DNA from: Streptomyces silvae
Lineage (GTDB): Bacteria; Actinomycetota; Actinomycetes; Streptomycetales; Streptomycetaceae
Assembly (NCBI RefSeq): GCF_016745505.1
Contig: NZ_JAERUC010000147.1
Span: 1-64,000, forward strand
Direction: 5' to 3'
Length of the DNA stretch: 64,000 nt
Positions 1 to 64,000 of the stretch are shown one piece after another. The position numbers and the translations under genes are program-made. Positions within the stretch are counted from its first letter, which is position 1. The number at the start of each line of letters is the position of its first letter. Below the pieces are notes generated by a model, which saw nothing but the letters and a program-made list of their open reading frames with translations, did no database searches and was not told where the DNA came from.

Positions 1-97
1 CACCGCGCTTTCCGGTTCTTCGCTTTCGCGTTTCCCTTTCGGCGTGGTCACTACATTAGCCGATTTCCTCGGTGACTCATAATCGAGCCGTTGGGCG

Positions 98-117
98 AAT
101 TTCGGCATGCCGAAATT
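98..117. repeat. 20-bp perfect palindrome in the left-edge intergenic region
   Basis: Positions 98-107 (AATTTCGGCA) are mirrored exactly by 108-117, so the element is symmetric with no spacer. It sits in a stretch (1-251) that is richer in A+T than the rest of the window and holds no convincing gene. The ten-mer ACTACATTAG occurs twice in the same stretch, at 50-59 and 224-233. A dimeric repressor operator for a gene left of the window is the simplest reading. A short hairpin is the alternative. Confidence 0.5.
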
Positions 118-251
118 GCACCCGCCGGGGGTGAATCGTAGGTAGTGGTTGGCCCTCTCACGATGCTTCGACCCGGTCCGATGGACCGTGCCAACAACAA
201 CTGCATCCGTTCAAGCGGCTCGGACTACATTAGGGAAACGTCAGGGGTGAG

Positions 252-893
252 TCAAGTTGCCCGGCGGCGTGGCACATGTGCCCGGTACGGGCTGACCGTG
301 GGGTCGCCGTCGATCCAGAAGCGCCAGGGCTGGTGGGAGCCGTCACCGCCGACCCCTGTCCGGGGGCCGCTCCGCACCTGGTCACGCGGCGGCGGCTCAC
401 CGTGCAGTACGGACAGAGGGCGCTCCGGGCCGGACACCACGTCGGCTCCGTTCAGCGCGCGGTCGACGTCGAGAGCGGTGGCCAGACGGGCCGGCCCTTT
501 GGCCAGTTCTCTGTCATGCCGGGCCGAGAATCGACGTTTGCGGGCCATCTCCGCCCCCACGCCGATCTCCCCCGCCCGGAGCAGGACACCGCTCGCCCGG
601 CCCTCGGGACCGCACACCAGATTGAGGCAGTGCCACATCCCGTAGGTGAAGTAGACGTACGAGTGGCCCGGCGGCCCGAACATCACACTGTTGCGGGCCG
701 TCCGGCCCCGGAAGGCGTGGGAGCCCGGATCGACATCGCCCGCGTACGCCTCCACCTCGGTCAGGCGCAGCTCGATGGGGCCGTCGTCGGAACTCCGGAC
801 GAGGATGCGGCCCAGCAGGTCGGGGGCGACCTCCAGGACCGGCCGGTCGAAGAAGTCCCGCGTGAGCGGCGTACGGTCCATGCCCTTGTTCAT
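252..893 (-). CDS. mpg: DNA-3-methyladenine glycosylase (AAG/MPG family)
   Basis: This 213-residue protein is the usual length for a bacterial alkyladenine DNA glycosylase. The family excises 3-methyladenine, 7-methylguanine and hypoxanthine in base-excision repair in the cytoplasm. Visible family blocks are TEVEAY near residues 45-50, whose second Glu (E48) aligns with the general base of the human enzyme, then [11 protein letters not shown] (about 58-68) and [13 protein letters not shown] (about 79-91). The start at 893 has no strong ribosome site, and an ATG at 881 is a possible alternative. The gene is transcribed alone, divergently from spo0M. Confidence 0.92.
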
Positions 894-981
894 GGCGTCC
901 GAGGGTACTGGGGTCGGCGTGTCGGGAACCGGCTACCGTCATGGCGCGTATGTAGGGGTGTCAGGACCAAGGAGGAAGAAC

Positions 982-1764
982 ATGGGCTTCAAGCGGCTGC
1001 TCGCGAGCATGGGTGCCGGCGGTGCTTCGGTCGAGACCGAACTGACCGAACTCAATGTCGTCCCTGGCGGGGTGGTCCAGGGCGAGGTGCGGATCCAGGG
1101 CGGTTCCGTGAACCAGCAGATCGAGGGTCTCTCGGTCGGTCTGCAGGCGCGCGTGGAGGTCGAGGGCGGGGACCAGGAGACCAAGCAGGACATCGAGTTC
1201 ACCAAGCTGCGCCTGGGTGGTGCCTTCGAGGTGCAGGCGGGCGCGGTGCACGTCGTGCCGTTCGGGCTGGAGATCCCCTGGGAGACGCCCATCACCATGT
1301 TCGCCGGGCAGCAGCTGCGCGGGATGAACATCGGGGTGACCACGGAGCTGGAGATCGCCCGCGCGCTGGACTCCGGTGACCTGGACCCGATCAACGTGCA
1401 CCCGCTGCCGGCGCAGCAGGCCATCCTGGACGCCTTCGGGCAGCTGGGCTTCGGCTTCCGCAGTGCCGACATGGAGCGCGGTCACATCCGCGGTACGCGC
1501 CAGCGGCTGCCGTTCTACCAGGAGATCGAGTTCTTCCCGCCGTCGCAGTACCGGGGGCTGAACCAGGTGGAGCTGACGTTCGTCGCGGACGACCGCGAGA
1601 TGGACGTCGTCCTGGAGATGGACAAGAAGCCGGGGCTCTTCAGCGAGGGCAGCGACTCCTACCGTGCCTTCAAGGTGGGTCTCAACGACTTCCAGGGCAC
1701 GGACTGGGCCGCATACCTGAATCAGTGGCTCGCTCAGGTCGGCGGCCAGCGCAACTGGCTCTGA
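982..1764 (+). CDS. spo0M: Spo0M-like sporulation protein (arrestin fold)
   Basis: The predicted 260-residue protein begins [19 protein letters not shown] and carries the beta-rich arrestin-like Spo0M domain over most of its length, including a [11 protein letters not shown] block. In Bacillus, Spo0M affects entry into sporulation. In Streptomyces the role is not established, and a cytoplasmic scaffold function is an inference. I chose the ATG at 982 because a strong AGGAGGAAG lies about 5 nt upstream (969-978); a longer reading frame starting at 691 overlaps the glycosylase gene. It is followed after 53 nt by a PEBP gene on the same strand. Confidence 0.88.
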
Positions 1765-1817
1765 CACCCCCTAGGGTCGGTGGGAAGAACGCACAGCCGA
1801 CCAGGAGAGGTGCTGAC

Positions 1818-2351
1818 GTGACCGAGCCGAAGAGGGCGCCGCTGCCGCACGACTTCCATCCCGAGGTCCCCTCGTTCACCGTGGTGAGCGAGGACCTCGC
1901 GCCGGGAGCCGTACTCGCGGACGCCCAGGTGTTCGCGGCGGGGAACACTTCGCCGCAGCTGCGGTGGGAGGGCTTCCCCGCGGAGACGAAGAGCTTCGCC
2001 GTGACCTGCTTCGACCCGGACGCCCCGACGGGCAGCGGGTTCTGGCACTGGGTGGTCTTCGACATCCCCGCATCGGTCACCGAGCTCCCGGCCGGTGCCG
2101 GGAGCGGGGCGTTCGAGGGGCTGCCCGAGGGTGCCGTCCAGGCCCGCAACGACTACGGGTCGAAGGAGTTCGGCGGCGCCGCCCCGCCCGCCGGTGAGAA
2201 CCACCGCTACGTCTTCACCGTGTACGCGGTGGACACCGAGAAGCTCGGCCCGGACAGCGACGCCTCGCCCGCCGTGGTCGGATTCAACCTGCGGTTCCAC
2301 ACCCTGGGCCGCGCCCAGCTGATCGGGGAGTACGCCGCCCCCGAAAGCTGA
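1818..2351 (+). CDS. YbhB/YbcL-family PEBP (Raf kinase inhibitor-like) protein
   Basis: This 177-residue protein has the bacterial phosphatidylethanolamine-binding-protein fold. Family signatures include the [15 protein letters not shown] block and the later [13 protein letters not shown] strand. The first supplies the Asp-Pro-Asp and His ligand-pocket residues. The biological ligand of bacterial PEBPs is generally unknown. The GTG at 1818 is preceded by AGGAGAGG at 1803-1810, which fixes the start. No signal peptide is visible, so it should be cytosolic. A clean intrinsic terminator follows 17 nt after the stop. Confidence 0.9.
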
Positions 2352-2367
2352 GGGTTCGCCTGCTGTT

Positions 2368-2410
2368 TGCCCTGCCCTGGTCTTGGAGAGATCAGGGCAG
2401 GGCACTTTTT
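2368..2410 (+). terminator. Intrinsic terminator after the PEBP gene
   Basis: A perfect 12-bp stem pairs TGCCCTGCCCTG (2368-2379) with its complement at 2393-2404 around a 13-nt loop. It is followed by CTTTTT, an unusually good U-tract for this GC-rich genome. Confidence 0.9.
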
Positions 2411-2492
2411 ATTGCGTTGTCCATCACGGCTCACCCGGACAGAGTTGATCCGGGCCCGCCGGCAGACGGGCGGCACACGGGAGGTGGGCAGG

Positions 2493-2999
2493 ATGCGGGA
2501 CACACTTGTACTCAACGCGAGCTTCGAGCCACTGTCGACGGTGACGCTCAACCGTGCGGTGGTTCTGATCCTGCAGGACAAGGCCGTCGTCGAACAGTCG
2601 CATCCCGGGCTCCGTATGCGAGGTGCCGCCGTGGATCTTCCGGTGCCCCGGGTGATCAGGCTCTGCCGGTACGTACGGGTGCCGTTCCGAAGACACGCTC
2701 CGTGGTCCAGAAGGGGTGTCCTCATACGGGACCAGCACCGGTGCGCGTACTGCGGGCGGCGGGCGAGCACCGTGGACCACGTGGTGCCGCGTGCCCAGGG
2801 CGGTCAGGACACCTGGCTGAACACCGTGGCCTCGTGCGCGGAGGACAACCACCGCAAGGCGGCCCGGACGCCGGAGCAGGCGGGCATGCCGCTGCTGCGT
2901 CAGCCGTTCGTGCCGTCGCCGGCGGACGCGATGCTGCTCGCGCTGGGTGCCGGTGACCGGTCGGCGCTGCCGGAGTGGCTGGCGCAGTCGGCGGCATGA
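2493..2999 (+). CDS. HNH endonuclease
   Basis: The 168-residue protein begins MRDTLVLNASFEPLS, a start shared by a widespread family of actinobacterial HNH proteins. The nuclease core is in the middle: CAYCGRR, then DHVVPRAQGG, then an Asn/Cys/Asn/Lys tail. This gives the zinc-supporting CxxC and the His-Asn-His metal-binding finger. GGGAGGTGG sits just upstream of the ATG at 2493. The gene stands alone and no methyltransferase is adjacent, so it is not an obvious restriction system. Its substrate is unknown; a house-keeping or repair function is an inference. Confidence 0.88.
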   Translation: MRDTLVLNASFEPLSTVTLNRAVVLILQDKAVVEQSHPGLRMRGAAVDLPVPRVIRLCRYVRVPFRRHAPWSRRGVLIRDQHRCAYCGRRASTVDHVVPRAQGGQDTWLNTVASCAEDNHRKAARTPEQAGMPLLRQPFVPSPADAMLLALGAGDRSALPEWLAQSAA

Positions 3000-3048
3000 G
3001 CCTGCCGGCGAGCACCGCGTGAACGGGTGAGCCCCGTAGGGAACCAAG

Positions 3049-3081
3049 GAGCCCGTCCCCTCGCACGGAGGGGGCGGGCTC
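3049..3081. terminator. Bidirectional terminator between HNH and TSUP genes
   Basis: A 13-bp stem (3049-3061 with 3069-3081, one G-T wobble) closes a 7-nt loop. It lies between convergent genes ending at 2999 and 3088, so it can serve both strands. Confidence 0.8.
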
Positions 3082-3087
3082 CGTACG

Positions 3088-3861
3088 TCAGCGCAGCAGC
3101 AGTTGGACGATGGCCGCGGTGCCGACGACGACGATCAGGCCGCGCAGCAAACCCGGGCTGAGCCGGCGGCCGACCCTGGCGCCTATCTGGCCGCCTATCG
3201 CCGAGCCCACCGCGATGAGGACGACGGCCGTCCAGTCGAAGTCCGCGACGAAGAGGAAGAAGAGCGCGGCGACGCTGTTGACGACGGCGGCGAGGACGTT
3301 CTTGACGGCGTTCAGGCGCTGCATCGTGTCGTCGAGCAGCATGCCCATCAGGGAGAGGTAGATGATGCCCTGGGCGGCCGTGAAGTAGCCGCCGTAGACG
3401 CTGGCGAGCATGATCCCGGTGAACAGAAGGGGGCCGCCGTCGAGTCGGGCGGCGGTGCCGGTGCGGTCGCGGCGGCGCTGGACCGCTCTGCTGATCCGGG
3501 GCTGCAGGATGACCAGCACCAGCGCGAGGGTCACCAGGACCGGGACGATCGTCTCGAACGCCGTGGAGGGCAGGGCGAGGAGGAGGGTCGCGCCGGTGAG
3601 GCCGCCGATCAGTGCGCCGGCGCTCAGTTTCAGTATGCGGCGGCGCTGGCCGGTGAGTTCCTCGCGGTAGCCGATGGCTCCGCTGATGGATCCGGGGATC
3701 AGGCCGAGCGCGTTGGACACGGTCGCGGTGACCGGGGGCAGCCCGGTGGCGAGCAGGACCGGGAACGTGATCAGCGTTCCCGATCCGACGATGGTGTTGA
3801 TCGTTCCGGCGCCGACGCCGGCCGCGAAGACCGCGAGCATTTCCCAGATGGACAAGGCCAT
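3088..3861 (-). CDS. TSUP-family permease (TauE/SafE-like sulfite/anion exporter)
   Basis: The 257-residue protein is almost entirely hydrophobic with 7-8 predicted membrane segments. An early VGAGTINTIVGSGTLITFP motif is typical of the first half of TauE/SafE permeases. Family members move sulfite, sulfonates or related organic anions across the plasma membrane. The substrate here cannot be read from sequence. It lies 78 nt downstream of the SPFH gene on the same strand and might be read through from it, but no functional link is evident. Confidence 0.85.
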   Translation of the reverse strand: MALSIWEMLAVFAAGVGAGTINTIVGSGTLITFPVLLATGLPPVTATVSNALGLIPGSISGAIGYREELTGQRRRILKLSAGALIGGLTGATLLLALPSTAFETIVPVLVTLALVLVILQPRISRAVQRRRDRTGTAARLDGGPLLFTGIMLASVYGGYFTAAQGIIYLSLMGMLLDDTMQRLNAVKNVLAAVVNSVAALFFLFVADFDWTAVVLIAVGSAIGGQIGARVGRRLSPGLLRGLIVVVGTAAIVQLLLR

Positions 3862-3939
3862 CCCCTTCGATGGTCAGTGACGCCTCCCCGCCCTGAAGGT
3901 CGAGGGGCCTCACCGATCATGCACGAAGGTGTTCCCGGG

Positions 3940-4869
3940 TCAGTCGACCGGGGGCTGCTCCCGGCGTTCCGTACCGGTGTTGAAGCCGGGGGCTCCGCCG
4001 CCGAGGTTGCCGAACGCTCCGCTGAGGCCCTTGAGGGCGTCGCCGATCTCGCTGGGCACGATCCAGAGCTTGTTGGCGTCGCCCTCGGCGATCTTGGGGA
4101 GCATCTGGAGGTACTGGTACGAGAGGAGCTTCTGGTCCGGGTCCCCGGCGTGGATGGACTCGAAGACCGTACGGATGGCCTGGGCCTCGCCCTCGGCGCG
4201 GAGTGCGGACGCCTTCGCCTCACCTTCGGCCCGGAGGATCGCGGACTGCTTCTCACCCTCGGCGGTGAGGATCTGGGACTGCCTGATGCCTTCGGCGGTG
4301 AGGATGGCGGCGCGCTTGTCGCGGTCGGCGCGCATCTGCTTCTCCATCGAGTCCTGGATGGAGGTAGGCGGTTCGATGGCCTTGAGCTCGACGCGGTTGA
4401 CGCGGATGCCCCACTTGCCGGTGGCCTCGTCGAGGACGCCGCGGAGTGCCGCGTTGATCTCCTCGCGGGAGGTCAGGGTCCGCTCCAGGTCCATGCCGCC
4501 GATGATGTTCCGCAGCGTGGTGACGGTGAGCTGCTCGATCGCCTGGATGTAGCTGGCGACTTCGTACGTGGCGGCGCGGGCGTCGGTCACCTGGTAGTAG
4601 ATGACGGTGTCGATGTTGACGACGAGGTTGTCCTGCGTGATCACCGGCTGGGGCGGGAAGGGGACGACCTGTTCGCGGAGGTCGATCCGGTTGCGGATCG
4701 AGTCGATGAACGGGACGACGATGTTCAGCCCGGCGTTGAGCGTGCGGGTGTAGCGGCCGAAGCGCTCCACGATGGCGGCACTGGCCTGCGGAATGACCTG
4801 GATCGTCTTGATCAGGGCGATGAAGACGAGCACCACCAGAATGATCAGGACGATGATGATCGGTTGCAT
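3940..4869 (-). CDS. SPFH/band-7 membrane protein (QmcA/slipin type)
   Basis: The 309-residue protein has one N-terminal membrane anchor (residues 3-20), then the SPFH/PHB domain (about 24-180). A charged helical tail follows, containing four consecutive 11-residue repeats of the form (A/Q)IL(T/R)AEGExxQ at about 188-231. Such proteins assemble into large membrane rings or microdomains and often regulate proteases such as FtsH. The NfeD gene lies directly upstream on the same strand, the classic partner of SPFH proteins, which supports the assignment. The alanine- and proline-containing C-terminus is variable in the family. Confidence 0.9.
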   Translation of the reverse strand: MQPIIIVLIILVVLVFIALIKTIQVIPQASAAIVERFGRYTRTLNAGLNIVVPFIDSIRNRIDLREQVVPFPPQPVITQDNLVVNIDTVIYYQVTDARAATYEVASYIQAIEQLTVTTLRNIIGGMDLERTLTSREEINAALRGVLDEATGKWGIRVNRVELKAIEPPTSIQDSMEKQMRADRDKRAAILTAEGIRQSQILTAEGEKQSAILRAEGEAKASALRAEGEAQAIRTVFESIHAGDPDQKLLSYQYLQMLPKIAEGDANKLWIVPSEIGDALKGLSGAFGNLGGGAPGFNTGTERREQPPVD

Positions 4870-5005
4870 CGTGTGACTCGTGCCCTTCGGTTGCCGACGG
4901 ATCGCGGTGATCGAGGTCGAACGGTGTGACGGTCATGACGGTCGCATTGTCATGATGATCGACTTCGAGTTTGGCAGACTGCGGTCTGCCGTGTGACCGG
5001 TTCGC

Positions 5006-5434
5006 TCACATGACGACGGCTGTTGCGCCGTCGATGTCCACGACGTCCACCTGGCGGCCCGGTTCGAAGGTCTGGTCGCCGTCGAGTGAGCGTGCGGACC
5101 AGACCTCGCCGGCGAGCTTGATGCGGCCGCTGCTGCCGTCCACCCGTTCCAGGACGACGGCTTGACGGCCTTTCAGGGCGTCGATGCCGGTGGCGTGCGT
5201 GGACTGACTCGCGCGGTGTCTGGCCGCGATCGGGCGGACCACGGCGATCAGGGCCACCGATACCACGACGAAGACCAGGACTTGGGCGACGACTCCGCCG
5301 CCGAGGGCCGCCACGACGGCCGCGGCCACCGCTCCGACGGCGAACATCCCGAATTCGGGCATCGCGGTCAGGACGAGGGGAATGCCCAGTCCCACCGCGC
5401 CGATCAGCCACCACACCCACGCGTCGATGTCCAC
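5006..5434 (-). CDS. NfeD-family membrane protein
   Basis: The 142-residue short NfeD protein has tightly packed membrane segments in residues 5-70 and a C-terminal OB-fold domain (about 80-142, starting near LKGRQAVVLERV). It lacks the N-terminal ClpP-like protease domain of long NfeD proteins. NfeD C-terminal domains bind the cognate SPFH protein; the SPFH gene follows 136 nt downstream on the same strand. The pair probably forms one envelope quality-control or microdomain complex. Confidence 0.88.
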   Translation of the reverse strand: MDIDAWVWWLIGAVGLGIPLVLTAMPEFGMFAVGAVAAAVVAALGGGVVAQVLVFVVVSVALIAVVRPIAARHRASQSTHATGIDALKGRQAVVLERVDGSSGRIKLAGEVWSARSLDGDQTFEPGRQVDVVDIDGATAVVM

Positions 5435-5499
5435 ATGGTCATCGTAGGACCGCGAGTGCCTCCACCGACAGGGCGCAGAGGAGGTTGGCTGTGGTGCGA

Positions 5500-6300
5500 C
5501 TACTGGCCGAGGGGCAGTCCGTGGGCGGTGTAGCGGTCGCCGCGGTGTTCGACGACGAGCGGCAGGCCGAAGCAGAGGGAGAGGTTCCGGGAGCTGAGCT
5601 CGGTCTCCATGGGACCGGCGGCGAGCACCTTGCCCTGACGGATCATCAGGACATGGGTGAAGCCGGGCGCGATCTCCTCGACATGGTGGGTGACCATGAC
5701 CATGGAGGGGGCGTACGGGTCTCGGGCCAGCCTGCCGAGCCTGCGCACCAGGTCCTCGCGTCCGCCGAGGTCGAGTCCGGCGGCCGGCTCGTCGAGGAGG
5801 AGCAGCTCGGGGTCGGTCATCATGGCGCGGGCGATGAGGGTGCGCTTGCGCTCGCCCTCGGAGAGCGTGCCGAACTTGCGGTCGAGGAACTCGGTCATGC
5901 CGAGGCGGTCGAGGAAGGCGCGGGCGCGCTCCTCGTCGACGGCTTCGTAGTCCTCGTGCCAGGTGGCGGTCATGCCGTACGCGGCGGTGAGCACCGTCTG
6001 CAGCACGGTCTGGCGCTTGGGGAGCTTTTCGGCCATGGCCACGCCGGCGATGCCGATGCGGGGGCGGAGCTCGAAGACGTCGGTGCCGACGCCGCCGAGG
6101 CGCTCACCGAGGATCTTGGCCGTGCCGGTGCTGGGGAAGAGGTAGCTGGAGGCGATGTTGAGGAGGGTGGTCTTGCCGGCGCCGTTCGGCCCGAGGATGA
6201 CCCAGCGCTCCCCCTCCTTGACCGACCAGGAGACGTCGTCCACCAGAGCGCGTCCGTCGCGGACCACGGATACGTCCACCAGCTCCAGTACATCGCTCAT
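5500..6300 (-). CDS. ABC transporter ATP-binding protein, stand-alone
   Basis: The 266-residue ATPase has Walker A (GPNGAGKT, about 40), the signature LSEGERKRT, Walker B (LLLLDEPAAGLD) and the H-loop VTHH. I placed the start at the ATG at 6300 (MSDVLELVDVSVV), with GGGAGA upstream; the upstream in-frame codons show no family similarity. No permease gene is adjacent, so the transport partner must be elsewhere or absent. The ModF/YfmF-type 'iron or molybdate' labels sometimes given to such proteins are not supported by anything visible here. Confidence 0.88.
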   Translation of the reverse strand: MSDVLELVDVSVVRDGRALVDDVSWSVKEGERWVILGPNGAGKTTLLNIASSYLFPSTGTAKILGERLGGVGTDVFELRPRIGIAGVAMAEKLPKRQTVLQTVLTAAYGMTATWHEDYEAVDEERARAFLDRLGMTEFLDRKFGTLSEGERKRTLIARAMMTDPELLLLDEPAAGLDLGGREDLVRRLGRLARDPYAPSMVMVTHHVEEIAPGFTHVLMIRQGKVLAAGPMETELSSRNLSLCFGLPLVVEHRGDRYTAHGLPLGQ

Positions 6301-6420
6301 GGCGCGTTGTCTCCCCATACAGTGTCGAGATCGTCGCGTGCCTGTGGGCACAGCTCCCAGGGAAAACCTACGCCACCCGAAGAGTGCTCAGGCCCTGGGG
6401 CCGTTCCCTAGGCTGTTCCC

Positions 6421-7200
6421 ATGCTTTCGGAACCACGCTCAGGGCGGCTTGCCGCATGGGGAAACGCGCTTTTGGCCGGACTTGTGTCACCGGACGACGC
6501 GGCGCTCGCGATCGTCGGCGAGGACGCGGTGCACCGGGTCGAGGGGCTGCCGGGTGAGGCGGGGCCCGTCGGGCTGACGCTGGCGCTCGGCCGGCTGAGG
6601 GGGCTCGGTGCGACCGGCTACCGGGTCGCGCTGCCGGTGCCCGGGCATCCGCTGGGGCTCAGCGGGCCGCCGGACTTCAACGCCCGTGCGCTGGAGGCGG
6701 AGGAGGCGGTGGTCACATCCGGGGCGCCGTACGGGCTCGTGCCGGAGGTGAGCCAGGCGGGGCCTGCCGGGGATCTGCACGTCGAGGTGGTGTGGCGCTG
6801 TCTGGCGGTACGGGAGGCGCCGCCCGCCGATGTGCCGTCGCTGAGCGAGGCGGAGCGGGAGCTGGCCGAGGCGCTGCGGGATGCGACGGCGGTGCTGTCG
6901 CGGCTGGACGTCGCCGGGTCGGGTCCGGTCGCGGAGGCCGCCGTGGACGCCTACCGGGCGCGGGCGGAGCGGGGCCGTGAGGTGCTGGCTCCGGGCTATC
7001 CGCCGAGGGCGGTACGGGTGCTGGAGCTGGCCCAGCGTGTGGGGCTGCTGGTGGCGGTCGCCCATGAGAACGGGCACGGCGGGGCGGTGAGCGCTTCCGA
7101 GATCGCGGCCCGGGGCGAGGCACTGCGGCCGGTGGAGCGGGTGGCGCGGCGGGCGCAGGTCGCGGCGTACAACGCGTACGTGGAGGAGCGGGGGCGGTAG
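6421..7200 (+). CDS. Conserved actinobacterial hypothetical protein
   Basis: I do not recognise a domain in this 259-residue protein. It is Ala/Leu/Glu-rich, has no signal peptide or membrane segment, and looks cytosolic with a helical C-terminal half (residues 130-259). The central YRVALPVPGHPLGLSGP block looks like the most conserved part. It is divergent from the ABC ATPase gene with 120 nt between starts. The coding potential is convincing, with a third-position G/C bias like its neighbours. Function unknown. Confidence 0.75.
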   Translation: MLSEPRSGRLAAWGNALLAGLVSPDDAALAIVGEDAVHRVEGLPGEAGPVGLTLALGRLRGLGATGYRVALPVPGHPLGLSGPPDFNARALEAEEAVVTSGAPYGLVPEVSQAGPAGDLHVEVVWRCLAVREAPPADVPSLSEAERELAEALRDATAVLSRLDVAGSGPVAEAAVDAYRARAERGREVLAPGYPPRAVRVLELAQRVGLLVAVAHENGHGGAVSASEIAARGEALRPVERVARRAQVAAYNAYVEERGR

Positions 7201-7207
7201 AAGCGGA

Positions 7208-7297
7208 CCGGGCGGTCCGTCCCCCGCGATAGTCCCCCGGCCGCCGGGAGCGGGCCGGGCGGTCCCGTCCCCGGGATCGTCCCCCGGCCGCCGGAAG
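7208..7297. repeat. Imperfect 47-bp-period tandem duplication
   Basis: Two copies of a roughly 42-bp block beginning CCGGGCGGTCC start at 7208 and 7255. Both contain GTCCCCCGGCCGCCGG. They fill the space between the convergent hypothetical gene and chpE, and overlap the terminator stem that follows. Confidence 0.75.
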
Positions 7298-7326
7298 GGC
7301 TCGAGTGAGCTCTCCCGGCGGCCGGG
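7283..7326. terminator. Bidirectional terminator downstream of chpE
   Basis: CCCGGCCGCCGG (7283-7294) pairs perfectly with 7315-7326 across a 20-nt loop that contains a smaller GAGC/GCTC helix. It lies between two convergent genes (stops at 7200 and 7340). Confidence 0.7.
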
Positions 7327-7339
7327 TGCGAGGCGTCGG

Positions 7340-7591
7340 TCAGCCGTTCAGGCCGAAGTTGCCGAAGGCCGGGTTCAGCAGGCCCACCACGTTGACCGTG
7401 TTGCCGACCACGTTCACCGGGACGTTCACCGGGACCTGGACGAGGTTGCCCGAGACGACGCCCGGGGAGCCGACGGCCGTGCCGTGGGCACCGGCGCCGC
7501 CGTGGCCCGTGGCGGAGGCGGCTCCGGCACCGGCGGCGATGATTCCGCCCGCGATCATGGTGACGGCTGCGGCCTTCTTCAGGTTCTTCAC
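7340..7591 (-). CDS. chpE: Short chaplin without cysteines (ChpE type)
   Basis: This 83-residue secreted protein has an N-terminal signal peptide (about residues 1-28, ending ASA-TG) and one chaplin domain with the GSPGVVSGN, QVPVNVPVNV and VGLLNPAFGN signatures. Chaplins self-assemble into amyloid-like rodlets that coat aerial hyphae and lower surface tension. Other short chaplins carry two Cys that form an intramolecular disulfide; here both positions are replaced (VVGNT and NFGLNG). Lack of both cysteines is the known hallmark of ChpE. The GTG start at 7591 has an excellent GAGGAGGA upstream. The gene lies 161 nt downstream of a two-component system on the same strand. Confidence 0.93.
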   Translation of the reverse strand: MKNLKKAAAVTMIAGGIIAAGAGAASATGHGGAGAHGTAVGSPGVVSGNLVQVPVNVPVNVVGNTVNVVGLLNPAFGNFGLNG

Positions 7592-7752
7592 TTCAGGATC
7601 CTCCTCGCGTCGCTGCGGCCGATCGCCGCAGCACGCATGGAGAACGCCCCTCACCCCGGGGAGGGTGCGCCGTCCGGGTGACATACACCCGACAGTATGA
7701 ATCTCGGACTGGAGTGGAACCGTCCGCTTGTCCGGGTGGACAGGCGTCCACC

Positions 7753-8397
7753 TCAGCCGGCCGCCCCGTGCCGGACCGCCCACAGCGCGGCCTGGGTCCT
7801 GTCCGACAGATCGAGCTTCATCAGGATGTTCGAGACGTGGGTCTTCACCGTCTTCTCCGACAGGACCAGCGCGCGGGCGATCTCCCGGTTGGAGCGGCCG
7901 TCGGCGATCAGGCCGAGCACCTCCCTCTCCCGCTCGGTCAGGGTGCTCCCCCGCCCCGTGCCGTTGCCCGTGTCGTCCTGGGCCAGCAGCGCGCCGGCGA
8001 CCTCGGGCTGGAGCAGGACATGGCCCGCGTGGACCGAGCGGATGGCTCCGGCCAGGGCGTCCGGGTCGACGTCCTTGTACACGTAACCCGAGGCTCCCGC
8101 CCGCAGGGCGGGCACGACCGTGCGCTGCTCGGTGAAGCTGGTGACGATCAGCACCTTGGCCGGGTTCTCCAGCTCCCTGAGCCTGCGGAGCGCCTCTATA
8201 CCGTCCGTGCCGGGCATCTTGATGTCCATCAGGACCACGTCGGGCCGCAGCTCCTCGGTCCTGGCGACACCCTCGGCCCCGTCCGACGCCTCCCCGACGA
8301 CCTCTATGTCGTCCTGGATCTCCAGGAACGTACGCAGTCCCCGGCGGACCACCTGGTGGTCGTCGACCAGCAGCACCTTGATGATCTTGTCAGCCAC
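7753..8397 (-). CDS. LuxR/NarL-type response regulator
   Basis: The 214-residue regulator has a receiver domain (residues 1-125; acidic pair VDD at 11-13, phospho-acceptor Asp58 in VLMDIKMPG, conserved Thr/Lys later). A C-terminal LuxR helix-turn-helix (about 145-210; LTEREREVL, SNREIARAL, KTVKTHVSNI) follows. The GTG at 8397 overlaps the end of the kinase gene by 8 nt, so the two are translationally coupled. It should be phosphorylated by that kinase and bind DNA as a dimer. Confidence 0.93.
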   Translation of the reverse strand: MADKIIKVLLVDDHQVVRRGLRTFLEIQDDIEVVGEASDGAEGVARTEELRPDVVLMDIKMPGTDGIEALRRLRELENPAKVLIVTSFTEQRTVVPALRAGASGYVYKDVDPDALAGAIRSVHAGHVLLQPEVAGALLAQDDTGNGTGRGSTLTEREREVLGLIADGRSNREIARALVLSEKTVKTHVSNILMKLDLSDRTQAALWAVRHGAAG

Positions 8398-9535
8398 AGG
8401 GGATCTCCATCTGGATCGTGGTGCCCTTGCCGGGCTCCGAGTCGACGGTGAGCCGGCCGCCGACGCTGCCGGCCCGGTGCCGCATCGAGACGAGGCCCAG
8501 ATGCCGTCCGGCGCGCCGGACGGTGTGGGTGTCGAAGCCGCTGCCGTCGTCGGTGATCCGCAGCACCGTGGCCGAGGCGTTGCGGCCGAGGGTGACGGCG
8601 ACCTGCCCGGCGCCCGAGTGACGCAGGGCGTTGTGCAGGGCTTCCTGGGTGACCCGGAGCATCGCCTCCTCCTGGGCGGAGGGCAGGGCGCGCACCCCGG
8701 CGCTCTCGAAGGTGACCCGGGCGGTGTGGGCGCGGTCCAGGACCTGGATCTGGGTACGGAGCGTGGCGACCAGACCGTCCTCGTCCAGAGCGGCGGGGCG
8801 CAGCTCGACGACGGCGGCGCGCAGCTCGTCCACGGCTTCCCCGGCCAGGGTGGCGACCTGCTGGAGCTCGCCCTTGGCGCGCGCCGGGTCGCGGTCGACG
8901 AGGGCGGCGGCCGCCTGGGCGGTGAGGCGCAGCGAGAAGAGCTTCTGGCTGACGGCGTCGTGCAGCTCGTGGGCGAGCCGCGAGCGCTCCTCGGCGATCG
9001 TGAGCTCACGGCTGCGTTCGTAGAGCCGGGCGTTGGTGAGGGCGATCGCCGCGTGCTGGGCGAGGATCCCGAGGAGCTCCTCGTCCTCCTCGGTGAAGTT
9101 GCAGCCGCCCGTCGGCCGGGGGCAGCGCTTGTTGGCGAGGAAGAGCGCGCCGATGGTCTCGTCGCCGTCCTGGATGGGCAGGCCGAGGAAGTCGGACATG
9201 TCGGGGTGGGCGTCGGGCCACCCCTCGAAGCGGGGGTCCTCGCGGACGTCGGCGAGCCGCTGGGGCTTCGCCTCCTGGAGCATCGCCGCGAGGATGCCGT
9301 GCTGGCGGGGCAGCGGGCCGATGGCCTTCCACTGTTCGTCGCTGACACCGTCGACGACGAACTGGGCGAAGCCGCCGTGGTCGTCGGGCACGCCGAGGGC
9401 GGCGTACTCGGCGTCCAGCAGTTCGCGGGCCGAGGCGACGATCGTCTTGAGGACGTCGCGCATCTCCAGGTGCCGGCTCATGGCGAGCAGCGCTGCGCTG
9501 ACCGCGGCGAGGCCCGACGGGGGGCGATGGCTCAT
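8390..9535 (-). CDS. Soluble GAF-domain histidine kinase, DevS/DosT-like
   Basis: The 381-residue kinase has no membrane segment. Residues 25-175 form a GAF domain closely resembling that of mycobacterial DevS (motifs IGPLPRQHG and FLGLPIQ). It is followed by a HisKA_3 dimerisation helix with phospho-acceptor His192 in AHELHDAVSQ, and a HATPase_c domain (NALRHSG, DDGSGFD). His110, just before PDMSDFLGLP, lies where DevS has its heme-ligand region, so redox or gas sensing is possible but unproven. The ATG at 9535 begins MSHRPPSGLAAVS. It is the first gene of the kinase-regulator pair. Confidence 0.9.
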   Translation of the reverse strand: MSHRPPSGLAAVSAALLAMSRHLEMRDVLKTIVASARELLDAEYAALGVPDDHGGFAQFVVDGVSDEQWKAIGPLPRQHGILAAMLQEAKPQRLADVREDPRFEGWPDAHPDMSDFLGLPIQDGDETIGALFLANKRCPRPTGGCNFTEEDEELLGILAQHAAIALTNARLYERSRELTIAEERSRLAHELHDAVSQKLFSLRLTAQAAAALVDRDPARAKGELQQVATLAGEAVDELRAAVVELRPAALDEDGLVATLRTQIQVLDRAHTARVTFESAGVRALPSAQEEAMLRVTQEALHNALRHSGAGQVAVTLGRNASATVLRITDDGSGFDTHTVRRAGRHLGLVSMRHRAGSVGGRLTVDSEPGKGTTIQMEIPCG

Positions 9536-9601
9536 GTGCTCACCGTACCGGCGGGGGTGAGGCCGCCGTATCGGGCTGTGGACCTCCGTCGTACGGGGCT
9601 C

Positions 9602-9614
9602 GGGACCTAGTCCC
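9602..9614. promoter_or_regulatory. GGGAC-CTA-GTCCC inverted repeat, DevR-box-like
   Basis: GGGAC (9602-9606) and GTCCC (9610-9614) are separated by three bases, about 70 nt upstream of the kinase start and 95 nt upstream of the divergent SDR. The arms match those of the mycobacterial DosR/DevR box, although that box usually has a four-base centre. The nearby kinase has a DevS-like sensor, so autoregulation is a reasonable inference. Confidence 0.5.
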
Positions 9615-9707
9615 AAGTGCCGTGCGCGGCTGCGGCCGATGGACGAGGCGCCGGGCCTCGCCCCGTTCCTACGTTGGTGGCGTCGGAACTCCACGAGGTG
9701 CGAGGGG

Positions 9708-10430
9708 ATGGCTGTCATGCCGATCGCGATGATCACGGGCGGTTCGAAGGGGCTGGGGCGCGCACTGGGCGCGGCGCTGGCGGAAAGGGGCTGGGACCTG
9801 GTGCTGGGCGCCCGGTCCCAGGAGGTGCTGCGGGGTACGGCGGAGGAGCTCGCCGGCCGGTACGGGACGCGGGTGGCGGCGGTGGCCGGGGATGTGACGG
9901 ACCCGGCGCACCGGGCGGCCCTGGTGGCCGCGGCCCGGGAGCTGGGCGGTCTGGACGTACTGGTGAACAACGCGAGCGCGCTGGGTGCCGAGCCGCTCGT
10001 ACGGCTGGAGGCGCTGCCCCTGGAGGGGCTGCGGGCGGCGCTGGAGACGAATGTGGTGGCGGCGCTCGGTCTCGTGCAGGAGGCGCTGCCGCTGCTGCGG
10101 GCCTCGTCGGCCGGGGCGGTGGTGGCGGTGAGCTCGGACGCGGCCATCGAGCCGTACGGGACATGGGGAGGCTACGGGGCCTCGAAGGCGGCGCTCGACC
10201 AGCTGAGCGCCGTGCTCGGGGAGGAGGAGCCGGGGCTGCGGGTGTGGGCGGTGGACCCCGGTGACATGGGGACGGACCTCTATACGGCGGCGGTGCCGGA
10301 CGACACCGATCCCCGGCCGCACCCGGAGAGCGTGGCGCCGGCCTTCGTCCGGCTGCTGGAGCTGCGCCCCGCCAGTGGCAGGTACACGGCCTCCGCGCTG
10401 TCGGCCACGGACCGGAGGGCTGAGCGGTGA
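9708..10430 (+). CDS. SDR-family NAD(P)-dependent oxidoreductase
   Basis: The 240-residue classical short-chain dehydrogenase shows the Rossmann motif TGGSKGLG (about 9-16), NNAS, a catalytic Ser in AVSSDA, and the YGASK catalytic Tyr-Lys pair. Substrate unknown. The ATG at 9708 is preferred over one at 9639 because the family motif begins almost immediately after it and a GAGGTG lies upstream. It overlaps the start of queA by 4 nt (GTGA), so the two genes form an operon. Confidence 0.88.
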   Translation: MAVMPIAMITGGSKGLGRALGAALAERGWDLVLGARSQEVLRGTAEELAGRYGTRVAAVAGDVTDPAHRAALVAAARELGGLDVLVNNASALGAEPLVRLEALPLEGLRAALETNVVAALGLVQEALPLLRASSAGAVVAVSSDAAIEPYGTWGGYGASKAALDQLSAVLGEEEPGLRVWAVDPGDMGTDLYTAAVPDDTDPRPHPESVAPAFVRLLELRPASGRYTASALSATDRRAER

Positions 10431-11479
10431 CGGCGCTGGACTCGCTGCGGGTGCCGCCGGAGCTCTCGGCGCGGGTGCCGGCCGAGCAGCGGGGTGCGGG
10501 GCGCGGCGACGTACGGCTGCTGGTCTCGCGGGGTGTCGAGGTCACGCACCGGAGGTTCGACGAGCTGCCCGGGGAGCTGCGGGCGGGGGACGTCCTGGTG
10601 GTCAATACGTCGATGACGCTGGCGGCCGCGGTGAACGGGCGGCTGTGCGGTGAGCCGGTCGTCGTGCACTTCTCGACGCGGGGTGAGGACGGGCGGTGGG
10701 CGGTGGAGCTGCGCCGGCCGGACGGCGACGGGACGACCCTGCCGCGTCCCGGCGGCCCGGCGGGGGCGGTGGTGCGGCTCCCGGGCGGTGACGCGCTGGT
10801 CCTGGAGGACCCGCTCGGCCCGCGCGAGGGAGCCAGGCTCTGGTGGGCCCGGGTGCCGCGGGACGTGCCCGGTCTGCTGCGCCGGTACGGGCGGCCGATC
10901 CGGTACGCGTACACGGAGCGGGACCAGCCGCTGTCGGCGTACCGGACGGTGTTCGCCGTGCCGTCGCCCGACGGAAGCGGTTCGGCGGAGATGCCGAGTG
11001 CGGCGCGGCCCTTCACCGCGGGGCTGGTGGCGGCGCTGGTGAGCCGGGGGGTGCAGTTCGCGCCGCTGACGCTGCACACGGGGGTGGCGTCGGCCGAGGT
11101 GCACGAGCCTCCCTATCCGGAGCGGTTCGAGGTGCCGCCCACGACGGCGTGGCTGGTCAACGCGGCCCGGGCGGGTGGGGGCAGGGTGATCGCGGTGGGG
11201 ACGACGGCGGTGCGGGCCCTGGAGTCCGCGGCGGGTGAGGACGGGGTGGTACGGGCCGCGGCGGGCTGGACGGATCTGGTGGTGACGCCGCAGCGGGGGG
11301 TGCGGGCCGTGGACGGACTGCTGACCGGGCTGCACGAGCCCGAGGCCTCCCATCTGCTGATGCTGGAGGCGGTCGCGGGGCGGGAGACGCTGCGGCGGGG
11401 GTACGGCGAGGCGCTGGCCCACCGCTATCTGTGGCACGAGTTCGGAGACATCCACCTCCTGCTGCCCGATGCCCGGTAA
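10427..11479 (+). CDS. queA: S-adenosylmethionine:tRNA ribosyltransferase-isomerase (QueA family)
   Basis: This 350-residue protein is the length of QueA, which transfers the ribosyl of SAM to 7-aminomethyl-7-deazaguanine in tRNA to make epoxyqueuosine. Family blocks are present: VLVVNTSMTL near residue 50, the central TAGLVAALVSRGVQFAPLTLHTGV, and the C-terminal LITG-like LLTGLHEPEASHLLMLEA. It starts with a GTG that overlaps the SDR stop. No other queuosine gene is nearby, so substrate identity rests on family membership only. Confidence 0.88.
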   Translation: MTALDSLRVPPELSARVPAEQRGAGRGDVRLLVSRGVEVTHRRFDELPGELRAGDVLVVNTSMTLAAAVNGRLCGEPVVVHFSTRGEDGRWAVELRRPDGDGTTLPRPGGPAGAVVRLPGGDALVLEDPLGPREGARLWWARVPRDVPGLLRRYGRPIRYAYTERDQPLSAYRTVFAVPSPDGSGSAEMPSAARPFTAGLVAALVSRGVQFAPLTLHTGVASAEVHEPPYPERFEVPPTTAWLVNAARAGGGRVIAVGTTAVRALESAAGEDGVVRAAAGWTDLVVTPQRGVRAVDGLLTGLHEPEASHLLMLEAVAGRETLRRGYGEALAHRYLWHEFGDIHLLLPDAR

Positions 11480-11788
11480 GTCGCTTACGCTCCGCGTTAC
11501 AGCAGCAACTATTCGTGAGTGCGAAGGGGGCCCCGTGTGAGCCCAGGCATAGGACCCACGTCACTTACGAAGAAGGATAGTTAGTGTAAAACGGGCAAGT
11601 TGCCAGGGTTCAAACCGGACAAGGAGGTATGAACAAGACCCCCATCCACTACCCGGCTTCGTACGTCACACCTTTGCCAGGCCATTTTGCTGGCGCTAAG
11701 AATTGCATCTGTCCCCGACGGAGATGCTCCGGCTCTTCCGTCCGCGTCCTCGCCGAGGACCCCCTGCAATTCGAAGAGGTACGACTGT
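11480..11788 (+). promoter_or_regulatory. Long structured 5' leader of the lytic transglycosylase gene
   Basis: This 309-nt gap holds no convincing gene. Its last 90 nt are rich in complementary pieces. GAATTGCA (11700-11707) pairs with 11765-11772, immediately before the ribosome site at 11773-11780. Inside that, GCATCT (11705-11710) pairs with 11722-11727, CGGAG/CTCCG offers a competing helix, and GTCCTC (11746-11751) pairs with 11755-11760. An upstream ATG frame (11629-11817) starts directly after AAGGAGGT with no spacing. The layout suggests RNA-level control of translation. It lacks the conserved core of the ydaO c-di-AMP riboswitch. Confidence 0.5.
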
Positions 11789-12514
11789 ATGTCCGTGTCC
11801 CGCATCTCCAGCCGTAGCCGTCGTCTGAACAAGGCGCAGAAGCTCTCCGTCGCGGGGGTCTCGACCCTGGCCGCCGCCGCTGTCGCCTTCTCGCTCGTCC
11901 CCGACGACGCTTCGGCCACGACCGAGCCGCAGGCCGCCGCGGCCGCCGCTCCGGTCGCCTACACCGGCAAGCAGACCACCAAGAACGTCCAGGCCAGTGT
12001 CATCGAGAAGAACTCGACGGCCGAGCAGCTGGTGAAGGCCGCCGACGAGGCCAAGGCCAAGGAAGCCGCCGCCAAGAAGAAGGCCGCCGCCAAGGCGGAG
12101 GCGAAGGCCAAGGCCCTCGCCAAGGCCAAGGCCGACGCGAAGAAGCGTTCCGCCAAGAAGGCCAGCCGTGCGGCCGACCGTAAGCCGGTCTACGCCAACA
12201 ACCTGGACGGCTGGATCCGCGAGGCGCTGTCGATCATGCACGAGAAGAAGATCCCCGGTACGTACGAGGGCCTGCACCGCAACATCATCCGTGAGTCCAG
12301 CGGTAACCCGCGTGCCATCAACAACTGGGACATCAACGCGATCAACGGCATCCCCTCGAAGGGTCTGCTGCAGGTCATCAAGCCGACCTTCGACTACTAC
12401 CACGTCAAGGGCACCAAGCACGACCAGTACGACCCGGTCGCCAACATCACCGCGGCCGCCAACTACGCCGCGGACAAGTACGGCTCGATCGACAACGTCG
12501 ACAGCGCGTACTGA
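11789..12514 (+). CDS. Secreted lytic transglycosylase (SLT domain)
   Basis: The 241-residue protein has an N-terminal signal sequence (hydrophobic residues about 18-42). A Lys/Ala-rich probably helical linker follows (about 82-132), then a C-terminal SLT domain (135-241). Glu169 in IIRESSGNP is the catalytic acid, and GLLQVI is the usual following motif. Such enzymes cleave the MurNAc-GlcNAc bond of peptidoglycan with 1,6-anhydro formation, here outside the membrane. Streptomyces uses them in germination and wall remodelling. The ATG at 11789 is preceded by GAAGAGGT. The long structured leader suggests tight post-transcriptional control. Confidence 0.88.
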   Translation: MSVSRISSRSRRLNKAQKLSVAGVSTLAAAAVAFSLVPDDASATTEPQAAAAAAPVAYTGKQTTKNVQASVIEKNSTAEQLVKAADEAKAKEAAAKKKAAAKAEAKAKALAKAKADAKKRSAKKASRAADRKPVYANNLDGWIREALSIMHEKKIPGTYEGLHRNIIRESSGNPRAINNWDINAINGIPSKGLLQVIKPTFDYYHVKGTKHDQYDPVANITAAANYAADKYGSIDNVDSAY

Positions 12515-12589
12515 GCCACGCACCGAGCAAGGCCTGGCATAGCAGACCTGCCGGTCCGCAGCGTCGCGTGACCGGCCGGCACATGCCGA

Positions 12590-12649
12590 AGGGCGGCACC
12601 CCGCGGGGTGCCGCCCTCGGGCGTTTCCGGGGTCCGAGCCGGACCCCGG
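12590..12649. terminator. Double hairpin terminator between convergent genes
   Basis: Two adjacent stems: AGGGCGGCACCCC (12590-12602) with 12605-12617, and CCGGGGTCC (12627-12635) with 12641-12649. They separate the transglycosylase gene (stop 12514) from the FHA-ABC gene (stop 12655). Confidence 0.8.
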
Positions 12650-12654
12650 CGGCG

Positions 12655-15252
12655 TTACTTGCGCATCACCTCGGGCTCGTGGCGCCGCAGCATCCGCGAG
12701 ACCGCGACGAAGAGCACCGCGCTCATCACCAGCATCACCGTGATGTTGACGCCCCACTGGCCGGCCGAGTGCTCCCAGAGCGGATCCAGGTCGGTCGGGT
12801 TCTTCGGGTCCCACGGCGGCATCAGGTGGGCGAGGTCGAGCGTCGTACCGGCCGCGGCCACCGCCCAGCGCGACGGCATCAGCCAGGCGAACTGCTCCAG
12901 GCCCGGCGATCCGTAGACCTGGAAGAGCACACCGGTGAAGACGACCTGGACGATGGCGAACATGACGAGCAGCGGCATCGTCTTCTCGGCGGTCTTCACC
13001 AGCGCGGAGATCATCAGGCCGAACATCATCGAGACGAAGCCGAGCACGATGATCGACAGGCAGATCTCCACGGCCGGGGACATGAACAGTCCCTCCTCCG
13101 GCAGATCACGGGTGGAGAAGCCGATCCCGCAGATGATCACGCCCTGGAAGGCGGTGATCACGCCGAGGACGATCACCTTGGACAGCAGGTACGCGGACCG
13201 GGAGAGACCGGTGGCCCGTTCCCGCTCGTAGATCACCCGCTCCTTGATCAGCTCTCGTACGGAGTTGGCCGCGGCCGCGAAGCACATGCCGACCGCGAGG
13301 ATCAGCATGATGGTCCCGGCCTTGCCGTTGAAGCGGGACGGCGGATCGGGCTCCGCCAGGCCGAACTCGGCGGGGATGACCACGCTGACCACACCGAGCA
13401 CGGCCGGCAGCAGCACCATGAGGAGCAGGAAGCCCTTGTCGGACGCGATCACCGAGATGTAGCGGCGCATCAGCGTCCACAGCTGGGCCGCCCAGCCGGA
13501 CGGCTTCGGCGGGCGGATCTGCTGCGGCGGCGGCATGTGTACGGGCTGCGCGGCGACGGCATCGATGTCCGCGGCGTACATCTGGTAGTGCTGCGAGCCG
13601 CGCCAGCGTCCCGCCCAGTCGTAGTCGCGGTAGTTCTCGAACGCGGAGAACACGTCGGCCCAGCTGGTGTAGCCGAAGAAGTTCAGCGCCTCCTCGGGAG
13701 GCCCGAAGTAGGCGACGGAGCCGCCGGGCGCCATCACCAGGAGCTTGTCGCAGATGGCCAGCTCGGCCACGGAGTGCGTGACCACGAGCACCGTACGGCC
13801 GTCGTCGGCCAGACCGCGCAGCAGCTGCATGACATCGCGGTCCATGCCCGGGTCGAGGCCCGAGGTCGGCTCGTCCAGGAAGATCAGCGACGGCTTGGTC
13901 AGCAGCTCCAGGGCGACCGACACGCGCTTGCGCTGGCCCCCGGAGAGCGAGGTGATCTTCTTGTCCTTGTGGATGTCGAGCTTGAGCTCGGCGAGGACCT
14001 CGTGGATCCGGGCGGTGCGCTCGGCCTCGGTGGTGTCCGCGGGGAAGCGGAGCTTGGCGGCGTACCGCAGCGCCCGGGTGACCGTGAGTTCCTTGTGCAG
14101 GATGTCGTCCTGCGGGACCAGGCCGATGCGCTGCCTCAGCTCGGCGAACTGCTTGTACAGGTTCCTGTTGTCGTAGAGGACGTCACCCTGGTTGGCGGGC
14201 CGGTAGCCGGTGAGCGCCTTGAGCAGGGTGGACTTGCCGGAGCCCGACGGGCCGATGACGGCGATGAGCGACTTCTCGGGGACGCCGAACGAGACGTCCT
14301 TGAGGATGTCCTTGCCGCCGTCGACCGTGACCGTGAGGTGCCGGGCCGAGAAGGAGACCTCCCCGGTGTCGACGAACTCTTCCAGCCGGTCCCCGACCAG
14401 CCGGAAGGTCGAGTGACCGACGCCGACGATGTCGTTCGGGCCGATGAGCGCGGAGCCGGACTTGCTGAGCGGCTGGCCGTTGACGTAGGTGCCGTTGTGG
14501 GATCCGAGGTCACGGATCTCGAAGCGGCCGTCGGGCGTCGCCCGGAATTCGGCGTGCAGACGCGAGACCTGGAGGTCGGAGACGACCAGCTCGTTCTCCA
14601 GCGCACGACCGATGCGCATGACCCGGCCGAGGTCCAGCTGGTGGAACGTGGTCGGGCTGCGGTCGCCGTAGACCGGCGGCGCACCGGCGGCGCCGCCGTG
14701 CGCGCCCGGTCCGGGCGGGCCGCCGTGGCCCTGCTGGTGCGGGACCGGAGCATTCTGCTGCATCTGCGGCGCCTGCTGCTGCCAGGCCTGCTGCTGCGCC
14801 GGGCCGCCGGGCCAGCCGCCGGCGCCCTGCTGCTGCTGCGGGGCGTGCTGCGGCTGAGGCTGCACCGGGGCCTGCTGCGCCTGCGCGGGAGGTACGGGCG
14901 CCTGCTGCTGCGCTCCCGCCGCCTGCCCGCCGTGGACTCCGGCGCCCGCCGCCGCGGTGAGGTTCAGGCGCGGGCCGTCGGTGGCGTTGCCCAGGTGGAC
15001 CGAGGTCCCCGGGGCGATCTCCGTCTGCTGGATACGCCGGCCCTGCACGTAGGTGCCGTTCGTGCTGCCGTGGTCCTCGATGGACCAGCCGCGGCCGTTC
15101 CAGCTGATCGTGGCATGCCGCCACGACACTCTGGCGTCGTCGATCATCAGGTCGCCCTGCGGATCACGTCCGAGGGTGTACGACCTGGACGGATCGAGCG
15201 CCCAGGTCCTTCCATTCAATTCCAGTACGAGTTCCGGCACTCCGCGCCCCAC
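12655..15252 (-). CDS. FHA-domain ABC transporter, ATPase-permease fusion (Rv1747-like)
   Basis: This single 865-residue chain combines two FHA domains, an ABC ATPase and an ABC-2-type permease. FHA1 covers about residues 20-85 (GRD, HGSTNGTYV). A Gln/Pro/Ala-rich linker (about 90-190) leads to FHA2 (MRIGRALEN, LGSHNGTYVNG; about 205-270). The ATPase (about 290-510) has GPSGSGKST, LSGGQRKRVS and IFLDEPTSGLD, and six membrane segments follow (about 570-850). This is the architecture of mycobacterial Rv1747, an exporter controlled by Ser/Thr kinases through its FHA domains. The GTG at 15252 has GGGGGA upstream; a GTG at 15240 is an alternative. Substrate unknown, possibly a cell-envelope component. 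Confidence 0.9.
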   Translation of the reverse strand: MGRGVPELVLELNGRTWALDPSRSYTLGRDPQGDLMIDDARVSWRHATISWNGRGWSIEDHGSTNGTYVQGRRIQQTEIAPGTSVHLGNATDGPRLNLTAAAGAGVHGGQAAGAQQQAPVPPAQAQQAPVQPQPQHAPQQQQGAGGWPGGPAQQQAWQQQAPQMQQNAPVPHQQGHGGPPGPGAHGGAAGAPPVYGDRSPTTFHQLDLGRVMRIGRALENELVVSDLQVSRLHAEFRATPDGRFEIRDLGSHNGTYVNGQPLSKSGSALIGPNDIVGVGHSTFRLVGDRLEEFVDTGEVSFSARHLTVTVDGGKDILKDVSFGVPEKSLIAVIGPSGSGKSTLLKALTGYRPANQGDVLYDNRNLYKQFAELRQRIGLVPQDDILHKELTVTRALRYAAKLRFPADTTEAERTARIHEVLAELKLDIHKDKKITSLSGGQRKRVSVALELLTKPSLIFLDEPTSGLDPGMDRDVMQLLRGLADDGRTVLVVTHSVAELAICDKLLVMAPGGSVAYFGPPEEALNFFGYTSWADVFSAFENYRDYDWAGRWRGSQHYQMYAADIDAVAAQPVHMPPPQQIRPPKPSGWAAQLWTLMRRYISVIASDKGFLLLMVLLPAVLGVVSVVIPAEFGLAEPDPPSRFNGKAGTIMLILAVGMCFAAAANSVRELIKERVIYERERATGLSRSAYLLSKVIVLGVITAFQGVIICGIGFSTRDLPEEGLFMSPAVEICLSIIVLGFVSMMFGLMISALVKTAEKTMPLLVMFAIVQVVFTGVLFQVYGSPGLEQFAWLMPSRWAVAAAGTTLDLAHLMPPWDPKNPTDLDPLWEHSAGQWGVNITVMLVMSAVLFVAVSRMLRRHEPEVMRK

Positions 15253-15554
15253 TAGTTGTCCCCCGTGTCGCCCCCGTCGCAGGGAGCCTAGGGATGCTGA
15301 ACATCGTGGGGAACTATTCCAGGAGCGGTCCCGTAACGGAAAGCCGGGCGGCGTGAAGAGGGCGCGGAGGCCCGGAGTCTCCTCCCGCGACTCGGGAGAA
15401 ATGGGCCCGGAGCATCCCATCCGAGGCGCGCGCTTCGCGGGCCGGTGGCCTTTTCGGGGTGACGCCGGCGGCCCCTTCGAGGTGCGGCCGGCGGCTGTCC
15501 GCCACTCGGGACGGCTTCGGAGCTCGCCCCGGGGCCCTATACGGTGGGACCACC
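15253..15554. promoter_or_regulatory. Divergent promoter region between FHA-ABC transporter and serB
   Basis: No gene is visible in these 302 nt. At the serB end, TACGGT (15540-15545) fits the Streptomyces -10 consensus TANNNT and would place the transcription start within a few bases of the ATG at 15555, giving a nearly leaderless mRNA. The rest shows short G/C-rich inverted repeats without a clear pattern. Confidence 0.4.
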
Positions 15555-16814
15555 ATGAGCGCATCTCAGCCACCTCGGTCTCCCCGGTCCCCTGAGCCCC
15601 CGGAGTCCCCTCGGGGCACGGACGCCCCCACCCTTCTCGTCAAGATCTTCGGGAAGGACCGGCCTGGCATCACCGCCGGGCTTTTCGACACCCTGGCGGC
15701 CTACGCCGTCGACGTCGTCGACATCGAGCAGGTCGTCACCCGTGGCCGCATCGTGCTGTGCGCCCTGGTGACCTCCCCGGAACCCGGCGGCACGACGGAG
15801 GGCGACCTCCGGGCGACGGTGCACAGCTGGGCGGAGTCGCTGAAGCTGCAGGCCGAGATCATCTCGGGTACGGGTGACAACCGCCCCCGCGGCTACGGCC
15901 GTTCCCATGTGACCGTCCTGGGGCACCCGCTGACCGCGGAGTCCACGGCGGCCATAGCGGCCAGGATCACCTCCACCGGCGGCAACATCGACCGGATCTT
16001 CCGTCTGGCGAAGTACCCCGTCACCGCGGTCGAGTTCGCGGTGTCCGGCACCGCGACCGAGGAGCTGCGGACCGCGCTGGCGACGGAGTCCGCCGACATC
16101 GGCGTCGACATCGCCGTCATGTCGGCCGGGCTGAGCCGCCGGGCGCAGCGGCTGGTCGTCATGGACGTGGACTCGACGCTCATCCAGGACGAGGTCATCG
16201 AGCTCTTCGCCGCCCATGCCGGCTGTGAGGACGAGGTCGCCGCGGTGACCGAGCAGGCGATGCGCGGCGAGCTCGACTTCGAGCAGTCCCTGCACGCACG
16301 CGTGCGGCTGCTGGCCGGGCTCGACGTGTCGGTGGTGGACAAGGTGCGCTCCGAGGTCCGGCTGACCCCCGGCGCCCGCACCCTCATCCGGACGCTGAAG
16401 CGGCTCGGGTACCAAGTGGGGGTCGTCTCGGGAGGGTTCACCCAGGTCACGGACGACCTCAAGGAGCGCCTCGGGCTCGACTTCGCCTCCGCCAACACGC
16501 TGGAGGTCGTCGACGGCAAGCTCACCGGCCGGGTGGTGGGCGACATCGTGGACCGGGCGGGCAAGGCCCGGCTGCTGCGGAGCTTCGCGGAGCAGGCGGG
16601 GGTGCCGCTGGCGCAGACCGTGGCGATCGGCGACGGTGCGAACGATCTGGACATGCTGAACACGGCGGGTCTGGGTGTCGCCTTCAACGCCAAGCCGGTC
16701 GTCCGGCAGGCCGCCCACACGGCGGTGAACGTCCCGTTCCTGGACACCGTGCTGTATCTGCTCGGGATCACCCGTGAAGAGGTCGAGACCGCCGACGGCG
16801 TCGTGGTGGACTGA
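15555..16814 (+). CDS. serB: Phosphoserine phosphatase with N-terminal ACT domains
   Basis: The 419-residue enzyme makes L-serine from phosphoserine. Residues 1-23 are a Pro/Ser-rich tail, 25-190 contain two ACT-type ligand-binding regions (KDRPGITAGLFD at the first), and 198-419 form a HAD phosphatase. The HAD motifs are all visible: DVDSTLIQDE with nucleophile Asp204 and Asp206, VVSGGFTQV, and IGDGANDLDML. Long ACT-containing SerB is the actinobacterial type, and the ACT part may respond to serine. It is monocistronic with its own terminator. Confidence 0.93.
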   Translation: MSASQPPRSPRSPEPPESPRGTDAPTLLVKIFGKDRPGITAGLFDTLAAYAVDVVDIEQVVTRGRIVLCALVTSPEPGGTTEGDLRATVHSWAESLKLQAEIISGTGDNRPRGYGRSHVTVLGHPLTAESTAAIAARITSTGGNIDRIFRLAKYPVTAVEFAVSGTATEELRTALATESADIGVDIAVMSAGLSRRAQRLVVMDVDSTLIQDEVIELFAAHAGCEDEVAAVTEQAMRGELDFEQSLHARVRLLAGLDVSVVDKVRSEVRLTPGARTLIRTLKRLGYQVGVVSGGFTQVTDDLKERLGLDFASANTLEVVDGKLTGRVVGDIVDRAGKARLLRSFAEQAGVPLAQTVAIGDGANDLDMLNTAGLGVAFNAKPVVRQAAHTAVNVPFLDTVLYLLGITREEVETADGVVVD

Positions 16815-16855
16815 CCGACCGGGCTTCCGTACGGAGCAATGCACGGCGTACGACG

Positions 16856-16893
16856 CGAAGGGGCGCCGGCACACAGCTGCCGGCGCCCCTTCG
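16856..16893. terminator. Bidirectional terminator after serB
   Basis: A perfect 15-bp stem (16856-16870 with 16879-16893) closes an 8-nt loop between convergent serB (stop 16814) and the phosphatase gene (stop 16904). On the + strand the right arm ends CCCCTTCG. Confidence 0.88.
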
Positions 16894-16903
16894 TCCGTCG
16901 TGC

Positions 16904-17422
16904 TCAGTCGTTCGGCGTCCAGTACTCGACGAGCTTGCCCGCGCCGTGTTCCAGGCTCTTCCAGGAGCCGGGGAACTCGACGACGGCGTAGGCGGCCGTC
17001 GGGAAGCCGTCCTTGGTCATGCGGGCGAGGGCGTCGCCCTCGGCCCCGCCGGAGAGCGCGTCCGCGGCACCGTGCATACCGGGGTTGTGGCCGATGACCA
17101 GGAGGTTCCGCACGTCGTCCGGGGTCTCGTTGAACAGCGCGATCAGTTCGCCGAGGGAGGCCTCGTACAGCCTCTCCTCGTACACGGTCCTGGGGCGCTG
17201 TGCGAACTCGTGGACCGCCAGCTTCCAGGTCTCCCGGGTCCTGGTGGCGGTCGAGCACAGAGCCAGGTCGAAGACGGTGCCTGAATCGGCCAGCTTGCGG
17301 CCGGCGACGGGGGCGTCCTTCCTGCCCCGTTCCGCCAGTGGCCGCTCATGGTCGGACTCCTGCGACCATTCCGCCTTTGCATGCCTGAGAAGGACGATCC
17401 TGCGAGGTGTATCGGCGCTCAT
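16904..17422 (-). CDS. SixA-like histidine phosphatase
   Basis: The 172-residue histidine-phosphatase-superfamily protein has the RHG-type motif LLRHAKAEW with catalytic His14 and a second His in LLVIGHNPGMH near residue 111. Length and the RHAK variant resemble SixA, which dephosphorylates phosphohistidine in signalling proteins. A small-molecule phosphatase role is equally possible. It is cytosolic and starts at the ATG at 17422. Confidence 0.85.
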   Translation of the reverse strand: MSADTPRRIVLLRHAKAEWSQESDHERPLAERGRKDAPVAGRKLADSGTVFDLALCSTATRTRETWKLAVHEFAQRPRTVYEERLYEASLGELIALFNETPDDVRNLLVIGHNPGMHGAADALSGGAEGDALARMTKDGFPTAAYAVVEFPGSWKSLEHGAGKLVEYWTPND

Positions 17423-17521
17423 ACACCTCAGCTTCGCACGAATTGTGCCGCCGGGCGCAGGGTGTTGACGTGCTCGCCCGTGCGAGGTGAAGGACGGGCG
17501 GCGGAGGGTGTACGGGGCCGG

Positions 17522-17728
17522 TCAGGCGGGCAGCAGTCCCAGGATGTGCCCCAGCAGCCGCCCCACGGCGGGGTCGGCCTCGGCGGCGTGCGCCGTGCCG
17601 GGTTCCACGATCAGCAGGAGGAGCGCGGCGAAGGCGACGGCGGGCAGCGCGACGGCCCACCACGGCAGCCGGACCTCCACGGTGTCCGTGGCCGGGCGGT
17701 GGGTCCGGATGTGTGTACGGGCCGGCAT
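17522..17728 (-). CDS. Small single-pass membrane protein, unknown
   Basis: The 68-residue protein has one hydrophobic segment (about residues 24-42) after a basic N-terminus and a short tail ending GHILGLLPA. The AHAAEA after the hydrophobic stretch could be a signal-peptidase site, so secretion is possible. A clear GGAGG precedes the ATG at 17728 by about 5 nt, which supports it being real. Function unknown. Confidence 0.65.
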   Translation of the reverse strand: MPARTHIRTHRPATDTVEVRLPWWAVALPAVAFAALLLLIVEPGTAHAAEADPAVGRLLGHILGLLPA

Positions 17729-17864
17729 GTCCGCCTCCGTGGGTCCTCGGCTGTGTCACCCAGAACCTACGGGCCGGCCGGCGGCGGGCCCATCCGGTGA
17801 CCCACCCACTCGACCCTGAACCTGGCCCCCTAGGGGACGGGGGGCCAGCCCCACCCCCGGGGGG

Positions 17865-17981
17865 TCAGGGAGAGGCGATCGTGGCGATCACGCCGATGAT
17901 CACGGAGATGAGAAGCATCGCCCCGAAGACGAGGAGAAGCTTCTTCTGGCCGTTCTGGGGATTCGGATCGAGCACTGGCAT
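17865..17981 (-). CDS. SGM_5486-type transporter-associated small membrane protein
   Basis: This frame encodes 38 residues: MPVLDPNPQNGQKK followed by a hydrophobic helix LLLVFGAMLLISVIIGVIA and ending TIASP. It lies 17 nt downstream of the MFS transporter gene on the same strand. The sequence matches my memory of a small streptomycete family found beside this transporter, named for SGM_5486. It is probably a single-pass accessory subunit of that transporter. Confidence 0.75.
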   Translation of the reverse strand: MPVLDPNPQNGQKKLLLVFGAMLLISVIIGVIATIASP

Positions 17982-17998
17982 GCGCACAGTCTCGCATC

Positions 17999-19267
17999 TC
18001 AGCATTCGTCCTCGATCGTCCGGTCCCGCCCCGCGAGCATCCCCGCGACGGTCTGGGGCACCAGGAGGGCCGCCATGAGGGCGAGCGGCAGGCCCCAGCC
18101 GCCGCTGTGCTGGTAGAGCACGCCGACGAGCAGGGGGCCGGGGATCGAGAGCAGATAGCCGGTGGACTGCGCGAAGGCGGAGAGCCTGACGACGCCCGCG
18201 CCGCTCCGTGAACGCATCCCGATCATGGTGAGGGCGAGCGGGAAGGCGCAGTTGGCGATGCCCAGCAGCAGGGCCCAGAGCCAGGCGCCGCCGGCCGGGG
18301 CCAGGTAGAGGCCCGCGTAGCCGGCGAGCCCGCAGCCGCTGAGGACGAGGACGATCGGGCCCTGGGTCCGCAGCCGGGAGGCGACCCGGGGGATGACGAA
18401 GGCGAGGGGCACGCCCATGGCCATGGTCACGGCGAGCAGGACGCCCGCGGTGCCCGCCGGGATGCCCGCGTCACGGAAGATCTGCGGCATCCAGCCCATC
18501 GTGATGTACGCGGCCGTGGCCTGGAGGCCGAAGAAGCAGGCGAGCGCCCAGGACGTACGGCTGCGGGTGATCCGCAGCGCGGGGGCAGGCTTCGGCGCCT
18601 GCCCGGCGGGCCGGTCCGAGGCGGGGCCCCGGTCCCGTACGAGCGGGAGCCAGGGCAGGATCGCGACCACCGCGAGCGCCGCCCAGACGGCCAGGCCGGT
18701 CTTCCAGCTGCCGCCCAGCGCGTCCGTGAGGGGCACGGTGAGAGCGGCGGCGAGGGCGGTGCCCAGCGCCAGGGCCATCGAGTAGAGGCCGGTCATGGTG
18801 CCGACCCGGTCGGGGAACCAGCGCTTGACGATGACGGGCATCAGGACGTTGCTGACCGCGATGCCCATCAGGGCGAGGGCGCTGGCGGCGAGGAAGCCTG
18901 CGGTGCCGCCCACGAAGGGCCGGAGCAGCAGGCCTGCGGCGATGGCCGCCATGCCCACGCAGACGACGGCGCCGGCGCCGAACCTGCGGGCCAGCCGTGG
19001 CGCCATGAAGCCGAAGACCGCGAAGCAGAGCGGCGGCACCGAGGTGAGGACGCCGGCGACGCTGCCGCTCATGTGCAGGGTGTCCCGGACCTCTTCGAGG
19101 AGCGGGCCGAGGCTGGTGATGGCGGGCCGGAGGTTGAGCGCAGCGAGGACCAGGCCGACGGTGACGATCCGCAGCATCCAGGGCGAGGGGCCGGGCGCGG
19201 GGCTTCCGGGCGCGTGGGTGCCGGGGGTGCCGGGAGGGCTCAGGGTCGGGGTCTCGTCGTGACGCAT
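17999..19267 (-). CDS. CynX/NimT-type MFS transporter
   Basis: The 422-residue permease has about 12 membrane segments; LNLRPAITSLGPLL near residue 40 is the signature of the CynX/NimT cyanate or nitroimidazole group. The actual substrate is unknown. I chose the ATG at 19267 because TATGAT (complement of 19275-19280) lies 7 nt before it as a -10 box, implying a leaderless mRNA; ATGs at 19276 and 19279 are alternatives. A GntR regulator is divergent, with a palindrome inside this promoter, and the SGM_5486-type gene follows. Confidence 0.9.
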   Translation of the reverse strand: MRHDETPTLSPPGTPGTHAPGSPAPGPSPWMLRIVTVGLVLAALNLRPAITSLGPLLEEVRDTLHMSGSVAGVLTSVPPLCFAVFGFMAPRLARRFGAGAVVCVGMAAIAAGLLLRPFVGGTAGFLAASALALMGIAVSNVLMPVIVKRWFPDRVGTMTGLYSMALALGTALAAALTVPLTDALGGSWKTGLAVWAALAVVAILPWLPLVRDRGPASDRPAGQAPKPAPALRITRSRTSWALACFFGLQATAAYITMGWMPQIFRDAGIPAGTAGVLLAVTMAMGVPLAFVIPRVASRLRTQGPIVLVLSGCGLAGYAGLYLAPAGGAWLWALLLGIANCAFPLALTMIGMRSRSGAGVVRLSAFAQSTGYLLSIPGPLLVGVLYQHSGGWGLPLALMAALLVPQTVAGMLAGRDRTIEDEC

Positions 19268-19274
19268 GGGACCC

Positions 19275-19296
19275 ATCATAGAATCATGGGATGATT
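19275..19296. promoter_or_regulatory. Putative GntR operator overlapping the MFS promoter
   Basis: AATCAT (19282-19287) and ATGATT (19291-19296) form a perfect inverted repeat with a GGG centre. It sits directly upstream of the TATGAT -10 box of the MFS gene (19275-19280, minus strand). Binding by the divergent GntR protein would block that promoter. Confidence 0.55.
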
Positions 19297-19394
19297 GACT
19301 GTCCACTCCCGTTCTCCCCCTGGGATGATCGGGGACGATCCGACGGGCCCGCACCTCCCGGACGACCCCTTCCGGAACACGAGCAAGGAGCACC

Positions 19395-20069
19395 ATGGCG
19401 CTGACGTCCACGCGGCGTTCGGCTCTCGCCGACCAGGTGATTGCCCAGCTGAGGAACCAGATCACCTCGGGCGAGTGGCCCGTGGGCTCGCGGATCCCGA
19501 CCGAGCCCGAGCTGGTCGAGCAGCTGGGGGTGGCGCGCAACACGGTGCGCGAGGCGGTGCGCGCCCTGGCGCACAACGGGCTGCTGGACATCCGCCAGGG
19601 CTCCGGCACGTATGTGGTGGCCACCAGCGAGCTGGCCGGGGTCATGCACCGCCGGTTCGCTGACGCCGACCCCCGGCACGTCGCCGAGCTGCGCTCCACG
19701 CTGGAGTCCTCGGCGGCCCGCCTCGCCGCCCTGCGGCGTACGGACAAGGATCTGCGGCAGCTGGACACCCTGATGGCGCGGCGCGAGGAGACCTGGGCGT
19801 CCGGGGACGCGGAGGCCTTCGTGGCGGCCGACGCGACCCTGCACCTCGCCGTGGTCGCCGCCTCGCACAACGACGTGCTGACCGAGCTCTACGCCGACCT
19901 GAACGACCTGCTCCGCGACTACCTGCGCGACGACGTGGGCTCGAAGCTCGGCCCGCAGGCGCTCATGGACCATGCGCGGCTCGTCGAGGCGATCCGTGCG
20001 GGCGACGCGGAGACGGCTGCCGCCGAGGCGGCGGCGCACGCCCTGGACTGTCTGCGGGAGCGGGTCTGA
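19395..20069 (+). CDS. FadR-subfamily GntR transcriptional regulator
   Basis: The 224-residue regulator has a winged helix-turn-helix at residues 8-75 (IPTEPELVEQLGVARNTVREAVRAL) and a C-terminal all-helical FCD-type effector domain (about 85-220) that usually binds a small organic acid with a metal ion. AAGGAGCACC precedes the ATG. It is divergent from the MFS transporter, 127 nt away, and is the likely repressor of that gene through the palindrome at 19282-19296. The effector is unknown, probably the transported compound or a derivative. Confidence 0.9.
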   Translation: MALTSTRRSALADQVIAQLRNQITSGEWPVGSRIPTEPELVEQLGVARNTVREAVRALAHNGLLDIRQGSGTYVVATSELAGVMHRRFADADPRHVAELRSTLESSAARLAALRRTDKDLRQLDTLMARREETWASGDAEAFVAADATLHLAVVAASHNDVLTELYADLNDLLRDYLRDDVGSKLGPQALMDHARLVEAIRAGDAETAAAEAAAHALDCLRERV

Positions 20070-20094
20070 GGTCCCTCACCGCGGATCGATACGG

Positions 20095-20463
20095 CTAGGA
20101 CACCGAGTGACTGACCCAGGCCGAGCCGACTTCTTTCCAGCAGCGGTCCTCGAGCTTGACGGTCCGGCCCGGCTGGACCGCGACCGCGCCGCCGTCGGCG
20201 TCGACGTCCCACCAGCGGGTGCACTCGGTGTGGAGCTGGACGAGATCGGTGCTGGGGTACGGGTTGTGGCAGTAGGCGACCACCCGGGAGCCCTCGACCG
20301 ACATACGGCATTCGGCGCCCGAGGGCTCCGGTTCCGGGGCGAGGGGTGCTGCCGCCCCGCCCCCGGCCCGGTTGGCCGCGCTCACGGCCACAGGGGCCAG
20401 CAGCCCGGCGACGACGGCCGCCGCTGCGAGCAGGGCCCAGGTTCGGCGACGTGTGGAGCGCAC
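20095..20463 (-). CDS. Small secreted protein with four cysteines
   Basis: The 122-residue protein has a signal peptide (RSTRRR then a hydrophobic core, cleaved around residue 30) and a mature part with four cysteines (in AECRM, AYCHN, TECTRWW and DRCWK), probably two disulfides. No named domain is recognised. The GTG at 20463 is fixed by GGAGGAGAT about 5 nt upstream. It is convergent with the GntR gene (26 nt between stops). Function unknown, extracellular. Confidence 0.78.
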   Translation of the reverse strand: MRSTRRRTWALLAAAAVVAGLLAPVAVSAANRAGGGAAAPLAPEPEPSGAECRMSVEGSRVVAYCHNPYPSTDLVQLHTECTRWWDVDADGGAVAVQPGRTVKLEDRCWKEVGSAWVSHSVS

Positions 20464-20568
20464 AGCGATCTCCTCCCCACAGCCTGACCAAAAGTCCGGT
20501 TCCACCACATTCTGCGGTGGGACGGCCATCTTTTCGACTCGAGCGCCGGGAGAGCCGCCGGACACGCG

Positions 20569-20608
20569 CGACGGCCGCGTACCCCTCGCCGGGGGTACGC
20601 GGCCGTCG
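20569..20608 (-). terminator. Strong terminator of the fabG-fabI operon
   Basis: A perfect 17-bp stem (20569-20585 with 20592-20608) with a 6-nt loop lies 17 nt beyond the fabI stop. It insulates the fab operon from the secreted-protein gene further along the same strand. Confidence 0.85.
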
Positions 20609-20624
20609 GTGAGCCGTGGGCGGG

Positions 20625-21392
20625 TCAGGCACCCATCATGTGCACGCCACCATCGACGTGGATGATCTCGCCCGTCGTCTTCGGGAAGAAGTCCGAGAGC
20701 AGTGCCACGACGCCGCGGCCGGCCGGCTCGGGGTCGGTCATGTCCCACTCCAGCGGGGAGCGGTGGTTCCAGACGTCCGCGAGCTCGCCGAAGCCCGGGA
20801 TGGACTTGGCGGCCATGGAGCCGAGCGGTCCGGCCGAGATCAGGTTGCAGCGGATGCTGTCCTTGCCCAGGTCGCGGGCGAGGTAGCGGGAGGTGGCCTC
20901 CAGCGCGGCCTTGGCCGGGCCCATCCAGTCGTACTGCGGCCAGGCGAACTGCGCGTCGAAGGTGAGGCCGACGATCGAGCCGCCGTCGTTCATCAGGGGC
21001 TTGCAGGCCATGGCGAGCGACTTCAGCGAGAACGCCGAGACGTGCATCGCGGTGGCGACCGACTCGAACGGGGTGTTCAGGAAGTTGCCGCCGAGCGCGT
21101 CCTGCGGCGCGAAGCCGATGGAGTGCACGACGCCGTCCAGCGAACCGAGCTCGTCCTTGACCAGGCCGGCCAGGCGCTCCAGGTGCTCGGCGTTGGTGAC
21201 GTCGAGCTCCAGGACCTTGACGGGCTTGGGGAGCTTCTTGGCGATCCGCTCGGTCAGCGTCGGCCGGGGAAAGGCCGTCAGGATGACCTCGGCGCCCTGC
21301 TCCTGGGCCACCTTGGCTGCGTGGAAAGCGATGGACGACTCCATCAGCACACCCGTGATGAGGATGCGCTTGCCGTCGAGAATTCCGCTCAT
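20625..21392 (-). CDS. fabI: Enoyl-[acyl-carrier-protein] reductase (NADH), FabI/InhA type
   Basis: The 255-residue enzyme catalyses the last reductive step of each fatty-acid elongation cycle. It has the FabI-type dinucleotide motif (TGVLMESSIAF near residue 13), SIGFAP, and the Y-x6-K active site in QYDWMGPAK. The C-terminal GEIIHVDGGVHMMG is diagnostic. It begins 5 nt after the fabG stop, so both are made from one mRNA. It belongs to the class targeted by triclosan and, in mycobacteria, by isoniazid. Confidence 0.95.
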   Translation of the reverse strand: MSGILDGKRILITGVLMESSIAFHAAKVAQEQGAEVILTAFPRPTLTERIAKKLPKPVKVLELDVTNAEHLERLAGLVKDELGSLDGVVHSIGFAPQDALGGNFLNTPFESVATAMHVSAFSLKSLAMACKPLMNDGGSIVGLTFDAQFAWPQYDWMGPAKAALEATSRYLARDLGKDSIRCNLISAGPLGSMAAKSIPGFGELADVWNHRSPLEWDMTDPEPAGRGVVALLSDFFPKTTGEIIHVDGGVHMMGA

Positions 21393-21397
21393 GGTGA

Positions 21398-22117
21398 TCA
21401 GTGACCCATGCCCAATCCGCCGTCAACGGGAATGACGGCTCCAGTGATGTACGACGCGTCGTCGGACGCGAGGAAGCGCACCGCGGCGGCGATCTCGGCG
21501 GGCTGCGCGTAGCGGCCGAGCGGCACCTGCGACACGATGCCCTTGCGCTGCTCGTCGGTGAGCACCTGGGTCATGTCGGTGTCGACGAACCCGGGTGCGA
21601 CGACGTTGAACGTGATGTTCCGCGAGCCCAGCTCACGGGCCAGCGACCGGGCGAAGCCGACCAGGCCCGCCTTGGACGCGGCGTAGTTGGCCTGTCCGGC
21701 CGAGCCGAGGAGGCCGACGACGGAGGAGATCAGGACGACGCGGCCCTTCTTGGCGCGCAGCATCGCGCGGTTGGCGCGCTTGACGACGCGGAAGGTGCCG
21801 GTGAGGTTGGTGTCGACCACGGACGTGAAGTCGTCCTCGGTCATCCGCATCAGCAACTGGTCCTTGGTGATACCGGCGTTGGCGACCAGCACCTCCACGG
21901 GACCGTGCTTCTCCTCGATCTCCTTGTAGGCCTGCTCCACCTGCTCGGTGTCGGTGATGTCGCACCGGACCGCGAGGACGCCCGCCTCGGTGAGCGCCTG
22001 CGGCGGCTCCCCCGAGCGGTAGGTGACGGCGACCTTGTCGCCGTTGTCGGCGAAGGCGCGGGCGATGGCGAGGCCGATGCCCCGGTTTCCTCCGGTGACG
22101 AGAACCGAGCGGCTCAA
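21398..22117 (-). CDS. fabG: 3-oxoacyl-[acyl-carrier-protein] reductase
   Basis: The 239-residue SDR enzyme reduces beta-ketoacyl-ACP in fatty-acid synthesis. Motifs are VTGGNRGIG (about 7-15), NAGIT, the catalytic Ser in VLISSVVG, and YAASKAGL. The start is a TTG at 22117, directly before SRSVLVTGG; no other in-frame start keeps the Rossmann strand. It is the first gene of fabG-fabI and is separated by 231 nt from the divergent tldD gene. Confidence 0.93.
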   Translation of the reverse strand: MSRSVLVTGGNRGIGLAIARAFADNGDKVAVTYRSGEPPQALTEAGVLAVRCDITDTEQVEQAYKEIEEKHGPVEVLVANAGITKDQLLMRMTEDDFTSVVDTNLTGTFRVVKRANRAMLRAKKGRVVLISSVVGLLGSAGQANYAASKAGLVGFARSLARELGSRNITFNVVAPGFVDTDMTQVLTDEQRKGIVSQVPLGRYAQPAEIAAAVRFLASDDASYITGAVIPVDGGLGMGH

Positions 22118-22348
22118 CGGATCAGCCTTTCCTTGGCGGTCTGGTACATCGAAAACCTATCGTTACCAGGCCTCGACCAAGGAATCGGCCTCTGACAGCG
22201 CCGTCGGGCGGGGACTGTTGGATCCCTACAGAACGGTCCCGATCGGTCCGGCCGGGACACGGCAACGTAAAACCGGGGCGCGGGGACGCCGCGAACCCCC
22301 ATGATTCACTGCGGAGACGTTTTCAGAGGTGGAGAAGGGGAGGCCCGC

Positions 22349-23872
22349 GTGGCCCACGAGGTAGATCAGTCGTTCCTGGCCCTGCCGCTGCGTGCCCTCG
22401 CCGACGCGGCTCTCGCCCGCGCACGTGCGCTCGGCGCCGTACACGCGGACTTCCGGTTCGAGCGGGTGCGCGGCGCCTCCTGGCGGCTGCGGGACGCCCG
22501 GCCGTCCGGGACGTCGGACACCACCGACACCGGGTACGCGGTCCGGGTGGTGCACGGCGGGGCCTGGGGGTTCGCGTCCGGGGTGGACCTGACGATGGAC
22601 GCGGCGGCCAAGGTCGCCTCGCAGGCCGTCGCCATGGCCAAGCTGTCCGCGAAGGTCATCGCGGCGGCCGGTTCCGACGAGCGCGTCGAGCTGGCGGACG
22701 AGCCGGTGCACGGGGAGCGGACCTGGGTGTCGGCGTACGACGTCGACCCGTTCTCCGTACCGGACGAGGAGAAGGCCGGGCTGCTCGCGGAGTGGAGTGC
22801 GCGGCTGCTGGCGGCCGACGGGGTGGCGCATGTGGACGCCTCGCTGATGACCGTCCACGAGAACAAGTTCTACGCGGACACCGCCGGCACCGTCACCACC
22901 CAGCAGCGGGTGCGGGTGCATCCGCAGGTGACCGCGGTGGCGGTGGACTCGGTGACCGGTGAGTTCGACTCGATGCGGACGATCGCCCCGCCGGTGGGCC
23001 GGGGCTGGGAGTACCTCACGGGCACCGGCTGGGACTGGGACGCCGAACTGGAGCGCATCCCGGGGCTGCTGGCCGAGAAGATGCGGGCGCCGAGCGTCGA
23101 GGCGGGGACGTACGACCTGGTGGTCGACCCGTCCAACCTCTGGCTGACCATCCACGAGTCGATCGGCCACGCCACCGAGCTGGACCGGGCGCTGGGCTAC
23201 GAGGCGGCGTACGCGGGGACGTCGTTCGCGACCTTCGACCAGCTGGGGAAGCTGGCGTACGGCTCCCCCGTGATGAACGTGACCGGTGACCGCACCGCCG
23301 AGCACGGGCTCGCGACGATCGGGTACGACGACGAGGGCGTCGAGGCCCAGTCCTGGGACCTGGTGAAGGACGGCACGCTGGTCGGCTACCAGACGGACCG
23401 GCGGATCGCGAAGCTCACGGGCCTGGGCCGGTCCAACGGATGCGCGTACGCCGACTCGCCGGAGCACGTCCCCGTGCAGCGCATGGCGAACGTGTCGCTG
23501 CGGCCGGATCCGGGCGGGCTCTCCACGGAGGACCTGATCGGCGGGGTGGAGCGCGGGATCTACGTGGTCGGCGACCGGTCCTGGTCGATCGACATGCAGC
23601 GCTACAACTTCCAGTTCACCGGGCAGCGGTTCTTCAGGATCGAGAACGGCAGGCTGGCGGGCCAGCTGCGGGACGTGGCGTACCAGGCGACGACGACGGA
23701 CTTCTGGGGCTCGATGGAGAAGGTCGGCGGCCCGCAGACGTATGTGCTGGGCGGCGCGTTCAACTGCGGCAAGGCCCAGCCGGGCCAGGTCGCGGCCGTC
23801 TCGCACGGCTGCCCCTCCGCCCTCTTCCGAGGCGTGAACATCCTCAACACGACGCAGGAGGCCGGACGATGA
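22349..23872 (+). CDS. tldD: Metalloprotease TldD
   Basis: This 507-residue zinc metalloprotease subunit acts with TldE in proteolysis of unfolded peptides, maturation of some peptide natural products and antitoxin turnover. The HExxxH active-site motif is present in TIHESIGHATELDR. The GTG at 22349 has GGAGAAGGGGAGG upstream; an ATG at 22301 lies before that and is less likely. It overlaps tldE by 4 nt (ATGA). No modified-peptide precursor gene is evident nearby, so a general role is more likely. Confidence 0.92.
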   Translation: MAHEVDQSFLALPLRALADAALARARALGAVHADFRFERVRGASWRLRDARPSGTSDTTDTGYAVRVVHGGAWGFASGVDLTMDAAAKVASQAVAMAKLSAKVIAAAGSDERVELADEPVHGERTWVSAYDVDPFSVPDEEKAGLLAEWSARLLAADGVAHVDASLMTVHENKFYADTAGTVTTQQRVRVHPQVTAVAVDSVTGEFDSMRTIAPPVGRGWEYLTGTGWDWDAELERIPGLLAEKMRAPSVEAGTYDLVVDPSNLWLTIHESIGHATELDRALGYEAAYAGTSFATFDQLGKLAYGSPVMNVTGDRTAEHGLATIGYDDEGVEAQSWDLVKDGTLVGYQTDRRIAKLTGLGRSNGCAYADSPEHVPVQRMANVSLRPDPGGLSTEDLIGGVERGIYVVGDRSWSIDMQRYNFQFTGQRFFRIENGRLAGQLRDVAYQATTTDFWGSMEKVGGPQTYVLGGAFNCGKAQPGQVAAVSHGCPSALFRGVNILNTTQEAGR

Positions 23873-25263
23873 GCCGCGTCAGCAAGCCGTACGAGATCGT
23901 CGAGCGCGCCCTGGAGCTGTCCACCGCCGACGGCTGCGTGGTCATCGCGGACGAGAGCTCCTCCGCCAACCTGCGCTGGGCCGGCAACGCGCTCACCACG
24001 AACGGGGTGACGCGGGGGCGGACCCTGACCGTGATCGCGACCGTGGACGGCGCCGAGGGCACGGCCTCTGGGGTGGTGTCCCGCTCGGCCGTCACCGCCG
24101 GCGACCTGGAACCGCTGGTGCGGGCCGCCGAGGCCGCCGCGCGGGGCGCGGGCCCGGCCGAGGACGCGCAGCCGCTGGTCACCGGGGTACCGGCCGCCGC
24201 CGACTTCACGGAGCCGCCGGCCGAGACCGGCTCCGACGTCTTCGCCGACTTCGCCCCGGCCCTCGGCGACGCCTTCGCCCGGGCCCGCTCGGGCGGCCGT
24301 GAGCTGTACGGCTTCGCCCACCACCAGCTGAGTTCGACGTACCTGGGTACGTCGACGGGGCTGCGGCTGCGCCACGACCAGCCGAACGGGACGCTGGAGC
24401 TGAACGCCAAGTCCCCCGACCGGACCCGTTCCGCCTGGGCGGGCCGGGCCACCCGGGACTTCAAGGACGTCGACCCGGGGGCCCTGGACGCGGAGCTGGC
24501 GCAGCGCCTCGGCTGGGCGGAGCGCAGGATCGAGCTGCCGGCCGGGCGCTACGAGACGCTGCTGCCGCCGACCGCGGTGGCCGACCTGCTGATCTACCAG
24601 TACTGGTCGGCGGGCGCCCGGGACGCCGCGGAGGGCCGGACGGTCTTCTCCCGGCCGGGTGGCGGTACGAGGATCGGCGAGACGCTCTCGGAGCTGCCGC
24701 TGACCCTGCGCAGCGATCCGCACGCGCCGGGGCTGGAGTCGGCCCCGTTCGTGATCGCGCACTCCTCGGGGGACGGTTCGTCGGTCTTCGACAACGGGCT
24801 GCCGCTGGCCCCGACGGACTGGATCAAGGACGGCAGGCTGGAGCGGCTGACCACGACCCGGCACTCCGCGGGGCTGACGGGTCTGCCGGTGGCGCCCTCG
24901 ATGGACAACCTGGTCCTGGACGGCGGCGGCGAGCGGTCGCTGGAGGAGATGGTCGCCGCGACGACGGGCCGGGCCCTGCTGCTGACCTGCCTCTGGTACA
25001 TCCGGGAGGTGGACCCGGCCACCCTGCTGCTGACGGGCCTGACCCGGGACGGGGTCTATCTGGTGGAGGACGGCGAGGTCCTCGGCGAGGTGAACAACTT
25101 CCGGTTCAACGAGTCGCCGGTCGGGCTGCTGTCCCGGGCATCGGAGGCGGGCCGTACGGAGAAGACGCTGCCGCGCGAGTGGGGCGACTACTTCACCCGG
25201 GCCGCGATGCCCGCCCTGCGCATCCCCGACTTCCACATGAGCTCGGTCAGCCGGGGCGTATGA
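23869..25263 (+). CDS. tldE: TldE/PmbA-family metalloprotease partner
   Basis: The 464-residue partner of TldD lacks the HExxxH motif, as usual for TldE/PmbA, and contributes to the substrate channel of the heterodimer. Family features include ADESSSANLRWAGN near the N-terminus, and NLVLDGG and NNFRFNESPV near the C-terminus. The ATG at 23869 overlaps the tldD stop, giving 1:1 translational coupling. tyrS follows after 53 nt with its own ribosome site. Confidence 0.92.
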   Translation: MSRVSKPYEIVERALELSTADGCVVIADESSSANLRWAGNALTTNGVTRGRTLTVIATVDGAEGTASGVVSRSAVTAGDLEPLVRAAEAAARGAGPAEDAQPLVTGVPAAADFTEPPAETGSDVFADFAPALGDAFARARSGGRELYGFAHHQLSSTYLGTSTGLRLRHDQPNGTLELNAKSPDRTRSAWAGRATRDFKDVDPGALDAELAQRLGWAERRIELPAGRYETLLPPTAVADLLIYQYWSAGARDAAEGRTVFSRPGGGTRIGETLSELPLTLRSDPHAPGLESAPFVIAHSSGDGSSVFDNGLPLAPTDWIKDGRLERLTTTRHSAGLTGLPVAPSMDNLVLDGGGERSLEEMVAATTGRALLLTCLWYIREVDPATLLLTGLTRDGVYLVEDGEVLGEVNNFRFNESPVGLLSRASEAGRTEKTLPREWGDYFTRAAMPALRIPDFHMSSVSRGV

Positions 25264-25316
25264 CCCCCATAGACTGACCGGACAGACCATCGAACCCCCG
25301 CAAGGAGAAAACGACC

Positions 25317-26585
25317 GTGACGGACATCGTCGACGAGCTGAAGTGGCGCGGGCTGTTCGCCCAGTCCACCGACGAGGACGCACTGCGCAAGGCTCTCGCG
25401 GACGGCCCGGTCACCTTCTATTGCGGCTTCGACCCGACCGCGGCGAGCCTGCACGTCGGCCATCTGGTGCAGGTGCTCACCATGCGCCGGCTCCAGATGG
25501 CGGGGCTGAAGCCGCTCGCCCTGGTCGGCGGGGCGACCGGTCAGATCGGTGACCCGCGGCCCACCGCGGAGCGCACGCTGAACGACCCGGAGACCATCGC
25601 CGCGTGGGTCCAGCGGCTGCGCGGGCAGATCGAGCCCTTCCTCACCTTCGAGGGCCCGAACGCCGCGACCATGGTGAACAACCTGGACTGGACCGCGGGC
25701 CTGTCCGCGATCGAGTTCCTCCGGGACATCGGCAAGCACTTCCGGGTCAACAAGATGCTCACCAAGGACTCGGTGGCCCGCCGGCTGGAGTCGCAGGAGG
25801 GCATCAGCTACACGGAGTTCAGCTACCAACTCCTCCAGGGCATGGACTTCCTGGAGCTGTACCGGCGCCACGGCTGCACCCTCCAGCAGGGCGGCAGCGA
25901 CCAGTGGGGCAACCTCACGGCGGGGATCGACCTGATCCACCGCCTGGAGCCGGGCGCCCATGTCCACGCGCTGGCGACCCCGCTGATGGTGAAGGCCGAC
26001 GGCACCAAGTTCGGCAAGTCCGAGAGCGGCGCCGTCTGGCTCGACCCGGAGATGACGACGCCGTACGCGTTCTACCAGTTCTGGCTGAATGTGGACGACC
26101 GGGACATCTCGACGTACATGCGCATCCTCAGCTTCAAGAGCCGTGAGGAGCTCGACGAGCTGGAGAAGCTCACCGAGGAGCGTCCGCAGGCGCGTTCGGC
26201 CCAGCGGTCGCTGGCGGAGGAGCTGACGACGCTGGTGCACGGCGGCGAGCAGTGCGCCGCGGTGATCGCGGCGTCGAAGGCGCTGTTCGGCCAGGGTGAG
26301 CTCGGCGAGCTGGACGAGGCGACGCTGAGCGCCGCCCTGTCCGAGGTGCCGCACGCCCGGGTCACCGAGCTGGGCCCGGTGGTGGACCTCCTGGTCGAGG
26401 TCGGGCTCTCCGCCAGCAAGTCGGCCGCCCGCCGCACGGTCAAGGAGGGCGGGGCCTACGTGAACAACGCGAAGGTCACCGACGGCGAGGGCGCTCCGGC
26501 ACAGGAGGAGTTGCTGCACGGACGCTGGCTGGTCCTGCGCCGCGGCAAGAAGAACCTGGCGGCCGTCGAGGTCGTCGCCGGCTGA
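25317..26585 (+). CDS. tyrS: Tyrosyl-tRNA synthetase
   Basis: The 422-residue class I synthetase has a HIGH-like HVGH signature near residue 48, the tyrosine pocket around [11 protein letters not shown], a KFGKS loop near residue 230, and a C-terminal S4 RNA-binding domain (about 355-420; [18 protein letters not shown]). The GTG at 25317 is preceded by AAGGAGAA. I see no T-box in the 53-nt upstream gap. It is essential for translation and monocistronic, with a terminator after it. Confidence 0.96.
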
Positions 26586-26605
26586 CACCGGCAGGCACAG
26601 CACCG

Positions 26606-26636
26606 CGGCCGGTCACGCATGACGCGTGGCCGGCCG
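26606..26636. terminator. Bidirectional terminator after tyrS
   Basis: A 13-bp stem with one G-T wobble (26606-26618 with 26624-26636) and a 5-nt loop lies between the convergent tyrS and GlsB-family genes. Confidence 0.8.
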
Positions 26637-26656
26637 CCGTGCTGCGTCGCCGGGGG

Positions 26657-26941
26657 TCAGGTTCTCTCCCGCTTGGCCCGGTTGCCCCTGATGGACTGCC
26701 AGAGCATGTCCCCGACACCGACCACGGCCACGGCTCCGATCAGCTGCAGCACATGGCGGATCCAGTCGATCCCCTTGGTGTCGTTGACCCCGATCCAGGT
26801 CGCCACGGCGTTGCCGAGGATGCTGCCGAGGATGCCGAACACCACCGTCAGCCAGAGGGGGATGTTCTGCTTCCCCGGAAGGATCGCCCGGGCGATCACA
26901 CCCAGCACCAGACCTACGATGATTGCCCACAACCAGCTCAT
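26657..26941 (-). CDS. GlsB/YeaQ/YmgE-family membrane protein
   Basis: The 94-residue protein has three hydrophobic helices and the family start MSWLWAIIVGLVLGVIAR, followed by LPGKQ and a VVFGILGSILGN helix. Members are often annotated as transglycosylase-associated or stress-response proteins, with no proven enzymatic function. GAGGAGG precedes the ATG at 26941. An 18-residue charged tail ends the protein. Confidence 0.88.
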   Translation of the reverse strand: MSWLWAIIVGLVLGVIARAILPGKQNIPLWLTVVFGILGSILGNAVATWIGVNDTKGIDWIRHVLQLIGAVAVVGVGDMLWQSIRGNRAKRERT

Positions 26942-27155
26942 ATCGCCTCCTCGTGCGGCGCAGAAGTGCGCACGTGGGCCCAGTCTCGGCCCGCGGGACG
27001 TACGCCGCATGCCGGACAGGGCCGTACGTGGGTCAGCGCCCGAGGGGCCGCCGCACCGGGCTCGCCCCGGTCTCGTGGGCGGCGGATGCCGGGCGTACCG
27101 TAGGAGCCGCACCGTCCGGGGAAGTCCGGCACAGAGATCTGGTGGTGGAATCACG

Positions 27156-27542
27156 ATGCGGAAGCAGAGCGGCACGGAGGTCTTCCGGATCACGGGGGCC
27201 CGGCAGGGTCTCGCCGACGATGTGCGCGGCAGACAGCGGCGTTACATCATCTCGATGTCCGTGCGCACGGTCTCCGTGGTGCTGGCCGCGACCCTGTGGA
27301 ACGTGGAGCGGCATGTGGCCGTGGTGGCGCTCGCCCTGGGCGTTCTGCTCCCTTATGTGGCGGTGGTCATCGCCAACGCCGGTCGTGAGAACGCCCCTTC
27401 GCTCCCTACGACGTTCGTGCCCGCACCGGTGCGGCCCGCTCTCGGCGCGGCCACGCCGGCCAGCTCCGCGGAGCCCGGTCCGGAACCCTTCACGGAGCCC
27501 GGCACGGCCGGCCGCGCGGGCGATCCGCACCCCGCGGGCTGA
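27156..27542 (+). CDS. DUF3099 family membrane protein
   Basis: The 128-residue protein begins MRKQSGTEVFRITGARQGL. It has two membrane segments (about residues 32-47 and 52-72) and a Pro/Ala/Glu-rich cytosolic or periplasmic tail. This layout is that of the actinobacterial DUF3099 family, whose function is unknown. The ATG at 27156 was chosen because the family similarity starts there; the ribosome site is weak. It is followed by a candidate small RNA. Confidence 0.8.
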   Translation: MRKQSGTEVFRITGARQGLADDVRGRQRRYIISMSVRTVSVVLAATLWNVERHVAVVALALGVLLPYVAVVIANAGRENAPSLPTTFVPAPVRPALGAATPASSAEPGPEPFTEPGTAGRAGDPHPAG

Positions 27543-27633
27543 GCGGGAACACCCGCCCGAAGCTCAAGAAAAGCTCAGATCAATCATGACGTTCCGGTGC
27601 ACCTGACCCCGGACCCCATGGCATACTTCGTGA

Positions 27634-27703
27634 GCGCTCCGCATCCCCCGTCGGAGCGACGGACCGACGCCGGGCAGCTCCCCCCGTGGCTGCTCGGCGT
27701 CGC
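27634..27703 (+). ncRNA. Candidate 6C-type small RNA (two hairpins with C-rich loops)
   Basis: Two hairpins stand side by side. Hairpin 1 pairs CGCTCCG (27635-27641) with 27652-27658 around the loop CATCCCCCGT. Hairpin 2 pairs a 13-bp stem (27666-27678 with 27689-27701, one wobble) around the loop TCCCCCCGTG. Each loop carries six cytosines, the defining trait of the actinobacterial 6C RNA family. A -10-like CATACT at 27622-27627 would start transcription at hairpin 1. It lies in the 220-nt gap between two genes on the same strand. A plain terminator or leader structure is the alternative. Confidence 0.6.
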
Positions 27704-27762
27704 CATTCTCCGGCGGGGATGCGCCGCGGAGGCGTTGCCTTGGAGCGCTTAGGGTTGAGGCC

Positions 27763-28011
27763 GTGAACTTCCCCGATACTCCCGCCGAGAGCGCCGCCGG
27801 CGCGCCGGTCTGCTCCGCCAAGGGCTGCCGCGCCGACGCCGTCTGGGTGCTGGCCTGGAACAACCCGAAGCTGCACACCCCGGAGCGCCGCAAGACCTGG
27901 CTGGCCTGCGAGGAGCACCGGGAGCACCTCTCCTCGTTCCTCGATGTGCGCGGCTTCCTCAAGGACGTCGTCACGCTCGCGGAGTGGGACGCCTCAGCCA
28001 CCGACCGCTGA
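27763..28011 (+). CDS. Small conserved protein with zinc-ribbon-like Cys/His pattern
   Basis: The 82-residue protein has CSAKGC near residue 17 and WLACEEHREH near residue 47, together offering three Cys and up to two His ligands. Family members I remember from Streptomyces are called hypothetical or, without visible support, acetone carboxylase. The conserved core is WVLAWNNPKLHTPERRKTW. It starts at a GTG at 27763 and is convergent with moaA, with tandem repeats covering both gene ends. Function unknown. Confidence 0.72.
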   Translation: MNFPDTPAESAAGAPVCSAKGCRADAVWVLAWNNPKLHTPERRKTWLACEEHREHLSSFLDVRGFLKDVVTLAEWDASATDR

Positions 28012-28058
28012 CATCAGCCACCGGTCGCTGACATCAGCCGCCGATGGCTGACATCGGG
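27994..28058. repeat. 20-bp tandem repeats at convergent gene ends
   Basis: A unit starting TGACATCAGCC is repeated with a 20-bp period at 28009, 28029 and (partial) 28049, with a further partial copy from 27994. The array covers the stop codons of the small zinc-ribbon-like gene (28011) and moaA (28034). Confidence 0.85.
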
Positions 28059-29023
28059 CGGTCGGGCTGCAGGAAGGTGGGGTCGTCGAGGCCGGAGCCG
28101 GCCTTCTTGCCCCACATGGCGAGCTTCCAGATCCTGGCGATCTCCTCGTCCGGCGTGTCGGAGCGCAGGGCGCCGCGCAGGTCCGTCTCCTCGCGGGCGA
28201 AGAGGCAGGTGCGGACCTGTCCGTCGGCGGTGAGCCGGGTGCGGTCGCAGGCCTGGCAGAAGGGCCGGGTCACGGAGGCGATGACGCCGACGCGGTGCGG
28301 GCCGCCGTCCACGGTCCAGCGCTCGGCGGGGGCGGATCCGCGCTCGTCGTCGCCCTCCGCGGTGAGGGTGAAGCGGGTGCGCAGCGAGGTGAGGATGTCC
28401 CCGGCGGTGATCATGCCGTCGCGCTTCCAGCCGTGCTGCGCGTCGAGCGGCATCTGCTCGATGAAGCGGAGCTCGTAGGCGTTGTCCACGGCCCAGGCGA
28501 GCAGGTCGGGGGCCTCGTCCTCGTTGAGCCCGGGCATGAGGACGGAGTTGACCTTGACGGGGGTGAGCCCCGCCTCGCGTGCCGCCTGGAGCCCTTCCAG
28601 GACGTCCTTGTGCCGGTCGCGGCGGGTGAGGGTCTTGAAGACGTCGGGCCGCAGGGTGTCCAGGGACACGTTGACCCGGTCGAGGCCGGCTGCCTTCAGT
28701 GCGGCGGCGGTGCGCTTGAGTCCGATGCCGTTGGTGGTGAGCGACATCCTGGGGCGGGGCTCCAGGGCGGCGCACCGCTCGACGATGGAGACCAGCCCGG
28801 GGCGCAGCAGTGGCTCGCCTCCGGTGAAGCGGACCTCCGTGATGCCGAGCTCGGTGACGGCGATCCCGATGAGCCGGACGATCTCGTCGTCGCTGAGCAG
28901 CTCCGTCTTGGAAAGCCACTGCAGGCCCTCTTCGGGCATGCAGTAGGTGCAGCGGAGATTGCACTTGTCGGTCAGCGAGACACGCAGGTCGGTGGCGACC
29001 CGGCCGTAGGTGTCGATGAGCAC
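28034..29023 (-). CDS. moaA: GTP 3',8-cyclase (molybdenum cofactor biosynthesis)
   Basis: This 329-residue radical-SAM enzyme performs the first step of molybdopterin synthesis. The N-terminal iron-sulfur site is CNLRCTYC (about 20-27), followed by FTGGEPLL. The C-terminal second cluster ligands are in FCQACDRTRL and VRTCLF. The protein ends in IGG, the conserved Gly-Gly tail needed for catalysis. The GTG at 29023 is preceded by GGGGGAGGGGG. No other moa gene is adjacent. Confidence 0.94.
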   Translation of the reverse strand: MLIDTYGRVATDLRVSLTDKCNLRCTYCMPEEGLQWLSKTELLSDDEIVRLIGIAVTELGITEVRFTGGEPLLRPGLVSIVERCAALEPRPRMSLTTNGIGLKRTAAALKAAGLDRVNVSLDTLRPDVFKTLTRRDRHKDVLEGLQAAREAGLTPVKVNSVLMPGLNEDEAPDLLAWAVDNAYELRFIEQMPLDAQHGWKRDGMITAGDILTSLRTRFTLTAEGDDERGSAPAERWTVDGGPHRVGVIASVTRPFCQACDRTRLTADGQVRTCLFAREETDLRGALRSDTPDEEIARIWKLAMWGKKAGSGLDDPTFLQPDRPMSAIGG

Positions 29024-29125
29024 TGTGGGCCCCCTCCCCCGGTGATGTCGGCGGTTTGCGGTTCCGGTACTTCCGAGACTACGCGAGGCCCCTGACATCG
29101 GAGGGGGCTCGGTTGCCACGAGGTG

Positions 29126-29167
29126 CGACGGGGCCCCGTCGTAGAGATCTACGACGGGGCCCCGTCG
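29126..29167 (-). terminator. 42-bp near-perfect palindrome, terminator of the symporter operon
   Basis: Two 20-nt arms (29126-29145 and 29148-29167) are exact complements around a 2-nt centre. Each arm itself contains the palindrome GACGGGGCCCCGTC, so one large cruciform-like stem or two small hairpins can form. It lies 19 nt beyond the symporter stop. Confidence 0.85.
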
Positions 29168-29186
29168 GGCGCGGCGGGCGGGGCCG

Positions 29187-30830
29187 TCAGTGGGCTCCGG
29201 TGCCGGTGAGGGACTTGACCTCGAGTTCGGCGTACTTGCCCTTGTCCGGCTCCTCCTTGGAGAGGACCGAGCCGACCCAGCCGAGCAGGAAGCCCAGCGG
29301 GATGGAGATGAGGCCCGGGTTCTCCAGCGGGAACCAGGCGAAGTCCACGTCCGGGAACATGGAGCTCGCCTTCCCGGAGACGACCGGGGAGAACAGCACG
29401 AGGAGGACGGACGAGGCGAGACCGCCGTAGATGGACCAGAGGGCGCCCTGGGTGGTGAAGCGCTTCCAGAAGAGGCTGTAGAGGATGGTCGGCAGGTTGG
29501 CCGACGCGGCGACCGCGAAGGCCAGGGCCACGAGTCCCGCGACGTTCAGGTCGCGGGCCATGGCGCCGAGGCCGATGGAGACGACGCCGATCGCGACGGT
29601 GGCCCAGCGGGCCGCGCTCATCTCCTCCTTCTCGGTGGCCTTCCCCTTGCGGATGACGTTGGCGTAGATGTCGTGCGCGAAGGAGGACGACGAGGCGAGG
29701 GTGAGGCCCGCGACGACGGCGAGGATCGTCGCGAAGGCGACGGCGGAGATGACGGCGAGCATGACGGCGCCGCCGGTGGTGCCGAGTCCGCCGAGGTACT
29801 CGGCGAGCTGGGGTGCGGCCGCGTTGCCCGCCGGGTTCTTCGCCTTGATCTCCTCGGGCCCGATGAGCGCCGCGGCGCCGAAGCCGAGGGCGATCGTCAT
29901 CAGGTAGAAGGCGCCGATGATGCCGATGGCCCAGTTCACGGACTTACGGGCGGCCTTGGCGGTCGGGACCGTGTAGAAGCGGATCAGGATGTGCGGGAGT
30001 CCGGCGGTGCCCAGCACGAGGGCGATGCCGAGCGAGATGAAGTCCAGCTTCGACACGTCGGTGGCACCGTACTTGAGGCCGGGCTCCAGGAACGCGGAGC
30101 CGTGGCCGCTCTTCTCCGCGGCGGTGCCGAGCAGGTCGGAGACGTTGAAGTCGAACTTCCACAGCACCATCAGGGTCATCAGCAGGGCGCCCGCGATGAG
30201 CAGCACGGCCTTGACCATCTGCACCCAGGTGGTGCCCTTCATGCCGCCGATGGTGACGTAGAGGATCATGAGCACGCCGACCAGCGCCACGATGAGGATC
30301 TTGCCCGCGTCGCTGGTGATGCCGAGCAGCAGGGCGACGAGGACGCCGGCGCCCGCCATCTGGGCCAGCAGGTAGAAGATCGACACGACGATGGTGGAGA
30401 CGCCCGCGGCGGTGCGCACCGGCCGCTGCCGCATCCGGTAGGCGAGGACGTCGCCCATGGTGTAGCGGCCCGAGTTGCGGAGCGGTTCGGCGACCAGCAG
30501 CAGGGCGACGAGCCAGGCGACGAGGAAGCCGATGGAGTAGAGGAAGCCGTCGTAGCCGAAGAGCGCGATGGCACCGGCGATGCCGAGGAAGGACGCCGCC
30601 GACATGTAGTCGCCGGAGACGGCGAGGCCGTTCTGGAAGGCGGTGAACTGCCTCCCGCCCGCGTAGAAGTCGGACGCGCTCTTGGTCTGCCGGCCGGCCC
30701 AGACGGTGATGCCCAGGGTGGCCGCGACGAAGACCGCGAAGAGGGTGATGATCAGCGGCCGGTGCTCGCTCGTCGACGACGTCGACGCGGCGAGCTGGAT
30801 CACGGCGTGCGAGCTGTGCGCGGCGCTCAT
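29187..30830 (-). CDS. actP: Sodium:solute symporter, ActP-like (acetate/monocarboxylate)
   Basis: The 547-residue SSS-family permease has about 13 membrane segments. The sodium-site region YAGGRQFTAFQNGLAVSGDYMSAASFLG near residues 56-85 is typical of ActP, which imports acetate and related short carboxylates. The ATG at 30830 overlaps the DUF485 stop by 4 nt. The DUF485 protein is the standard small partner of ActP, which supports an acetate-type substrate. Confidence 0.9.
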   Translation of the reverse strand: MSAAHSSHAVIQLAASTSSTSEHRPLIITLFAVFVAATLGITVWAGRQTKSASDFYAGGRQFTAFQNGLAVSGDYMSAASFLGIAGAIALFGYDGFLYSIGFLVAWLVALLLVAEPLRNSGRYTMGDVLAYRMRQRPVRTAAGVSTIVVSIFYLLAQMAGAGVLVALLLGITSDAGKILIVALVGVLMILYVTIGGMKGTTWVQMVKAVLLIAGALLMTLMVLWKFDFNVSDLLGTAAEKSGHGSAFLEPGLKYGATDVSKLDFISLGIALVLGTAGLPHILIRFYTVPTAKAARKSVNWAIGIIGAFYLMTIALGFGAAALIGPEEIKAKNPAGNAAAPQLAEYLGGLGTTGGAVMLAVISAVAFATILAVVAGLTLASSSSFAHDIYANVIRKGKATEKEEMSAARWATVAIGVVSIGLGAMARDLNVAGLVALAFAVAASANLPTILYSLFWKRFTTQGALWSIYGGLASSVLLVLFSPVVSGKASSMFPDVDFAWFPLENPGLISIPLGFLLGWVGSVLSKEEPDKGKYAELEVKSLTGTGAH

Positions 30831-31195
30831 GCGTCGGCCTCCAGACGGGACTTGATGGCCGCCGCCTGCGGGTCGAGCTTGTTCGTGGCGTGGCGCGAGT
30901 AGAACCAGGCGATGAGGAAGGTGGTGGCGAACTGGGCGAGGCCGAACACGAAGGCCACGTTGAAGTTCGCGAAGACGATCTTGCTCATGAAGTCGTCGGC
31001 ATAGCTGGACAGCAGCACGTACAGCAGGTACCAGGCGATGAAGCCGACGGTCAGCGGAAACGCGAAGGAGCGGTGGGATCGGCGCAGTTCGGCGAATTCC
31101 GGGCTGTTCTGCGCCTCGAGGAACGCCTCGGTCGTGGGCTGGACGGGACTGCCGCCCTCAGGGCTCTGGGGCGGCGGCGGTGCTTCGGTGGCCAC
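30827..31195 (-). CDS. DUF485 small membrane protein, ActP partner
   Basis: The 122-residue protein has a Pro-rich N-terminus and two membrane helices (about residues 50-70 and 85-105) with the DUF485 motif LRRSHRSFAFPLT. DUF485 proteins (YjcH in E. coli) are co-transcribed with acetate permeases and probably assist them. The GTG at 31195 has a GGAGA ribosome site; the frame stays open upstream to 31396, but without family similarity. It is the first gene of the two-gene operon. Confidence 0.87.
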   Translation of the reverse strand: MATEAPPPPQSPEGGSPVQPTTEAFLEAQNSPEFAELRRSHRSFAFPLTVGFIAWYLLYVLLSSYADDFMSKIVFANFNVAFVFGLAQFATTFLIAWFYSRHATNKLDPQAAAIKSRLEADA

Positions 31196-31507
31196 GGATT
31201 CTCCTCGCGACGCGGGTGCGGTGGTGGGAACGGTGGATTTCAAGGGGAGTCCTCTGCGTTGTGGGGGTTGCGGGGCTCGACGCACGACTCCCTGTGCAAC
31301 GGCACGGAGAGCGCGGCGAAGCGGTTCACCGCAGGTTCGGTCTTCTCCGGCCGGCTCCCGTGGACGCGACTCCCACAGGTCACACCTCGAACTCACTTGC
31401 CCGTATTCGTTGATGCGCCGGGAAGATCAGCGATAACTTCACTGGTCATGTACGGGACCGGACACACGGGTGTCCGGCCCCACCGGCACGGATGATGTGG
31501 AGAACCC
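31196..31507. promoter_or_regulatory. Divergent promoter region, DUF485-actP versus subtilisin gene
   Basis: This 312-nt stretch has no gene. Towards the protease, TTGATG (31410-31415) and GATAAC (31432-31437) are spaced 16 nt apart as a possible promoter. Downstream, CCGGACAC (31458-31465) pairs perfectly with 31470-31477 around a 4-nt loop, so the protease mRNA would carry a hairpin 30 nt before its start codon. I see nothing specific on the DUF485 side beyond its ribosome site. Confidence 0.35.
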
Positions 31508-33040
31508 ATGGCTCATCTGGCATCCAGACGGACCCGCGTACTCACGCTGCCCGTCGGACTCGCGCTCACGGCCTCGCTCGGCTTCCTCCCGACGGGTACC
31601 GCGGCCGCGGCACCCGCGGACGAGCCGGCGGCGGCGGTCTCCGCGGACGGCCCCAAGCTGTCGTACGTCGTGAACACACGGACGGGTCACGGCACCGTCG
31701 CCCAGGTACGCAAGGCGATATCCGCGGCAGGCGGGACCGTCGTGACGTCGTACGACAAGATAGGCGTCGTCGTCGTCCACTCGCAGAACCCGGACTTCGG
31801 GAAGACGATCCGCAAGGCCAAGGGCGTCCAGTCGGCGGGCGCCACGCGCACCAGCCCGATCCTCCCGCAGGCGACGAAGGACATCGGGGTCGAGCAGCCC
31901 CTCACCGCCGCCGAGGCGCGGGCGGCGTCGAAGGACGCGGTGGCGGGCCAGGACCCGCTGGAGCCCCTGCAGTGGGACCTGCCCGCGATCAAGGCGGACA
32001 AGGCGCACAAGAAGTCGCTCGGCAGCAGCAAGGTCACCGTCGGCGTCATCGACACCGGTGTGGACGACACGCACCCGGACCTGGCCCCGAACTTCGACCG
32101 CAAGGCCTCGGTGAACTGTGTGTCCGGCGCCCCGGACACCACGGACGGCGCCTGGCGGCCCGCGGCCGGTGAGAGCGACCACGGCACGCACGTCGCCGGC
32201 ACCATAGCCGCGGCGAAGAACGGCACCGGCGTCACGGGCGTCGCGCCGGGCGTGAAGGTCTCCGGCATCAAGGTGTCCACGCCGGCCGGCTACTTCTACA
32301 CCGAGGCCGTCGTCTGCGGCTTCGTCTGGGCCGCCGAGCACGGCGTCGACGTGACGAACAGCAGCTACTACACCGACCCGTGGCTGTTCAACTGCAAGAA
32401 CGACCCCGACCAGGGCGCCCTGGTCGAGGCCGTCACCCGCGCCACCCGCTACGCGGAGGGCAAGGGCGTCGTCAACGTCGCCGCGGCCGGCAACTCCGAC
32501 CACGACCTGGCCCTCGACGCCATCGAGGACACCACGAGCCCCAACGACTCGACGACGGTCACCCGTACGGTCGACCCGAGCGCCTGCCCCGACATCCCGA
32601 CCATGCTCCCGGGTGTCGTGACGGTCTCCGCGACCGGTGCGAAGAACCTCAAGTCGTCCTACTCGAACTACGGTCTCGGGGTCATCGACGTGGCCGCCCC
32701 CGGCGGTGACTCGACGCGCTACCAGGCCCCCGACGCCCCGGCGGACAACGGTCTGATCCTGTCCACGCTGCCCGGCGGCGGATTCGGCTACAAGGCCGGT
32801 ACGTCGATGGCGTCCCCGCACGTCGCGGGAGTCGCGGCCCTGATCAAGTCGACCCACCCGCACGCCTCGGCGGCCGTGGTGAAGGCGCTGCTGACCCTCC
32901 AGGCCGACGCCACCGCGTGCGGTGCGCCGTACGACATCGACGGTGACGGCACCGTCGACGCGGTCTGCCAGGGCGGCAAGCAGTACAACGGCTTCTACGG
33001 AGCCGGTGTCGTGGACGCGCTGGACGCCGTCCGCTGGTAG
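31508..33040 (+). CDS. Secreted S8-family (subtilisin-like) serine protease
   Basis: The 510-residue preproprotein has a signal peptide (about 1-35), a propeptide with inhibitor-like fold (about 50-115) and an S8 catalytic domain. The triad is visible: Asp182 in VGVIDTGVDD, His225 in SDHGTHVAG, and Ser in GTSMASPHVAG near residue 435. The oxyanion Asn is in AAAGNSD. The C-terminus ends shortly after the fold, so no sortase or binding domain is present and the enzyme should be released. TGGAGAA precedes the ATG. Confidence 0.93.
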   Translation: MAHLASRRTRVLTLPVGLALTASLGFLPTGTAAAAPADEPAAAVSADGPKLSYVVNTRTGHGTVAQVRKAISAAGGTVVTSYDKIGVVVVHSQNPDFGKTIRKAKGVQSAGATRTSPILPQATKDIGVEQPLTAAEARAASKDAVAGQDPLEPLQWDLPAIKADKAHKKSLGSSKVTVGVIDTGVDDTHPDLAPNFDRKASVNCVSGAPDTTDGAWRPAAGESDHGTHVAGTIAAAKNGTGVTGVAPGVKVSGIKVSTPAGYFYTEAVVCGFVWAAEHGVDVTNSSYYTDPWLFNCKNDPDQGALVEAVTRATRYAEGKGVVNVAAAGNSDHDLALDAIEDTTSPNDSTTVTRTVDPSACPDIPTMLPGVVTVSATGAKNLKSSYSNYGLGVIDVAAPGGDSTRYQAPDAPADNGLILSTLPGGGFGYKAGTSMASPHVAGVAALIKSTHPHASAAVVKALLTLQADATACGAPYDIDGDGTVDAVCQGGKQYNGFYGAGVVDALDAVRW

Positions 33041-33059
33041 GTGACCATCCAGGCATGAC

Positions 33060-33094
33060 GGAGGGGCCGGGGACGCGCTGTCCCCGGCCCCTTC
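33060..33094. terminator. Bidirectional terminator after the protease gene
   Basis: A 15-bp stem with one wobble (33060-33074 with 33080-33094) and a 5-nt loop lies between convergent genes ending at 33040 and 33111. Confidence 0.85.
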
Positions 33095-33110
33095 CTCATG
33101 GGTCGTACGT

Positions 33111-34154
33111 CTACGGCGTGATCAGGACCTTGAGCGCCGTGCGCTCGTCCATCGCCTTGTAGCCGCCCGGCACCCCGTCGAGCCCGACCGACAGGTCGAA
33201 GACCGGCGACGGGTCGATCGTGCCGTCCAGCACGTCGGGGAGCAGCTCCGGGATGTACGTACGCACGGGGGCGACGCCGCCGCGCAGCGCGATGTTCCGG
33301 TCGAACATGTCGCCGAGGTCGATGCCGGTGCCGCTGCCGTGCGGGACGCCGACGTAACCGATGGAGCCGCCGTCGCGGACGATGCCGATGGCCGTGCGCA
33401 TCGACTGCTCGGTGCCGACCGCCTCGATCACCCCGTGGGCGCCCTCCCCCCGGGTCAGCTCCCGGACGGCCGCGAGCGCCGCCTCGCCGCGCTCGGCGAC
33501 GACGTCGGTGGCGCCGAAGGCACGGGCGATGTCGGTACGGGCCTGGTGCCGGCCCAGGGCGATGATCCGTTCGGCGCCGAGCCGCTTGGCCGCCATGACG
33601 CCGCAGAGGCCGACCGCGCCGTCACCGACGACGGCGACGGTGCTTCCGGGCTTGACGGCGGCGCCGAGCGCGGCGTGGTGGCCGGTGCCCAGGACGTCGG
33701 AGAGGGCCAGGAGCGCGGTGAGCAGCCGGTCGTCGGACGCGGCCGCCGCCGGGAGCCTGACCAGGGTGCCGTCGGCGAACGGCACCCGGACGGCCTCGCC
33801 CTGACCGCCGTCGGAGCCGACCGAACCCCAGAAGCCGCCCTGGGGGCAGGAGGTGGTGAGCCCCTCGGCGCAGTACGTGCAGGTGCCGTCGGACCAGACG
33901 AAGGGCGCGACGACGAGGTCGCCGACGGCGAAGCCCTTGACGCCGGGGCCGGCCTCCTCGACGACGCCGAGGAATTCGTGGCCGATGCGCTGGCCCGGCT
34001 GCCGGGCCGATTCGCCGCGGTAGGCCCACAGGTCACTGCCGCAGATGCAGGCCCGCAGGACCCGCAGGACCACGTCGGTGGGCTGCTGGACCGTGGCGTC
34101 GGGCACCTCCTCCACACGGATGTCGTGGGGGGCATGGATCACGGTGGCGCGCAT
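33111..34154 (-). CDS. Zinc-dependent alcohol dehydrogenase family protein
   Basis: The 347-residue MDR-superfamily enzyme has catalytic zinc ligands at CGSD (about 38) and GHE (about 58-60), and the NAD(P) motif GDGAVG (about 176). The structural-zinc loop reads DGTCTYCAEGLTTSC. It keeps a C-x2-C-x7-C pattern, but the first of the usual four cysteines is Asp, so zinc binding there may be altered. Substrate unknown. It is transcribed alone from an ATG at 34154. Confidence 0.9.
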   Translation of the reverse strand: MRATVIHAPHDIRVEEVPDATVQQPTDVVLRVLRACICGSDLWAYRGESARQPGQRIGHEFLGVVEEAGPGVKGFAVGDLVVAPFVWSDGTCTYCAEGLTTSCPQGGFWGSVGSDGGQGEAVRVPFADGTLVRLPAAAASDDRLLTALLALSDVLGTGHHAALGAAVKPGSTVAVVGDGAVGLCGVMAAKRLGAERIIALGRHQARTDIARAFGATDVVAERGEAALAAVRELTRGEGAHGVIEAVGTEQSMRTAIGIVRDGGSIGYVGVPHGSGTGIDLGDMFDRNIALRGGVAPVRTYIPELLPDVLDGTIDPSPVFDLSVGLDGVPGGYKAMDERTALKVLITP

Positions 34155-34175
34155 GCGTGGGGGTCCTCGCTCGTC

Positions 34176-34856
34176 TCAGATTCTGATACTCCCCTCACGG
34201 TACGCCCCGGGGGCGGCGCCGGTGGAATCCGCTGTTCCCCCGAGCACCCCCCGGGTGAGCAGGTACTGCGCGGCCAGATAGGTCAGCATGATCCAGAAAT
34301 CGTGGGCGGGGAGCTGCGGCCGGTCGGCGATGCCGGTGGCGATGAGCGCGTCGGAGAGCAGGAAAAGCGCGCCGCCGGCGGCGGCATACCGCCCGAGGGC
34401 GCCGGCCCGCCAGGCCATGGCGGCGAGCAGCAGGCTGTACCCGGTCAGCGGGACCTTCAGCTCGGCGGGGAGTCCGGGCCACAGGTGGACGAGGAACGCC
34501 ACCAGCGCGGCGGCGTACAGAAGTCCGGCGGCCGGCCGGAGCCGGGCGCGGCCGAAGAGCACGAGGTAGCAGACGTGGCCCGCGGCGAAGCAGGCCATCC
34601 CGGCGAGGAAGGCGGCGTCCGAGCCGGGCATCAGCAGGACGTCCCCGCCCCAGCCGAACAGCAGGGCGGCGACGAGCAGCCGGGGGCCGCCGCGCGCCGC
34701 CGCGGTGGCGGCGAGCAGGGGCATCAGCAGCGGCTTGGCGACGAGGTGCGCGGTGTGGAGCCCGGCCAGGAGTCCGGCCAGGTCCACGACGGCCACGGCG
34801 AGGAAGGCGACGAACAGCGGGCGCACGAGCCGGGGCGCACCCGCACGGGGCGTCAT
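34176..34856 (-). CDS. Lysoplasmalogenase (YhhN/TMEM86 family)
   Basis: The 226-residue integral membrane protein has about eight helices. The YhhN-type motifs KPLLMPLL near residue 40, FGWGGDVLLM near residue 68 and LSDALIA near residue 168 supply the conserved acidic and lysine residues. Family enzymes hydrolyse the vinyl-ether bond of lysoplasmalogens to an aldehyde and a glycerophospho compound. The ATG at 34856 overlaps the stop of the hydroxylase gene by 4 nt, so the two are made together, which points to ether-lipid turnover. Confidence 0.87.
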   Translation of the reverse strand: MTPRAGAPRLVRPLFVAFLAVAVVDLAGLLAGLHTAHLVAKPLLMPLLAATAAARGGPRLLVAALLFGWGGDVLLMPGSDAAFLAGMACFAAGHVCYLVLFGRARLRPAAGLLYAAALVAFLVHLWPGLPAELKVPLTGYSLLLAAMAWRAGALGRYAAAGGALFLLSDALIATGIADRPQLPAHDFWIMLTYLAAQYLLTRGVLGGTADSTGAAPGAYREGSIRI

Positions 34857-35749
34857 CCGGTGCGCTCGGTGGCGGCGCGCGGCTGCACGGGCGCGGTCGC
34901 GGGGGCGCCCCCGGGGCGCGAGGGCTGCCAGCCGGGACCGCGGAAGATCCGCCCGGCCCGCTCGCCCCAGCTGGTGGCCGCCCGTACGTCGCGGGCGATG
35001 GCGGCGTACTCGTGGGTGGCGACACGGAACGGGTTGTGGGTGTCGATGTTCTTGGTGAGCCCGAAGACGGGACGCTCGGTCTCGGCGGTGAAGGAGCCGA
35101 AGAGCCGGTCCCAGACGATCAGGATCCCGCCGAAGTTCCGGTCGAGGTACCCGCCCTGGGAGGCGTGGTGGACCCGGTGGTGGGAGGGGGTGTTGAAGAC
35201 GAACTCGAAGGGCCGGGGCAGCTTGCCGACCCGTTCGGTGTGCACCCAGAACTGGTAGACGAGGTTCGCCGATGAGCAGAAGGCGAGTGCGGCCGGGTGG
35301 ACCCCGCAGGCGATGAGGGGCACGTAGAACGGCCAGACGGTCAGCGAGGTCCAGGGCTGCCGCAGCGCCGTCGTGAAGTTGAACTTCCGGCTGGAGTGGT
35401 GGACCACGTGGCAGGCCCAGAGGACCCGGATGACGTGGTGGCCCCGGTGGGACCAGTAGTAGAAGAAGTCCTGGGCGAGCAGCATCAGCAGGACCGTCCA
35501 CCACAGGACGGGGACGCGCAGCGGGGTCAGTTCGTAGACGGCCGCGTAGATGGCGACGATGGGTATCTTCCACAGCAGGTCGAAGACCAGGCTGCCGAGT
35601 CCCATGGTGACGCTGGTGGCGGCGTCCTTGGCGTCGTACCCGGCGGCGTCCTCGTCCGGGTGAAGCCGGTAGGCCACCATTTCGAGGACGGTGAGCAGGA
35701 CGAAGGCGGGGATCGACCACAGCACGACATCGGGCAGGTTCGGCTCCAT
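34853..35749 (-). CDS. Fatty-acid-hydroxylase-superfamily membrane oxygenase, alkylglycerol-monooxygenase-like
   Basis: The 298-residue protein has several membrane helices and the eight-histidine di-iron pattern: H101-RGHH, H114-VVHH, and SHHRVHH at 189-195. Beyond the generic sterol-desaturase family, the stretches HHSSRKFNFTTALRQ, NLVYQFWVHTE, NTPSHHRVHH and GGILIVWDRLFGSF closely resemble animal alkylglycerol monooxygenase (TMEM195), which cleaves glyceryl ethers. It is translationally coupled to a lysoplasmalogenase. A TACGGT box (complement of 35756-35761) ends 6 nt before the ATG, suggesting a leaderless transcript. A plain sterol-desaturase-like role cannot be excluded. Confidence 0.85.
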   Translation of the reverse strand: MEPNLPDVVLWSIPAFVLLTVLEMVAYRLHPDEDAAGYDAKDAATSVTMGLGSLVFDLLWKIPIVAIYAAVYELTPLRVPVLWWTVLLMLLAQDFFYYWSHRGHHVIRVLWACHVVHHSSRKFNFTTALRQPWTSLTVWPFYVPLIACGVHPAALAFCSSANLVYQFWVHTERVGKLPRPFEFVFNTPSHHRVHHASQGGYLDRNFGGILIVWDRLFGSFTAETERPVFGLTKNIDTHNPFRVATHEYAAIARDVRAATSWGERAGRIFRGPGWQPSRPGGAPATAPVQPRAATERTG

Positions 35750-35826
35750 GCGAGCACCGTAGAGGCGCCGGCGGGCTGCCGCTAGACGTTGTTACCCACA
35801 AGTATGCGAGACGCCCTGTCAGCAGC

Positions 35827-35847
35827 CTTTGGCACCTTCTGCCAAAG
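35827..35847. promoter_or_regulatory. Inverted repeat CTTTGGCA-N5-TGCCAAAG upstream of the hydroxylase operon
   Basis: Perfect 8-bp arms (35827-35834 and 35840-35847) with a 5-nt spacer lie about 80-100 nt upstream of the hydroxylase start. The size and symmetry fit a repressor or activator site. A short hairpin is also possible. Confidence 0.45.
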
Positions 35848-35882
35848 AGCGCCCGTCCCGGCTCCCCGGCCCGCCCGGCCAG

Positions 35883-35906
35883 GGGAAGCGGGAACAGGCG
35901 CTTCCC
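35883..35906 (-). terminator. Short terminator hairpin after the VIT1 gene
   Basis: GGGAAGCG (35883-35890) pairs perfectly with 35899-35906 around an 8-nt loop, 22 nt beyond the VIT1-family stop at 35928 on the minus strand. Confidence 0.55.
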
Positions 35907-35927
35907 GTAAGGGAGTTGCCCCGGGCG

Positions 35928-36647
35928 TCAGACCCCCGCCGCCCCCAGCAGCGCCCCCGCCGCGTAGGTCACCCCCATGGCCACCGCTCCCCCGGCCATG
36001 TTCCGCAGCACCGCACGCCCTGCCGGCGCCTCGCCGAGCCGTGCGCTCCACCACCCCGTGAGGGCCAGCGCCGCGAGTACGGAGAGGACGGTGACGGGCA
36101 GCCGCGCCGCGGACGGCGGCAGCACGATCGCCAGGAGCGGCAGCAGCGCGCCCACCGTGAAGGCCAGGAAGCTCGCCCCCGCCGCGTGCCAGGGGTTGGT
36201 CAGCTCGTCCGGGTCGATGCCGAGCTCGACCTCCGCATGGGCGCGCAGCGCGTCGCGCCGGGTGAGCTGGACGGCGGCCTCCCGGGCCAGCCGGTTGCTC
36301 AGCCCCTTCTCCTCCAGCATCCCGGTCAGCTCGGCGAGCTCGGCCTCCGGGGTCTCCTCCAGCTCGCGCTTCTCCGTCGCCAGCGCGGCCTTCTCCGAGT
36401 CGCGCTGGGTGGACACCGACACGTACTCGCCCGCCGCCATCGACATGGATCCCGCGAGCAGCCCCGCCAGGCCGGCCGTCAGCAGGGTGGAGCGGTCCCC
36501 GGTGGCGCCGGCCACACCGACGACGAGGCCCGCGGTGGAGACCACCCCGTCGTTGGCGCCGAGCACCGCGGCCCGGAGCCAGTTGAGCCGGGTGCCGAGC
36601 CCGCCCGGGTGAGGTTCGTCGTGTGTCTGCGCCTGGGTGTCCGTCAC
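35928..36647 (-). CDS. VIT1/CCC1-family iron or manganese transporter
   Basis: The 239-residue protein has five membrane helices and the VIT family opening LNWLRAAVLGANDGVVSTAGLVVGVAGA near residues 21-48. A MAAGEYVSVSTQRD segment is followed by a Glu-rich soluble helical region (about 85-130). In plants and yeast these proteins sequester Fe2+ or Mn2+ in vacuoles; in bacteria they are thought to export iron or manganese across the plasma membrane. It is transcribed alone. Confidence 0.92.
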   Translation of the reverse strand: MTDTQAQTHDEPHPGGLGTRLNWLRAAVLGANDGVVSTAGLVVGVAGATGDRSTLLTAGLAGLLAGSMSMAAGEYVSVSTQRDSEKAALATEKRELEETPEAELAELTGMLEEKGLSNRLAREAAVQLTRRDALRAHAEVELGIDPDELTNPWHAAGASFLAFTVGALLPLLAIVLPPSAARLPVTVLSVLAALALTGWWSARLGEAPAGRAVLRNMAGGAVAMGVTYAAGALLGAAGV

Positions 36648-36807
36648 CCGGGGAGCGTCTCACCGCACCCTCCCCCGGCGCATCCCCGACCCGCGCCGGC
36701 GGCCGTGTCTCCGGCCCCGCCGCCAACTGCTCCGCGTGCCCTCCCGGTTCGCGGCGGAGGGCGCCCGGATGGGCTGCTGTCGGTCCCGGCCCGTATTCTC
36801 TGTGACC

Positions 36808-37809
36808 ATGCTCGACGACCGTCAGACCGCAGCGCCGTGGCCGGCCGCGTATCCCCAGGGGTACGCGGTCGTCGACGTGGAGACCACCGGACTCGCCCGC
36901 GACGACCGGATAGTGTCCGCTGCCGTGTACCGCCTGGACGCGAGAGGCGCCGTCGAGGACCACTGGTACACGCTGGTGAACCCCGAGCGGGATCCCGGCC
37001 CCGTCTGGATCCACGGGCTGACCAGCGATGTCCTGGAGGGCGCGCCGCTCTTCCCCGAGGTGGCGGCGGAGCTGTCCGAGCGGCTCGCCGGGCGGGTGCT
37101 CGTCGCCCACAACGCCGCCTTCGACTGGTCGATGATCGCCCGGGAGTACGCACGGGCGGCGGTGACCGCGCCCGTCGAGCAGCGGCTGTGCACGATCGCG
37201 CTCGCCAAGGAGCTCCGGCTGCCGCTGCCCAACCACAAGCTGGAGTCGCTGGCCGCGCACTTCGGCGTGGTGCAGCAGCGCGCGCACCACGCGCTGGACG
37301 ACGCGCGGGTGCTGGCCGAGGCGTTCCGCCCGAGCCTGCACGCGGCGGCCAGGGACGGGGTGCGGCTGCCGCTCCTGGAGTGCCGCCCGCTGACGGAGTG
37401 GTACGACTCCCCGGTGACCCCGCGCTCCGGCTACCGGCCCGCGCAGGCCCAGGGCAGCTGGCGTCCCTCGCGCAAGCGCCCGGCGTGCCCGTATCCCAAC
37501 CCCGGGCGCTACGAGTCGGACAAACCACTCATGCAGGGCATGCGGGTGGCCTTCTCCGGGGACACCTCGATCGACCGGGAGCTCCTGGAGGACCGCGCCG
37601 TGGAGGCCGGTCTGCACGTGGCGACCAGCGTGTCGCGGCTGACGAGCCTCCTCGTCACCAACGACCCGGACTCGGCGACGTCCAAGACGGTGAAGGCGAA
37701 GTCGTTCGGCACGCCGATCCTGGAGGAGAGCGCCTTCACCCATCTGCTGAGGGACGTGGCCCCGGCCACGGCGGTCGCCGTGCCGAAGCCGTCACCGTCA
37801 TCGGAGTGA
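36808..37809 (+). CDS. DnaQ-like DEDDh 3'-5' exonuclease with C-terminal BRCT domain
   Basis: In this 333-residue protein, residues 18-185 form an RNase-T/DnaQ exonuclease. It has Exo I VVDVETTG (Asp23, Glu25), Exo II HNAAFDW, and Exo III HHALDDARV with the catalytic His. A basic linker (about 205-240) leads to a BRCT-like domain (about 245-320, beginning QGMRVAFSGD). This resembles the proofreading or repair nucleases of actinobacteria. The ATG at 36808 follows TATTCT (36794-36799) by 8 nt, so a nearly leaderless mRNA is likely; a GTG at 36802 is an alternative. Confidence 0.9.
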   Translation: MLDDRQTAAPWPAAYPQGYAVVDVETTGLARDDRIVSAAVYRLDARGAVEDHWYTLVNPERDPGPVWIHGLTSDVLEGAPLFPEVAAELSERLAGRVLVAHNAAFDWSMIAREYARAAVTAPVEQRLCTIALAKELRLPLPNHKLESLAAHFGVVQQRAHHALDDARVLAEAFRPSLHAAARDGVRLPLLECRPLTEWYDSPVTPRSGYRPAQAQGSWRPSRKRPACPYPNPGRYESDKPLMQGMRVAFSGDTSIDRELLEDRAVEAGLHVATSVSRLTSLLVTNDPDSATSKTVKAKSFGTPILEESAFTHLLRDVAPATAVAVPKPSPSSE

Positions 37810-37872
37810 ACCGGGGACGACTCGCCCCGCGCGGGCTCGCCCCCCGCCGCCCGGCGTCCCACCCTGTGGCGC

Positions 37873-38106
37873 ATGGCACGTTGTGAGGTTTGCGGAAACG
37901 ACTACGGGATGTCCTTCGAGGTGCACGCGCAGGGCGCGGTGCACGTCTTCGACTGCTTCTCCTGCGCCATTCACCGCATGGCGCCCATCTGTGAGCACTG
38001 CCGGGTCCAGGTCATCGGCCAGGGCGTCGAGGTCGGCGGCCACTGGTACTGCGGCGGCCACTGCGCCCGCGCCGAGGGAAGGACGGGCATCGTGGACAAA
38101 GTATGA
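37873..38106 (+). CDS. Small cysteine-rich metal-binding protein (metallothionein-like)
   Basis: This 77-residue protein is rich in Cys and His: CEVCGN at the start, DCFSCAIH near 28-33, CEHC near 40, and HWYCGGHC near 57. The pattern suggests two zinc sites. It matches a conserved streptomycete family often labelled prokaryotic metallothionein, although the regular spacing looks more like a structural zinc ribbon. The ribosome site is poor and the ATG at 37873 is chosen from the family start MARCEVCGNDY. Function unknown. Confidence 0.8.
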   Translation: MARCEVCGNDYGMSFEVHAQGAVHVFDCFSCAIHRMAPICEHCRVQVIGQGVEVGGHWYCGGHCARAEGRTGIVDKV

Positions 38107-38143
38107 CGGGCCCACCCGTCCGCACGGGGACCCCTCCGTGCCG

Positions 38144-38177
38144 CACCCCATGACCCCGGTTGTACGGTCATGGGGTG
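38144..38177 (+). promoter_or_regulatory. 12-bp hairpin covering the SURF1 start codon
   Basis: CACCCCATGACC (38144-38155) pairs exactly with 38166-38177 around a 10-nt loop. The right arm includes the GTG start of SURF1 (38175-38177) and overlaps a TACGGT -10-like box (38163-38168). It may be an operator, or the terminator of the preceding gene. If transcription starts upstream, it would be a structure hiding the start codon. Confidence 0.55.
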
Positions 38178-38975
38178 TACCGCTTCCTGTTGACCCGGCA
38201 GTGGGTGATCCTCACCCTCCTCGTCCTCGCCATGATTCCCACGATGGTGGAGCTGGGTTTCTGGCAGCTGCACCGGCATGAACACCGGGTCGAGCAGAAC
38301 GCGCTGATCACCCGGAACCTGGAGGCGGCGCCGGTCTCCGTCACCCGCCTCACCTCCCCCGGGCACACCGTCCCGCGCTCCGACTACTGGCGCGCCGTGA
38401 AGGCCACCGGGACGTTCGACACCGAGCACGAGGTCGTCGTACGCCGCCGTACCTCGCAGGACGAGCGCATCGGCGTCCTGGTCCTGACCCCGCTGAACCT
38501 CAAGGGCGGCGGCACCGTCCTGGTGAACCGCGGCTGGGTCCCGGCCGCGGAGGACCAGCAGGCCTTCCCCGAGGTCCCCGCCCCGCCGCGCGGCGAGGTC
38601 ACCGTCACGGGCCGGCTCAAGGCGGACGAGACGACGAGCGCCAGCGGGATCAAGGACCTCGAAGGGCTGCCCGACCGCCAGGTGATGCTGATCAACAGCT
38701 CCCAGCAGTCGCACCTGCTCGGCCGCCCCGTCCTCGGCGGGTACGTCGAGCTGACCGCCCCCGAACCGGCCGACGGCAGCCCCGAGACGATCGCCGCCCC
38801 CGACGACAGCTCCATCGGCCCGCACATGGCGTACGCCGTCCAGTGGTGGCTCTTCGCCGCCGGCGTCCCCGTCGGCTGGGTGATTCTCGTACGCCGGGAG
38901 AAGCGCGACCGCGAGGAGGCCGCCGCCGACCAGGACGGGGACACGGCGGCGAAGCCGGAGCCGGCGACCGCGTAG
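38175..38975 (+). CDS. SURF1-family cytochrome oxidase assembly protein
   Basis: The 266-residue protein has two membrane helices, one near the N-terminus (about 9-25) and one near the C-terminus (about 223-240), with a large external domain between. SURF1 signatures are GFWQLHRHEHR at 22-32, VLVNRGWVP in the middle, and PHMAYAVQWWLFA before the last helix. It helps insert heme or assemble the aa3-type cytochrome c oxidase. The GTG at 38175 was chosen because MYRFLLTRQW is the family start; a GTG at 38160 is also in frame. A charged tail ends the protein. Confidence 0.9.
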   Translation: MYRFLLTRQWVILTLLVLAMIPTMVELGFWQLHRHEHRVEQNALITRNLEAAPVSVTRLTSPGHTVPRSDYWRAVKATGTFDTEHEVVVRRRTSQDERIGVLVLTPLNLKGGGTVLVNRGWVPAAEDQQAFPEVPAPPRGEVTVTGRLKADETTSASGIKDLEGLPDRQVMLINSSQQSHLLGRPVLGGYVELTAPEPADGSPETIAAPDDSSIGPHMAYAVQWWLFAAGVPVGWVILVRREKRDREEAAADQDGDTAAKPEPATA

Positions 38976-39049
38976 GCCCGGGGCGGCGCCGTTCTGTTCG
39001 TACGGCTTCGGCTGCTTAACGGGGCTCAGGTTCGGGAAGACGCCAGAGC

Positions 39050-40843
39050 GTGACCCCACGCATCGAGGACTACGCCATCATCGGCGATCTCCAGACCGCC
39101 GCTCTGGTCGGCAGGAACGGTTCTGTCGACTGGCTCTGTCTGCCCCGCTTCGACTCGGGCGCCTGCTTCGCGGCCCTGCTCGGCGACGAGGACAACGGCC
39201 ACTGGCGCATCGCCCCCCAGGGCACGGACAGCACCGAGACCTGCACCCGGCGCGCCTATGTGGAGGACTCCCTGGTCCTGGAGACCTTCTGGGAGACCAG
39301 GACCGGGATCGTCAAGGTCATCGACTTCATGCCGCAGCGCGACAAGGCCCCCGACGTCATGCGGATCGTCGAGGGCGTCAGCGGCAGCGTCGACATGAGC
39401 TCCGTCCTGCGGCTGCGGTTCGACTTCGGCTCCGTGGTCCCGTGGATGCGCCGCTCGCACGGCCACCGGGTGGCCGTGGCGGGCCCCGACTCCGTCTGGC
39501 TGCGCAGCGAGCCGGCGGTGAAGACATGGGGCCAGCAGTTCAGCACCTGCTCCTCCTTCACGGTCTCCGAGGGCGAGAGCGTGGCGTTCGTCCTCACCTG
39601 GCACCCCTCGCACTCCCCTCGCCCCAAGCTGATCGACCCTCACAAGGCGCTGAAGCACACCCTCACCGACTGGGCGAAGTGGGCGGCGCGCTGCACGTAC
39701 CACGGCAGGCACCGGGAGGCGGTGCTCCGCTCCCTGATCACGCTGAAGGCGCTCACCTACGCTCCCACCGGCGGGATCGTGGCGGCCCTGACGACCTCGA
39801 TCCCGGAGGAGATCGGGGGCGTACGGAACTGGGACTACCGCTACTGCTGGCTGCGCGACTCCACCCTCACCCTGGCCGCCATGATCTCGGTCGGCTACAT
39901 GGAGGAGGCGGCCGCCTGGCGGGACTGGCTGCTGCGGGCCGTGGCCGGTGACCCCGCCGACCTCCAGATCATGTACGGGCTGGCCGGCGAGCGAAGACTT
40001 CCCGAGACGGAGCTGCCGTGGCTGCGGGGGTACGAGAACTCCCTGCCGGTCCGCATCGGCAACGCCGCCGTGCGGCAGCAGCAGCTCGACGTGTACGGCG
40101 AGGTCATCGACTCGCTCCGGCTGGCCCGCAACGCCGGGCTCCACGACAAGCCGCACGCCTGGAACCTCCAGCTCAGCCTGTTGGGCTTCCTGGAGTCCAC
40201 CTGGCGTGAGACGGACGAGGGCCTGTGGGAGGTCCGCGGGCAGCGCCGCCACTTCGTGCACTCCAAGGTGATGGCCTGGGTCGCGGCCGACCGCGCGGTG
40301 CGCACCCTGGAGGAGAACCCGGACCTGCCGGGCGACGCCGACCGGTGGCGGGCGATGCGGGACGCCGTGCACGCGGAGGTCTGCGAGAAGGGCTACGACC
40401 CCGTACGCAACACCTTCACCCAGTACTACGGCTCCGAGGAGCTGGACGCCTCGACGCTGCTCATCGTGCGCACCGGCTTCCTGCCGCCCGACGACCCCCG
40501 GGTGACCGGGACCGTCGACGCGGTGCGCCGCGAGCTCGCCCACGACGGTCTGATCCGCCGCTACAGCACCGAGGGCGGGTCGGTGGACGGCCTACCGGGT
40601 GACGAGGGGGCCTTCATCGCCTGCTCGTTCTGGCTGGTCGACGCGCTGAAGCGGACGGGCCGCACGGACGAGGCCGAGGAGCTCTTCGAACGGCTGCTGG
40701 AGCTGCGCAACGACGTGGGCCTGCTGGCCGAGGAGTACGACTCGGTGGCCTGCCGTCAGCTCGGGAACTACCCGCAGGCGTTCAGCCACATCGGTCTGGT
40801 GAACAGCGCGGTCGACCTCGCCGGTGAGGACTTGGCAGGATAG
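39050..40843 (+). CDS. Glycoside hydrolase family 15 protein (glucoamylase/trehalase-like)
   Basis: The 597-residue cytosolic protein opens with the bacterial GH15 N-terminal domain (IEDYAIIGDLQTAALVGRNGSVDWLCLPRFDS) and continues into an alpha/alpha barrel with NWDYRYCWLRDSTLT near residue 263. The catalytic Glu lies in the later GLWEVRG or EEYD regions. Actinobacterial relatives include both glucan glucohydrolases and trehalases, and sequence alone does not decide. GGGAAG lies upstream of the GTG at 39050. A short-chain dehydrogenase gene follows after 4 nt, so they are co-transcribed. Confidence 0.9.
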   Translation: MTPRIEDYAIIGDLQTAALVGRNGSVDWLCLPRFDSGACFAALLGDEDNGHWRIAPQGTDSTETCTRRAYVEDSLVLETFWETRTGIVKVIDFMPQRDKAPDVMRIVEGVSGSVDMSSVLRLRFDFGSVVPWMRRSHGHRVAVAGPDSVWLRSEPAVKTWGQQFSTCSSFTVSEGESVAFVLTWHPSHSPRPKLIDPHKALKHTLTDWAKWAARCTYHGRHREAVLRSLITLKALTYAPTGGIVAALTTSIPEEIGGVRNWDYRYCWLRDSTLTLAAMISVGYMEEAAAWRDWLLRAVAGDPADLQIMYGLAGERRLPETELPWLRGYENSLPVRIGNAAVRQQQLDVYGEVIDSLRLARNAGLHDKPHAWNLQLSLLGFLESTWRETDEGLWEVRGQRRHFVHSKVMAWVAADRAVRTLEENPDLPGDADRWRAMRDAVHAEVCEKGYDPVRNTFTQYYGSEELDASTLLIVRTGFLPPDDPRVTGTVDAVRRELAHDGLIRRYSTEGGSVDGLPGDEGAFIACSFWLVDALKRTGRTDEAEELFERLLELRNDVGLLAEEYDSVACRQLGNYPQAFSHIGLVNSAVDLAGEDLAG

Positions 40844-40847
40844 GGCC

Positions 40848-41603
40848 ATGGATCTTGGACTGAAGGACCGTGTGTACATCGTCACCGGGGCCACCCGCGG
40901 GCTGGGCAACGCCACCGCGCGCGCCCTCGCCGCCGACGGCGCGAAGGTGATCGTCTCGGGCCGTGACGAGAAGACGGCCGCCGAGGCCGCCGCCGAGCTG
41001 GGCCCCGACGCGGTCGGCGTCGGCTCGGACAACGCCGACCCGCTGGCCGCCCGGCGGCTGGTGGACGCCGCGAAGGAACGCTTCGGCCGGCTGGACGGCA
41101 TCCTCATCAGCGTCGGCGGCCCGGCCCCGGGCTTCGTCGCCGACAACACGGACGACCAGTGGCAGTCGGCCTTCGAGTCGGTCTTCCTCGGTGCCGTACG
41201 GCTGGCCCGTACGGCGGCGGAGACGCTCGGCGAGGGCGGTGTCATCGGCTTCGTCCTGTCCGGGTCCGTGCACGAGCCGATCCCCGGCCTGACCATCTCC
41301 AACGGTCTGCGCCCGGGCCTCGCCGGCTTCGCCAAGTCCCTCGCCGACGAGCTGGGCCCACGCGGCATCCGTGTCGTCGGGGTGCTGCCGGCCCGTATCG
41401 ACACGGACCGGGTGCGCGAGCTGGACGCCCTGTCGGGCGACGCGGAGGCCGCCCGTACGGCGAACGAGGCGCGCATCCCGCTGCGCCGCTACGGCACCCC
41501 GGAGGAGTTCGGGAAGACCGCGGCCTTCCTGCTCTCCCCGGCCGCCTCCTATCTGACGGGCATCATGGTGCCGGTCGACGGCGGCGCCCGGCACGGCTTC
41601 TGA
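40848..41603 (+). CDS. SDR-fold protein lacking the usual Tyr-Lys catalytic pair
   Basis: The 251-residue protein has a normal Rossmann motif (VTGATRGLG, about 12-20) and the C-terminal GIMVPVDGG block. In the active-site helix, where classical enzymes have YxxxK, it reads ISNGLRPGLAGFAKS: aligning from the conserved AKSLA puts Ser and Arg at the Tyr and Lys positions. It may be a non-enzymatic homologue or use another mechanism. The ATG at 40848 follows the GH15 stop by 4 nt. Substrate unknown. Confidence 0.85.
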   Translation: MDLGLKDRVYIVTGATRGLGNATARALAADGAKVIVSGRDEKTAAEAAAELGPDAVGVGSDNADPLAARRLVDAAKERFGRLDGILISVGGPAPGFVADNTDDQWQSAFESVFLGAVRLARTAAETLGEGGVIGFVLSGSVHEPIPGLTISNGLRPGLAGFAKSLADELGPRGIRVVGVLPARIDTDRVRELDALSGDAEAARTANEARIPLRRYGTPEEFGKTAAFLLSPAASYLTGIMVPVDGGARHGF

Positions 41604-41616
41604 CGGCGGGGCCGCG

Positions 41617-41640
41617 GGCGGCGGGGCGCTTCCCGCCGCC
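41617..41640. terminator. Bidirectional terminator between SDR and amaP
   Basis: GGCGGCGGG (41617-41625) pairs perfectly with 41632-41640 around a 6-nt loop, between convergent genes ending at 41603 and 41658. Confidence 0.65.
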
Positions 41641-41657
41641 GAAGAAGGGGCGGCCGG

Positions 41658-42236
41658 TCAGTTCACCCGCTCCGCGCGGTGCTTGACGGCCTTCAGACGG
41701 ACCTCGGCGGGCAGTTCCTCCAGCCCGGCCGAGGTCCGGGCGTGGGCCACCGCCCCCTCGGAGACCCCGCGCAGCACCAGTCCGGGGGTGGCGTGCGGTT
41801 CCATCAGCAGCCGGAGCCGGGCCCGCGGGGCGGTCCGCCGGCCGGTCAGTGTGGCCCTGGCGTCGGAGACCCCGTCCAGGGCCTCCGCCTCGTCGCCGAG
41901 CACACCCTCCAGGGCCTTGCCGCGCAGAAGCGCTCCCTCGCCGTCGCCGCTGTCGACCAGCACCTCGGCGAGGCGCCCGCGGCGCAGCTGGGCCAGGAGC
42001 CACCACAGCGCGAGGACCACCAGGACGGCGAGGACCGCGATGACGGTCGGCCACCACCAGCCCTCGTCACGCCACCTGGTGCGGTCGGCCTTGCTCAGCA
42101 GCACGTCGTCCTTGCCGTCGAAGGGCCACCAGGAGGGCACGGACACGCCGAGCCCGGTCGCGAGGACTGCGCCTCCCACGACGACGAGGATCAGCCCTGC
42201 CAGGCCGAGCAGGACCCGGTTGACGGTCTTGATCAC
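41658..42236 (-). CDS. amaP: Alkaline-shock-response membrane anchor protein (AmaP)
   Basis: The 192-residue protein has two membrane helices (about 7-27 and 61-82) and a C-terminal cytosolic domain of about 100 residues. The helices with the WWWPTVIAVLAVLVVLALWW segment and the following QLRR fit AmaP, which anchors Asp23 at the membrane in Staphylococcus. The GTG at 42236 lies 4 nt after the DUF6286 stop. It is the last gene of a five-gene operon with two Asp23-like genes. Confidence 0.85.
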   Translation of the reverse strand: MIKTVNRVLLGLAGLILVVVGGAVLATGLGVSVPSWWPFDGKDDVLLSKADRTRWRDEGWWWPTVIAVLAVLVVLALWWLLAQLRRGRLAEVLVDSGDGEGALLRGKALEGVLGDEAEALDGVSDARATLTGRRTAPRARLRLLMEPHATPGLVLRGVSEGAVAHARTSAGLEELPAEVRLKAVKHRAERVN

Positions 42237-42240
42237 GGGG

Positions 42241-42927
42241 TCACCCCTTCTTCGCCGGCCGGCGCACGTGCACGGAGAGGCCGGGCGGCCGGGCCAGGCC
42301 CAGCTCGCTGATGGCGTGGGACAGGACGGTGTCCAGGTCGGCCCGGACGTCGTCGAGTTCACGGAAGTGCGAGAGGGCGCGCACGGTCGCCTTGCGCCGG
42401 CTCATCTTCACCCGTACGGACTGCACCCCGGCCACCTCCACGGCCCGGTCCCGCAGGACGAGGGCGGCGGCGGTCCGGTCGAGCCCGGCCCGTACACCGG
42501 CGTGCCGGCGGCTCATGGGGAGCAGGGCACGCAGTCCAGGGGTGAGCGCGAGGAGGAGCAGCCAGAGGCCCAGTGCGGCCGCCAGCGCCGACGCCGCGAG
42601 GACCCATACGTCGTCGAGGTGACGGCTCGCCAGGTCGTCGGCGGCGGTGCGCCGCCACTGCATGGCCGGGTGGTCGGCCCGCACCGCGGCGACGTCGTAG
42701 AGCAGGAGTCCGCACCCCCCGAGCACGACGAGCGCGACCAGGGCCGCGGGGATCCTGCGCCCGGACCAGAACCGGCCCGCCCTGCCGCCCGGCTCCCCCC
42801 GTGCGGGGGCGGGTTCGTAGCTGGAGCCCGACGCGGACTGGTCCATCTCCAGCACACCGCCGGACGGCGCCGACTCGACGGTGGGCAGGCGCCGCGTACT
42901 GTTCTCCGGCTCCTGGGGCTCGGTCAT
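42241..42927 (-). CDS. DUF6286 family membrane protein
   Basis: The 228-residue protein has a Pro/Ser/Glu-rich N-terminal cytosolic part (1-55), two membrane helices (about 58-78 and 108-128) and a C-terminal domain (about 140-215). That domain resembles the end of AmaP: VRVKMSRRKATVRALS. Function unknown, but position and topology suggest a second envelope anchor of the Asp23 module. The ATG at 42927 overlaps the upstream stop by 4 nt. Confidence 0.8.
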   Translation of the reverse strand: MTEPQEPENSTRRLPTVESAPSGGVLEMDQSASGSSYEPAPARGEPGGRAGRFWSGRRIPAALVALVVLGGCGLLLYDVAAVRADHPAMQWRRTAADDLASRHLDDVWVLAASALAAALGLWLLLLALTPGLRALLPMSRRHAGVRAGLDRTAAALVLRDRAVEVAGVQSVRVKMSRRKATVRALSHFRELDDVRADLDTVLSHAISELGLARPPGLSVHVRRPAKKG

Positions 42928-43280
42928 CGGGTGCTCCCCTCCGGTGCGTTGCCCGCTCCCGACCGGTGCAGCCGTTCGACCTGCACCGCCACTTCGGGCA
43001 CTTCCATGCCCGCCAGGGCTTTTACCCGCTCACCGACGCGACGACGCACCGCGCCGCACTGACGGCCGATGTCGCAGGGGTAGGCGAGGTCGAGGGTGAC
43101 CCGCACCCGGGCGGTGTCGCGGTGCACGGTGACGGTGGCACGCGGCGCGTCGGCGTCCTTGGGCGGCCGCTCGTCCACGGCCTCCTTCGCCGCCTGTGCG
43201 GCGATCTTCGCCACGACCCGGTCGGCGATCCGGGTCTGCCCGCGCTCGGCGGCGCCGACCGGCCCTGTCACCCCCGTCAC
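42924..43280 (-). CDS. Short Asp23/Gls24-like protein
   Basis: In this 118-residue protein, TRIADRVVAKIAAQAAKEA at residues 15-33 matches the opening helix of Asp23 proteins. It is followed by a strand-rich part (VTVHRDTARVRVTLDLAYP) and a helix CGAVRRRVGERVKALAG. It is shorter and more divergent than the other Asp23 gene of this operon. The GTG start at 43280 overlaps the preceding stop by 4 nt, so co-translation with the small membrane protein is expected. Confidence 0.8.
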   Translation of the reverse strand: MTGVTGPVGAAERGQTRIADRVVAKIAAQAAKEAVDERPPKDADAPRATVTVHRDTARVRVTLDLAYPCDIGRQCGAVRRRVGERVKALAGMEVPEVAVQVERLHRSGAGNAPEGSTR

Positions 43281-43468
43281 CGTCGCCGGTCGCCGCGGTC
43301 GCGACTCCTGAAGAAGTCGCCGGGTTCAAGATCGCCGTCCAGGAAGCGGCCGGCGATGAAGCCGACCGCGCCCAGCGCGGCCACCAGCAGAAAGGCCCCG
43401 AAACCGCCGAAGTATCCGGCAAAACCGAGCGCCATGCCGGCCACCAGGCCGACCACAGCCATGCTCAT
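43277..43468 (-). CDS. Small two-helix membrane protein of the Asp23 module
   Basis: The 63-residue protein has two glycine-rich membrane helices (about 4-20 and 24-41) and a short basic and acidic tail. Its place between two Asp23-like genes matches that of the DUF2273 small membrane proteins in Firmicutes asp23 operons, although I cannot confirm homology. GAGGAGCAC precedes the ATG at 43468. Confidence 0.78.
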   Translation of the reverse strand: MSMAVVGLVAGMALGFAGYFGGFGAFLLVAALGAVGFIAGRFLDGDLEPGDFFRSRDRGDRRR

Positions 43469-43500
43469 CGTGTGCTCCTCAACTGCCGCGCGGGGGAGGT

Positions 43501-43992
43501 CTACTGGACGCGTGACTCGGACTCGTCCTCGTCGTCCTCCTCGTCGGGCAGCTTGACATCGCTCACGGCGATGTTGACCTCGACGACCTCCAGGCCGGTC
43601 ATCCGCTCGACCGCCGCGATGACGTTCTCGCGGACGTCGCGGGCCACCTCGGAGATCGCCACGCCGTAGTCGACGACGATCTCCAGGTCGAGGGCCGCCT
43701 GCGACTCGCCGACCTCGGCCTTGACGCCGCGGGACACGGACTTGTTGCCGCCGGGGACCCGGTCGCGCACGGCGCCGAACGTACGGGAGATGCCGCTGCC
43801 CATCGCGTGGACACCGACCACGTCCCGTGCGGCCATTCCGGCGATCTTCTCGACCACGCCGTCGGCGATGGTGGTACGGCCGCGCGTCCCGGGGGCTCCC
43901 CCGCCGCGCTTGCTGAACTGGCTCTGCCTGCCGTCGTCCCCGGTCACACTGCTGGGGCTGTCGGGCCGGTTCCGCTGTGGGCTCTCGGTCAT
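43501..43992 (-). CDS. Asp23/Gls24-family envelope stress response protein
   Basis: The 163-residue protein has a disordered N-terminal tail (1-40) and the Asp23 domain (about 42-148). The domain is recognisable from TTIADGVVEKIAGMAARDVVGVHAMG, IVVDYGVAISEVARDVRENV and VVEVNIAVSDV; the C-terminus is acidic. Asp23 proteins coat the inner face of the membrane and respond to alkaline or envelope stress. First gene of the operon, starting at the ATG at 43992 with AAGGGAAG upstream. Confidence 0.9.
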   Translation of the reverse strand: MTESPQRNRPDSPSSVTGDDGRQSQFSKRGGGAPGTRGRTTIADGVVEKIAGMAARDVVGVHAMGSGISRTFGAVRDRVPGGNKSVSRGVKAEVGESQAALDLEIVVDYGVAISEVARDVRENVIAAVERMTGLEVVEVNIAVSDVKLPDEEDDEDESESRVQ

Positions 43993-44085
43993 CGCCGCTC
44001 TTCCCTTCGGGGCGGGTTGAACTTCCGTGGCCCACAGTAAGTGCGCTTGCCCCGTCCCGCGCCGTGGATGGGGCAGGGTGGAGCA

Positions 44086-44790
44086 ATGACAACGGCTGAC
44101 AGCCCGCACCGGGCCGAGGGATGGACGACCGCGGTACGCCAACGGCTCGGCCTGGGCCGATTGCTCCCTCTGGGCGGCCCCGCCGACGGGTCCTGGATCG
44201 CGGAACGAGCGGCGGCGACGGTACTGCGCGAGGCCACGGCGGGGACGGGGACCGTGCTGGGCACGCTCAGGATCGCTCCGGCCGACGAGGACAACGCCCC
44301 TGATCCGGTGGTGCCCGGGCCTCCCAGCGCGCTGCGGCCCGGGCCGCTACGGATCGAGGCCGGCTTCGCCACGACGGCGCGGCGGCCGCTGCACACGACC
44401 GCGGACGCCCTGCGCGCCGCCCTGTTGACGGCGGCGGCCCAGCGGCTCGGCCTGCTGGTGGACGAGGTGGACCTGCGGGTGACGGAGCTGCTGGAGGAGG
44501 AGCCCCGCCCTGCCCCGGAGCGGCCCGCCGACGTCGTCGCGGCGGAACCGGCCGGCTCCTCCGATCCCGCCGGGACCGCGGCGGCCGGGGTTCCGGGCGT
44601 CGTCGCGCTGACCCATGTGCTGGGCAGCGCCGTGCAGCACACGGAAGGGCACGTCCGGGTGGAGCTCGCGACGGCCGGGGACCACCGGGCCCTGGATGTG
44701 GCGCAGGCGGTGCGCGGCGCGGTGGCCGACGCCGTGGAAGGGCGGCCGACGGTCGCCGTGCTGGTCACCGCCGTCGTGGACCGGAACTGA
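44086..44790 (+). CDS. Conserved protein divergent from the Asp23 operon
   Basis: The 234-residue protein is Ala/Pro-rich. Its two halves (about 30-125 and 160-234) both show an alpha/beta pattern with TADALRAALLTAAAQRLGLLVDEVDLRV in the first and ALDVAQAVRGAVADAVEGRPTVAVLVTAVV in the second. This resembles two weak Asp23-like repeats. Related streptomycete proteins carry the uninformative name nucleopolyhedrovirus P10 family. The ATG at 44086 has GGTGGAG upstream. The shared 93-nt promoter region with the Asp23 operon suggests a joint function. Confidence 0.72.
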   Translation: MTTADSPHRAEGWTTAVRQRLGLGRLLPLGGPADGSWIAERAAATVLREATAGTGTVLGTLRIAPADEDNAPDPVVPGPPSALRPGPLRIEAGFATTARRPLHTTADALRAALLTAAAQRLGLLVDEVDLRVTELLEEEPRPAPERPADVVAAEPAGSSDPAGTAAAGVPGVVALTHVLGSAVQHTEGHVRVELATAGDHRALDVAQAVRGAVADAVEGRPTVAVLVTAVVDRN

Positions 44791-44792
44791 CA

Positions 44793-44819
44793 CCGCCCCT
44801 CGCGGCCGGCGAGGGGCGG
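44793..44819. terminator. Bidirectional terminator before the enoyl-CoA hydratase gene
   Basis: CCGCCCCTCGC (44793-44803) pairs perfectly with 44809-44819 around a 5-nt loop, between convergent genes ending at 44790 and 44842. Confidence 0.82.
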
Positions 44820-44841
44820 CGTGTGCCGGTGTCGCGGCGGT

Positions 44842-45633
44842 TCAGTCGGCGAGACCCGCGAGGTCGCGCAGCCGTCGGCCCTGCGCGGCCCGCTCGGCGG
44901 TGCGCTGTTCCTCGTACGTACGCGAAAGGGCGCCGCTGAGCAGCGCCTTGGTCTCGACGACCGCGTCGCGCGGGGCGGCGAGCAGGGCCGCCGCCAGGTC
45001 GAGCCCGGCCGCGTCGAGCTGGTCGGCGGGGACGACGAGGTTGGCGAGACCGGTGCGCTCGGCCTCCTCGGCGTGCACGAAGCGGCCGGTGGCGCAGATC
45101 TCGAGCGCGCGGGCGTACCCCACGAGGTTCACCAGGGGGTGGGTGCCCGTGAGGTCGGGGACGAGACCGAGGCTGGTCTCGCGCATGGCGAACTGAACGT
45201 CCTCGGCGACGATCCGCAGATCACAGGCGAGGGCGAGCTGGAAGCCGGCACCGATCGCGTGCCCCTGGACGGCCGCGATCGACACGATGTCGTTGCGGCG
45301 CCACCAGGTGAACGCCTCCTGGTACGTGGCGATGGTCGCGTCGAGCTCGGCCTCCGGGCCGCGCGCCATGTCGAGGAAGGACGGCTCGCCGTCGAATCCC
45401 TCGGGTGCGAACGCCTGCCGGTCGAGGCCCGCGGAGAAGGACTTGCCCTCGCCGCGCAGCACGACGACCCGCACGCTGCCGGGGAGCAACCGTCCGGCCT
45501 CTGTCAACGCCCGCCACAGAGCGGGAGACTGAGCGTTGCGCTTGGCCGGGTTGGTGAGCGTCACCGTGGCAACCGCGTCATCGACGGTGAGCCGTACGCC
45601 GTCCTTGTCGAGCACAGAGTCGAGCGAGGTCAT
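44842..45633 (-). CDS. Enoyl-CoA hydratase/isomerase (crotonase family)
   Basis: The 263-residue crotonase-fold protein has the oxyanion-hole blocks VVLRGEGKSFSAGLDRQAF (about 58-76) and VQGHAIGAGFQLALACDLRI (about 123-142). One catalytic-type Glu lies in MRETSLGLVPD; the second canonical Glu is not obvious. It may hydrate enoyl-CoA in fatty-acid degradation or perform another crotonase reaction. It is located next to gbn as a single gene with its own start at 45633. Confidence 0.9.
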   Translation of the reverse strand: MTSLDSVLDKDGVRLTVDDAVATVTLTNPAKRNAQSPALWRALTEAGRLLPGSVRVVVLRGEGKSFSAGLDRQAFAPEGFDGEPSFLDMARGPEAELDATIATYQEAFTWWRRNDIVSIAAVQGHAIGAGFQLALACDLRIVAEDVQFAMRETSLGLVPDLTGTHPLVNLVGYARALEICATGRFVHAEEAERTGLANLVVPADQLDAAGLDLAAALLAAPRDAVVETKALLSGALSRTYEEQRTAERAAQGRRLRDLAGLAD

Positions 45634-45784
45634 GGAGCGCCTCCGGATCGGGTGCAGTCAGCACTTACTGGCAAGTAACTGAACAGTAACCACCCGGACG
45701 ACCCTACGGTCGGCCGGGTGGCCACCCGGTGTTCCGGTGAGCCCCGGGAGCCGGCCGTGACCGGCTCCTGACCGCCGCCCGCCG

Positions 45785-46006
45785 TCAGGCCGAAGCGGCC
45801 TTCTTGCCTCGAGTCGCTCCGCCGCGTCCCCGCAGCGTGACTCCGGACTCGCTGAGCATCCGGTGGACGAATCCGTAGGAGCGGCCCGTTTCCTCGGCCA
45901 GCGCCCGGATGCTCGCACCGGAGTCGTACTTCTTCTTCAGGTCTGCCGCGAGCTTGTCGCGCGCGGCGCCGGTCACCCGGCTGCCCTTCTTCAGAGTCTC
46001 GGCCAC
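45785..46006 (-). CDS. gbn: Nucleoid-associated HTH protein Gbn
   Basis: The 73-residue basic protein has a central helix-turn-helix (KKKYDSGASIRALAEETGRS, about 24-43, then YGFVHRMLSESGV) and Lys/Arg-rich ends. It matches Gbn of Streptomyces coelicolor (SCO1839), described as a nucleoid-associated protein that binds GATC-containing sites within gene bodies and affects sporulation and antibiotic production. GAGGAGG precedes the GTG start at 46006. The neighbours, a crotonase gene and an ABC-F gene, match my memory of its chromosomal setting. A cluster of GATC sites lies upstream. Confidence 0.9.
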   Translation of the reverse strand: MAETLKKGSRVTGAARDKLAADLKKKYDSGASIRALAEETGRSYGFVHRMLSESGVTLRGRGGATRGKKAASA

Positions 46007-46384
46007 CCGTGCCTCCTCAAGGAAGTGCGCTCTGGACTCTCATGATCACCCCTCCTGCGCTTCCTGGCCACCCATTCGGCAAGGTACGTACGACCGGATT
46101 CCGCGCCCGGAAGCGGCCGGACACAATCGGAATCCGGCATTCCTGGGGGCTCTGGGGCCCTGTGGGACGAGCTTCGGGAAAAACGGCCAGGTCAGGGCCG
46201 TACGGGGTGGAGTGGCCGGAAATGAGTGCGCCCGGCAGCTATCTGCCGGGCGCCGCGCCGGGGTACGAGACCCGCTCACCCAGATGATGGATCACCGATG
46301 GGCCGAATGATCCAGACGCGTTGGATCACCGGGCCCGCACCGGATCCGGGAGCCTTGCAGGGGGCCCGAAGAGGCCCTGGGAGG
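46007..46384. promoter_or_regulatory. gbn upstream region with GATC cluster and two inverted repeats
   Basis: This 378-nt gap shows no convincing gene. Four GATC sites fall within 57 nt (46290, 46309, 46324, 46343) and a fifth lies at 46044, near the gbn ribosome site. TGATCCA (46308-46314) and TGGATCA (46322-46328) form an inverted repeat. CCGGATTCCG (46094-46103) pairs with 46128-46137 across 24 nt. GCGCCCGGCAG (46228-46238) pairs with 46243-46253, probably the terminator of the ABC-F gene. The GATC cluster is a likely Gbn binding area. Confidence 0.5.
46228..46253 (-). terminator. Hairpin downstream of the ABC-F gene
   Basis: A perfect 11-bp stem with a CTAT loop lies about 130 nt beyond the ABC-F stop on the minus strand. 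It is the strongest stem in the gap. Confidence 0.6.
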
Positions 46385-47983
<1,599 letters not shown>

Positions 47984-48257
47984 GGAAATACTCCAGGGCG
48001 GTATGGACGGCGGAGGGACAGCGGACTCACGACTCGACGCCGTCTAGTGCACAAGGAGAATTGCCATGGACCCAGTCTACTGGCGGTGTCCACCTGCTTT
48101 TCCGCGTGTTCCCGCTCCGTCGCCTCGTCGAACCGCAGGTGGGACCCGGCCCGCTCGCGCACCTCGGCTGACGTTGTCAGTGGTCGGTGGAAGACTGAGA
48201 CGGAGATCACAGCGCATCACGCCGCGATCGCATCGGACAGCTGGAGAGGTGAGCTTG

Positions 48258-48665
48258 ATGCCAGGCACGAACGGTGTTCCCACGATCTTCCCGACGCTTC
48301 TGTACGACGACGCGAAGGCCGCGATCGGAGTGCTGACCCAGGCCCTGGGCTTCACCGAGGAGGCGGTGTACGAGGGCGAGGACGGCAGCGTGCTCCATGC
48401 CGAGCTGTCCTGCGGCAACGGCCGGGTGATGCTCGGCTCCAAGGGGGGCGAGGGGCTCTTCGCCAAGGCGATGGCCGGTGCCGGGCCCGCCGGGGTGTAC
48501 GTGGTGGTGGACGACGTGGACGCCCACCACGCGCGGGCCGTGGAGCACGGGGTGGAGATCCTGATGCCGCCCACCGACCAGAGCTACGGCTCCCGGGACT
48601 ACATGGCCCGGGACGCGGAGGGCAACGTCTGGAGCTTCGGGACGTACGCCCCGGGGGCCGCCTGA
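48258..48665 (+). CDS. VOC-family (glyoxalase/bleomycin-resistance fold) protein
   Basis: The 135-residue protein is made of the two beta-alpha-beta-beta-beta halves of the VOC fold: IFPTLLYDDAKAAIGVLTQALGF and VYVVVDDVDAHHARAVEHG, ending with YMARDAEGNVWSFG. This PhnB-like type can be an enzyme or a binding protein; metal ligands cannot be assigned with certainty. GAGAGGTG lies upstream of the ATG at 48258. It is divergent from the ABC-F gene with 274 nt between starts. Confidence 0.85.
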   Translation: MPGTNGVPTIFPTLLYDDAKAAIGVLTQALGFTEEAVYEGEDGSVLHAELSCGNGRVMLGSKGGEGLFAKAMAGAGPAGVYVVVDDVDAHHARAVEHGVEILMPPTDQSYGSRDYMARDAEGNVWSFGTYAPGAA

Positions 48666-48705
48666 TCCACGGGCCGGCTCCCCCGGGTCCGTACGCGCCG
48701 CGCGG

Positions 48706-50079
48706 TCACACCCCGCCGGTGTGCACCTGGAAGGCGGCGCGGCGCACGGCTTTGGCGAGGGCCGGGTCGGGGTGCGCTGCGGCCAGGGCGACCAGCACCT
48801 GGACGGTTCTGGGGTGTCCGACGGCCCGTACCTCCTCCAGGAGCGCGGGGACCGTGCCCTGGACGGCGGAGTCGAGATGGCGGACCAGCAGCCCGGTCTC
48901 GCCGTGGTCGGCGACGGCCGCGGCCGTGTCGACCCAGAGCCAGGTGGCTTCCTCGCGGCTGAGGACGTCCTGGGCGTCGTCCGGGTCGGTGCCCTCGTAC
49001 TCGGCGAGCCAGAGCAGCGCGTACGGGCGCAGCGGCGCCTCGGTGACGACGGAGCGGACGACGGGCTCGGCGGGGGCGCCGACGACGCGCAGCGCCTCGA
49101 AGGCCAGGCCGCGCAACAGGGCGTCCTCACCGCGGGCGACGGCCAGCAGTTCGGCGACGGCGCTGCCGACGGGCCGCGCGGCGAGCCAGGCCCGGTATTC
49201 GGCGCGGGCCGGTCCCGGGGTGAGCCGTGCGCAGCCGAGCAGCATGTCGGCGGCGGACTGCTCGATGTTGCCGGCCGGGCTCTGGGCGGCGACGCAGATC
49301 TGCTCCAGCTTGACCCAGACCGCCCAGTTGCCCAGGGGGGTGAGGGTGGCGTGACCGGCGCCGAGGGTGAGGGCGCCGACGGAGGCCAGCCCCTCCAGGG
49401 CCCAGTCGAGCAGCAGCGCGTTCAGCTCGGCGGACCCCTCGCCCGGGGGCACGGGCTGCTCCTGCGGCCCGTACGGCACCTCGCACCGCTCCTCGTGGAG
49501 TTCCGCGACGCGCTGGCCCAGGAGGTCGAGGAGCGCGGGCACCGTGACGGCGCCCGCCGAGAGCTGGAGGAGGGAGAGCACCTGGGGCACGGCCTCGACG
49601 GCTTCGGCCACGGCGGTGGCCTCGATGCCTTCGGGTGAGGCGTGGACCAGCGACCAGGCGTCGAAGAGCGCCACCCAGCCGCGGAGCACGGCGGAGTCGT
49701 CGCGGTCCCAGGCCCTCAGCCGCCAGCCGGGGCGTGCGGTGTCCCCGTGCAGCTCGATGAGCCCGGCCAGCCTGGCCCGGTCCCAGCCGGTGCGGACCTG
49801 GGCCGGGGAGAGCTCCAGCGCGGCGGCGGCCCGCTCCAGGGCCTGGGCGGCGAGCGGGGCGGCGCCCGTGCGGGTGCCGTCCGCGGCCCAGTGGGCGATC
49901 CGTACGGCGTCGGCCAGCACGGCCCTGGCCTGGCGTGCCAGTTCCGCCGGGGGTGGGGTGCCCTCGGGTGGGCGTGGGGCCGGCCTGGTGCGCCGGGTCG
50001 TCACGGCCTTGCGGGCGGTCGCCTGGGGTCGCGGGCGGACAAGTCGCAGCCTGGAGTCGCGCGGGGTACGGGACGTCAC
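48706..50079 (-). CDS. Large conserved hypothetical protein, helical-repeat-like
   Basis: The 457-residue protein has no recognised family. It is rich in Ala, Leu and Glu; residues 30-330 look helical, and the last third (about 330-455) has short helix pairs such as LLRGLAFEALRVVG and ALLEEVRAVGHPRTVQVLVALA that resemble HEAT repeats. No signal peptide or membrane helix. The start is uncertain: the GTG at 50079 lacks a clear ribosome site, and GTGs at 50115 and 50163 are in frame. Function unknown. Confidence 0.7.
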   Translation of the reverse strand: MTSRTPRDSRLRLVRPRPQATARKAVTTRRTRPAPRPPEGTPPPAELARQARAVLADAVRIAHWAADGTRTGAAPLAAQALERAAAALELSPAQVRTGWDRARLAGLIELHGDTARPGWRLRAWDRDDSAVLRGWVALFDAWSLVHASPEGIEATAVAEAVEAVPQVLSLLQLSAGAVTVPALLDLLGQRVAELHEERCEVPYGPQEQPVPPGEGSAELNALLLDWALEGLASVGALTLGAGHATLTPLGNWAVWVKLEQICVAAQSPAGNIEQSAADMLLGCARLTPGPARAEYRAWLAARPVGSAVAELLAVARGEDALLRGLAFEALRVVGAPAEPVVRSVVTEAPLRPYALLWLAEYEGTDPDDAQDVLSREEATWLWVDTAAAVADHGETGLLVRHLDSAVQGTVPALLEEVRAVGHPRTVQVLVALAAAHPDPALAKAVRRAAFQVHTGGV

Positions 50080-50189
50080 GAGGAGCAGTCTTGCCTCTGA
50101 CGGGCCGAAAGCCCAAACGGAAGCCGTGTCACCGGGGTTCGGGGGGCTTTCGGGACGGGTCACCAACCGGGCGGTTCCGGACCATCAGC

Positions 50190-51329
50190 TCACATCAGGG
50201 GCGTGAGGAAGCGCCTGAGCGTCTCCTCGTAACCGGCCGGGTCGGCATTCCACATCGCCGCATGCGGAGCCTCCGCTACCGGGTGCAGTGTCACCAGGTC
50301 GGGACGGCGGGCGGCGAGCTCCTGGGACGGCTGCCAGGGGGCCAGGGTGTCGTCGGGGCCGTGGACGACGAGCGTGGGGACGTGCAGGGCGGTCGGCACC
50401 GAGGTGTCCAGGAGCGGGGCGCCGTGCAGCCCGGTCTGGCCCTGGGCGGCCCGGACGGCGAGGGGCAGCAGCGCGGAGGGCACGCCCCGGGCCGAGGCGA
50501 GGGCGCGCAGCGTGGTCCTCCAGTCCAGCACCGGGGAGTCGAGGACGAGGCCGCTGATGCGGTCGCGGAGGGCGGAGTTGACGGCCGCGTGCAGGGCCAT
50601 CGAGGCGCCGGACGACCAGCCGTACAGGATGACGTTCTCCGCGCCGTAGCGCACGGCGTAGCGGATGGCAGCGTCGAGGTCGCGCCATTCGGACTCGCCG
50701 AGGTGGGAGAGGCCGTCCGGGGAGCGCGGGGCGTCCGGGTCGCCGCGGTAGGCCAGGTCGAGCACGGGGAACTGCTGGGCGTTCAGGAATCCCATCACGT
50801 TCATGGGGTGGTCCCGGGTGGTGCCGAGGCCGTGCACCGTGATCACCCAGGTGTCGCGGGCGGCGGGCACGAACCAGGCCGGCAGGGCGCCGACTTCGCC
50901 GGGGACCTCGACCTCCTTGTACGCGAGCCCGAGGGCGGCCAGCGGGTCGCCCCGGTGGAGCTCGGGGGTGAGGCGGACCCTGGTGCCCGGTTTCAGGCTT
51001 CCGAGGGTCACGCGCTCCAGCCGGCGCACGACGGTGTCCGGCGAGATGACGGAGTGGCCGGGGACCTGTTCGATCACCGGCCCGACCACCGCGTGGACGC
51101 CCCGGCCGGCCAGTCCGTACGTACCGGGGCGCAGCGCGGAGAAGGAGCGGGTCAGAGTGATCTGCCCGGCCGCGGTGGCGTGCACGGTGAGACGGCGGTC
51201 GGCCGGGAAGGGCCGTGGCGAGGGCGGCCCGAGGGCGGCGTCGCTGGCGTAGCGGCCGGCGGCGACCGCTGCCGCGCCGACGCCGAGGATCGATGTGGCG
51301 GCCACTGCCGCCGCTGTTGCCGGGCGCAC
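50190..51329 (-). CDS. Membrane-anchored or secreted alpha/beta hydrolase
   Basis: The 379-residue protein has an N-terminal hydrophobic helix (about 5-27) serving as an anchor or signal. An extension of unknown role (30-150) is followed by an alpha/beta hydrolase domain. Visible are WVITVHGLG (oxyanion region), the nucleophile elbow YGWSSGASM, an acid in VVHGPDDTL, and the catalytic His probably in EAPHAAMW. The substrate is unknown; BAAT/peptidase S9-like esterases share this layout. The GTG at 51329 has GGAG closely upstream. Confidence 0.88.
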   Translation of the reverse strand: MRPATAAAVAATSILGVGAAAVAAGRYASDAALGPPSPRPFPADRRLTVHATAAGQITLTRSFSALRPGTYGLAGRGVHAVVGPVIEQVPGHSVISPDTVVRRLERVTLGSLKPGTRVRLTPELHRGDPLAALGLAYKEVEVPGEVGALPAWFVPAARDTWVITVHGLGTTRDHPMNVMGFLNAQQFPVLDLAYRGDPDAPRSPDGLSHLGESEWRDLDAAIRYAVRYGAENVILYGWSSGASMALHAAVNSALRDRISGLVLDSPVLDWRTTLRALASARGVPSALLPLAVRAAQGQTGLHGAPLLDTSVPTALHVPTLVVHGPDDTLAPWQPSQELAARRPDLVTLHPVAEAPHAAMWNADPAGYEETLRRFLTPLM

Positions 51330-51397
51330 GGCTCCAGTGTCCTGGGCGAAGGCTCCGGATGCCAGTGGGCGGCAGCCGTACGGTACGGCGGCGGGGC

Positions 51398-52057
51398 TCA
51401 GCCGGGCTGGCCGTACCCCTTCAGGGCGTCCCGCACGTCGTCGAGCTGGGCCGGGGTGAGGAGGCTCGGCCGGAGGCCGGGCACGGAGCTCGCGGTGAGC
51501 CAGAGCCTGCACATCCATTCGAGCTGGGCGGTGCGGTCGTAGGCCTGGTCGAGGGTGTCCCCGTAGGTGACGGTGCCGTGGTTCCTCAGCAGGCATCCGG
51601 TGCGGTCGCGCAGGGCGGCCAGCATGCCGTCGGCGAGTTCCTGGGTGCCGTAGCGCGCGTAACCGGCGGTGCGGACGGGGCCGCCGAGCAGGGCGGCGGC
51701 GTAGTGGACGAGCGGCACCTCGTCGACGAGGGTGGAGACGGCCGTCGCGTGCACGGCGTGGGTGTGGACGACGGCCCCGGCGTCGCTGCCCCGGTAGACG
51801 GCCAGGTGGAGCGGGAGTTCGCTGGTGGGGACCAGGTCGCCGAGGACCTGGCGGCCTTCGAGGTCGACGCCGACCGCGTCCCCGGGGCCGAGCCGGTCGT
51901 AGGGCACCCCGCTGGGGGTGACCAGGACGATCCCGCCGACCCGGGCCGAGACGTTGCCCGAGGTGCCCACGACCAGACCGTCCGCCGCCGTCCGCCGGGC
52001 CGTCGCGACGACACCGTCCCAGGCCTGTTCGATCGCGTCCGTACGCACATCACTCAT
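51398..52057 (-). CDS. Class II aldolase/adducin-family protein (fuculose-phosphate-aldolase-like)
   Basis: The 219-residue protein has the family zinc site HTHAVH (about 98-103) and a later His in RNHGTV. The phosphate-loop TSGNVS at 32-37 and the catalytic Glu in TSELPLHL (about 79) are also present. Such enzymes cleave sugar-1-phosphates to dihydroxyacetone phosphate and an aldehyde; the sugar is not identifiable here. The gene is 68 nt upstream of the hydrolase on the same strand. Start at the ATG at 52057. Confidence 0.88.
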   Translation of the reverse strand: MSDVRTDAIEQAWDGVVATARRTAADGLVVGTSGNVSARVGGIVLVTPSGVPYDRLGPGDAVGVDLEGRQVLGDLVPTSELPLHLAVYRGSDAGAVVHTHAVHATAVSTLVDEVPLVHYAAALLGGPVRTAGYARYGTQELADGMLAALRDRTGCLLRNHGTVTYGDTLDQAYDRTAQLEWMCRLWLTASSVPGLRPSLLTPAQLDDVRDALKGYGQPG

Positions 52058-52249
52058 GCGGGGATCCTAGGGTCGGGGGCCGGCGGGCCGGGTGACCGAT
52101 GTCTCCCCGGGGGGACGCGGCGGGCCCGGGGCCAGGGGCGTTCCGGGGCGGGGGCCGGGCCCAGCACCGGCGCGAGGACGCCGGGCCACGCATCCCGCAC
52201 ACAAGCGGAACCCTCGTACGCGGTTGGGGTCACCGTGCCGCCCTGTCCA

Positions 52250-52271
52250 GTTCATCTTCCGTTCACCCTGG
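52250..52271 (+). promoter_or_regulatory. PHO box upstream of pitH2
   Basis: Two 11-nt direct repeat units, GTTCATCTTCC (52250-52260) and GTTCACCCTGG (52261-52271), fit the PhoP-binding consensus of Streptomyces (GTTCACC plus four variable bases). They lie 48 nt before the pitH2 start, where PhoP would control transcription according to phosphate supply. Confidence 0.8.
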
Positions 52272-52318
52272 TTGCTTACGTTCCACGAGCCAATGACGTC
52301 GAACGATTGCCTGGGTAA

Positions 52319-53569
52319 ATGGAACACATCACGCTGCTGCTCGCGATCGTGATCGTGACAGCTCTCGTGTTCGATTTCACGAACGGTTTCCACGACACCG
52401 CCAACGCGATGGCCACCACCATCTCGACCGGCGCACTCAAGCCCAAGACAGCGGTGGCCATGTCCGCCGTTCTCAACCTCGTCGGCGCGTTCCTGTCGGT
52501 GGAGGTCGCCAAGACGATCTCCGGCGGGATCATCAATGAGAACGGCCTCAGAACCGAGGTCATCTTCGCCGCGCTCGTCGGCGCGATCCTGTGGAATCTG
52601 CTGACCTGGCTGGTCGGCCTCCCCTCCAGTTCCTCCCACGCACTGTTCGGCGGCCTCATCGGCGCCGCGGTCATGTCGGCCGGCTGGTCCTCGATCAACG
52701 GCGGCACCGTCGTCACCAAGGTCCTGCTGCCGGCCATCGCCGCGCCGGTCGTGGCGGGCATCGCCGCGCTCCTGGCCACCAAGCTGACGTACCGCCTCAA
52801 CCGGAAGATCACCGACGAGGCGCAGCTGAAGTCGACCGCCAAGGGCTACCGCGCCGGCCAGATCGCCTCGGCCGGGCTCGTCTCGCTCGCCCACGGCACC
52901 AACGACGCGCAGAAGACCATGGGCATCATCACCCTGGCCCTGGTCACCGGCGGCGTGCTCTCCCCCGGTTCCAACCCGCCGGTCTGGGTCATCGCCTCCG
53001 CCGGTATCGCCATCGCGATGGGCACCTACCTCGGCGGCTGGCGCATCATCCGCACCATGGGCAGCGGCCTCACCGAGCTGCGGCCGCCGCAGGGCTTCGC
53101 GGCCCAGACCAGTGCGGCCACGGTCATCCTGGCCTCCTCGCACCTCGGCTTCTCGCTCTCCACCACGCAGTCCTGCTCCGGCGCCGTCATGGGCGCGGGC
53201 CTCGGACGCAAGGGGGGCGTGGTCCGCTGGTCCACCGCCACCCGGATGTTCGTCGCGTGGGGTCTCACCCTCCCGGCCGCCGGGCTGATGGGCGCGGGCG
53301 CCGAGTTCCTGACCAAGCAGGGCCCCTGGGGCGTCGGCGCGGTCGCCGTCCTGCTCGTCGCGGGCTCCGGCGCCATCTGGCTGCTGTCGCGCCGCAAGCC
53401 GGTCGACCACACCAACGTGAACGCGGGCACCGAGCCCGCGGGTGTCGTCACCACCGCCATCTCGGCGGTCAGCCCGCCGCCCGCCGGTGCCGTCGTACCG
53501 GAGCTCAAGACCACCATCTCGGCCCCGGCCCAGACGGCCGGAACCCCGGCCGACCCGGCCACGGTGTAA
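52319..53569 (+). CDS. pitH2: Low-affinity inorganic phosphate transporter PitH2
   Basis: The 416-residue PiT-family permease has about ten membrane helices and two inverted copies of the family motif: DFTNGFHDTANAMATTIST near residue 17 and SLAHGTNDAQKTMGI near residue 190. PiT proteins import metal-phosphate complexes driven by protons. The PHO box upstream and the small membrane-protein gene 12 nt downstream match pitH2 of Streptomyces coelicolor. The C-terminal tail (about 365-416) is Pro/Ala-rich. The ATG at 52319 is followed at once by the first helix. Confidence 0.92.
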   Translation: MEHITLLLAIVIVTALVFDFTNGFHDTANAMATTISTGALKPKTAVAMSAVLNLVGAFLSVEVAKTISGGIINENGLRTEVIFAALVGAILWNLLTWLVGLPSSSSHALFGGLIGAAVMSAGWSSINGGTVVTKVLLPAIAAPVVAGIAALLATKLTYRLNRKITDEAQLKSTAKGYRAGQIASAGLVSLAHGTNDAQKTMGIITLALVTGGVLSPGSNPPVWVIASAGIAIAMGTYLGGWRIIRTMGSGLTELRPPQGFAAQTSAATVILASSHLGFSLSTTQSCSGAVMGAGLGRKGGVVRWSTATRMFVAWGLTLPAAGLMGAGAEFLTKQGPWGVGAVAVLLVAGSGAIWLLSRRKPVDHTNVNAGTEPAGVVTTAISAVSPPPAGAVVPELKTTISAPAQTAGTPADPATV

Positions 53570-53581
53570 GGACGCATCCGC

Positions 53582-53803
53582 ATGAACATCGACTGGGCAG
53601 CTCTCGCCTCCGTCTTCGGCGTCAGCCTCGTGGTCACCGTCGCACTGGTCGGCCTCTTCACCCTCGGCATCACGGGCCTCGCCAAGCGGACACCGACGGC
53701 GCAGGGCGGCGGTTCCACCGCCCTCGCGCGCACCGGCGCGTACGCCTGCTTCGCGCTGTGCGCGGCGGCGGTCGCGTACGGGATCTATCTGATCGTCGCC
53801 TGA
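53582..53803 (+). CDS. Small membrane protein co-transcribed with pitH2
   Basis: The 73-residue protein has two membrane helices (about 8-32 and 52-72) and a short Gly/Thr/Ser-rich loop. It starts 12 nt after the pitH2 stop and precedes the operon terminator, so it is made with the transporter. A role as an accessory subunit of phosphate transport is an inference from position. Confidence 0.82.
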   Translation: MNIDWAALASVFGVSLVVTVALVGLFTLGITGLAKRTPTAQGGGSTALARTGAYACFALCAAAVAYGIYLIVA

Positions 53804-53821
53804 CACCCCCTCGGGCACCCT

Positions 53822-53858
53822 CACCGGCCGGACACACCCCGTGTGTGTCCGGCCGGTG
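53822..53858 (+). terminator. Terminator of the pitH2 operon
   Basis: A perfect 16-bp stem (53822-53837 with 53843-53858) with a 5-nt loop lies 18 nt after the last gene. Confidence 0.85.
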
Positions 53859-53924
53859 TGCGTCTCAGCACACTGAAGGCCCGCAGGTCAACGGCAGGTT
53901 GACGGGCGTTCGCGGGGCGTGGTG

Positions 53925-54100
53925 GACTGCCGGAGCCATTTACGGCGACAGGAGAGGAAGCCGGTGCGAATCCGGCGCGGTCCCGCCACTGTCACCGGGG
54001 AGCAGCCTCCACACGGAAGTCACGGTCCGCCACCGCGGACTGGAAGGCCGGAGGACCTGCGGATCCGGAAGCCAGGAGACTCTCGTCGCCGGTCACGTCG
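53925..54100 (+). promoter_or_regulatory. Cobalamin riboswitch
   Basis: The conserved B12-box core is visible: GGAAGCCGGTGCGAATCCGG (53957-53976) followed by the CGCGGTCCCGCCACTGT segment, and later GCCAGGAGACT (54071-54081). These are the signatures of adenosylcobalamin-binding riboswitches. It precedes cobD and should turn down the cobalamin operon when coenzyme B12 is plentiful. A small CAGGG/CCCTG helix at about 54104-54119 might belong to the expression platform. Outer limits are approximate. Confidence 0.93.
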
Positions 54101-54210
54101 AACCAGGGCGCGGACCCTGAGTGAGGACATACGCCATGCCGGGCTGCCCTGCGTCGGTCGCCGCACCACCTGTCACCGGGACCCTCCGAGGCACGACGGC
54201 CGGCTGACCC

Positions 54211-55155
54211 GTGCGAGCCGACCGCATCTTCGCGTACGGCGCCGCCGCCGGCCTGATCGGCGACCTGCTGCTGGGTGATCCCCGGCGGGGGCACCCCGTC
54301 GCCGCCTTCGGGCGCGCGGCGGCGGCCGTCGAGAGCCGGCTGTGGCGCGACCACCGGGGCCGGGGAGCCCTGCACACCCTCGTCTGCGCCGGCGGCGCCA
54401 CGGGGGCCGCCGCGCTGGCGGCCCGTGCCGTACGGAACCGCCCCGCCGCTGCGGTGGCGCTGACCGCCGCCGCCACCTGGTCCGTCGTCGGGGGCACCTC
54501 ACTGGGCCGCGAGGCCCGCGCCATCGGCGGGGCGCTGGCCGCCGGGGACGTGGAGCTGGCCCGGGAGCGCCTGCCGCACCTGTGCGGCCGTGACCCGCAG
54601 TCGCTGGACGCGCAGCAGATCGCCCGCGCCGTGGTGGAGTCCGTCGCCGAGAACACCTCCGACGCCGTCGTGGGCGCCCTCGTGTGGGGCGCGCTCGGCG
54701 GGGTGCCGGGGCTGGTCGGCTTCCGGGCCGTCAACACCCTGGACGCCATGGTGGGGCACAAGTCGCCCCGCCACCGGCGCTACGGCTGGGCCTCGGCCCG
54801 GCTCGACGACCTCGCCGGCTGGCCCGGGGCCCGGCTGACCGCCGTGCTGGCCGTGGCCGCCGGGGGGCGTCCCCGCGCGGCCGTCCGGGCCTGGCGGGCC
54901 GACGCGGGCCGGCATCCCAGCCCCAACGCGGGCCCGGTGGAGGCCTCGTTCGCGGGGGCGCTGGGCGTACGGCTCGGCGGCACCCTCGCGTACGGCGGGC
55001 GGGTCGAGCACCGGCCGGTGCTCAACGGCGACGCGGGCAGGGACGTGCGGGTCGCGGACATCGAACGTGCGGTGCGGCTGTCGCGCCGGGTGAGTGTGCT
55101 GGCCCTCGCCGTGTGCGCGGCGGGGCGGCTGGCCAGGGGACGGAGAGCCGGATGA
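54211..55155 (+). CDS. cobD: Adenosylcobinamide-phosphate synthase (CobD/CbiB)
   Basis: The 314-residue membrane protein attaches the aminopropanol arm to adenosylcobyric acid. CbiB motifs are the early GDPRRGHPVAAFGR (about 22-35) and, further on, ENTSDAVVGALVWGALGG and NTLDAMVGHKSPRHRRYGWASARLDD. The GTG at 54211 is the first start after the riboswitch. First of five tightly coupled cobalamin genes; it overlaps cobQ by 4 nt. Confidence 0.93.
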   Translation: MRADRIFAYGAAAGLIGDLLLGDPRRGHPVAAFGRAAAAVESRLWRDHRGRGALHTLVCAGGATGAAALAARAVRNRPAAAVALTAAATWSVVGGTSLGREARAIGGALAAGDVELARERLPHLCGRDPQSLDAQQIARAVVESVAENTSDAVVGALVWGALGGVPGLVGFRAVNTLDAMVGHKSPRHRRYGWASARLDDLAGWPGARLTAVLAVAAGGRPRAAVRAWRADAGRHPSPNAGPVEASFAGALGVRLGGTLAYGGRVEHRPVLNGDAGRDVRVADIERAVRLSRRVSVLALAVCAAGRLARGRRAG

Positions 55156-56750
55156 GCGGCGGACTGCTGGTCGCGGGGACCACGTCGGACGCGGGCAAGA
55201 GCGTGGTCACCGCGGGGATCTGCCGGTGGCTGGTGCGTCGGGGGGTGAAGGTCGCGCCCTTCAAGGCGCAGAACATGTCGCTGAACTCCTTCGTCACCCG
55301 GGAGGGCGCGGAGATCGGCCGCGCCCAGGCGATGCAGGCGCAGGCCGCCCGGGTGGAGCCGTCGGCGCTGATGAACCCGGTGCTGCTCAAGCCGGGCGGC
55401 GACCGCTCCAGCCAGGTCGTCCTGATGGGGAAGCCGGTCGGCGAGATGAGTGCGCGCGGCTACCACGGCGGGCGCCAGGAGGCGCTGCTGGGGACCGTCG
55501 TGGACTGCCTGGAGCAGCTGCGGAGCACGTACGACGCGGTGATCTGCGAGGGGGCGGGCAGCCCCGCGGAGATCAATCTGCGGCGCACGGACATCGTGAA
55601 CATGGGGATCGCGCGGGCCGCGCGGTTCCCGGTGGTGGTGGTCGGCGACATCGACCGGGGCGGTGTGTTCGCCTCGTTCTTCGGCACGACGGCGCTGCTG
55701 AGCCCCGAGGACCAGTCGCTGGTGGCCGGATACCTCGTCAACAAGTTCCGCGGTGACGTGTCGCTGCTGGAGCCGGGGCTCGACATGCTGCTCGGGCTGA
55801 CGGGGCGGCGGACGTACGGGGTGCTGCCGTACGCCCACGGGCTGGGCATCGACGAGGAGGACGGGCTGCGGGTCTCGATGCGCGGCACCGTACGGGAGTC
55901 GGTGGTGGCGCCGCCGCACGGCGAGGACGTGCTGCGGATCGCGGTGTGCGCGGTGCCGCTGATGTCGAACTTCACCGATGTGGACGCGCTGGCGGCCGAG
56001 CCGGGCGTGGTCGTGCGGTTCGTGGACCGGGCCGAGGAGCTCGCCGACGCGGACCTCGTGATCGTGCCCGGGACGCGGGGCACCGTGAAGGCGCTGGCGT
56101 GGCTGCGCGAGCGGGGACTCGCCGACGCGCTGCGCCGGCGGGCCGCCGAAGGGCGCCCGGTGCTGGGCATCTGCGGCGGGTTCCAGGTGCTGGGCGAGCG
56201 CATCGAGGACGACGTGGAGTCGCGGGCCGGCCGGGTCGAGGGGCTCGGACTGCTGCCGGTGCGGGTCCGCTTCGGCCGGGAGAAGGTCCTGGGCCGGCCC
56301 GTCGGGTCGGCGCTCGGGGAGCCGGTGGAGGGGTACGAGATCCATCACGGGGTCGCCGAGGTGAGCGGCGGTGAGCCGTTCCTCGACGGGTGCCGGGTGG
56401 GTTCGGTCTGGGGCACGCACTGGCACGGTTCGCTGGAGAGCGACGCGTTCCGGCGGGCGTTCCTGGGCGAGGTCGCGCGGGCGTCGGGGCGGCGGTTCAC
56501 CGCGGCGCCGGACACGAGCTTCGGGGCGCTGCGGGAGGAACAGCTGGACCGGCTGGGGGATCTGATCGAGGAACACGCGGACACGGATGCGCTGTGGCGG
56601 CTGATCGAGGACGGCGCGCCGGCGGGGCTGCCGTTCGTTCCGCCGGGGGCGCCACCCTCGCCCGCCCCGGACCCCGGTCCTCAATCTCCCCCGGAGCGTG
56701 ATGTGTTGCCCCGTACTGCTGATGTTTCTGCGAACGAGGAGGCCCTGTGA
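55152..56750 (+). CDS. cobQ: Cobyric acid synthase
   Basis: The 532-residue glutamine amidotransferase makes cobyric acid by amidating four side chains. The N-terminal ATP-binding domain (about 1-230) has GTTSDAGKS near residue 9 and [10 protein letters not shown]. The C-terminal GATase-1-like domain (about 250-440) has the nucleophile Cys in [11 protein letters not shown] and His in the later YEIHHG. A Pro-rich tail (about 500-532) is unusually long. ATG at 55152 overlaps the cobD stop; GTGA overlap with the next gene. Confidence 0.94.
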
Positions 56751-58831
56751 GTACGCCGTATCCCTTCACCGCCATCGTGGGGCAGGACGACCTGCGGCTC
56801 GGGCTCCTGCTCAACGCGGTGAGTCCCGCCGTCGGCGGGGTCCTGGTCCGCGGCGAGAAGGGCACCGCCAAGTCCACCGCCGTACGGTCGCTCGCGGCGC
56901 TCATGCCGGAGGTCGACGTCGTGGCGGGGTGCCGGTTCTCGTGCGCCCCGGGCGCGCCCGATCCGGCGTGTCCTGACGGCCCCCATGAGGCGGGTACGGG
57001 CGTGTCGCGTCCGGCGCGGACCGTGGAGCTTCCGGTCGGCGCGTCGGAGGACCGGCTGGTCGGCGCCCTCGACATCGAGCGGGCGCTCTCGGAGGGCGTG
57101 AAGGCCTTCGAGCCGGGTCTCCTCGCCGACGCGCACCGCGGGATCCTGTACGTCGACGAGGTCAACCTCCTCCACGACCACCTGGTGGACCTGCTGCTCG
57201 ACGCGGCGGCCATGGGCGCCTCGTACGTCGAGCGGGAGGGCGTCTCCGTCCGGCACGCGGCGCGCTTCCTGCTGGTCGGGACGATGAACCCGGAGGAGGG
57301 CGAGCTCCGGCCGCAGCTGCTGGACCGTTTCGGGCTGACCGTCGAGGTGGCGGCCTCGCGCGAGACGGACCTGCGCGTCGAGGTCGTACGGCGCAGGCTC
57401 GCCTACGACGACGACCCGGCCGGCTTCGCGGCGCGGTGGGCCGACGAGGAGGCCGCGCTGCGCGAGCGGATCGTCGCCGCGCGCGCCCTGCTCCCCCGTG
57501 TGGTGCTCGGCGACGGCGTGTTGCGGCAGATCGCGGCGACGTGCGCGGCGTTCGAGGTCGACGGGATGCGGGCCGACATCGTCATGGCCCGCACGGCGAC
57601 GGCGCTTGCGGCGTGGGCGGGACGCGAGGAGGTCGTCGCGGACGACGTGCGGCAGGCCGCACTCCTGGCACTCCCCCACCGGCGCCGGCGCAACCCGTTC
57701 GACGCCCCCGGGCTGGACGAGGACAAGCTGGACGAGGCGCTCGACGAGGCCGCGGACACGGCGGACGGCGGAGGCGACGACGATCCGGACCCGGACGGCC
57801 CGGGCGGCGGGGTCCCCCCGCAGGGCGGCGGCCCTGACGACGGCCCCGCCACGGACGGCCCGGACGACGGCGGTACGGACGACGGCGGTACGGACGACGG
57901 CGGTACGGACACGGGCGGGCCCGAGGACAACGGTCCCGGCGCGCCCGGCCGTGAGGAGACCGGCGGCGGCGACACGCCCGCGCCGGGCGGCGGGGAACAG
58001 CAGCCCGTGCGGGCCGGTGAGCCTTTCCGTACGAAAATGCTCAGCGTGCCCGGTCTCGGTGAGGGCGCGGCCGGGCGGCGGTCCCGGGCGCGCACCGAGC
58101 ACGGCCGGACCACCGGGTCGCGGCGGCCGGAGGGTGCGCTGACGAAGCTGCACCTGGCGGCGACCGTGCAGGCGGCGGCACCGCACCAGCGGGCGCGCGG
58201 CCGTTCGGGGCGGGGTCTGGTCGTACGGCGTGACGATCTGCGGCAGGCGACGCGGGAGGGGCGCGAGGGCAATCTCGTGCTGTTCGTCGTGGACGCCTCG
58301 GGGTCGATGGCGGCCCGGCAGCGGATGAGCGCCGTGAAGGGCGCGGTGATGTCGCTGCTGCTGGACGCCTACCAGCGCCGGGACAAGGTCGGCCTGGTCA
58401 CCTTCCGGGGCAGGGACGCCGAGGTGGCGCTGCCGCCCACCTCGTCGGTGGACGCGGCCGCCGCACGGCTGGAGACGCTGCCGACCGGCGGGCGCACCCC
58501 GCTGGCCGCCGGACTGCTCAAGGCGCACGACGTGCTGCGGGTGGAGCGGCTGCGCGACCCCTCGCGGCGGGCGCTCCTGGTCGTGGTGACGGACGGCCGG
58601 GCGACCGGGGGTGTCGACCCGGTGGCCCTGGCGGCGCGGGCCGGACGGCTGCACGCCTCCGAGGGCACGGCGTCCGTCGTCGTGGACTGCGAGTCGGGGT
58701 TCGTACGCCTCGGGCTCGCCGCACAGCTCGCCCGGGATCTGGGAGGCAGCGCGGTCACGCTCGACGAGCTGCGCGCCGACTCGATCGCCGGGCTGGTCAA
58801 GGACATCACTGCTACGGGAAGGGCCGCTTGA
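56747..58831 (+). CDS. Putative cobaltochelatase, fused ChlI-ChlD type
   Basis: The 694-residue protein joins a BchI-like AAA+ ATPase (about 1-330; GEKGTAKST Walker [11 protein letters not shown] Walker B) and a BchD-like von Willebrand A domain (about 495-694; [11 protein letters not shown] metal site). Between them lies an acidic Asp/Gly/Pro linker (about 340-430). Such I-D fusions in cobalamin operons are thought to energise cobalt insertion by CobN, which is not in this window. The linker contains three exact 15-bp repeats. GTG at 56747. Confidence 0.9.
57861..57905 (+). repeat. Three exact 15-bp tandem repeats in the chelatase linker
   Basis: The unit CGGACGACGGCGGTA occurs at 57861, 57876 and 57891, encoding repeated Asp-Asp-Gly-Gly-Thr in the acidic linker between ATPase and VWA domains. 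In-frame length variation between strains is likely. Confidence 0.9.
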
Positions 58832-59430
58832 TGCCCCAGGGACAGCCGGTATCGGTACCGGACGACGGACTGACGACACGTCAGCGGCGCAACCGCCCGC
58901 TGCTGTTCGTCCACACGGGCATCGGGAAGGGCAAGTCGACGGCGGCGTTCGGGCTGGCGCTGCGGGCCTGGAACCAGGGCTGGCCGATCGGGGTGTTCCA
59001 GTTCGTGAAGTCGGCGAAGTGGAAGGTCGGCGAGGAGAACGCGCTGAAGGTGCTGGGCGCGAGCGGCGAGGGCGGCAGCGTCGACTGGCACAAGATGGGC
59101 GAGGGCTGGTCGTGGGTCCAGCGGGACGGTCAGCTCGACAACGAGGAGAAGGCCCGCGAGGGCTGGGAGCAGGTCAAGCGTGACCTGGCGGCCGAGACGT
59201 ACAAGCTGTACGTGCTCGACGAGTTCGCCTATCCGATGCACTGGGGCTGGATCGACACCGACGAGGTCGTCGAGGTGATGCGCGACCGTCCGGGCACGCA
59301 GCACGTGGTGATCACCGGGCGTAACGCCCCGCAGAAGCTGATCGAGGCCGCCGACCTGGTGACCGACATGTCGAAGGTCAAGCACCCGATGGACGCGGGC
59401 CAGAAGGGCCAGAGAGGCATCGAGTGGTGA
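58831..59430 (+). CDS. cobO: Cob(I)yrinic acid a,c-diamide adenosyltransferase
   Basis: The 199-residue enzyme attaches the 5'-deoxyadenosyl group to the cobalt of the corrin. The P-loop HTGIGKGKSTAAFG (about 29-42) is the CobA/CobO signature; YVLDEFAYPMHWGWID and ITGRNAPQKLIEAADLVTDM follow. The ATG at 58831 shares a base with the preceding stop (TGATG), so the genes are coupled; a TTG at 58828 is also in frame. It overlaps cobB by 7 nt. Confidence 0.95.
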   Translation: MPQGQPVSVPDDGLTTRQRRNRPLLFVHTGIGKGKSTAAFGLALRAWNQGWPIGVFQFVKSAKWKVGEENALKVLGASGEGGSVDWHKMGEGWSWVQRDGQLDNEEKAREGWEQVKRDLAAETYKLYVLDEFAYPMHWGWIDTDEVVEVMRDRPGTQHVVITGRNAPQKLIEAADLVTDMSKVKHPMDAGQKGQRGIEW

Positions 59431-60770
59431 GTGTTCCTCGTCTGGTGATCGCGGCGCCCGCCTCGGGCAGCGGCAAGACCACGGTCGCCACGGGCCTGAT
59501 GGCGGCCTTCGCGGGGCGTGGCCTCGCGGTGTCCCCGCACAAGGTGGGGCCCGACTACATCGACCCGGGCTACCACGCGCTGGCCACCGGCCGCCCGGGG
59601 CGCAACCTCGACGCGTACATGTGCGGGCCCGATCTGATCGCCCCGCTGTTCACGCACGGGGCGGGCGGCTGCGACCTGGCCGTCGTCGAAGGCGTGATGG
59701 GGCTGTACGACGGGGCGTCGGGCCAGGGTGAACTCGCCTCGACGGCCCAGGTGTCGAAGCTGCTGCGGGCTCCCGTGGTGCTGGTCGTCGACGCGTCCTC
59801 GCAGTCGCGTTCGGTGGCGGCCCTCGTGCACGGTTTCGCCTCCTGGGACCCGGAGGTGCGGATCGGCGGGGTGATCCTCAACAAGGTGGCCTCCGACCGC
59901 CACGAGGCGCTGCTGCGGGAGGCGCTCGACGAGTCGGGGCTGCCGGTGCTCGGCGTGCTGCGGCGGGCACCGCAGGTGGCGACCCCCTCGCGCCATCTGG
60001 GGCTCGTCCCGGTCGCCGAGCGGCAGGCCGACGCGCTCGACGCCGTACGGGCGATGGGTGAGCGCGTGCGGGAGGGCTGCGATCTGGACGCCCTGCTGGC
60101 GCTGGCCCGTTCGGCGCCCGCCCTGTCCGACGAGGCGTGGGAGCCGCAGGCGTACCCCCGGGAGGGGAGCCGGCCGGTGGTGGCCGTGGCGGGCGGCGCC
60201 GCGTTCACCTTCGCCTACGCGGAGCACGCGGAGCTGCTGACGGCGGCGGGCGCGGAGGTGGCGGTCTTCGACCCGCTGCACGACGAGAAGCTGCCCTCGG
60301 GCACGGCGGGGCTGGTCATCGGCGGCGGATTCCCCGAGGTGTACGGGCCGGAGCTGTCGGCGAACGAGCCGCTGCGCCGGGCGGTGACCGAACTGGCCCT
60401 GTCCGGTGCCCCGGTGGCGGCGGAGTGCGCGGGGCTGCTGTATCTGGCCCGTGAGCTGGACGGGCGGCCCATGTGCGGGGTGCTGGACGCCTCGGCCCGG
60501 ATGTCCGAGCGGCTGACGCTCGGCTACCGGCAGGCGGTGGCGGTCGCCGACAGCGTGCTGGCCGCGGCCGGCACCCGGCTGCGCGGGCACGAGTTCCACC
60601 GGACGGTGCTGGAGCCCGGGGCCGGGGCGACACCCGCCTGGGGCCTGCTCCAGCCGGAGCGGCGGGTGGAGGGCTTCGTGCAGGGAGGTGTGCACGCGAG
60701 CTATCTGCACACGCACTGGGCGGCGGAGCCCGGGGTGGCCCGGCGCTTCGTGGAGCGGTGCCGGGGGTGA
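59424..60770 (+). CDS. cobB: Cobyrinic acid a,c-diamide synthase
   Basis: The 448-residue enzyme amidates the a and c side chains of the corrin using glutamine. It has a P-loop (APASGSGKTT, about 9-18), the KVGPDYIDPGYH block (about 40-51) and VEGVMGLYDG. A C-terminal GATase domain has Cys in AAECAGLLYLA and His near the end in SYLHTHWAAEP. Starts are GTG at 59424 or 59427; I prefer 59424 because GAGAGG lies 6 nt upstream. Last gene of the riboswitch-led operon. Confidence 0.95.
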   Translation: MVSVPRLVIAAPASGSGKTTVATGLMAAFAGRGLAVSPHKVGPDYIDPGYHALATGRPGRNLDAYMCGPDLIAPLFTHGAGGCDLAVVEGVMGLYDGASGQGELASTAQVSKLLRAPVVLVVDASSQSRSVAALVHGFASWDPEVRIGGVILNKVASDRHEALLREALDESGLPVLGVLRRAPQVATPSRHLGLVPVAERQADALDAVRAMGERVREGCDLDALLALARSAPALSDEAWEPQAYPREGSRPVVAVAGGAAFTFAYAEHAELLTAAGAEVAVFDPLHDEKLPSGTAGLVIGGGFPEVYGPELSANEPLRRAVTELALSGAPVAAECAGLLYLARELDGRPMCGVLDASARMSERLTLGYRQAVAVADSVLAAAGTRLRGHEFHRTVLEPGAGATPAWGLLQPERRVEGFVQGGVHASYLHTHWAAEPGVARRFVERCRG

Positions 60771-60772
60771 GA

Positions 60773-60794
60773 CCGCTCCGCCTCCGTGGAGCGG
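60773..60794. terminator. Short hairpin at the end of the cobalamin operon
   Basis: CCGCTCC (60773-60779) pairs with 60788-60794 around an 8-nt loop, between convergent cobB (stop 60770) and the ZIP gene (stop 60809). Confidence 0.6.
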
Positions 60795-60808
60795 GGCCGG
60801 GGACGAGG

Positions 60809-61531
60809 TCATTCCCCGAGGCCGACCACCAGCCAGATGAAGCCCACCCCGACGACCGTGCAGAGCAGCGTGGAGCGGGCCGGGTGGTCGTGGTGCGCCT
60901 CGGGGAGGATCTCGGCGGCGGCGAGGTAGAGCAGCGCCCCGCCGAAGAATCCGAGATAGCAGCCGAGCAGTTCCTCCGGAAGGGTGAACAGCAGCGTGGT
61001 GGCCGCCCCCACGATCGGCGCCAGCGCGTCGGCGAACAGCATCAGGAGCGCCTTGCGGCGGGCGTTCCCGTAGAGGCTGGTGATCGTGTACGTGTTGAAC
61101 CCGTCGGCGAAGTCATGGGTGATGACGGCGAGCGCGACGGCCGCCCCCATCCCGCCGCCGATCTGGAAGGCGGCCCCGAGCGCGACGCCGTCCATCAGGC
61201 TGTGGCCCACCATCGCGGCCGCCGCCGTCAGCCCGACCTGCGGCACCCGTTCCTCACCCGCCCCGTGTGCCGCCTGGCGCACGGCCAGCGAGCGCTCGAC
61301 GAGATGGGCCGTCAGGAAGCCGCCCACGAACAGCAGCAGGGCGGCCGGTACGCCGAAGACGGTGCCGCCCGCGGCCTCCACCGCCTCCGGCAGCAGATCG
61401 AGGCCGACGACGCCCAGCATCAGTCCGCCCGCGAAGCCGAGCACGAGGTGCCGGCGGTCGCTGACGCGCTGCGCGACCCAGCCGCCCGCCAGGGTCATCA
61501 GGAACGCGCCGAGCGCGACGAATACCGCCAT
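60809..61531 (-). CDS. ZIP-family metal transporter
   Basis: The 240-residue permease has eight membrane helices. The metal path is marked by MVGHSLMDGVALG in helix 4 and VITHDFADGFNTYT in helix 5, the two His/Asp motifs of ZIP proteins, and a cytosolic His-rich EAHHDHPA near residue 215. Family members import Zn2+, Fe2+, Mn2+ or Co2+. It is located inside the cobalamin gene block, so cobalt supply is possible, but no riboswitch or metal-box is seen upstream. Confidence 0.88.
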   Translation of the reverse strand: MAVFVALGAFLMTLAGGWVAQRVSDRRHLVLGFAGGLMLGVVGLDLLPEAVEAAGGTVFGVPAALLLFVGGFLTAHLVERSLAVRQAAHGAGEERVPQVGLTAAAAMVGHSLMDGVALGAAFQIGGGMGAAVALAVITHDFADGFNTYTITSLYGNARRKALLMLFADALAPIVGAATTLLFTLPEELLGCYLGFFGGALLYLAAAEILPEAHHDHPARSTLLCTVVGVGFIWLVVGLGE

Positions 61532-61631
61532 GGGCCCTTGCTAGCGGATCGAACCCGCCTCGCGCACCTCAGGCCGCCCTTACCCGTGTCGCCCCTCCCC
61601 TGCCCGCCTGCCCCTGGAAGGACCCTCTGCC

Positions 61632-63152
61632 ATGCCCCGCACGATCCGGGCCGCTCTGGTCGTCGGTGTCGGTGCCCGTCGCGGCGTCCGGGCCGACGAG
61701 GTGCTGGAGCTGATCCGTACGACGCTCGACGAGGCCGGGCCCGCGGCCGGTGACGTGGTCGAGCTGGCCACGCTCGACACCAGGGCGGACGAACCGGGGA
61801 TCGTCGGCGCGGCGGCGCACCTGGGGGTGCCCGTGCGGTCGTACACGGCCGGAGAGCTGGCCGGCGTGGCGGTGCCCAGCCCGTCGACCGCCCCGCGTGC
61901 GGCGGTGGGGACCGGATCGGTGGCGGAGGCCGCGGCGCTCGTGGACGCCGGTGAACTGCTCGTTCCCAAGCGGAAGTCGGCGTCGGCGACGTGTGCGGTG
62001 GCCCGCCGGAGACCATCGGCTGAAACTTCGGCATCGACGAATGGCGCCGAGCCGTTCACCATTACTGCCATGCTGCCCCCCACGAAGCACATCGAGAGCG
62101 CCGGGCCCGATCTGCGGCACCACGGCGACGCGGAAGTACGCGGCCTGGATCTGACCGACCTCGCCGTCAACGTACGGACCGGCACACCCCCGGACTGGCT
62201 GCGGCAGCGGATAGCCGCGTCGCTGGGGTCGCTGGCCGCCTATCCGGACGGGCGGCCGGCCCGGGCGGCGGTCGCCGGACGGCACGGACTGCCCGAGGAA
62301 AGGGTTCTGCTCACTGCGGGCGCCGCCGAGGCGTTCGTCCTGATCGCCCGGGCCCTGCCCGCCCGGCGGCCGGTGGTCGTCCATCCGCAGTTCACAGAGC
62401 CGGAGGCGGCCCTGCGCGCGGCGGGGCACGAGGTCGGCCGGGTGCTGCTGCGCCCGGAGGACGGCTTCCGGCTGGATCCGGCGGCCGTGCCCGAGGACGC
62501 GGATCTGGTGGTGGTCGGCAACCCGACCAACCCGACGTCCGTACTGCATCCTGCGGGGGCGCTGGAGCAACTGGCGCGGCCCGGGCGGACGCTGGTCGTC
62601 GACGAGGCGTTCATGGACGCCGTACCGGGTGAGCGCGAGGCGCTGTGCGGGCGTACGGACGTGCCCGGTCTCGTGGTGCTGCGGAGCCTGACGAAGACCT
62701 GGGGGCTCGCGGGGCTGCGGATCGGCTATGTGCTGGCCGAACCGGCGACGATCGGTCTGCTCCAGGAGGCGCAGCCGCTGTGGCCGGTGTCCTCCCCGGC
62801 GCTGGCCGCCGCCGAGGCGTGCATGGAGCCGCGTGCCCTGGTGGAGGCGGCGGACGCGGCGGACCGGATCGCGGTGGACCGGGCCCATCTGCTGGCCGGG
62901 CTGGCGGAGTTCAGCGAGGTGGAGGTGGTGGAGCCGGCCGCCGGGCCGTTCGTCCTGCTGCGGCTGGAGCGGGCGGACGAGGTGCGGCACCTGCTGCGCT
63001 CACGGGGCTTCGCGGCGCGGCGCGGGGACACGTTCCCCGGGCTGGGCAGCGAGTGGCTGCGGGTGGCCGTACGGGACCGTGTGACGACCAACCGGTTCCT
63101 CCAGGCACTCGACCTGGCCCTCCAGGGACTGCCCCGGAGAGCCGTCGGCTGA
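61632..63152 (+). CDS. cobC: CobE/CbiG-C domain fused to CobC-type PLP enzyme
   Basis: In this 506-residue protein, residues 1-125 match the CobE/CbiG C-terminal domain (VGVGARRGV, TLDTRADEPGI, LVPKRKSASATCAVAR). A linker (about 126-165) leads to a fold-type-I aminotransferase domain (about 170-500) with VVVGNPTNPT and the PLP lysine in RSLTKTWGLAGLRIGY. CobC-type enzymes make or supply the aminopropanol phosphate arm; mycobacterial Rv2231c is the close actinobacterial relative of this part. CTGGAAGGACC precedes the ATG. It is divergent from the ZIP gene. Confidence 0.9.
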   Translation: MPRTIRAALVVGVGARRGVRADEVLELIRTTLDEAGPAAGDVVELATLDTRADEPGIVGAAAHLGVPVRSYTAGELAGVAVPSPSTAPRAAVGTGSVAEAAALVDAGELLVPKRKSASATCAVARRRPSAETSASTNGAEPFTITAMLPPTKHIESAGPDLRHHGDAEVRGLDLTDLAVNVRTGTPPDWLRQRIAASLGSLAAYPDGRPARAAVAGRHGLPEERVLLTAGAAEAFVLIARALPARRPVVVHPQFTEPEAALRAAGHEVGRVLLRPEDGFRLDPAAVPEDADLVVVGNPTNPTSVLHPAGALEQLARPGRTLVVDEAFMDAVPGEREALCGRTDVPGLVVLRSLTKTWGLAGLRIGYVLAEPATIGLLQEAQPLWPVSSPALAAAEACMEPRALVEAADAADRIAVDRAHLLAGLAEFSEVEVVEPAAGPFVLLRLERADEVRHLLRSRGFAARRGDTFPGLGSEWLRVAVRDRVTTNRFLQALDLALQGLPRRAVG

Positions 63153-63167
63153 CGGCTCCCCGGGTAC

Positions 63168-63236
63168 GGGAGCGGTGCTCCGCCGTGCGGGCACCGCTCC
63201 CCCCGGAAGGGATTCCGCCGTGCGGGCACCGCTCCC
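63168..63236. terminator. Terminator hairpin with duplicated right arm
   Basis: GGGAGCGGTGC (63168-63178) pairs perfectly with 63191-63201. The 23-bp block TCCGCCGTGCGGGCACCGCT-CCC (63179-63201) is repeated exactly at 63214-63236, so the same left arm could also pair with 63226-63236. It lies between convergent genes ending at 63152 and 63247. Confidence 0.75.
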
Positions 63237-63246
63237 TGGAAGGTGA

Positions 63247-64000
63247 TCAGCCCCGGGCGCGCTTACGGGCGACGACCGTGGCACCCGCGCCCACCGCCAG
63301 CAGGACGGCGGCTCCACCCGCGAGGTACGGGGTGGAGGAGCTGGATCCGGTCTCGGCGAGGTCGCCGGCGCCGGGGTTCGAGGCCTGGACCGGGTCGGAG
63401 CCGGTCTGGGGCTTCACGTCGACGGGCTTCTCCTTGCCGCCGGTGTCGCCGGAGCCGGTGTCACCAGAGCCGTTGTCACCGGAGCCGGAGCCGTTGTCGT
63501 CCGAGCCGTTGTCGTCGGAGCCGTTGTCGCCGCCCGTCGACCCTTCGTTGCCGGAGGTGCTGCCGTCGTCCGAACCGTCGTCGCCGGAGCCGCCGTTGCC
63601 CGAGCCGCCGCCCTTGGGCGTCTCGCACGTCGCCTCGGCCAGCGTGACCTCGCCCTCCACCTCGGCGACGTTCAGCTTCAGCGGGTTCACGGAGACGCGC
63701 AGCTGCAGTGCCGTCGCGGCCGCCGTGCGCGTGGTCGTCGAGGTCTTCGACAGGTCGAGCGTCACCTCACCGACGCCCGGCACCTCGACCTTCGTCGTGC
63801 CGCCCGAGGTGAGGGCGATCTTCTTGCCGAGCACCGTCACATGCCCGAGGACGTTCGACTCGGCGACCGGCTTGTGGCCCACCTCGCACACGGCCTTGGA
63901 GGTGACCTTCTCGACCTCGATCAGCGAGAGCAGCGGCAGACCCGGCACGTGCACCCGCGCCTTGGCGAGGTTGCTGTAGCCCTCCGCCTTGTGGGCGTCC
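63247..64000 (-). CDS. SCO1860-type LAETG-anchored cell-wall protein, 5' end missing
   Basis: The reading frame runs off the right edge, so the signal peptide and N-terminus are outside. The visible 250 residues contain part of a beta-rich domain with spaced cysteines (VCEVGHK, ATCETPK). A long Gly/Ser/Asp/Asn low-complexity stalk follows, then a sortase signal LAETG, a hydrophobic helix (YLAGGAAVLLAVGAGATVV) and the basic tail ARKRARG. LAETG is the class E sortase motif of Streptomyces. The protein matches the family named after SCO1860. Its function is unknown; wall display is expected. Confidence 0.9.
   Translation of the reverse strand, partial: DAHKAEGYSNLAKARVHVPGLPLLSLIEVEKVTSKAVCEVGHKPVAESNVLGHVTVLGKKIALTSGGTTKVEVPGVGEVTLDLSKTSTTTRTAAATALQLRVSVNPLKLNVAEVEGEVTLAEATCETPKGGGSGNGGSGDDGSDDGSTSGNEGSTGGDNGSDDNGSDDNGSGSGDNGSGDTGSGDTGGKEKPVDVKPQTGSDPVQASNPGAGDLAETGSSSSTPYLAGGAAVLLAVGAGATVVARKRARG

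Follow-up and report, generated by a model that had tools for sequence, protein, structure and literature searches.

Organization of the oxygenase and lysoplasmalogenase genes

The window analyzed, a stretch of 64,000 nucleotides from Streptomyces silvae, contained two overlapping genes on its minus strand. The upstream gene (34853..35749) encoded a 298-aa membrane di-iron oxygenase resembling alkylglycerol monooxygenase (AGMO), with an FA_hydroxylase domain (PF04116) at residues 86-219 (35093..35494) enclosing the eight-histidine motif, and a Pfam match of 101.6 bits against a cut-off of 31. The downstream gene (34176..34856) encoded a 226-aa lysoplasmalogenase of the YhhN family, matched over its whole length by PF07947 (129.9 bits, cut-off 25.6). 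Profile searches recovered a single PF04116 gene and a single PF07947 gene in the 8.0 Mb genome. The four sequence blocks quoted for the oxygenase in the original prediction (HHSSRKFNFTTALRQ, YQFWVHTE, NTPSHHRVHH and GGILIVWDRLFGSF) were all present in its translation.

The two reading frames shared the tetranucleotide ATGA (34853..34856, minus strand), in which ATG is the start codon of yhhN, whose coordinates are counted from position 34856, and TGA is the stop codon of the oxygenase gene. The predicted four-nucleotide overlap was thus borne out, and the arrangement is that of translational coupling. Two further genes lay on the same strand: a zinc-type medium-chain alcohol dehydrogenase (33111..34154), an optional neighbour starting 21 nt beyond yhhN, and, upstream of the oxygenase gene, a VIT1-family gene (35928-36647).

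Affinity of the oxygenase with AGMO and sterol desaturases

The oxygenase was compared with human AGMO (TMEM195; EC 1.14.16.5), using a sequence of the right length in which 16 of 16 published residue positions were correct (PMC3617469, PMC7911779). The local BLOSUM62 alignment covered 269 positions of the hydroxylase part with 41% identity and a score of 498, far beyond chance given that none of 50 shuffles exceeded 50. Comparison with sterol desaturases, namely human SC5D, MSMO1 and CH25H together with four bacterial members, gave scores of 84-195. These enzymes, like the OlsE-type hydroxylases, share the FA_hydroxylase superfamily and the eight histidines with the window oxygenase but are only 26-35% identical to it over shorter stretches, and carry H or S at the place of AGMO Q162, a residue kept in nearly all AGMO-like sequences of the alignment. 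The OlsE ornithine lipid hydroxylase model (NF052566, NCBIfam) scored 40.3 bits on the oxygenase, far below its cut-off of 475.

All nine catalytic histidines of human AGMO were kept in the alignment, as were Q162, D233, N235, W243 and D244 and the NTPSHHRVHH block (essential and catalytic positions from PMC3617469 and PMC7911779). Y236, which is essential in human AGMO, was replaced by Phe in the window oxygenase and is Tyr in some of its close relatives. The main departure concerned E137, which interacts with tetrahydrobiopterin in the human enzyme and whose mutation raises the Km for this cofactor 18-fold (PMC3617469): its place was taken by Val106 (codon at 35432..35434, minus strand), so the tetrahydrobiopterin glutamate is absent. 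Nearly all members of the close clade also had V at this position, the exceptions being three with R, T or M. The glutamate was kept in human AGMO, in a 408-aa protein encoded on a Pseudomonas aeruginosa plasmid, in many Bacteroidota, in Myxococcota and in several Actinobacteria.

The window oxygenase also differed from AGMO in length (298 aa compared to 445), in being bacterial and in having its gene paired with yhhN. Its C-terminus lay about 20 residues past the GPGW block and is too short for the C-terminal membrane domain of AGMO. The corresponding Pfam model (AGMP_C, PF24858) found no match in the genome in a profile search, although it matched no control genome either. The idea that this AGMO domain might be a relative of YhhN was set aside, as the human part comprises only about 120 residues and PF24858 matched nowhere. 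The predicted AGMO-like character of the oxygenase therefore stood as far as membership of the AGMO-like part of the FA_hydroxylase family is concerned, but membership of AGMO in the strict sense fails because both E137 and the C-terminal domain are absent.

In a maximum-likelihood tree of 89 sequences with distant sterol desaturase outgroups, the window oxygenase, human AGMO and the bacterial AGMO-like proteins formed a group of 82 sequences apart from the sterol desaturases (support 94/95). Within it, the window oxygenase belonged to a clade of 18 sequences from Streptomycetaceae, Micromonosporaceae and Nonomuraea (support 100/100). A tree placing this clade beside the very distant sterol desaturase outgroups was not rejected by the AU test (p-AU = 0.44), so that the tree alone is also compatible with a grouping of the window clade with sterol desaturases. 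The phylogenetic check proposed with the original prediction thus gave a divided answer, with the free tree and the pairwise scores (498 compared to at most 195) placing the oxygenase among AGMO-like proteins and the AU test also accepting the alternative rooting by the distant outgroup. Depending on the root within the AGMO-like family, E137 was either lost in the window clade or never there.

Solved structures included no sequence relative of either the oxygenase or YhhN. The predicted model of the oxygenase (pLDDT 86) gave no significant match with Foldseek, and in a second structure comparison only the fatty acid hydroxylase Scs7p was matched with Z of at least 2 (Z = 5.3-5.7), a weak resemblance that would be consistent with the family assignment.

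The lysoplasmalogenase partner

The YhhN protein possessed, in matching motif and spacing, all eight published active-site residues (K41, G71, D72, H94, G161, S168, D169 and Y193, corresponding to K43, G81, D82, H104, G182, S189, D190 and Y213 of TMEM86A), each of them mutation-tested in TMEM86A and TMEM86B (PMC11994398). Seven of the eight were near-invariant among 86 aligned YhhN proteins; H94 was assigned from its distance to D72. A search of NCBIfam with this protein gave no match. The family includes the proven lysoplasmalogenases Rv1401 of Mycobacterium tuberculosis and YhhN of Legionella (PMC11994398, PMC9052158), the former of which shields spheroplasts from lysoplasmenylcholine (PMC9052158). 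In common with these and with TMEM86A/B, the window protein has PF07947 over its whole length and the complete set of tested residues; it differs in the coupling of its gene to an oxygenase gene. The predicted lysoplasmalogenase assignment was upheld at the level of sequence.

Conservation of the gene pair

Among 61 Streptomyces genomes (that of the window and 60 others), 41 possessed both genes, six the oxygenase alone, one YhhN alone and 13 neither (Fisher p = 5e-8, with genomes counted as independent and kinship uncorrected). The two genes were adjacent in 37 of the 42 YhhN-bearing Streptomyces genomes. Outside Streptomyces, in a phylum-wide sample of Actinobacteria, YhhN was present in 9 of 16 oxygenase-bearing genomes, which was more than expected (p = 5e-5, kinship uncorrected), with the co-occurring genes usually apart. 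Among named genomes, adjacent pairs were found in Streptomyces, Streptacidiphilus (L087), Nonomuraea (L112) and Micromonospora (L056, L058, L059), as well as in a second, divergent Streptomyces branch (L032, L034, L057). The linear plasmid p3211-1 of Streptomyces sp. 3211 also carried the pair, flanked on both sides by transposase genes and annotated as 'sterol desaturase family protein' and 'lysoplasmalogenase', with an oxygenase 58% identical to that of the window.

The exact four-base overlap recurred in 49 of 54 linked pairs, a count that includes two genomes counted twice and one frameshifted locus (L060), and it was found in both branches and on the plasmid. The pairing of the oxygenase with YhhN is real and conserved: the survey of co-occurrence suggested with the original prediction found it in most of the 60 sampled Streptomyces, across genera and on a plasmid.

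In the YhhN tree, the linked proteins did not form a single clade, a possibility that was rejected, but two groups mirroring the two oxygenase branches, which reflects either a single ancient association that has diverged strongly or two associations. The Micromonospora pairs kept E137, so that an AGMO-like enzyme with this glutamate is also tied to YhhN. Some Streptomyces had the oxygenase with no detected YhhN (G022, G028, G032, G043), indicating that the oxygenase can act alone. In two Streptomyces loci (L158 in genome G229; L170 in Streptomyces qinglanensis) the oxygenase gene was unlinked and a YhhN of a different clade was encoded elsewhere in the genome, as if a lost partner had been replaced. 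A looser association was seen in a Pseudonocardiales MAG (L119, 595-3535), where a yhhN gene and an AGMO-like gene lay on opposite strands about 1 kb apart. An ORF of Streptomyces sp. DHE7-1 containing both domains (L060, 3908-5536) was rejected as an oxygenase-YhhN fusion: a frameshift close to the 3' end of the oxygenase gene in that record accounts for it, since the usual GPPGW tail and stop codon can be read in another frame, just ahead of the yhhN ATG.

Roughly half of the Streptomyces loci had the alcohol dehydrogenase gene beside the pair, and among the linked loci examined this gene was present in none of the other genera, in none of the second Streptomyces branch and not on the plasmid. 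The predicted flow of aldehydes into this enzyme may occur at the window locus; given this distribution, it is not a feature of the unit, of which the dehydrogenase is no conserved member.

Substrate source and cofactor

The plasmanylethanolamine desaturase of the aerobic plasmalogen route (PF10520) was found in none of the 61 Streptomyces genomes; it was found in one of 25 other genomes bearing AGMO-like genes, that of the myxobacterium Corallococcus, which served as a positive control. As far as the aerobic route is concerned, a plasmalogen-type substrate in Streptomyces, if any, therefore probably comes from outside. Actinomycetes are known producers of enzymes attacking (lyso)plasmalogens (PMC5095149). 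Pterin supply was rejected as a test, since pterin-4a-carbinolamine dehydratase (PF01329) was encoded in 59 of the 61 Streptomyces genomes regardless of the pair and does not discriminate.

AGMO acts only where the sn-2 hydroxyl is free, and it does not accept vinyl ethers (PMC3617469). The published specificities of the two families are therefore complementary, AGMO cutting alkyl but not vinyl ethers and YhhN cutting vinyl ethers (PMC3617469, PMC9052158). A bacterial enzyme described as AGMO-like has a quite different substrate: PRUB680 of Pseudoalteromonas rubra, a cycloprodigiosin oxygenase, cyclises prodigiosin (PMC6667630).

Proposed function and alternative explanations

The best explanation, with a probability of about 0.5, is that the pair forms a translationally coupled two-enzyme membrane unit clearing alkyl- and vinyl-ether lysolipids. 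The AGMO-like oxygenase would hydroxylate the alkyl chain beside the ether oxygen of 1-O-alkyl (lyso)glycerolipids, and the resulting hemiacetal would collapse, releasing a fatty aldehyde from the glycerol(phospho) backbone. YhhN would hydrolyse the vinyl ether of lysoplasmalogens, unusable by AGMO, to the same kinds of products, so that the two enzymes would jointly handle both classes of ether lysolipids and yield a fatty aldehyde from each. In Streptomyces the substrates would probably originate from other soil organisms, and their breakdown would serve detoxification or provide a carbon source. The families, the active-site residues and the conserved coupling are matters of observation, and this reading of complementary specificities fits the latter two; what we infer is that the oxygenase acts on ether lipids, which way the pathway runs, and that electrons come from a donor other than tetrahydrobiopterin. 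The dedicated ether-lipid breakdown unit of the original prediction accordingly gained ground through the conserved coupling and the complementary published specificities, with the cleavage of ether lipids itself still presumptive in view of PRUB680. A bolder version, in which a bacterial ether-lipid clearance operon has an AGMO-type oxygenase without the pterin glutamate that uses another electron donor, and may even hand its product directly to the lysoplasmalogenase, is rather doubtful.

A different substrate or donor is a serious rival, because the glutamate and the C-terminal domain are missing and PRUB680 acts on prodigiosin. An AGMO-like sequence need not imply the substrate of AGMO. 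The oxygenase could possibly hydroxylate another membrane lipid, such as phosphatidylethanolamine or ornithine lipids at their acyl chains, or a lipid of polyketide-like or isoprenoid type, with YhhN acting on the lysolipids or vinyl ethers produced during this remodelling. The lack of an aerobic plasmalogen synthesis gene in Streptomyces speaks for this, as do weak matches of the ornithine lipid hydroxylase model to the window oxygenase and other family members, but the OlsE score lies far from its cut-off, nearly all residues required by AGMO are kept, including the Q162 that sterol desaturases lack, and the oxygenase is conservedly coupled to YhhN, whose only known substrates are ether lysolipids. 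The FA_hydroxylase family includes both hydroxylases and desaturases (SC5D), and the tight translational coupling and the missing cofactor glutamate would allow a changed chemistry, in which the oxygenase desaturates the alkyl ether of a lyso-alkyl lipid to a lysoplasmalogen that YhhN then hydrolyses, giving one pathway instead of two parallel ones. Such a relay is improbable, as no sequence feature suggests desaturation, nearly all residues for AGMO hydroxylation are retained, and we know of no precedent for vinyl-ether formation in the FA_hydroxylase family, the known enzyme belonging to a different Pfam family (PF10520).

That the genes are merely neighbours in an inherited core-genome arrangement is the least probable explanation. 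In its favour, synteny in Streptomyces largely extends to the entire neighbourhood (VIT1, exonuclease, subtilase), and the two genes are usually non-adjacent outside the two actinobacterial branches. However, two distinct branches of each tree contain the linked pair, and it holds where those neighbours are not found nearby, none of the window's other neighbours being found near the pair in Micromonospora, Nonomuraea, Streptacidiphilus or plasmid p3211-1. Given this comparison of linked loci, an arrangement of neighbours only is unlikely.

Relation to described systems and variation among AGMO-like proteins

A literature search that reached few subscription journals found no prior description of the oxygenase/yhhN pair, in keeping with the original prediction, which knew of no such unit in Streptomyces, and no paper joining 'lysoplasmalogenase' with 'sterol desaturase'. 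Papers joining lysoplasmalogenase with Streptomyces appear to concern a lysoplasmalogen-specific phospholipase D. Both families are known; neither the conserved pair nor the AGMO-like branch lacking the glutamate appears to have been described in the literature searched. According to published accounts (PMC3617469, PMC7911779), no other enzyme than AGMO is known to open alkyl-ether lipids, and it has proved refractory to purification. A wide bacterial family with a near-complete AGMO active site, natural variation at the pterin-binding glutamate and coupling to a lysoplasmalogenase would provide tractable proteins for probing ether cleavage and its need for pterin, and the pair would also offer a genetic handle on the breakdown of ether lipids by soil actinomycetes.

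Other AGMO-like proteins varied at the same positions. In many of those from Bacteroidota (L064-L131 loci), His stood where AGMO has the essential Tyr236, and E137 was often retained. The 408-aa protein with E137 encoded on the P. aeruginosa plasmid pPAMH19 (L136, 2998-4224) grouped with human AGMO (support 100/98) and resembled it in length after the GPGW block, with about 130 residues, which the Pfam AGMP_C model did not match. Two divergent members, encoded on Neorhizobium and Beijerinckia plasmids (L138 and L139), had Leu at the place of Q162 and Phe at that of W243. Both adjoined genes for two-component regulators, and the Neorhizobium one also lay near a heavy-metal P-type ATPase; this divergent branch may have a role in metal stress.
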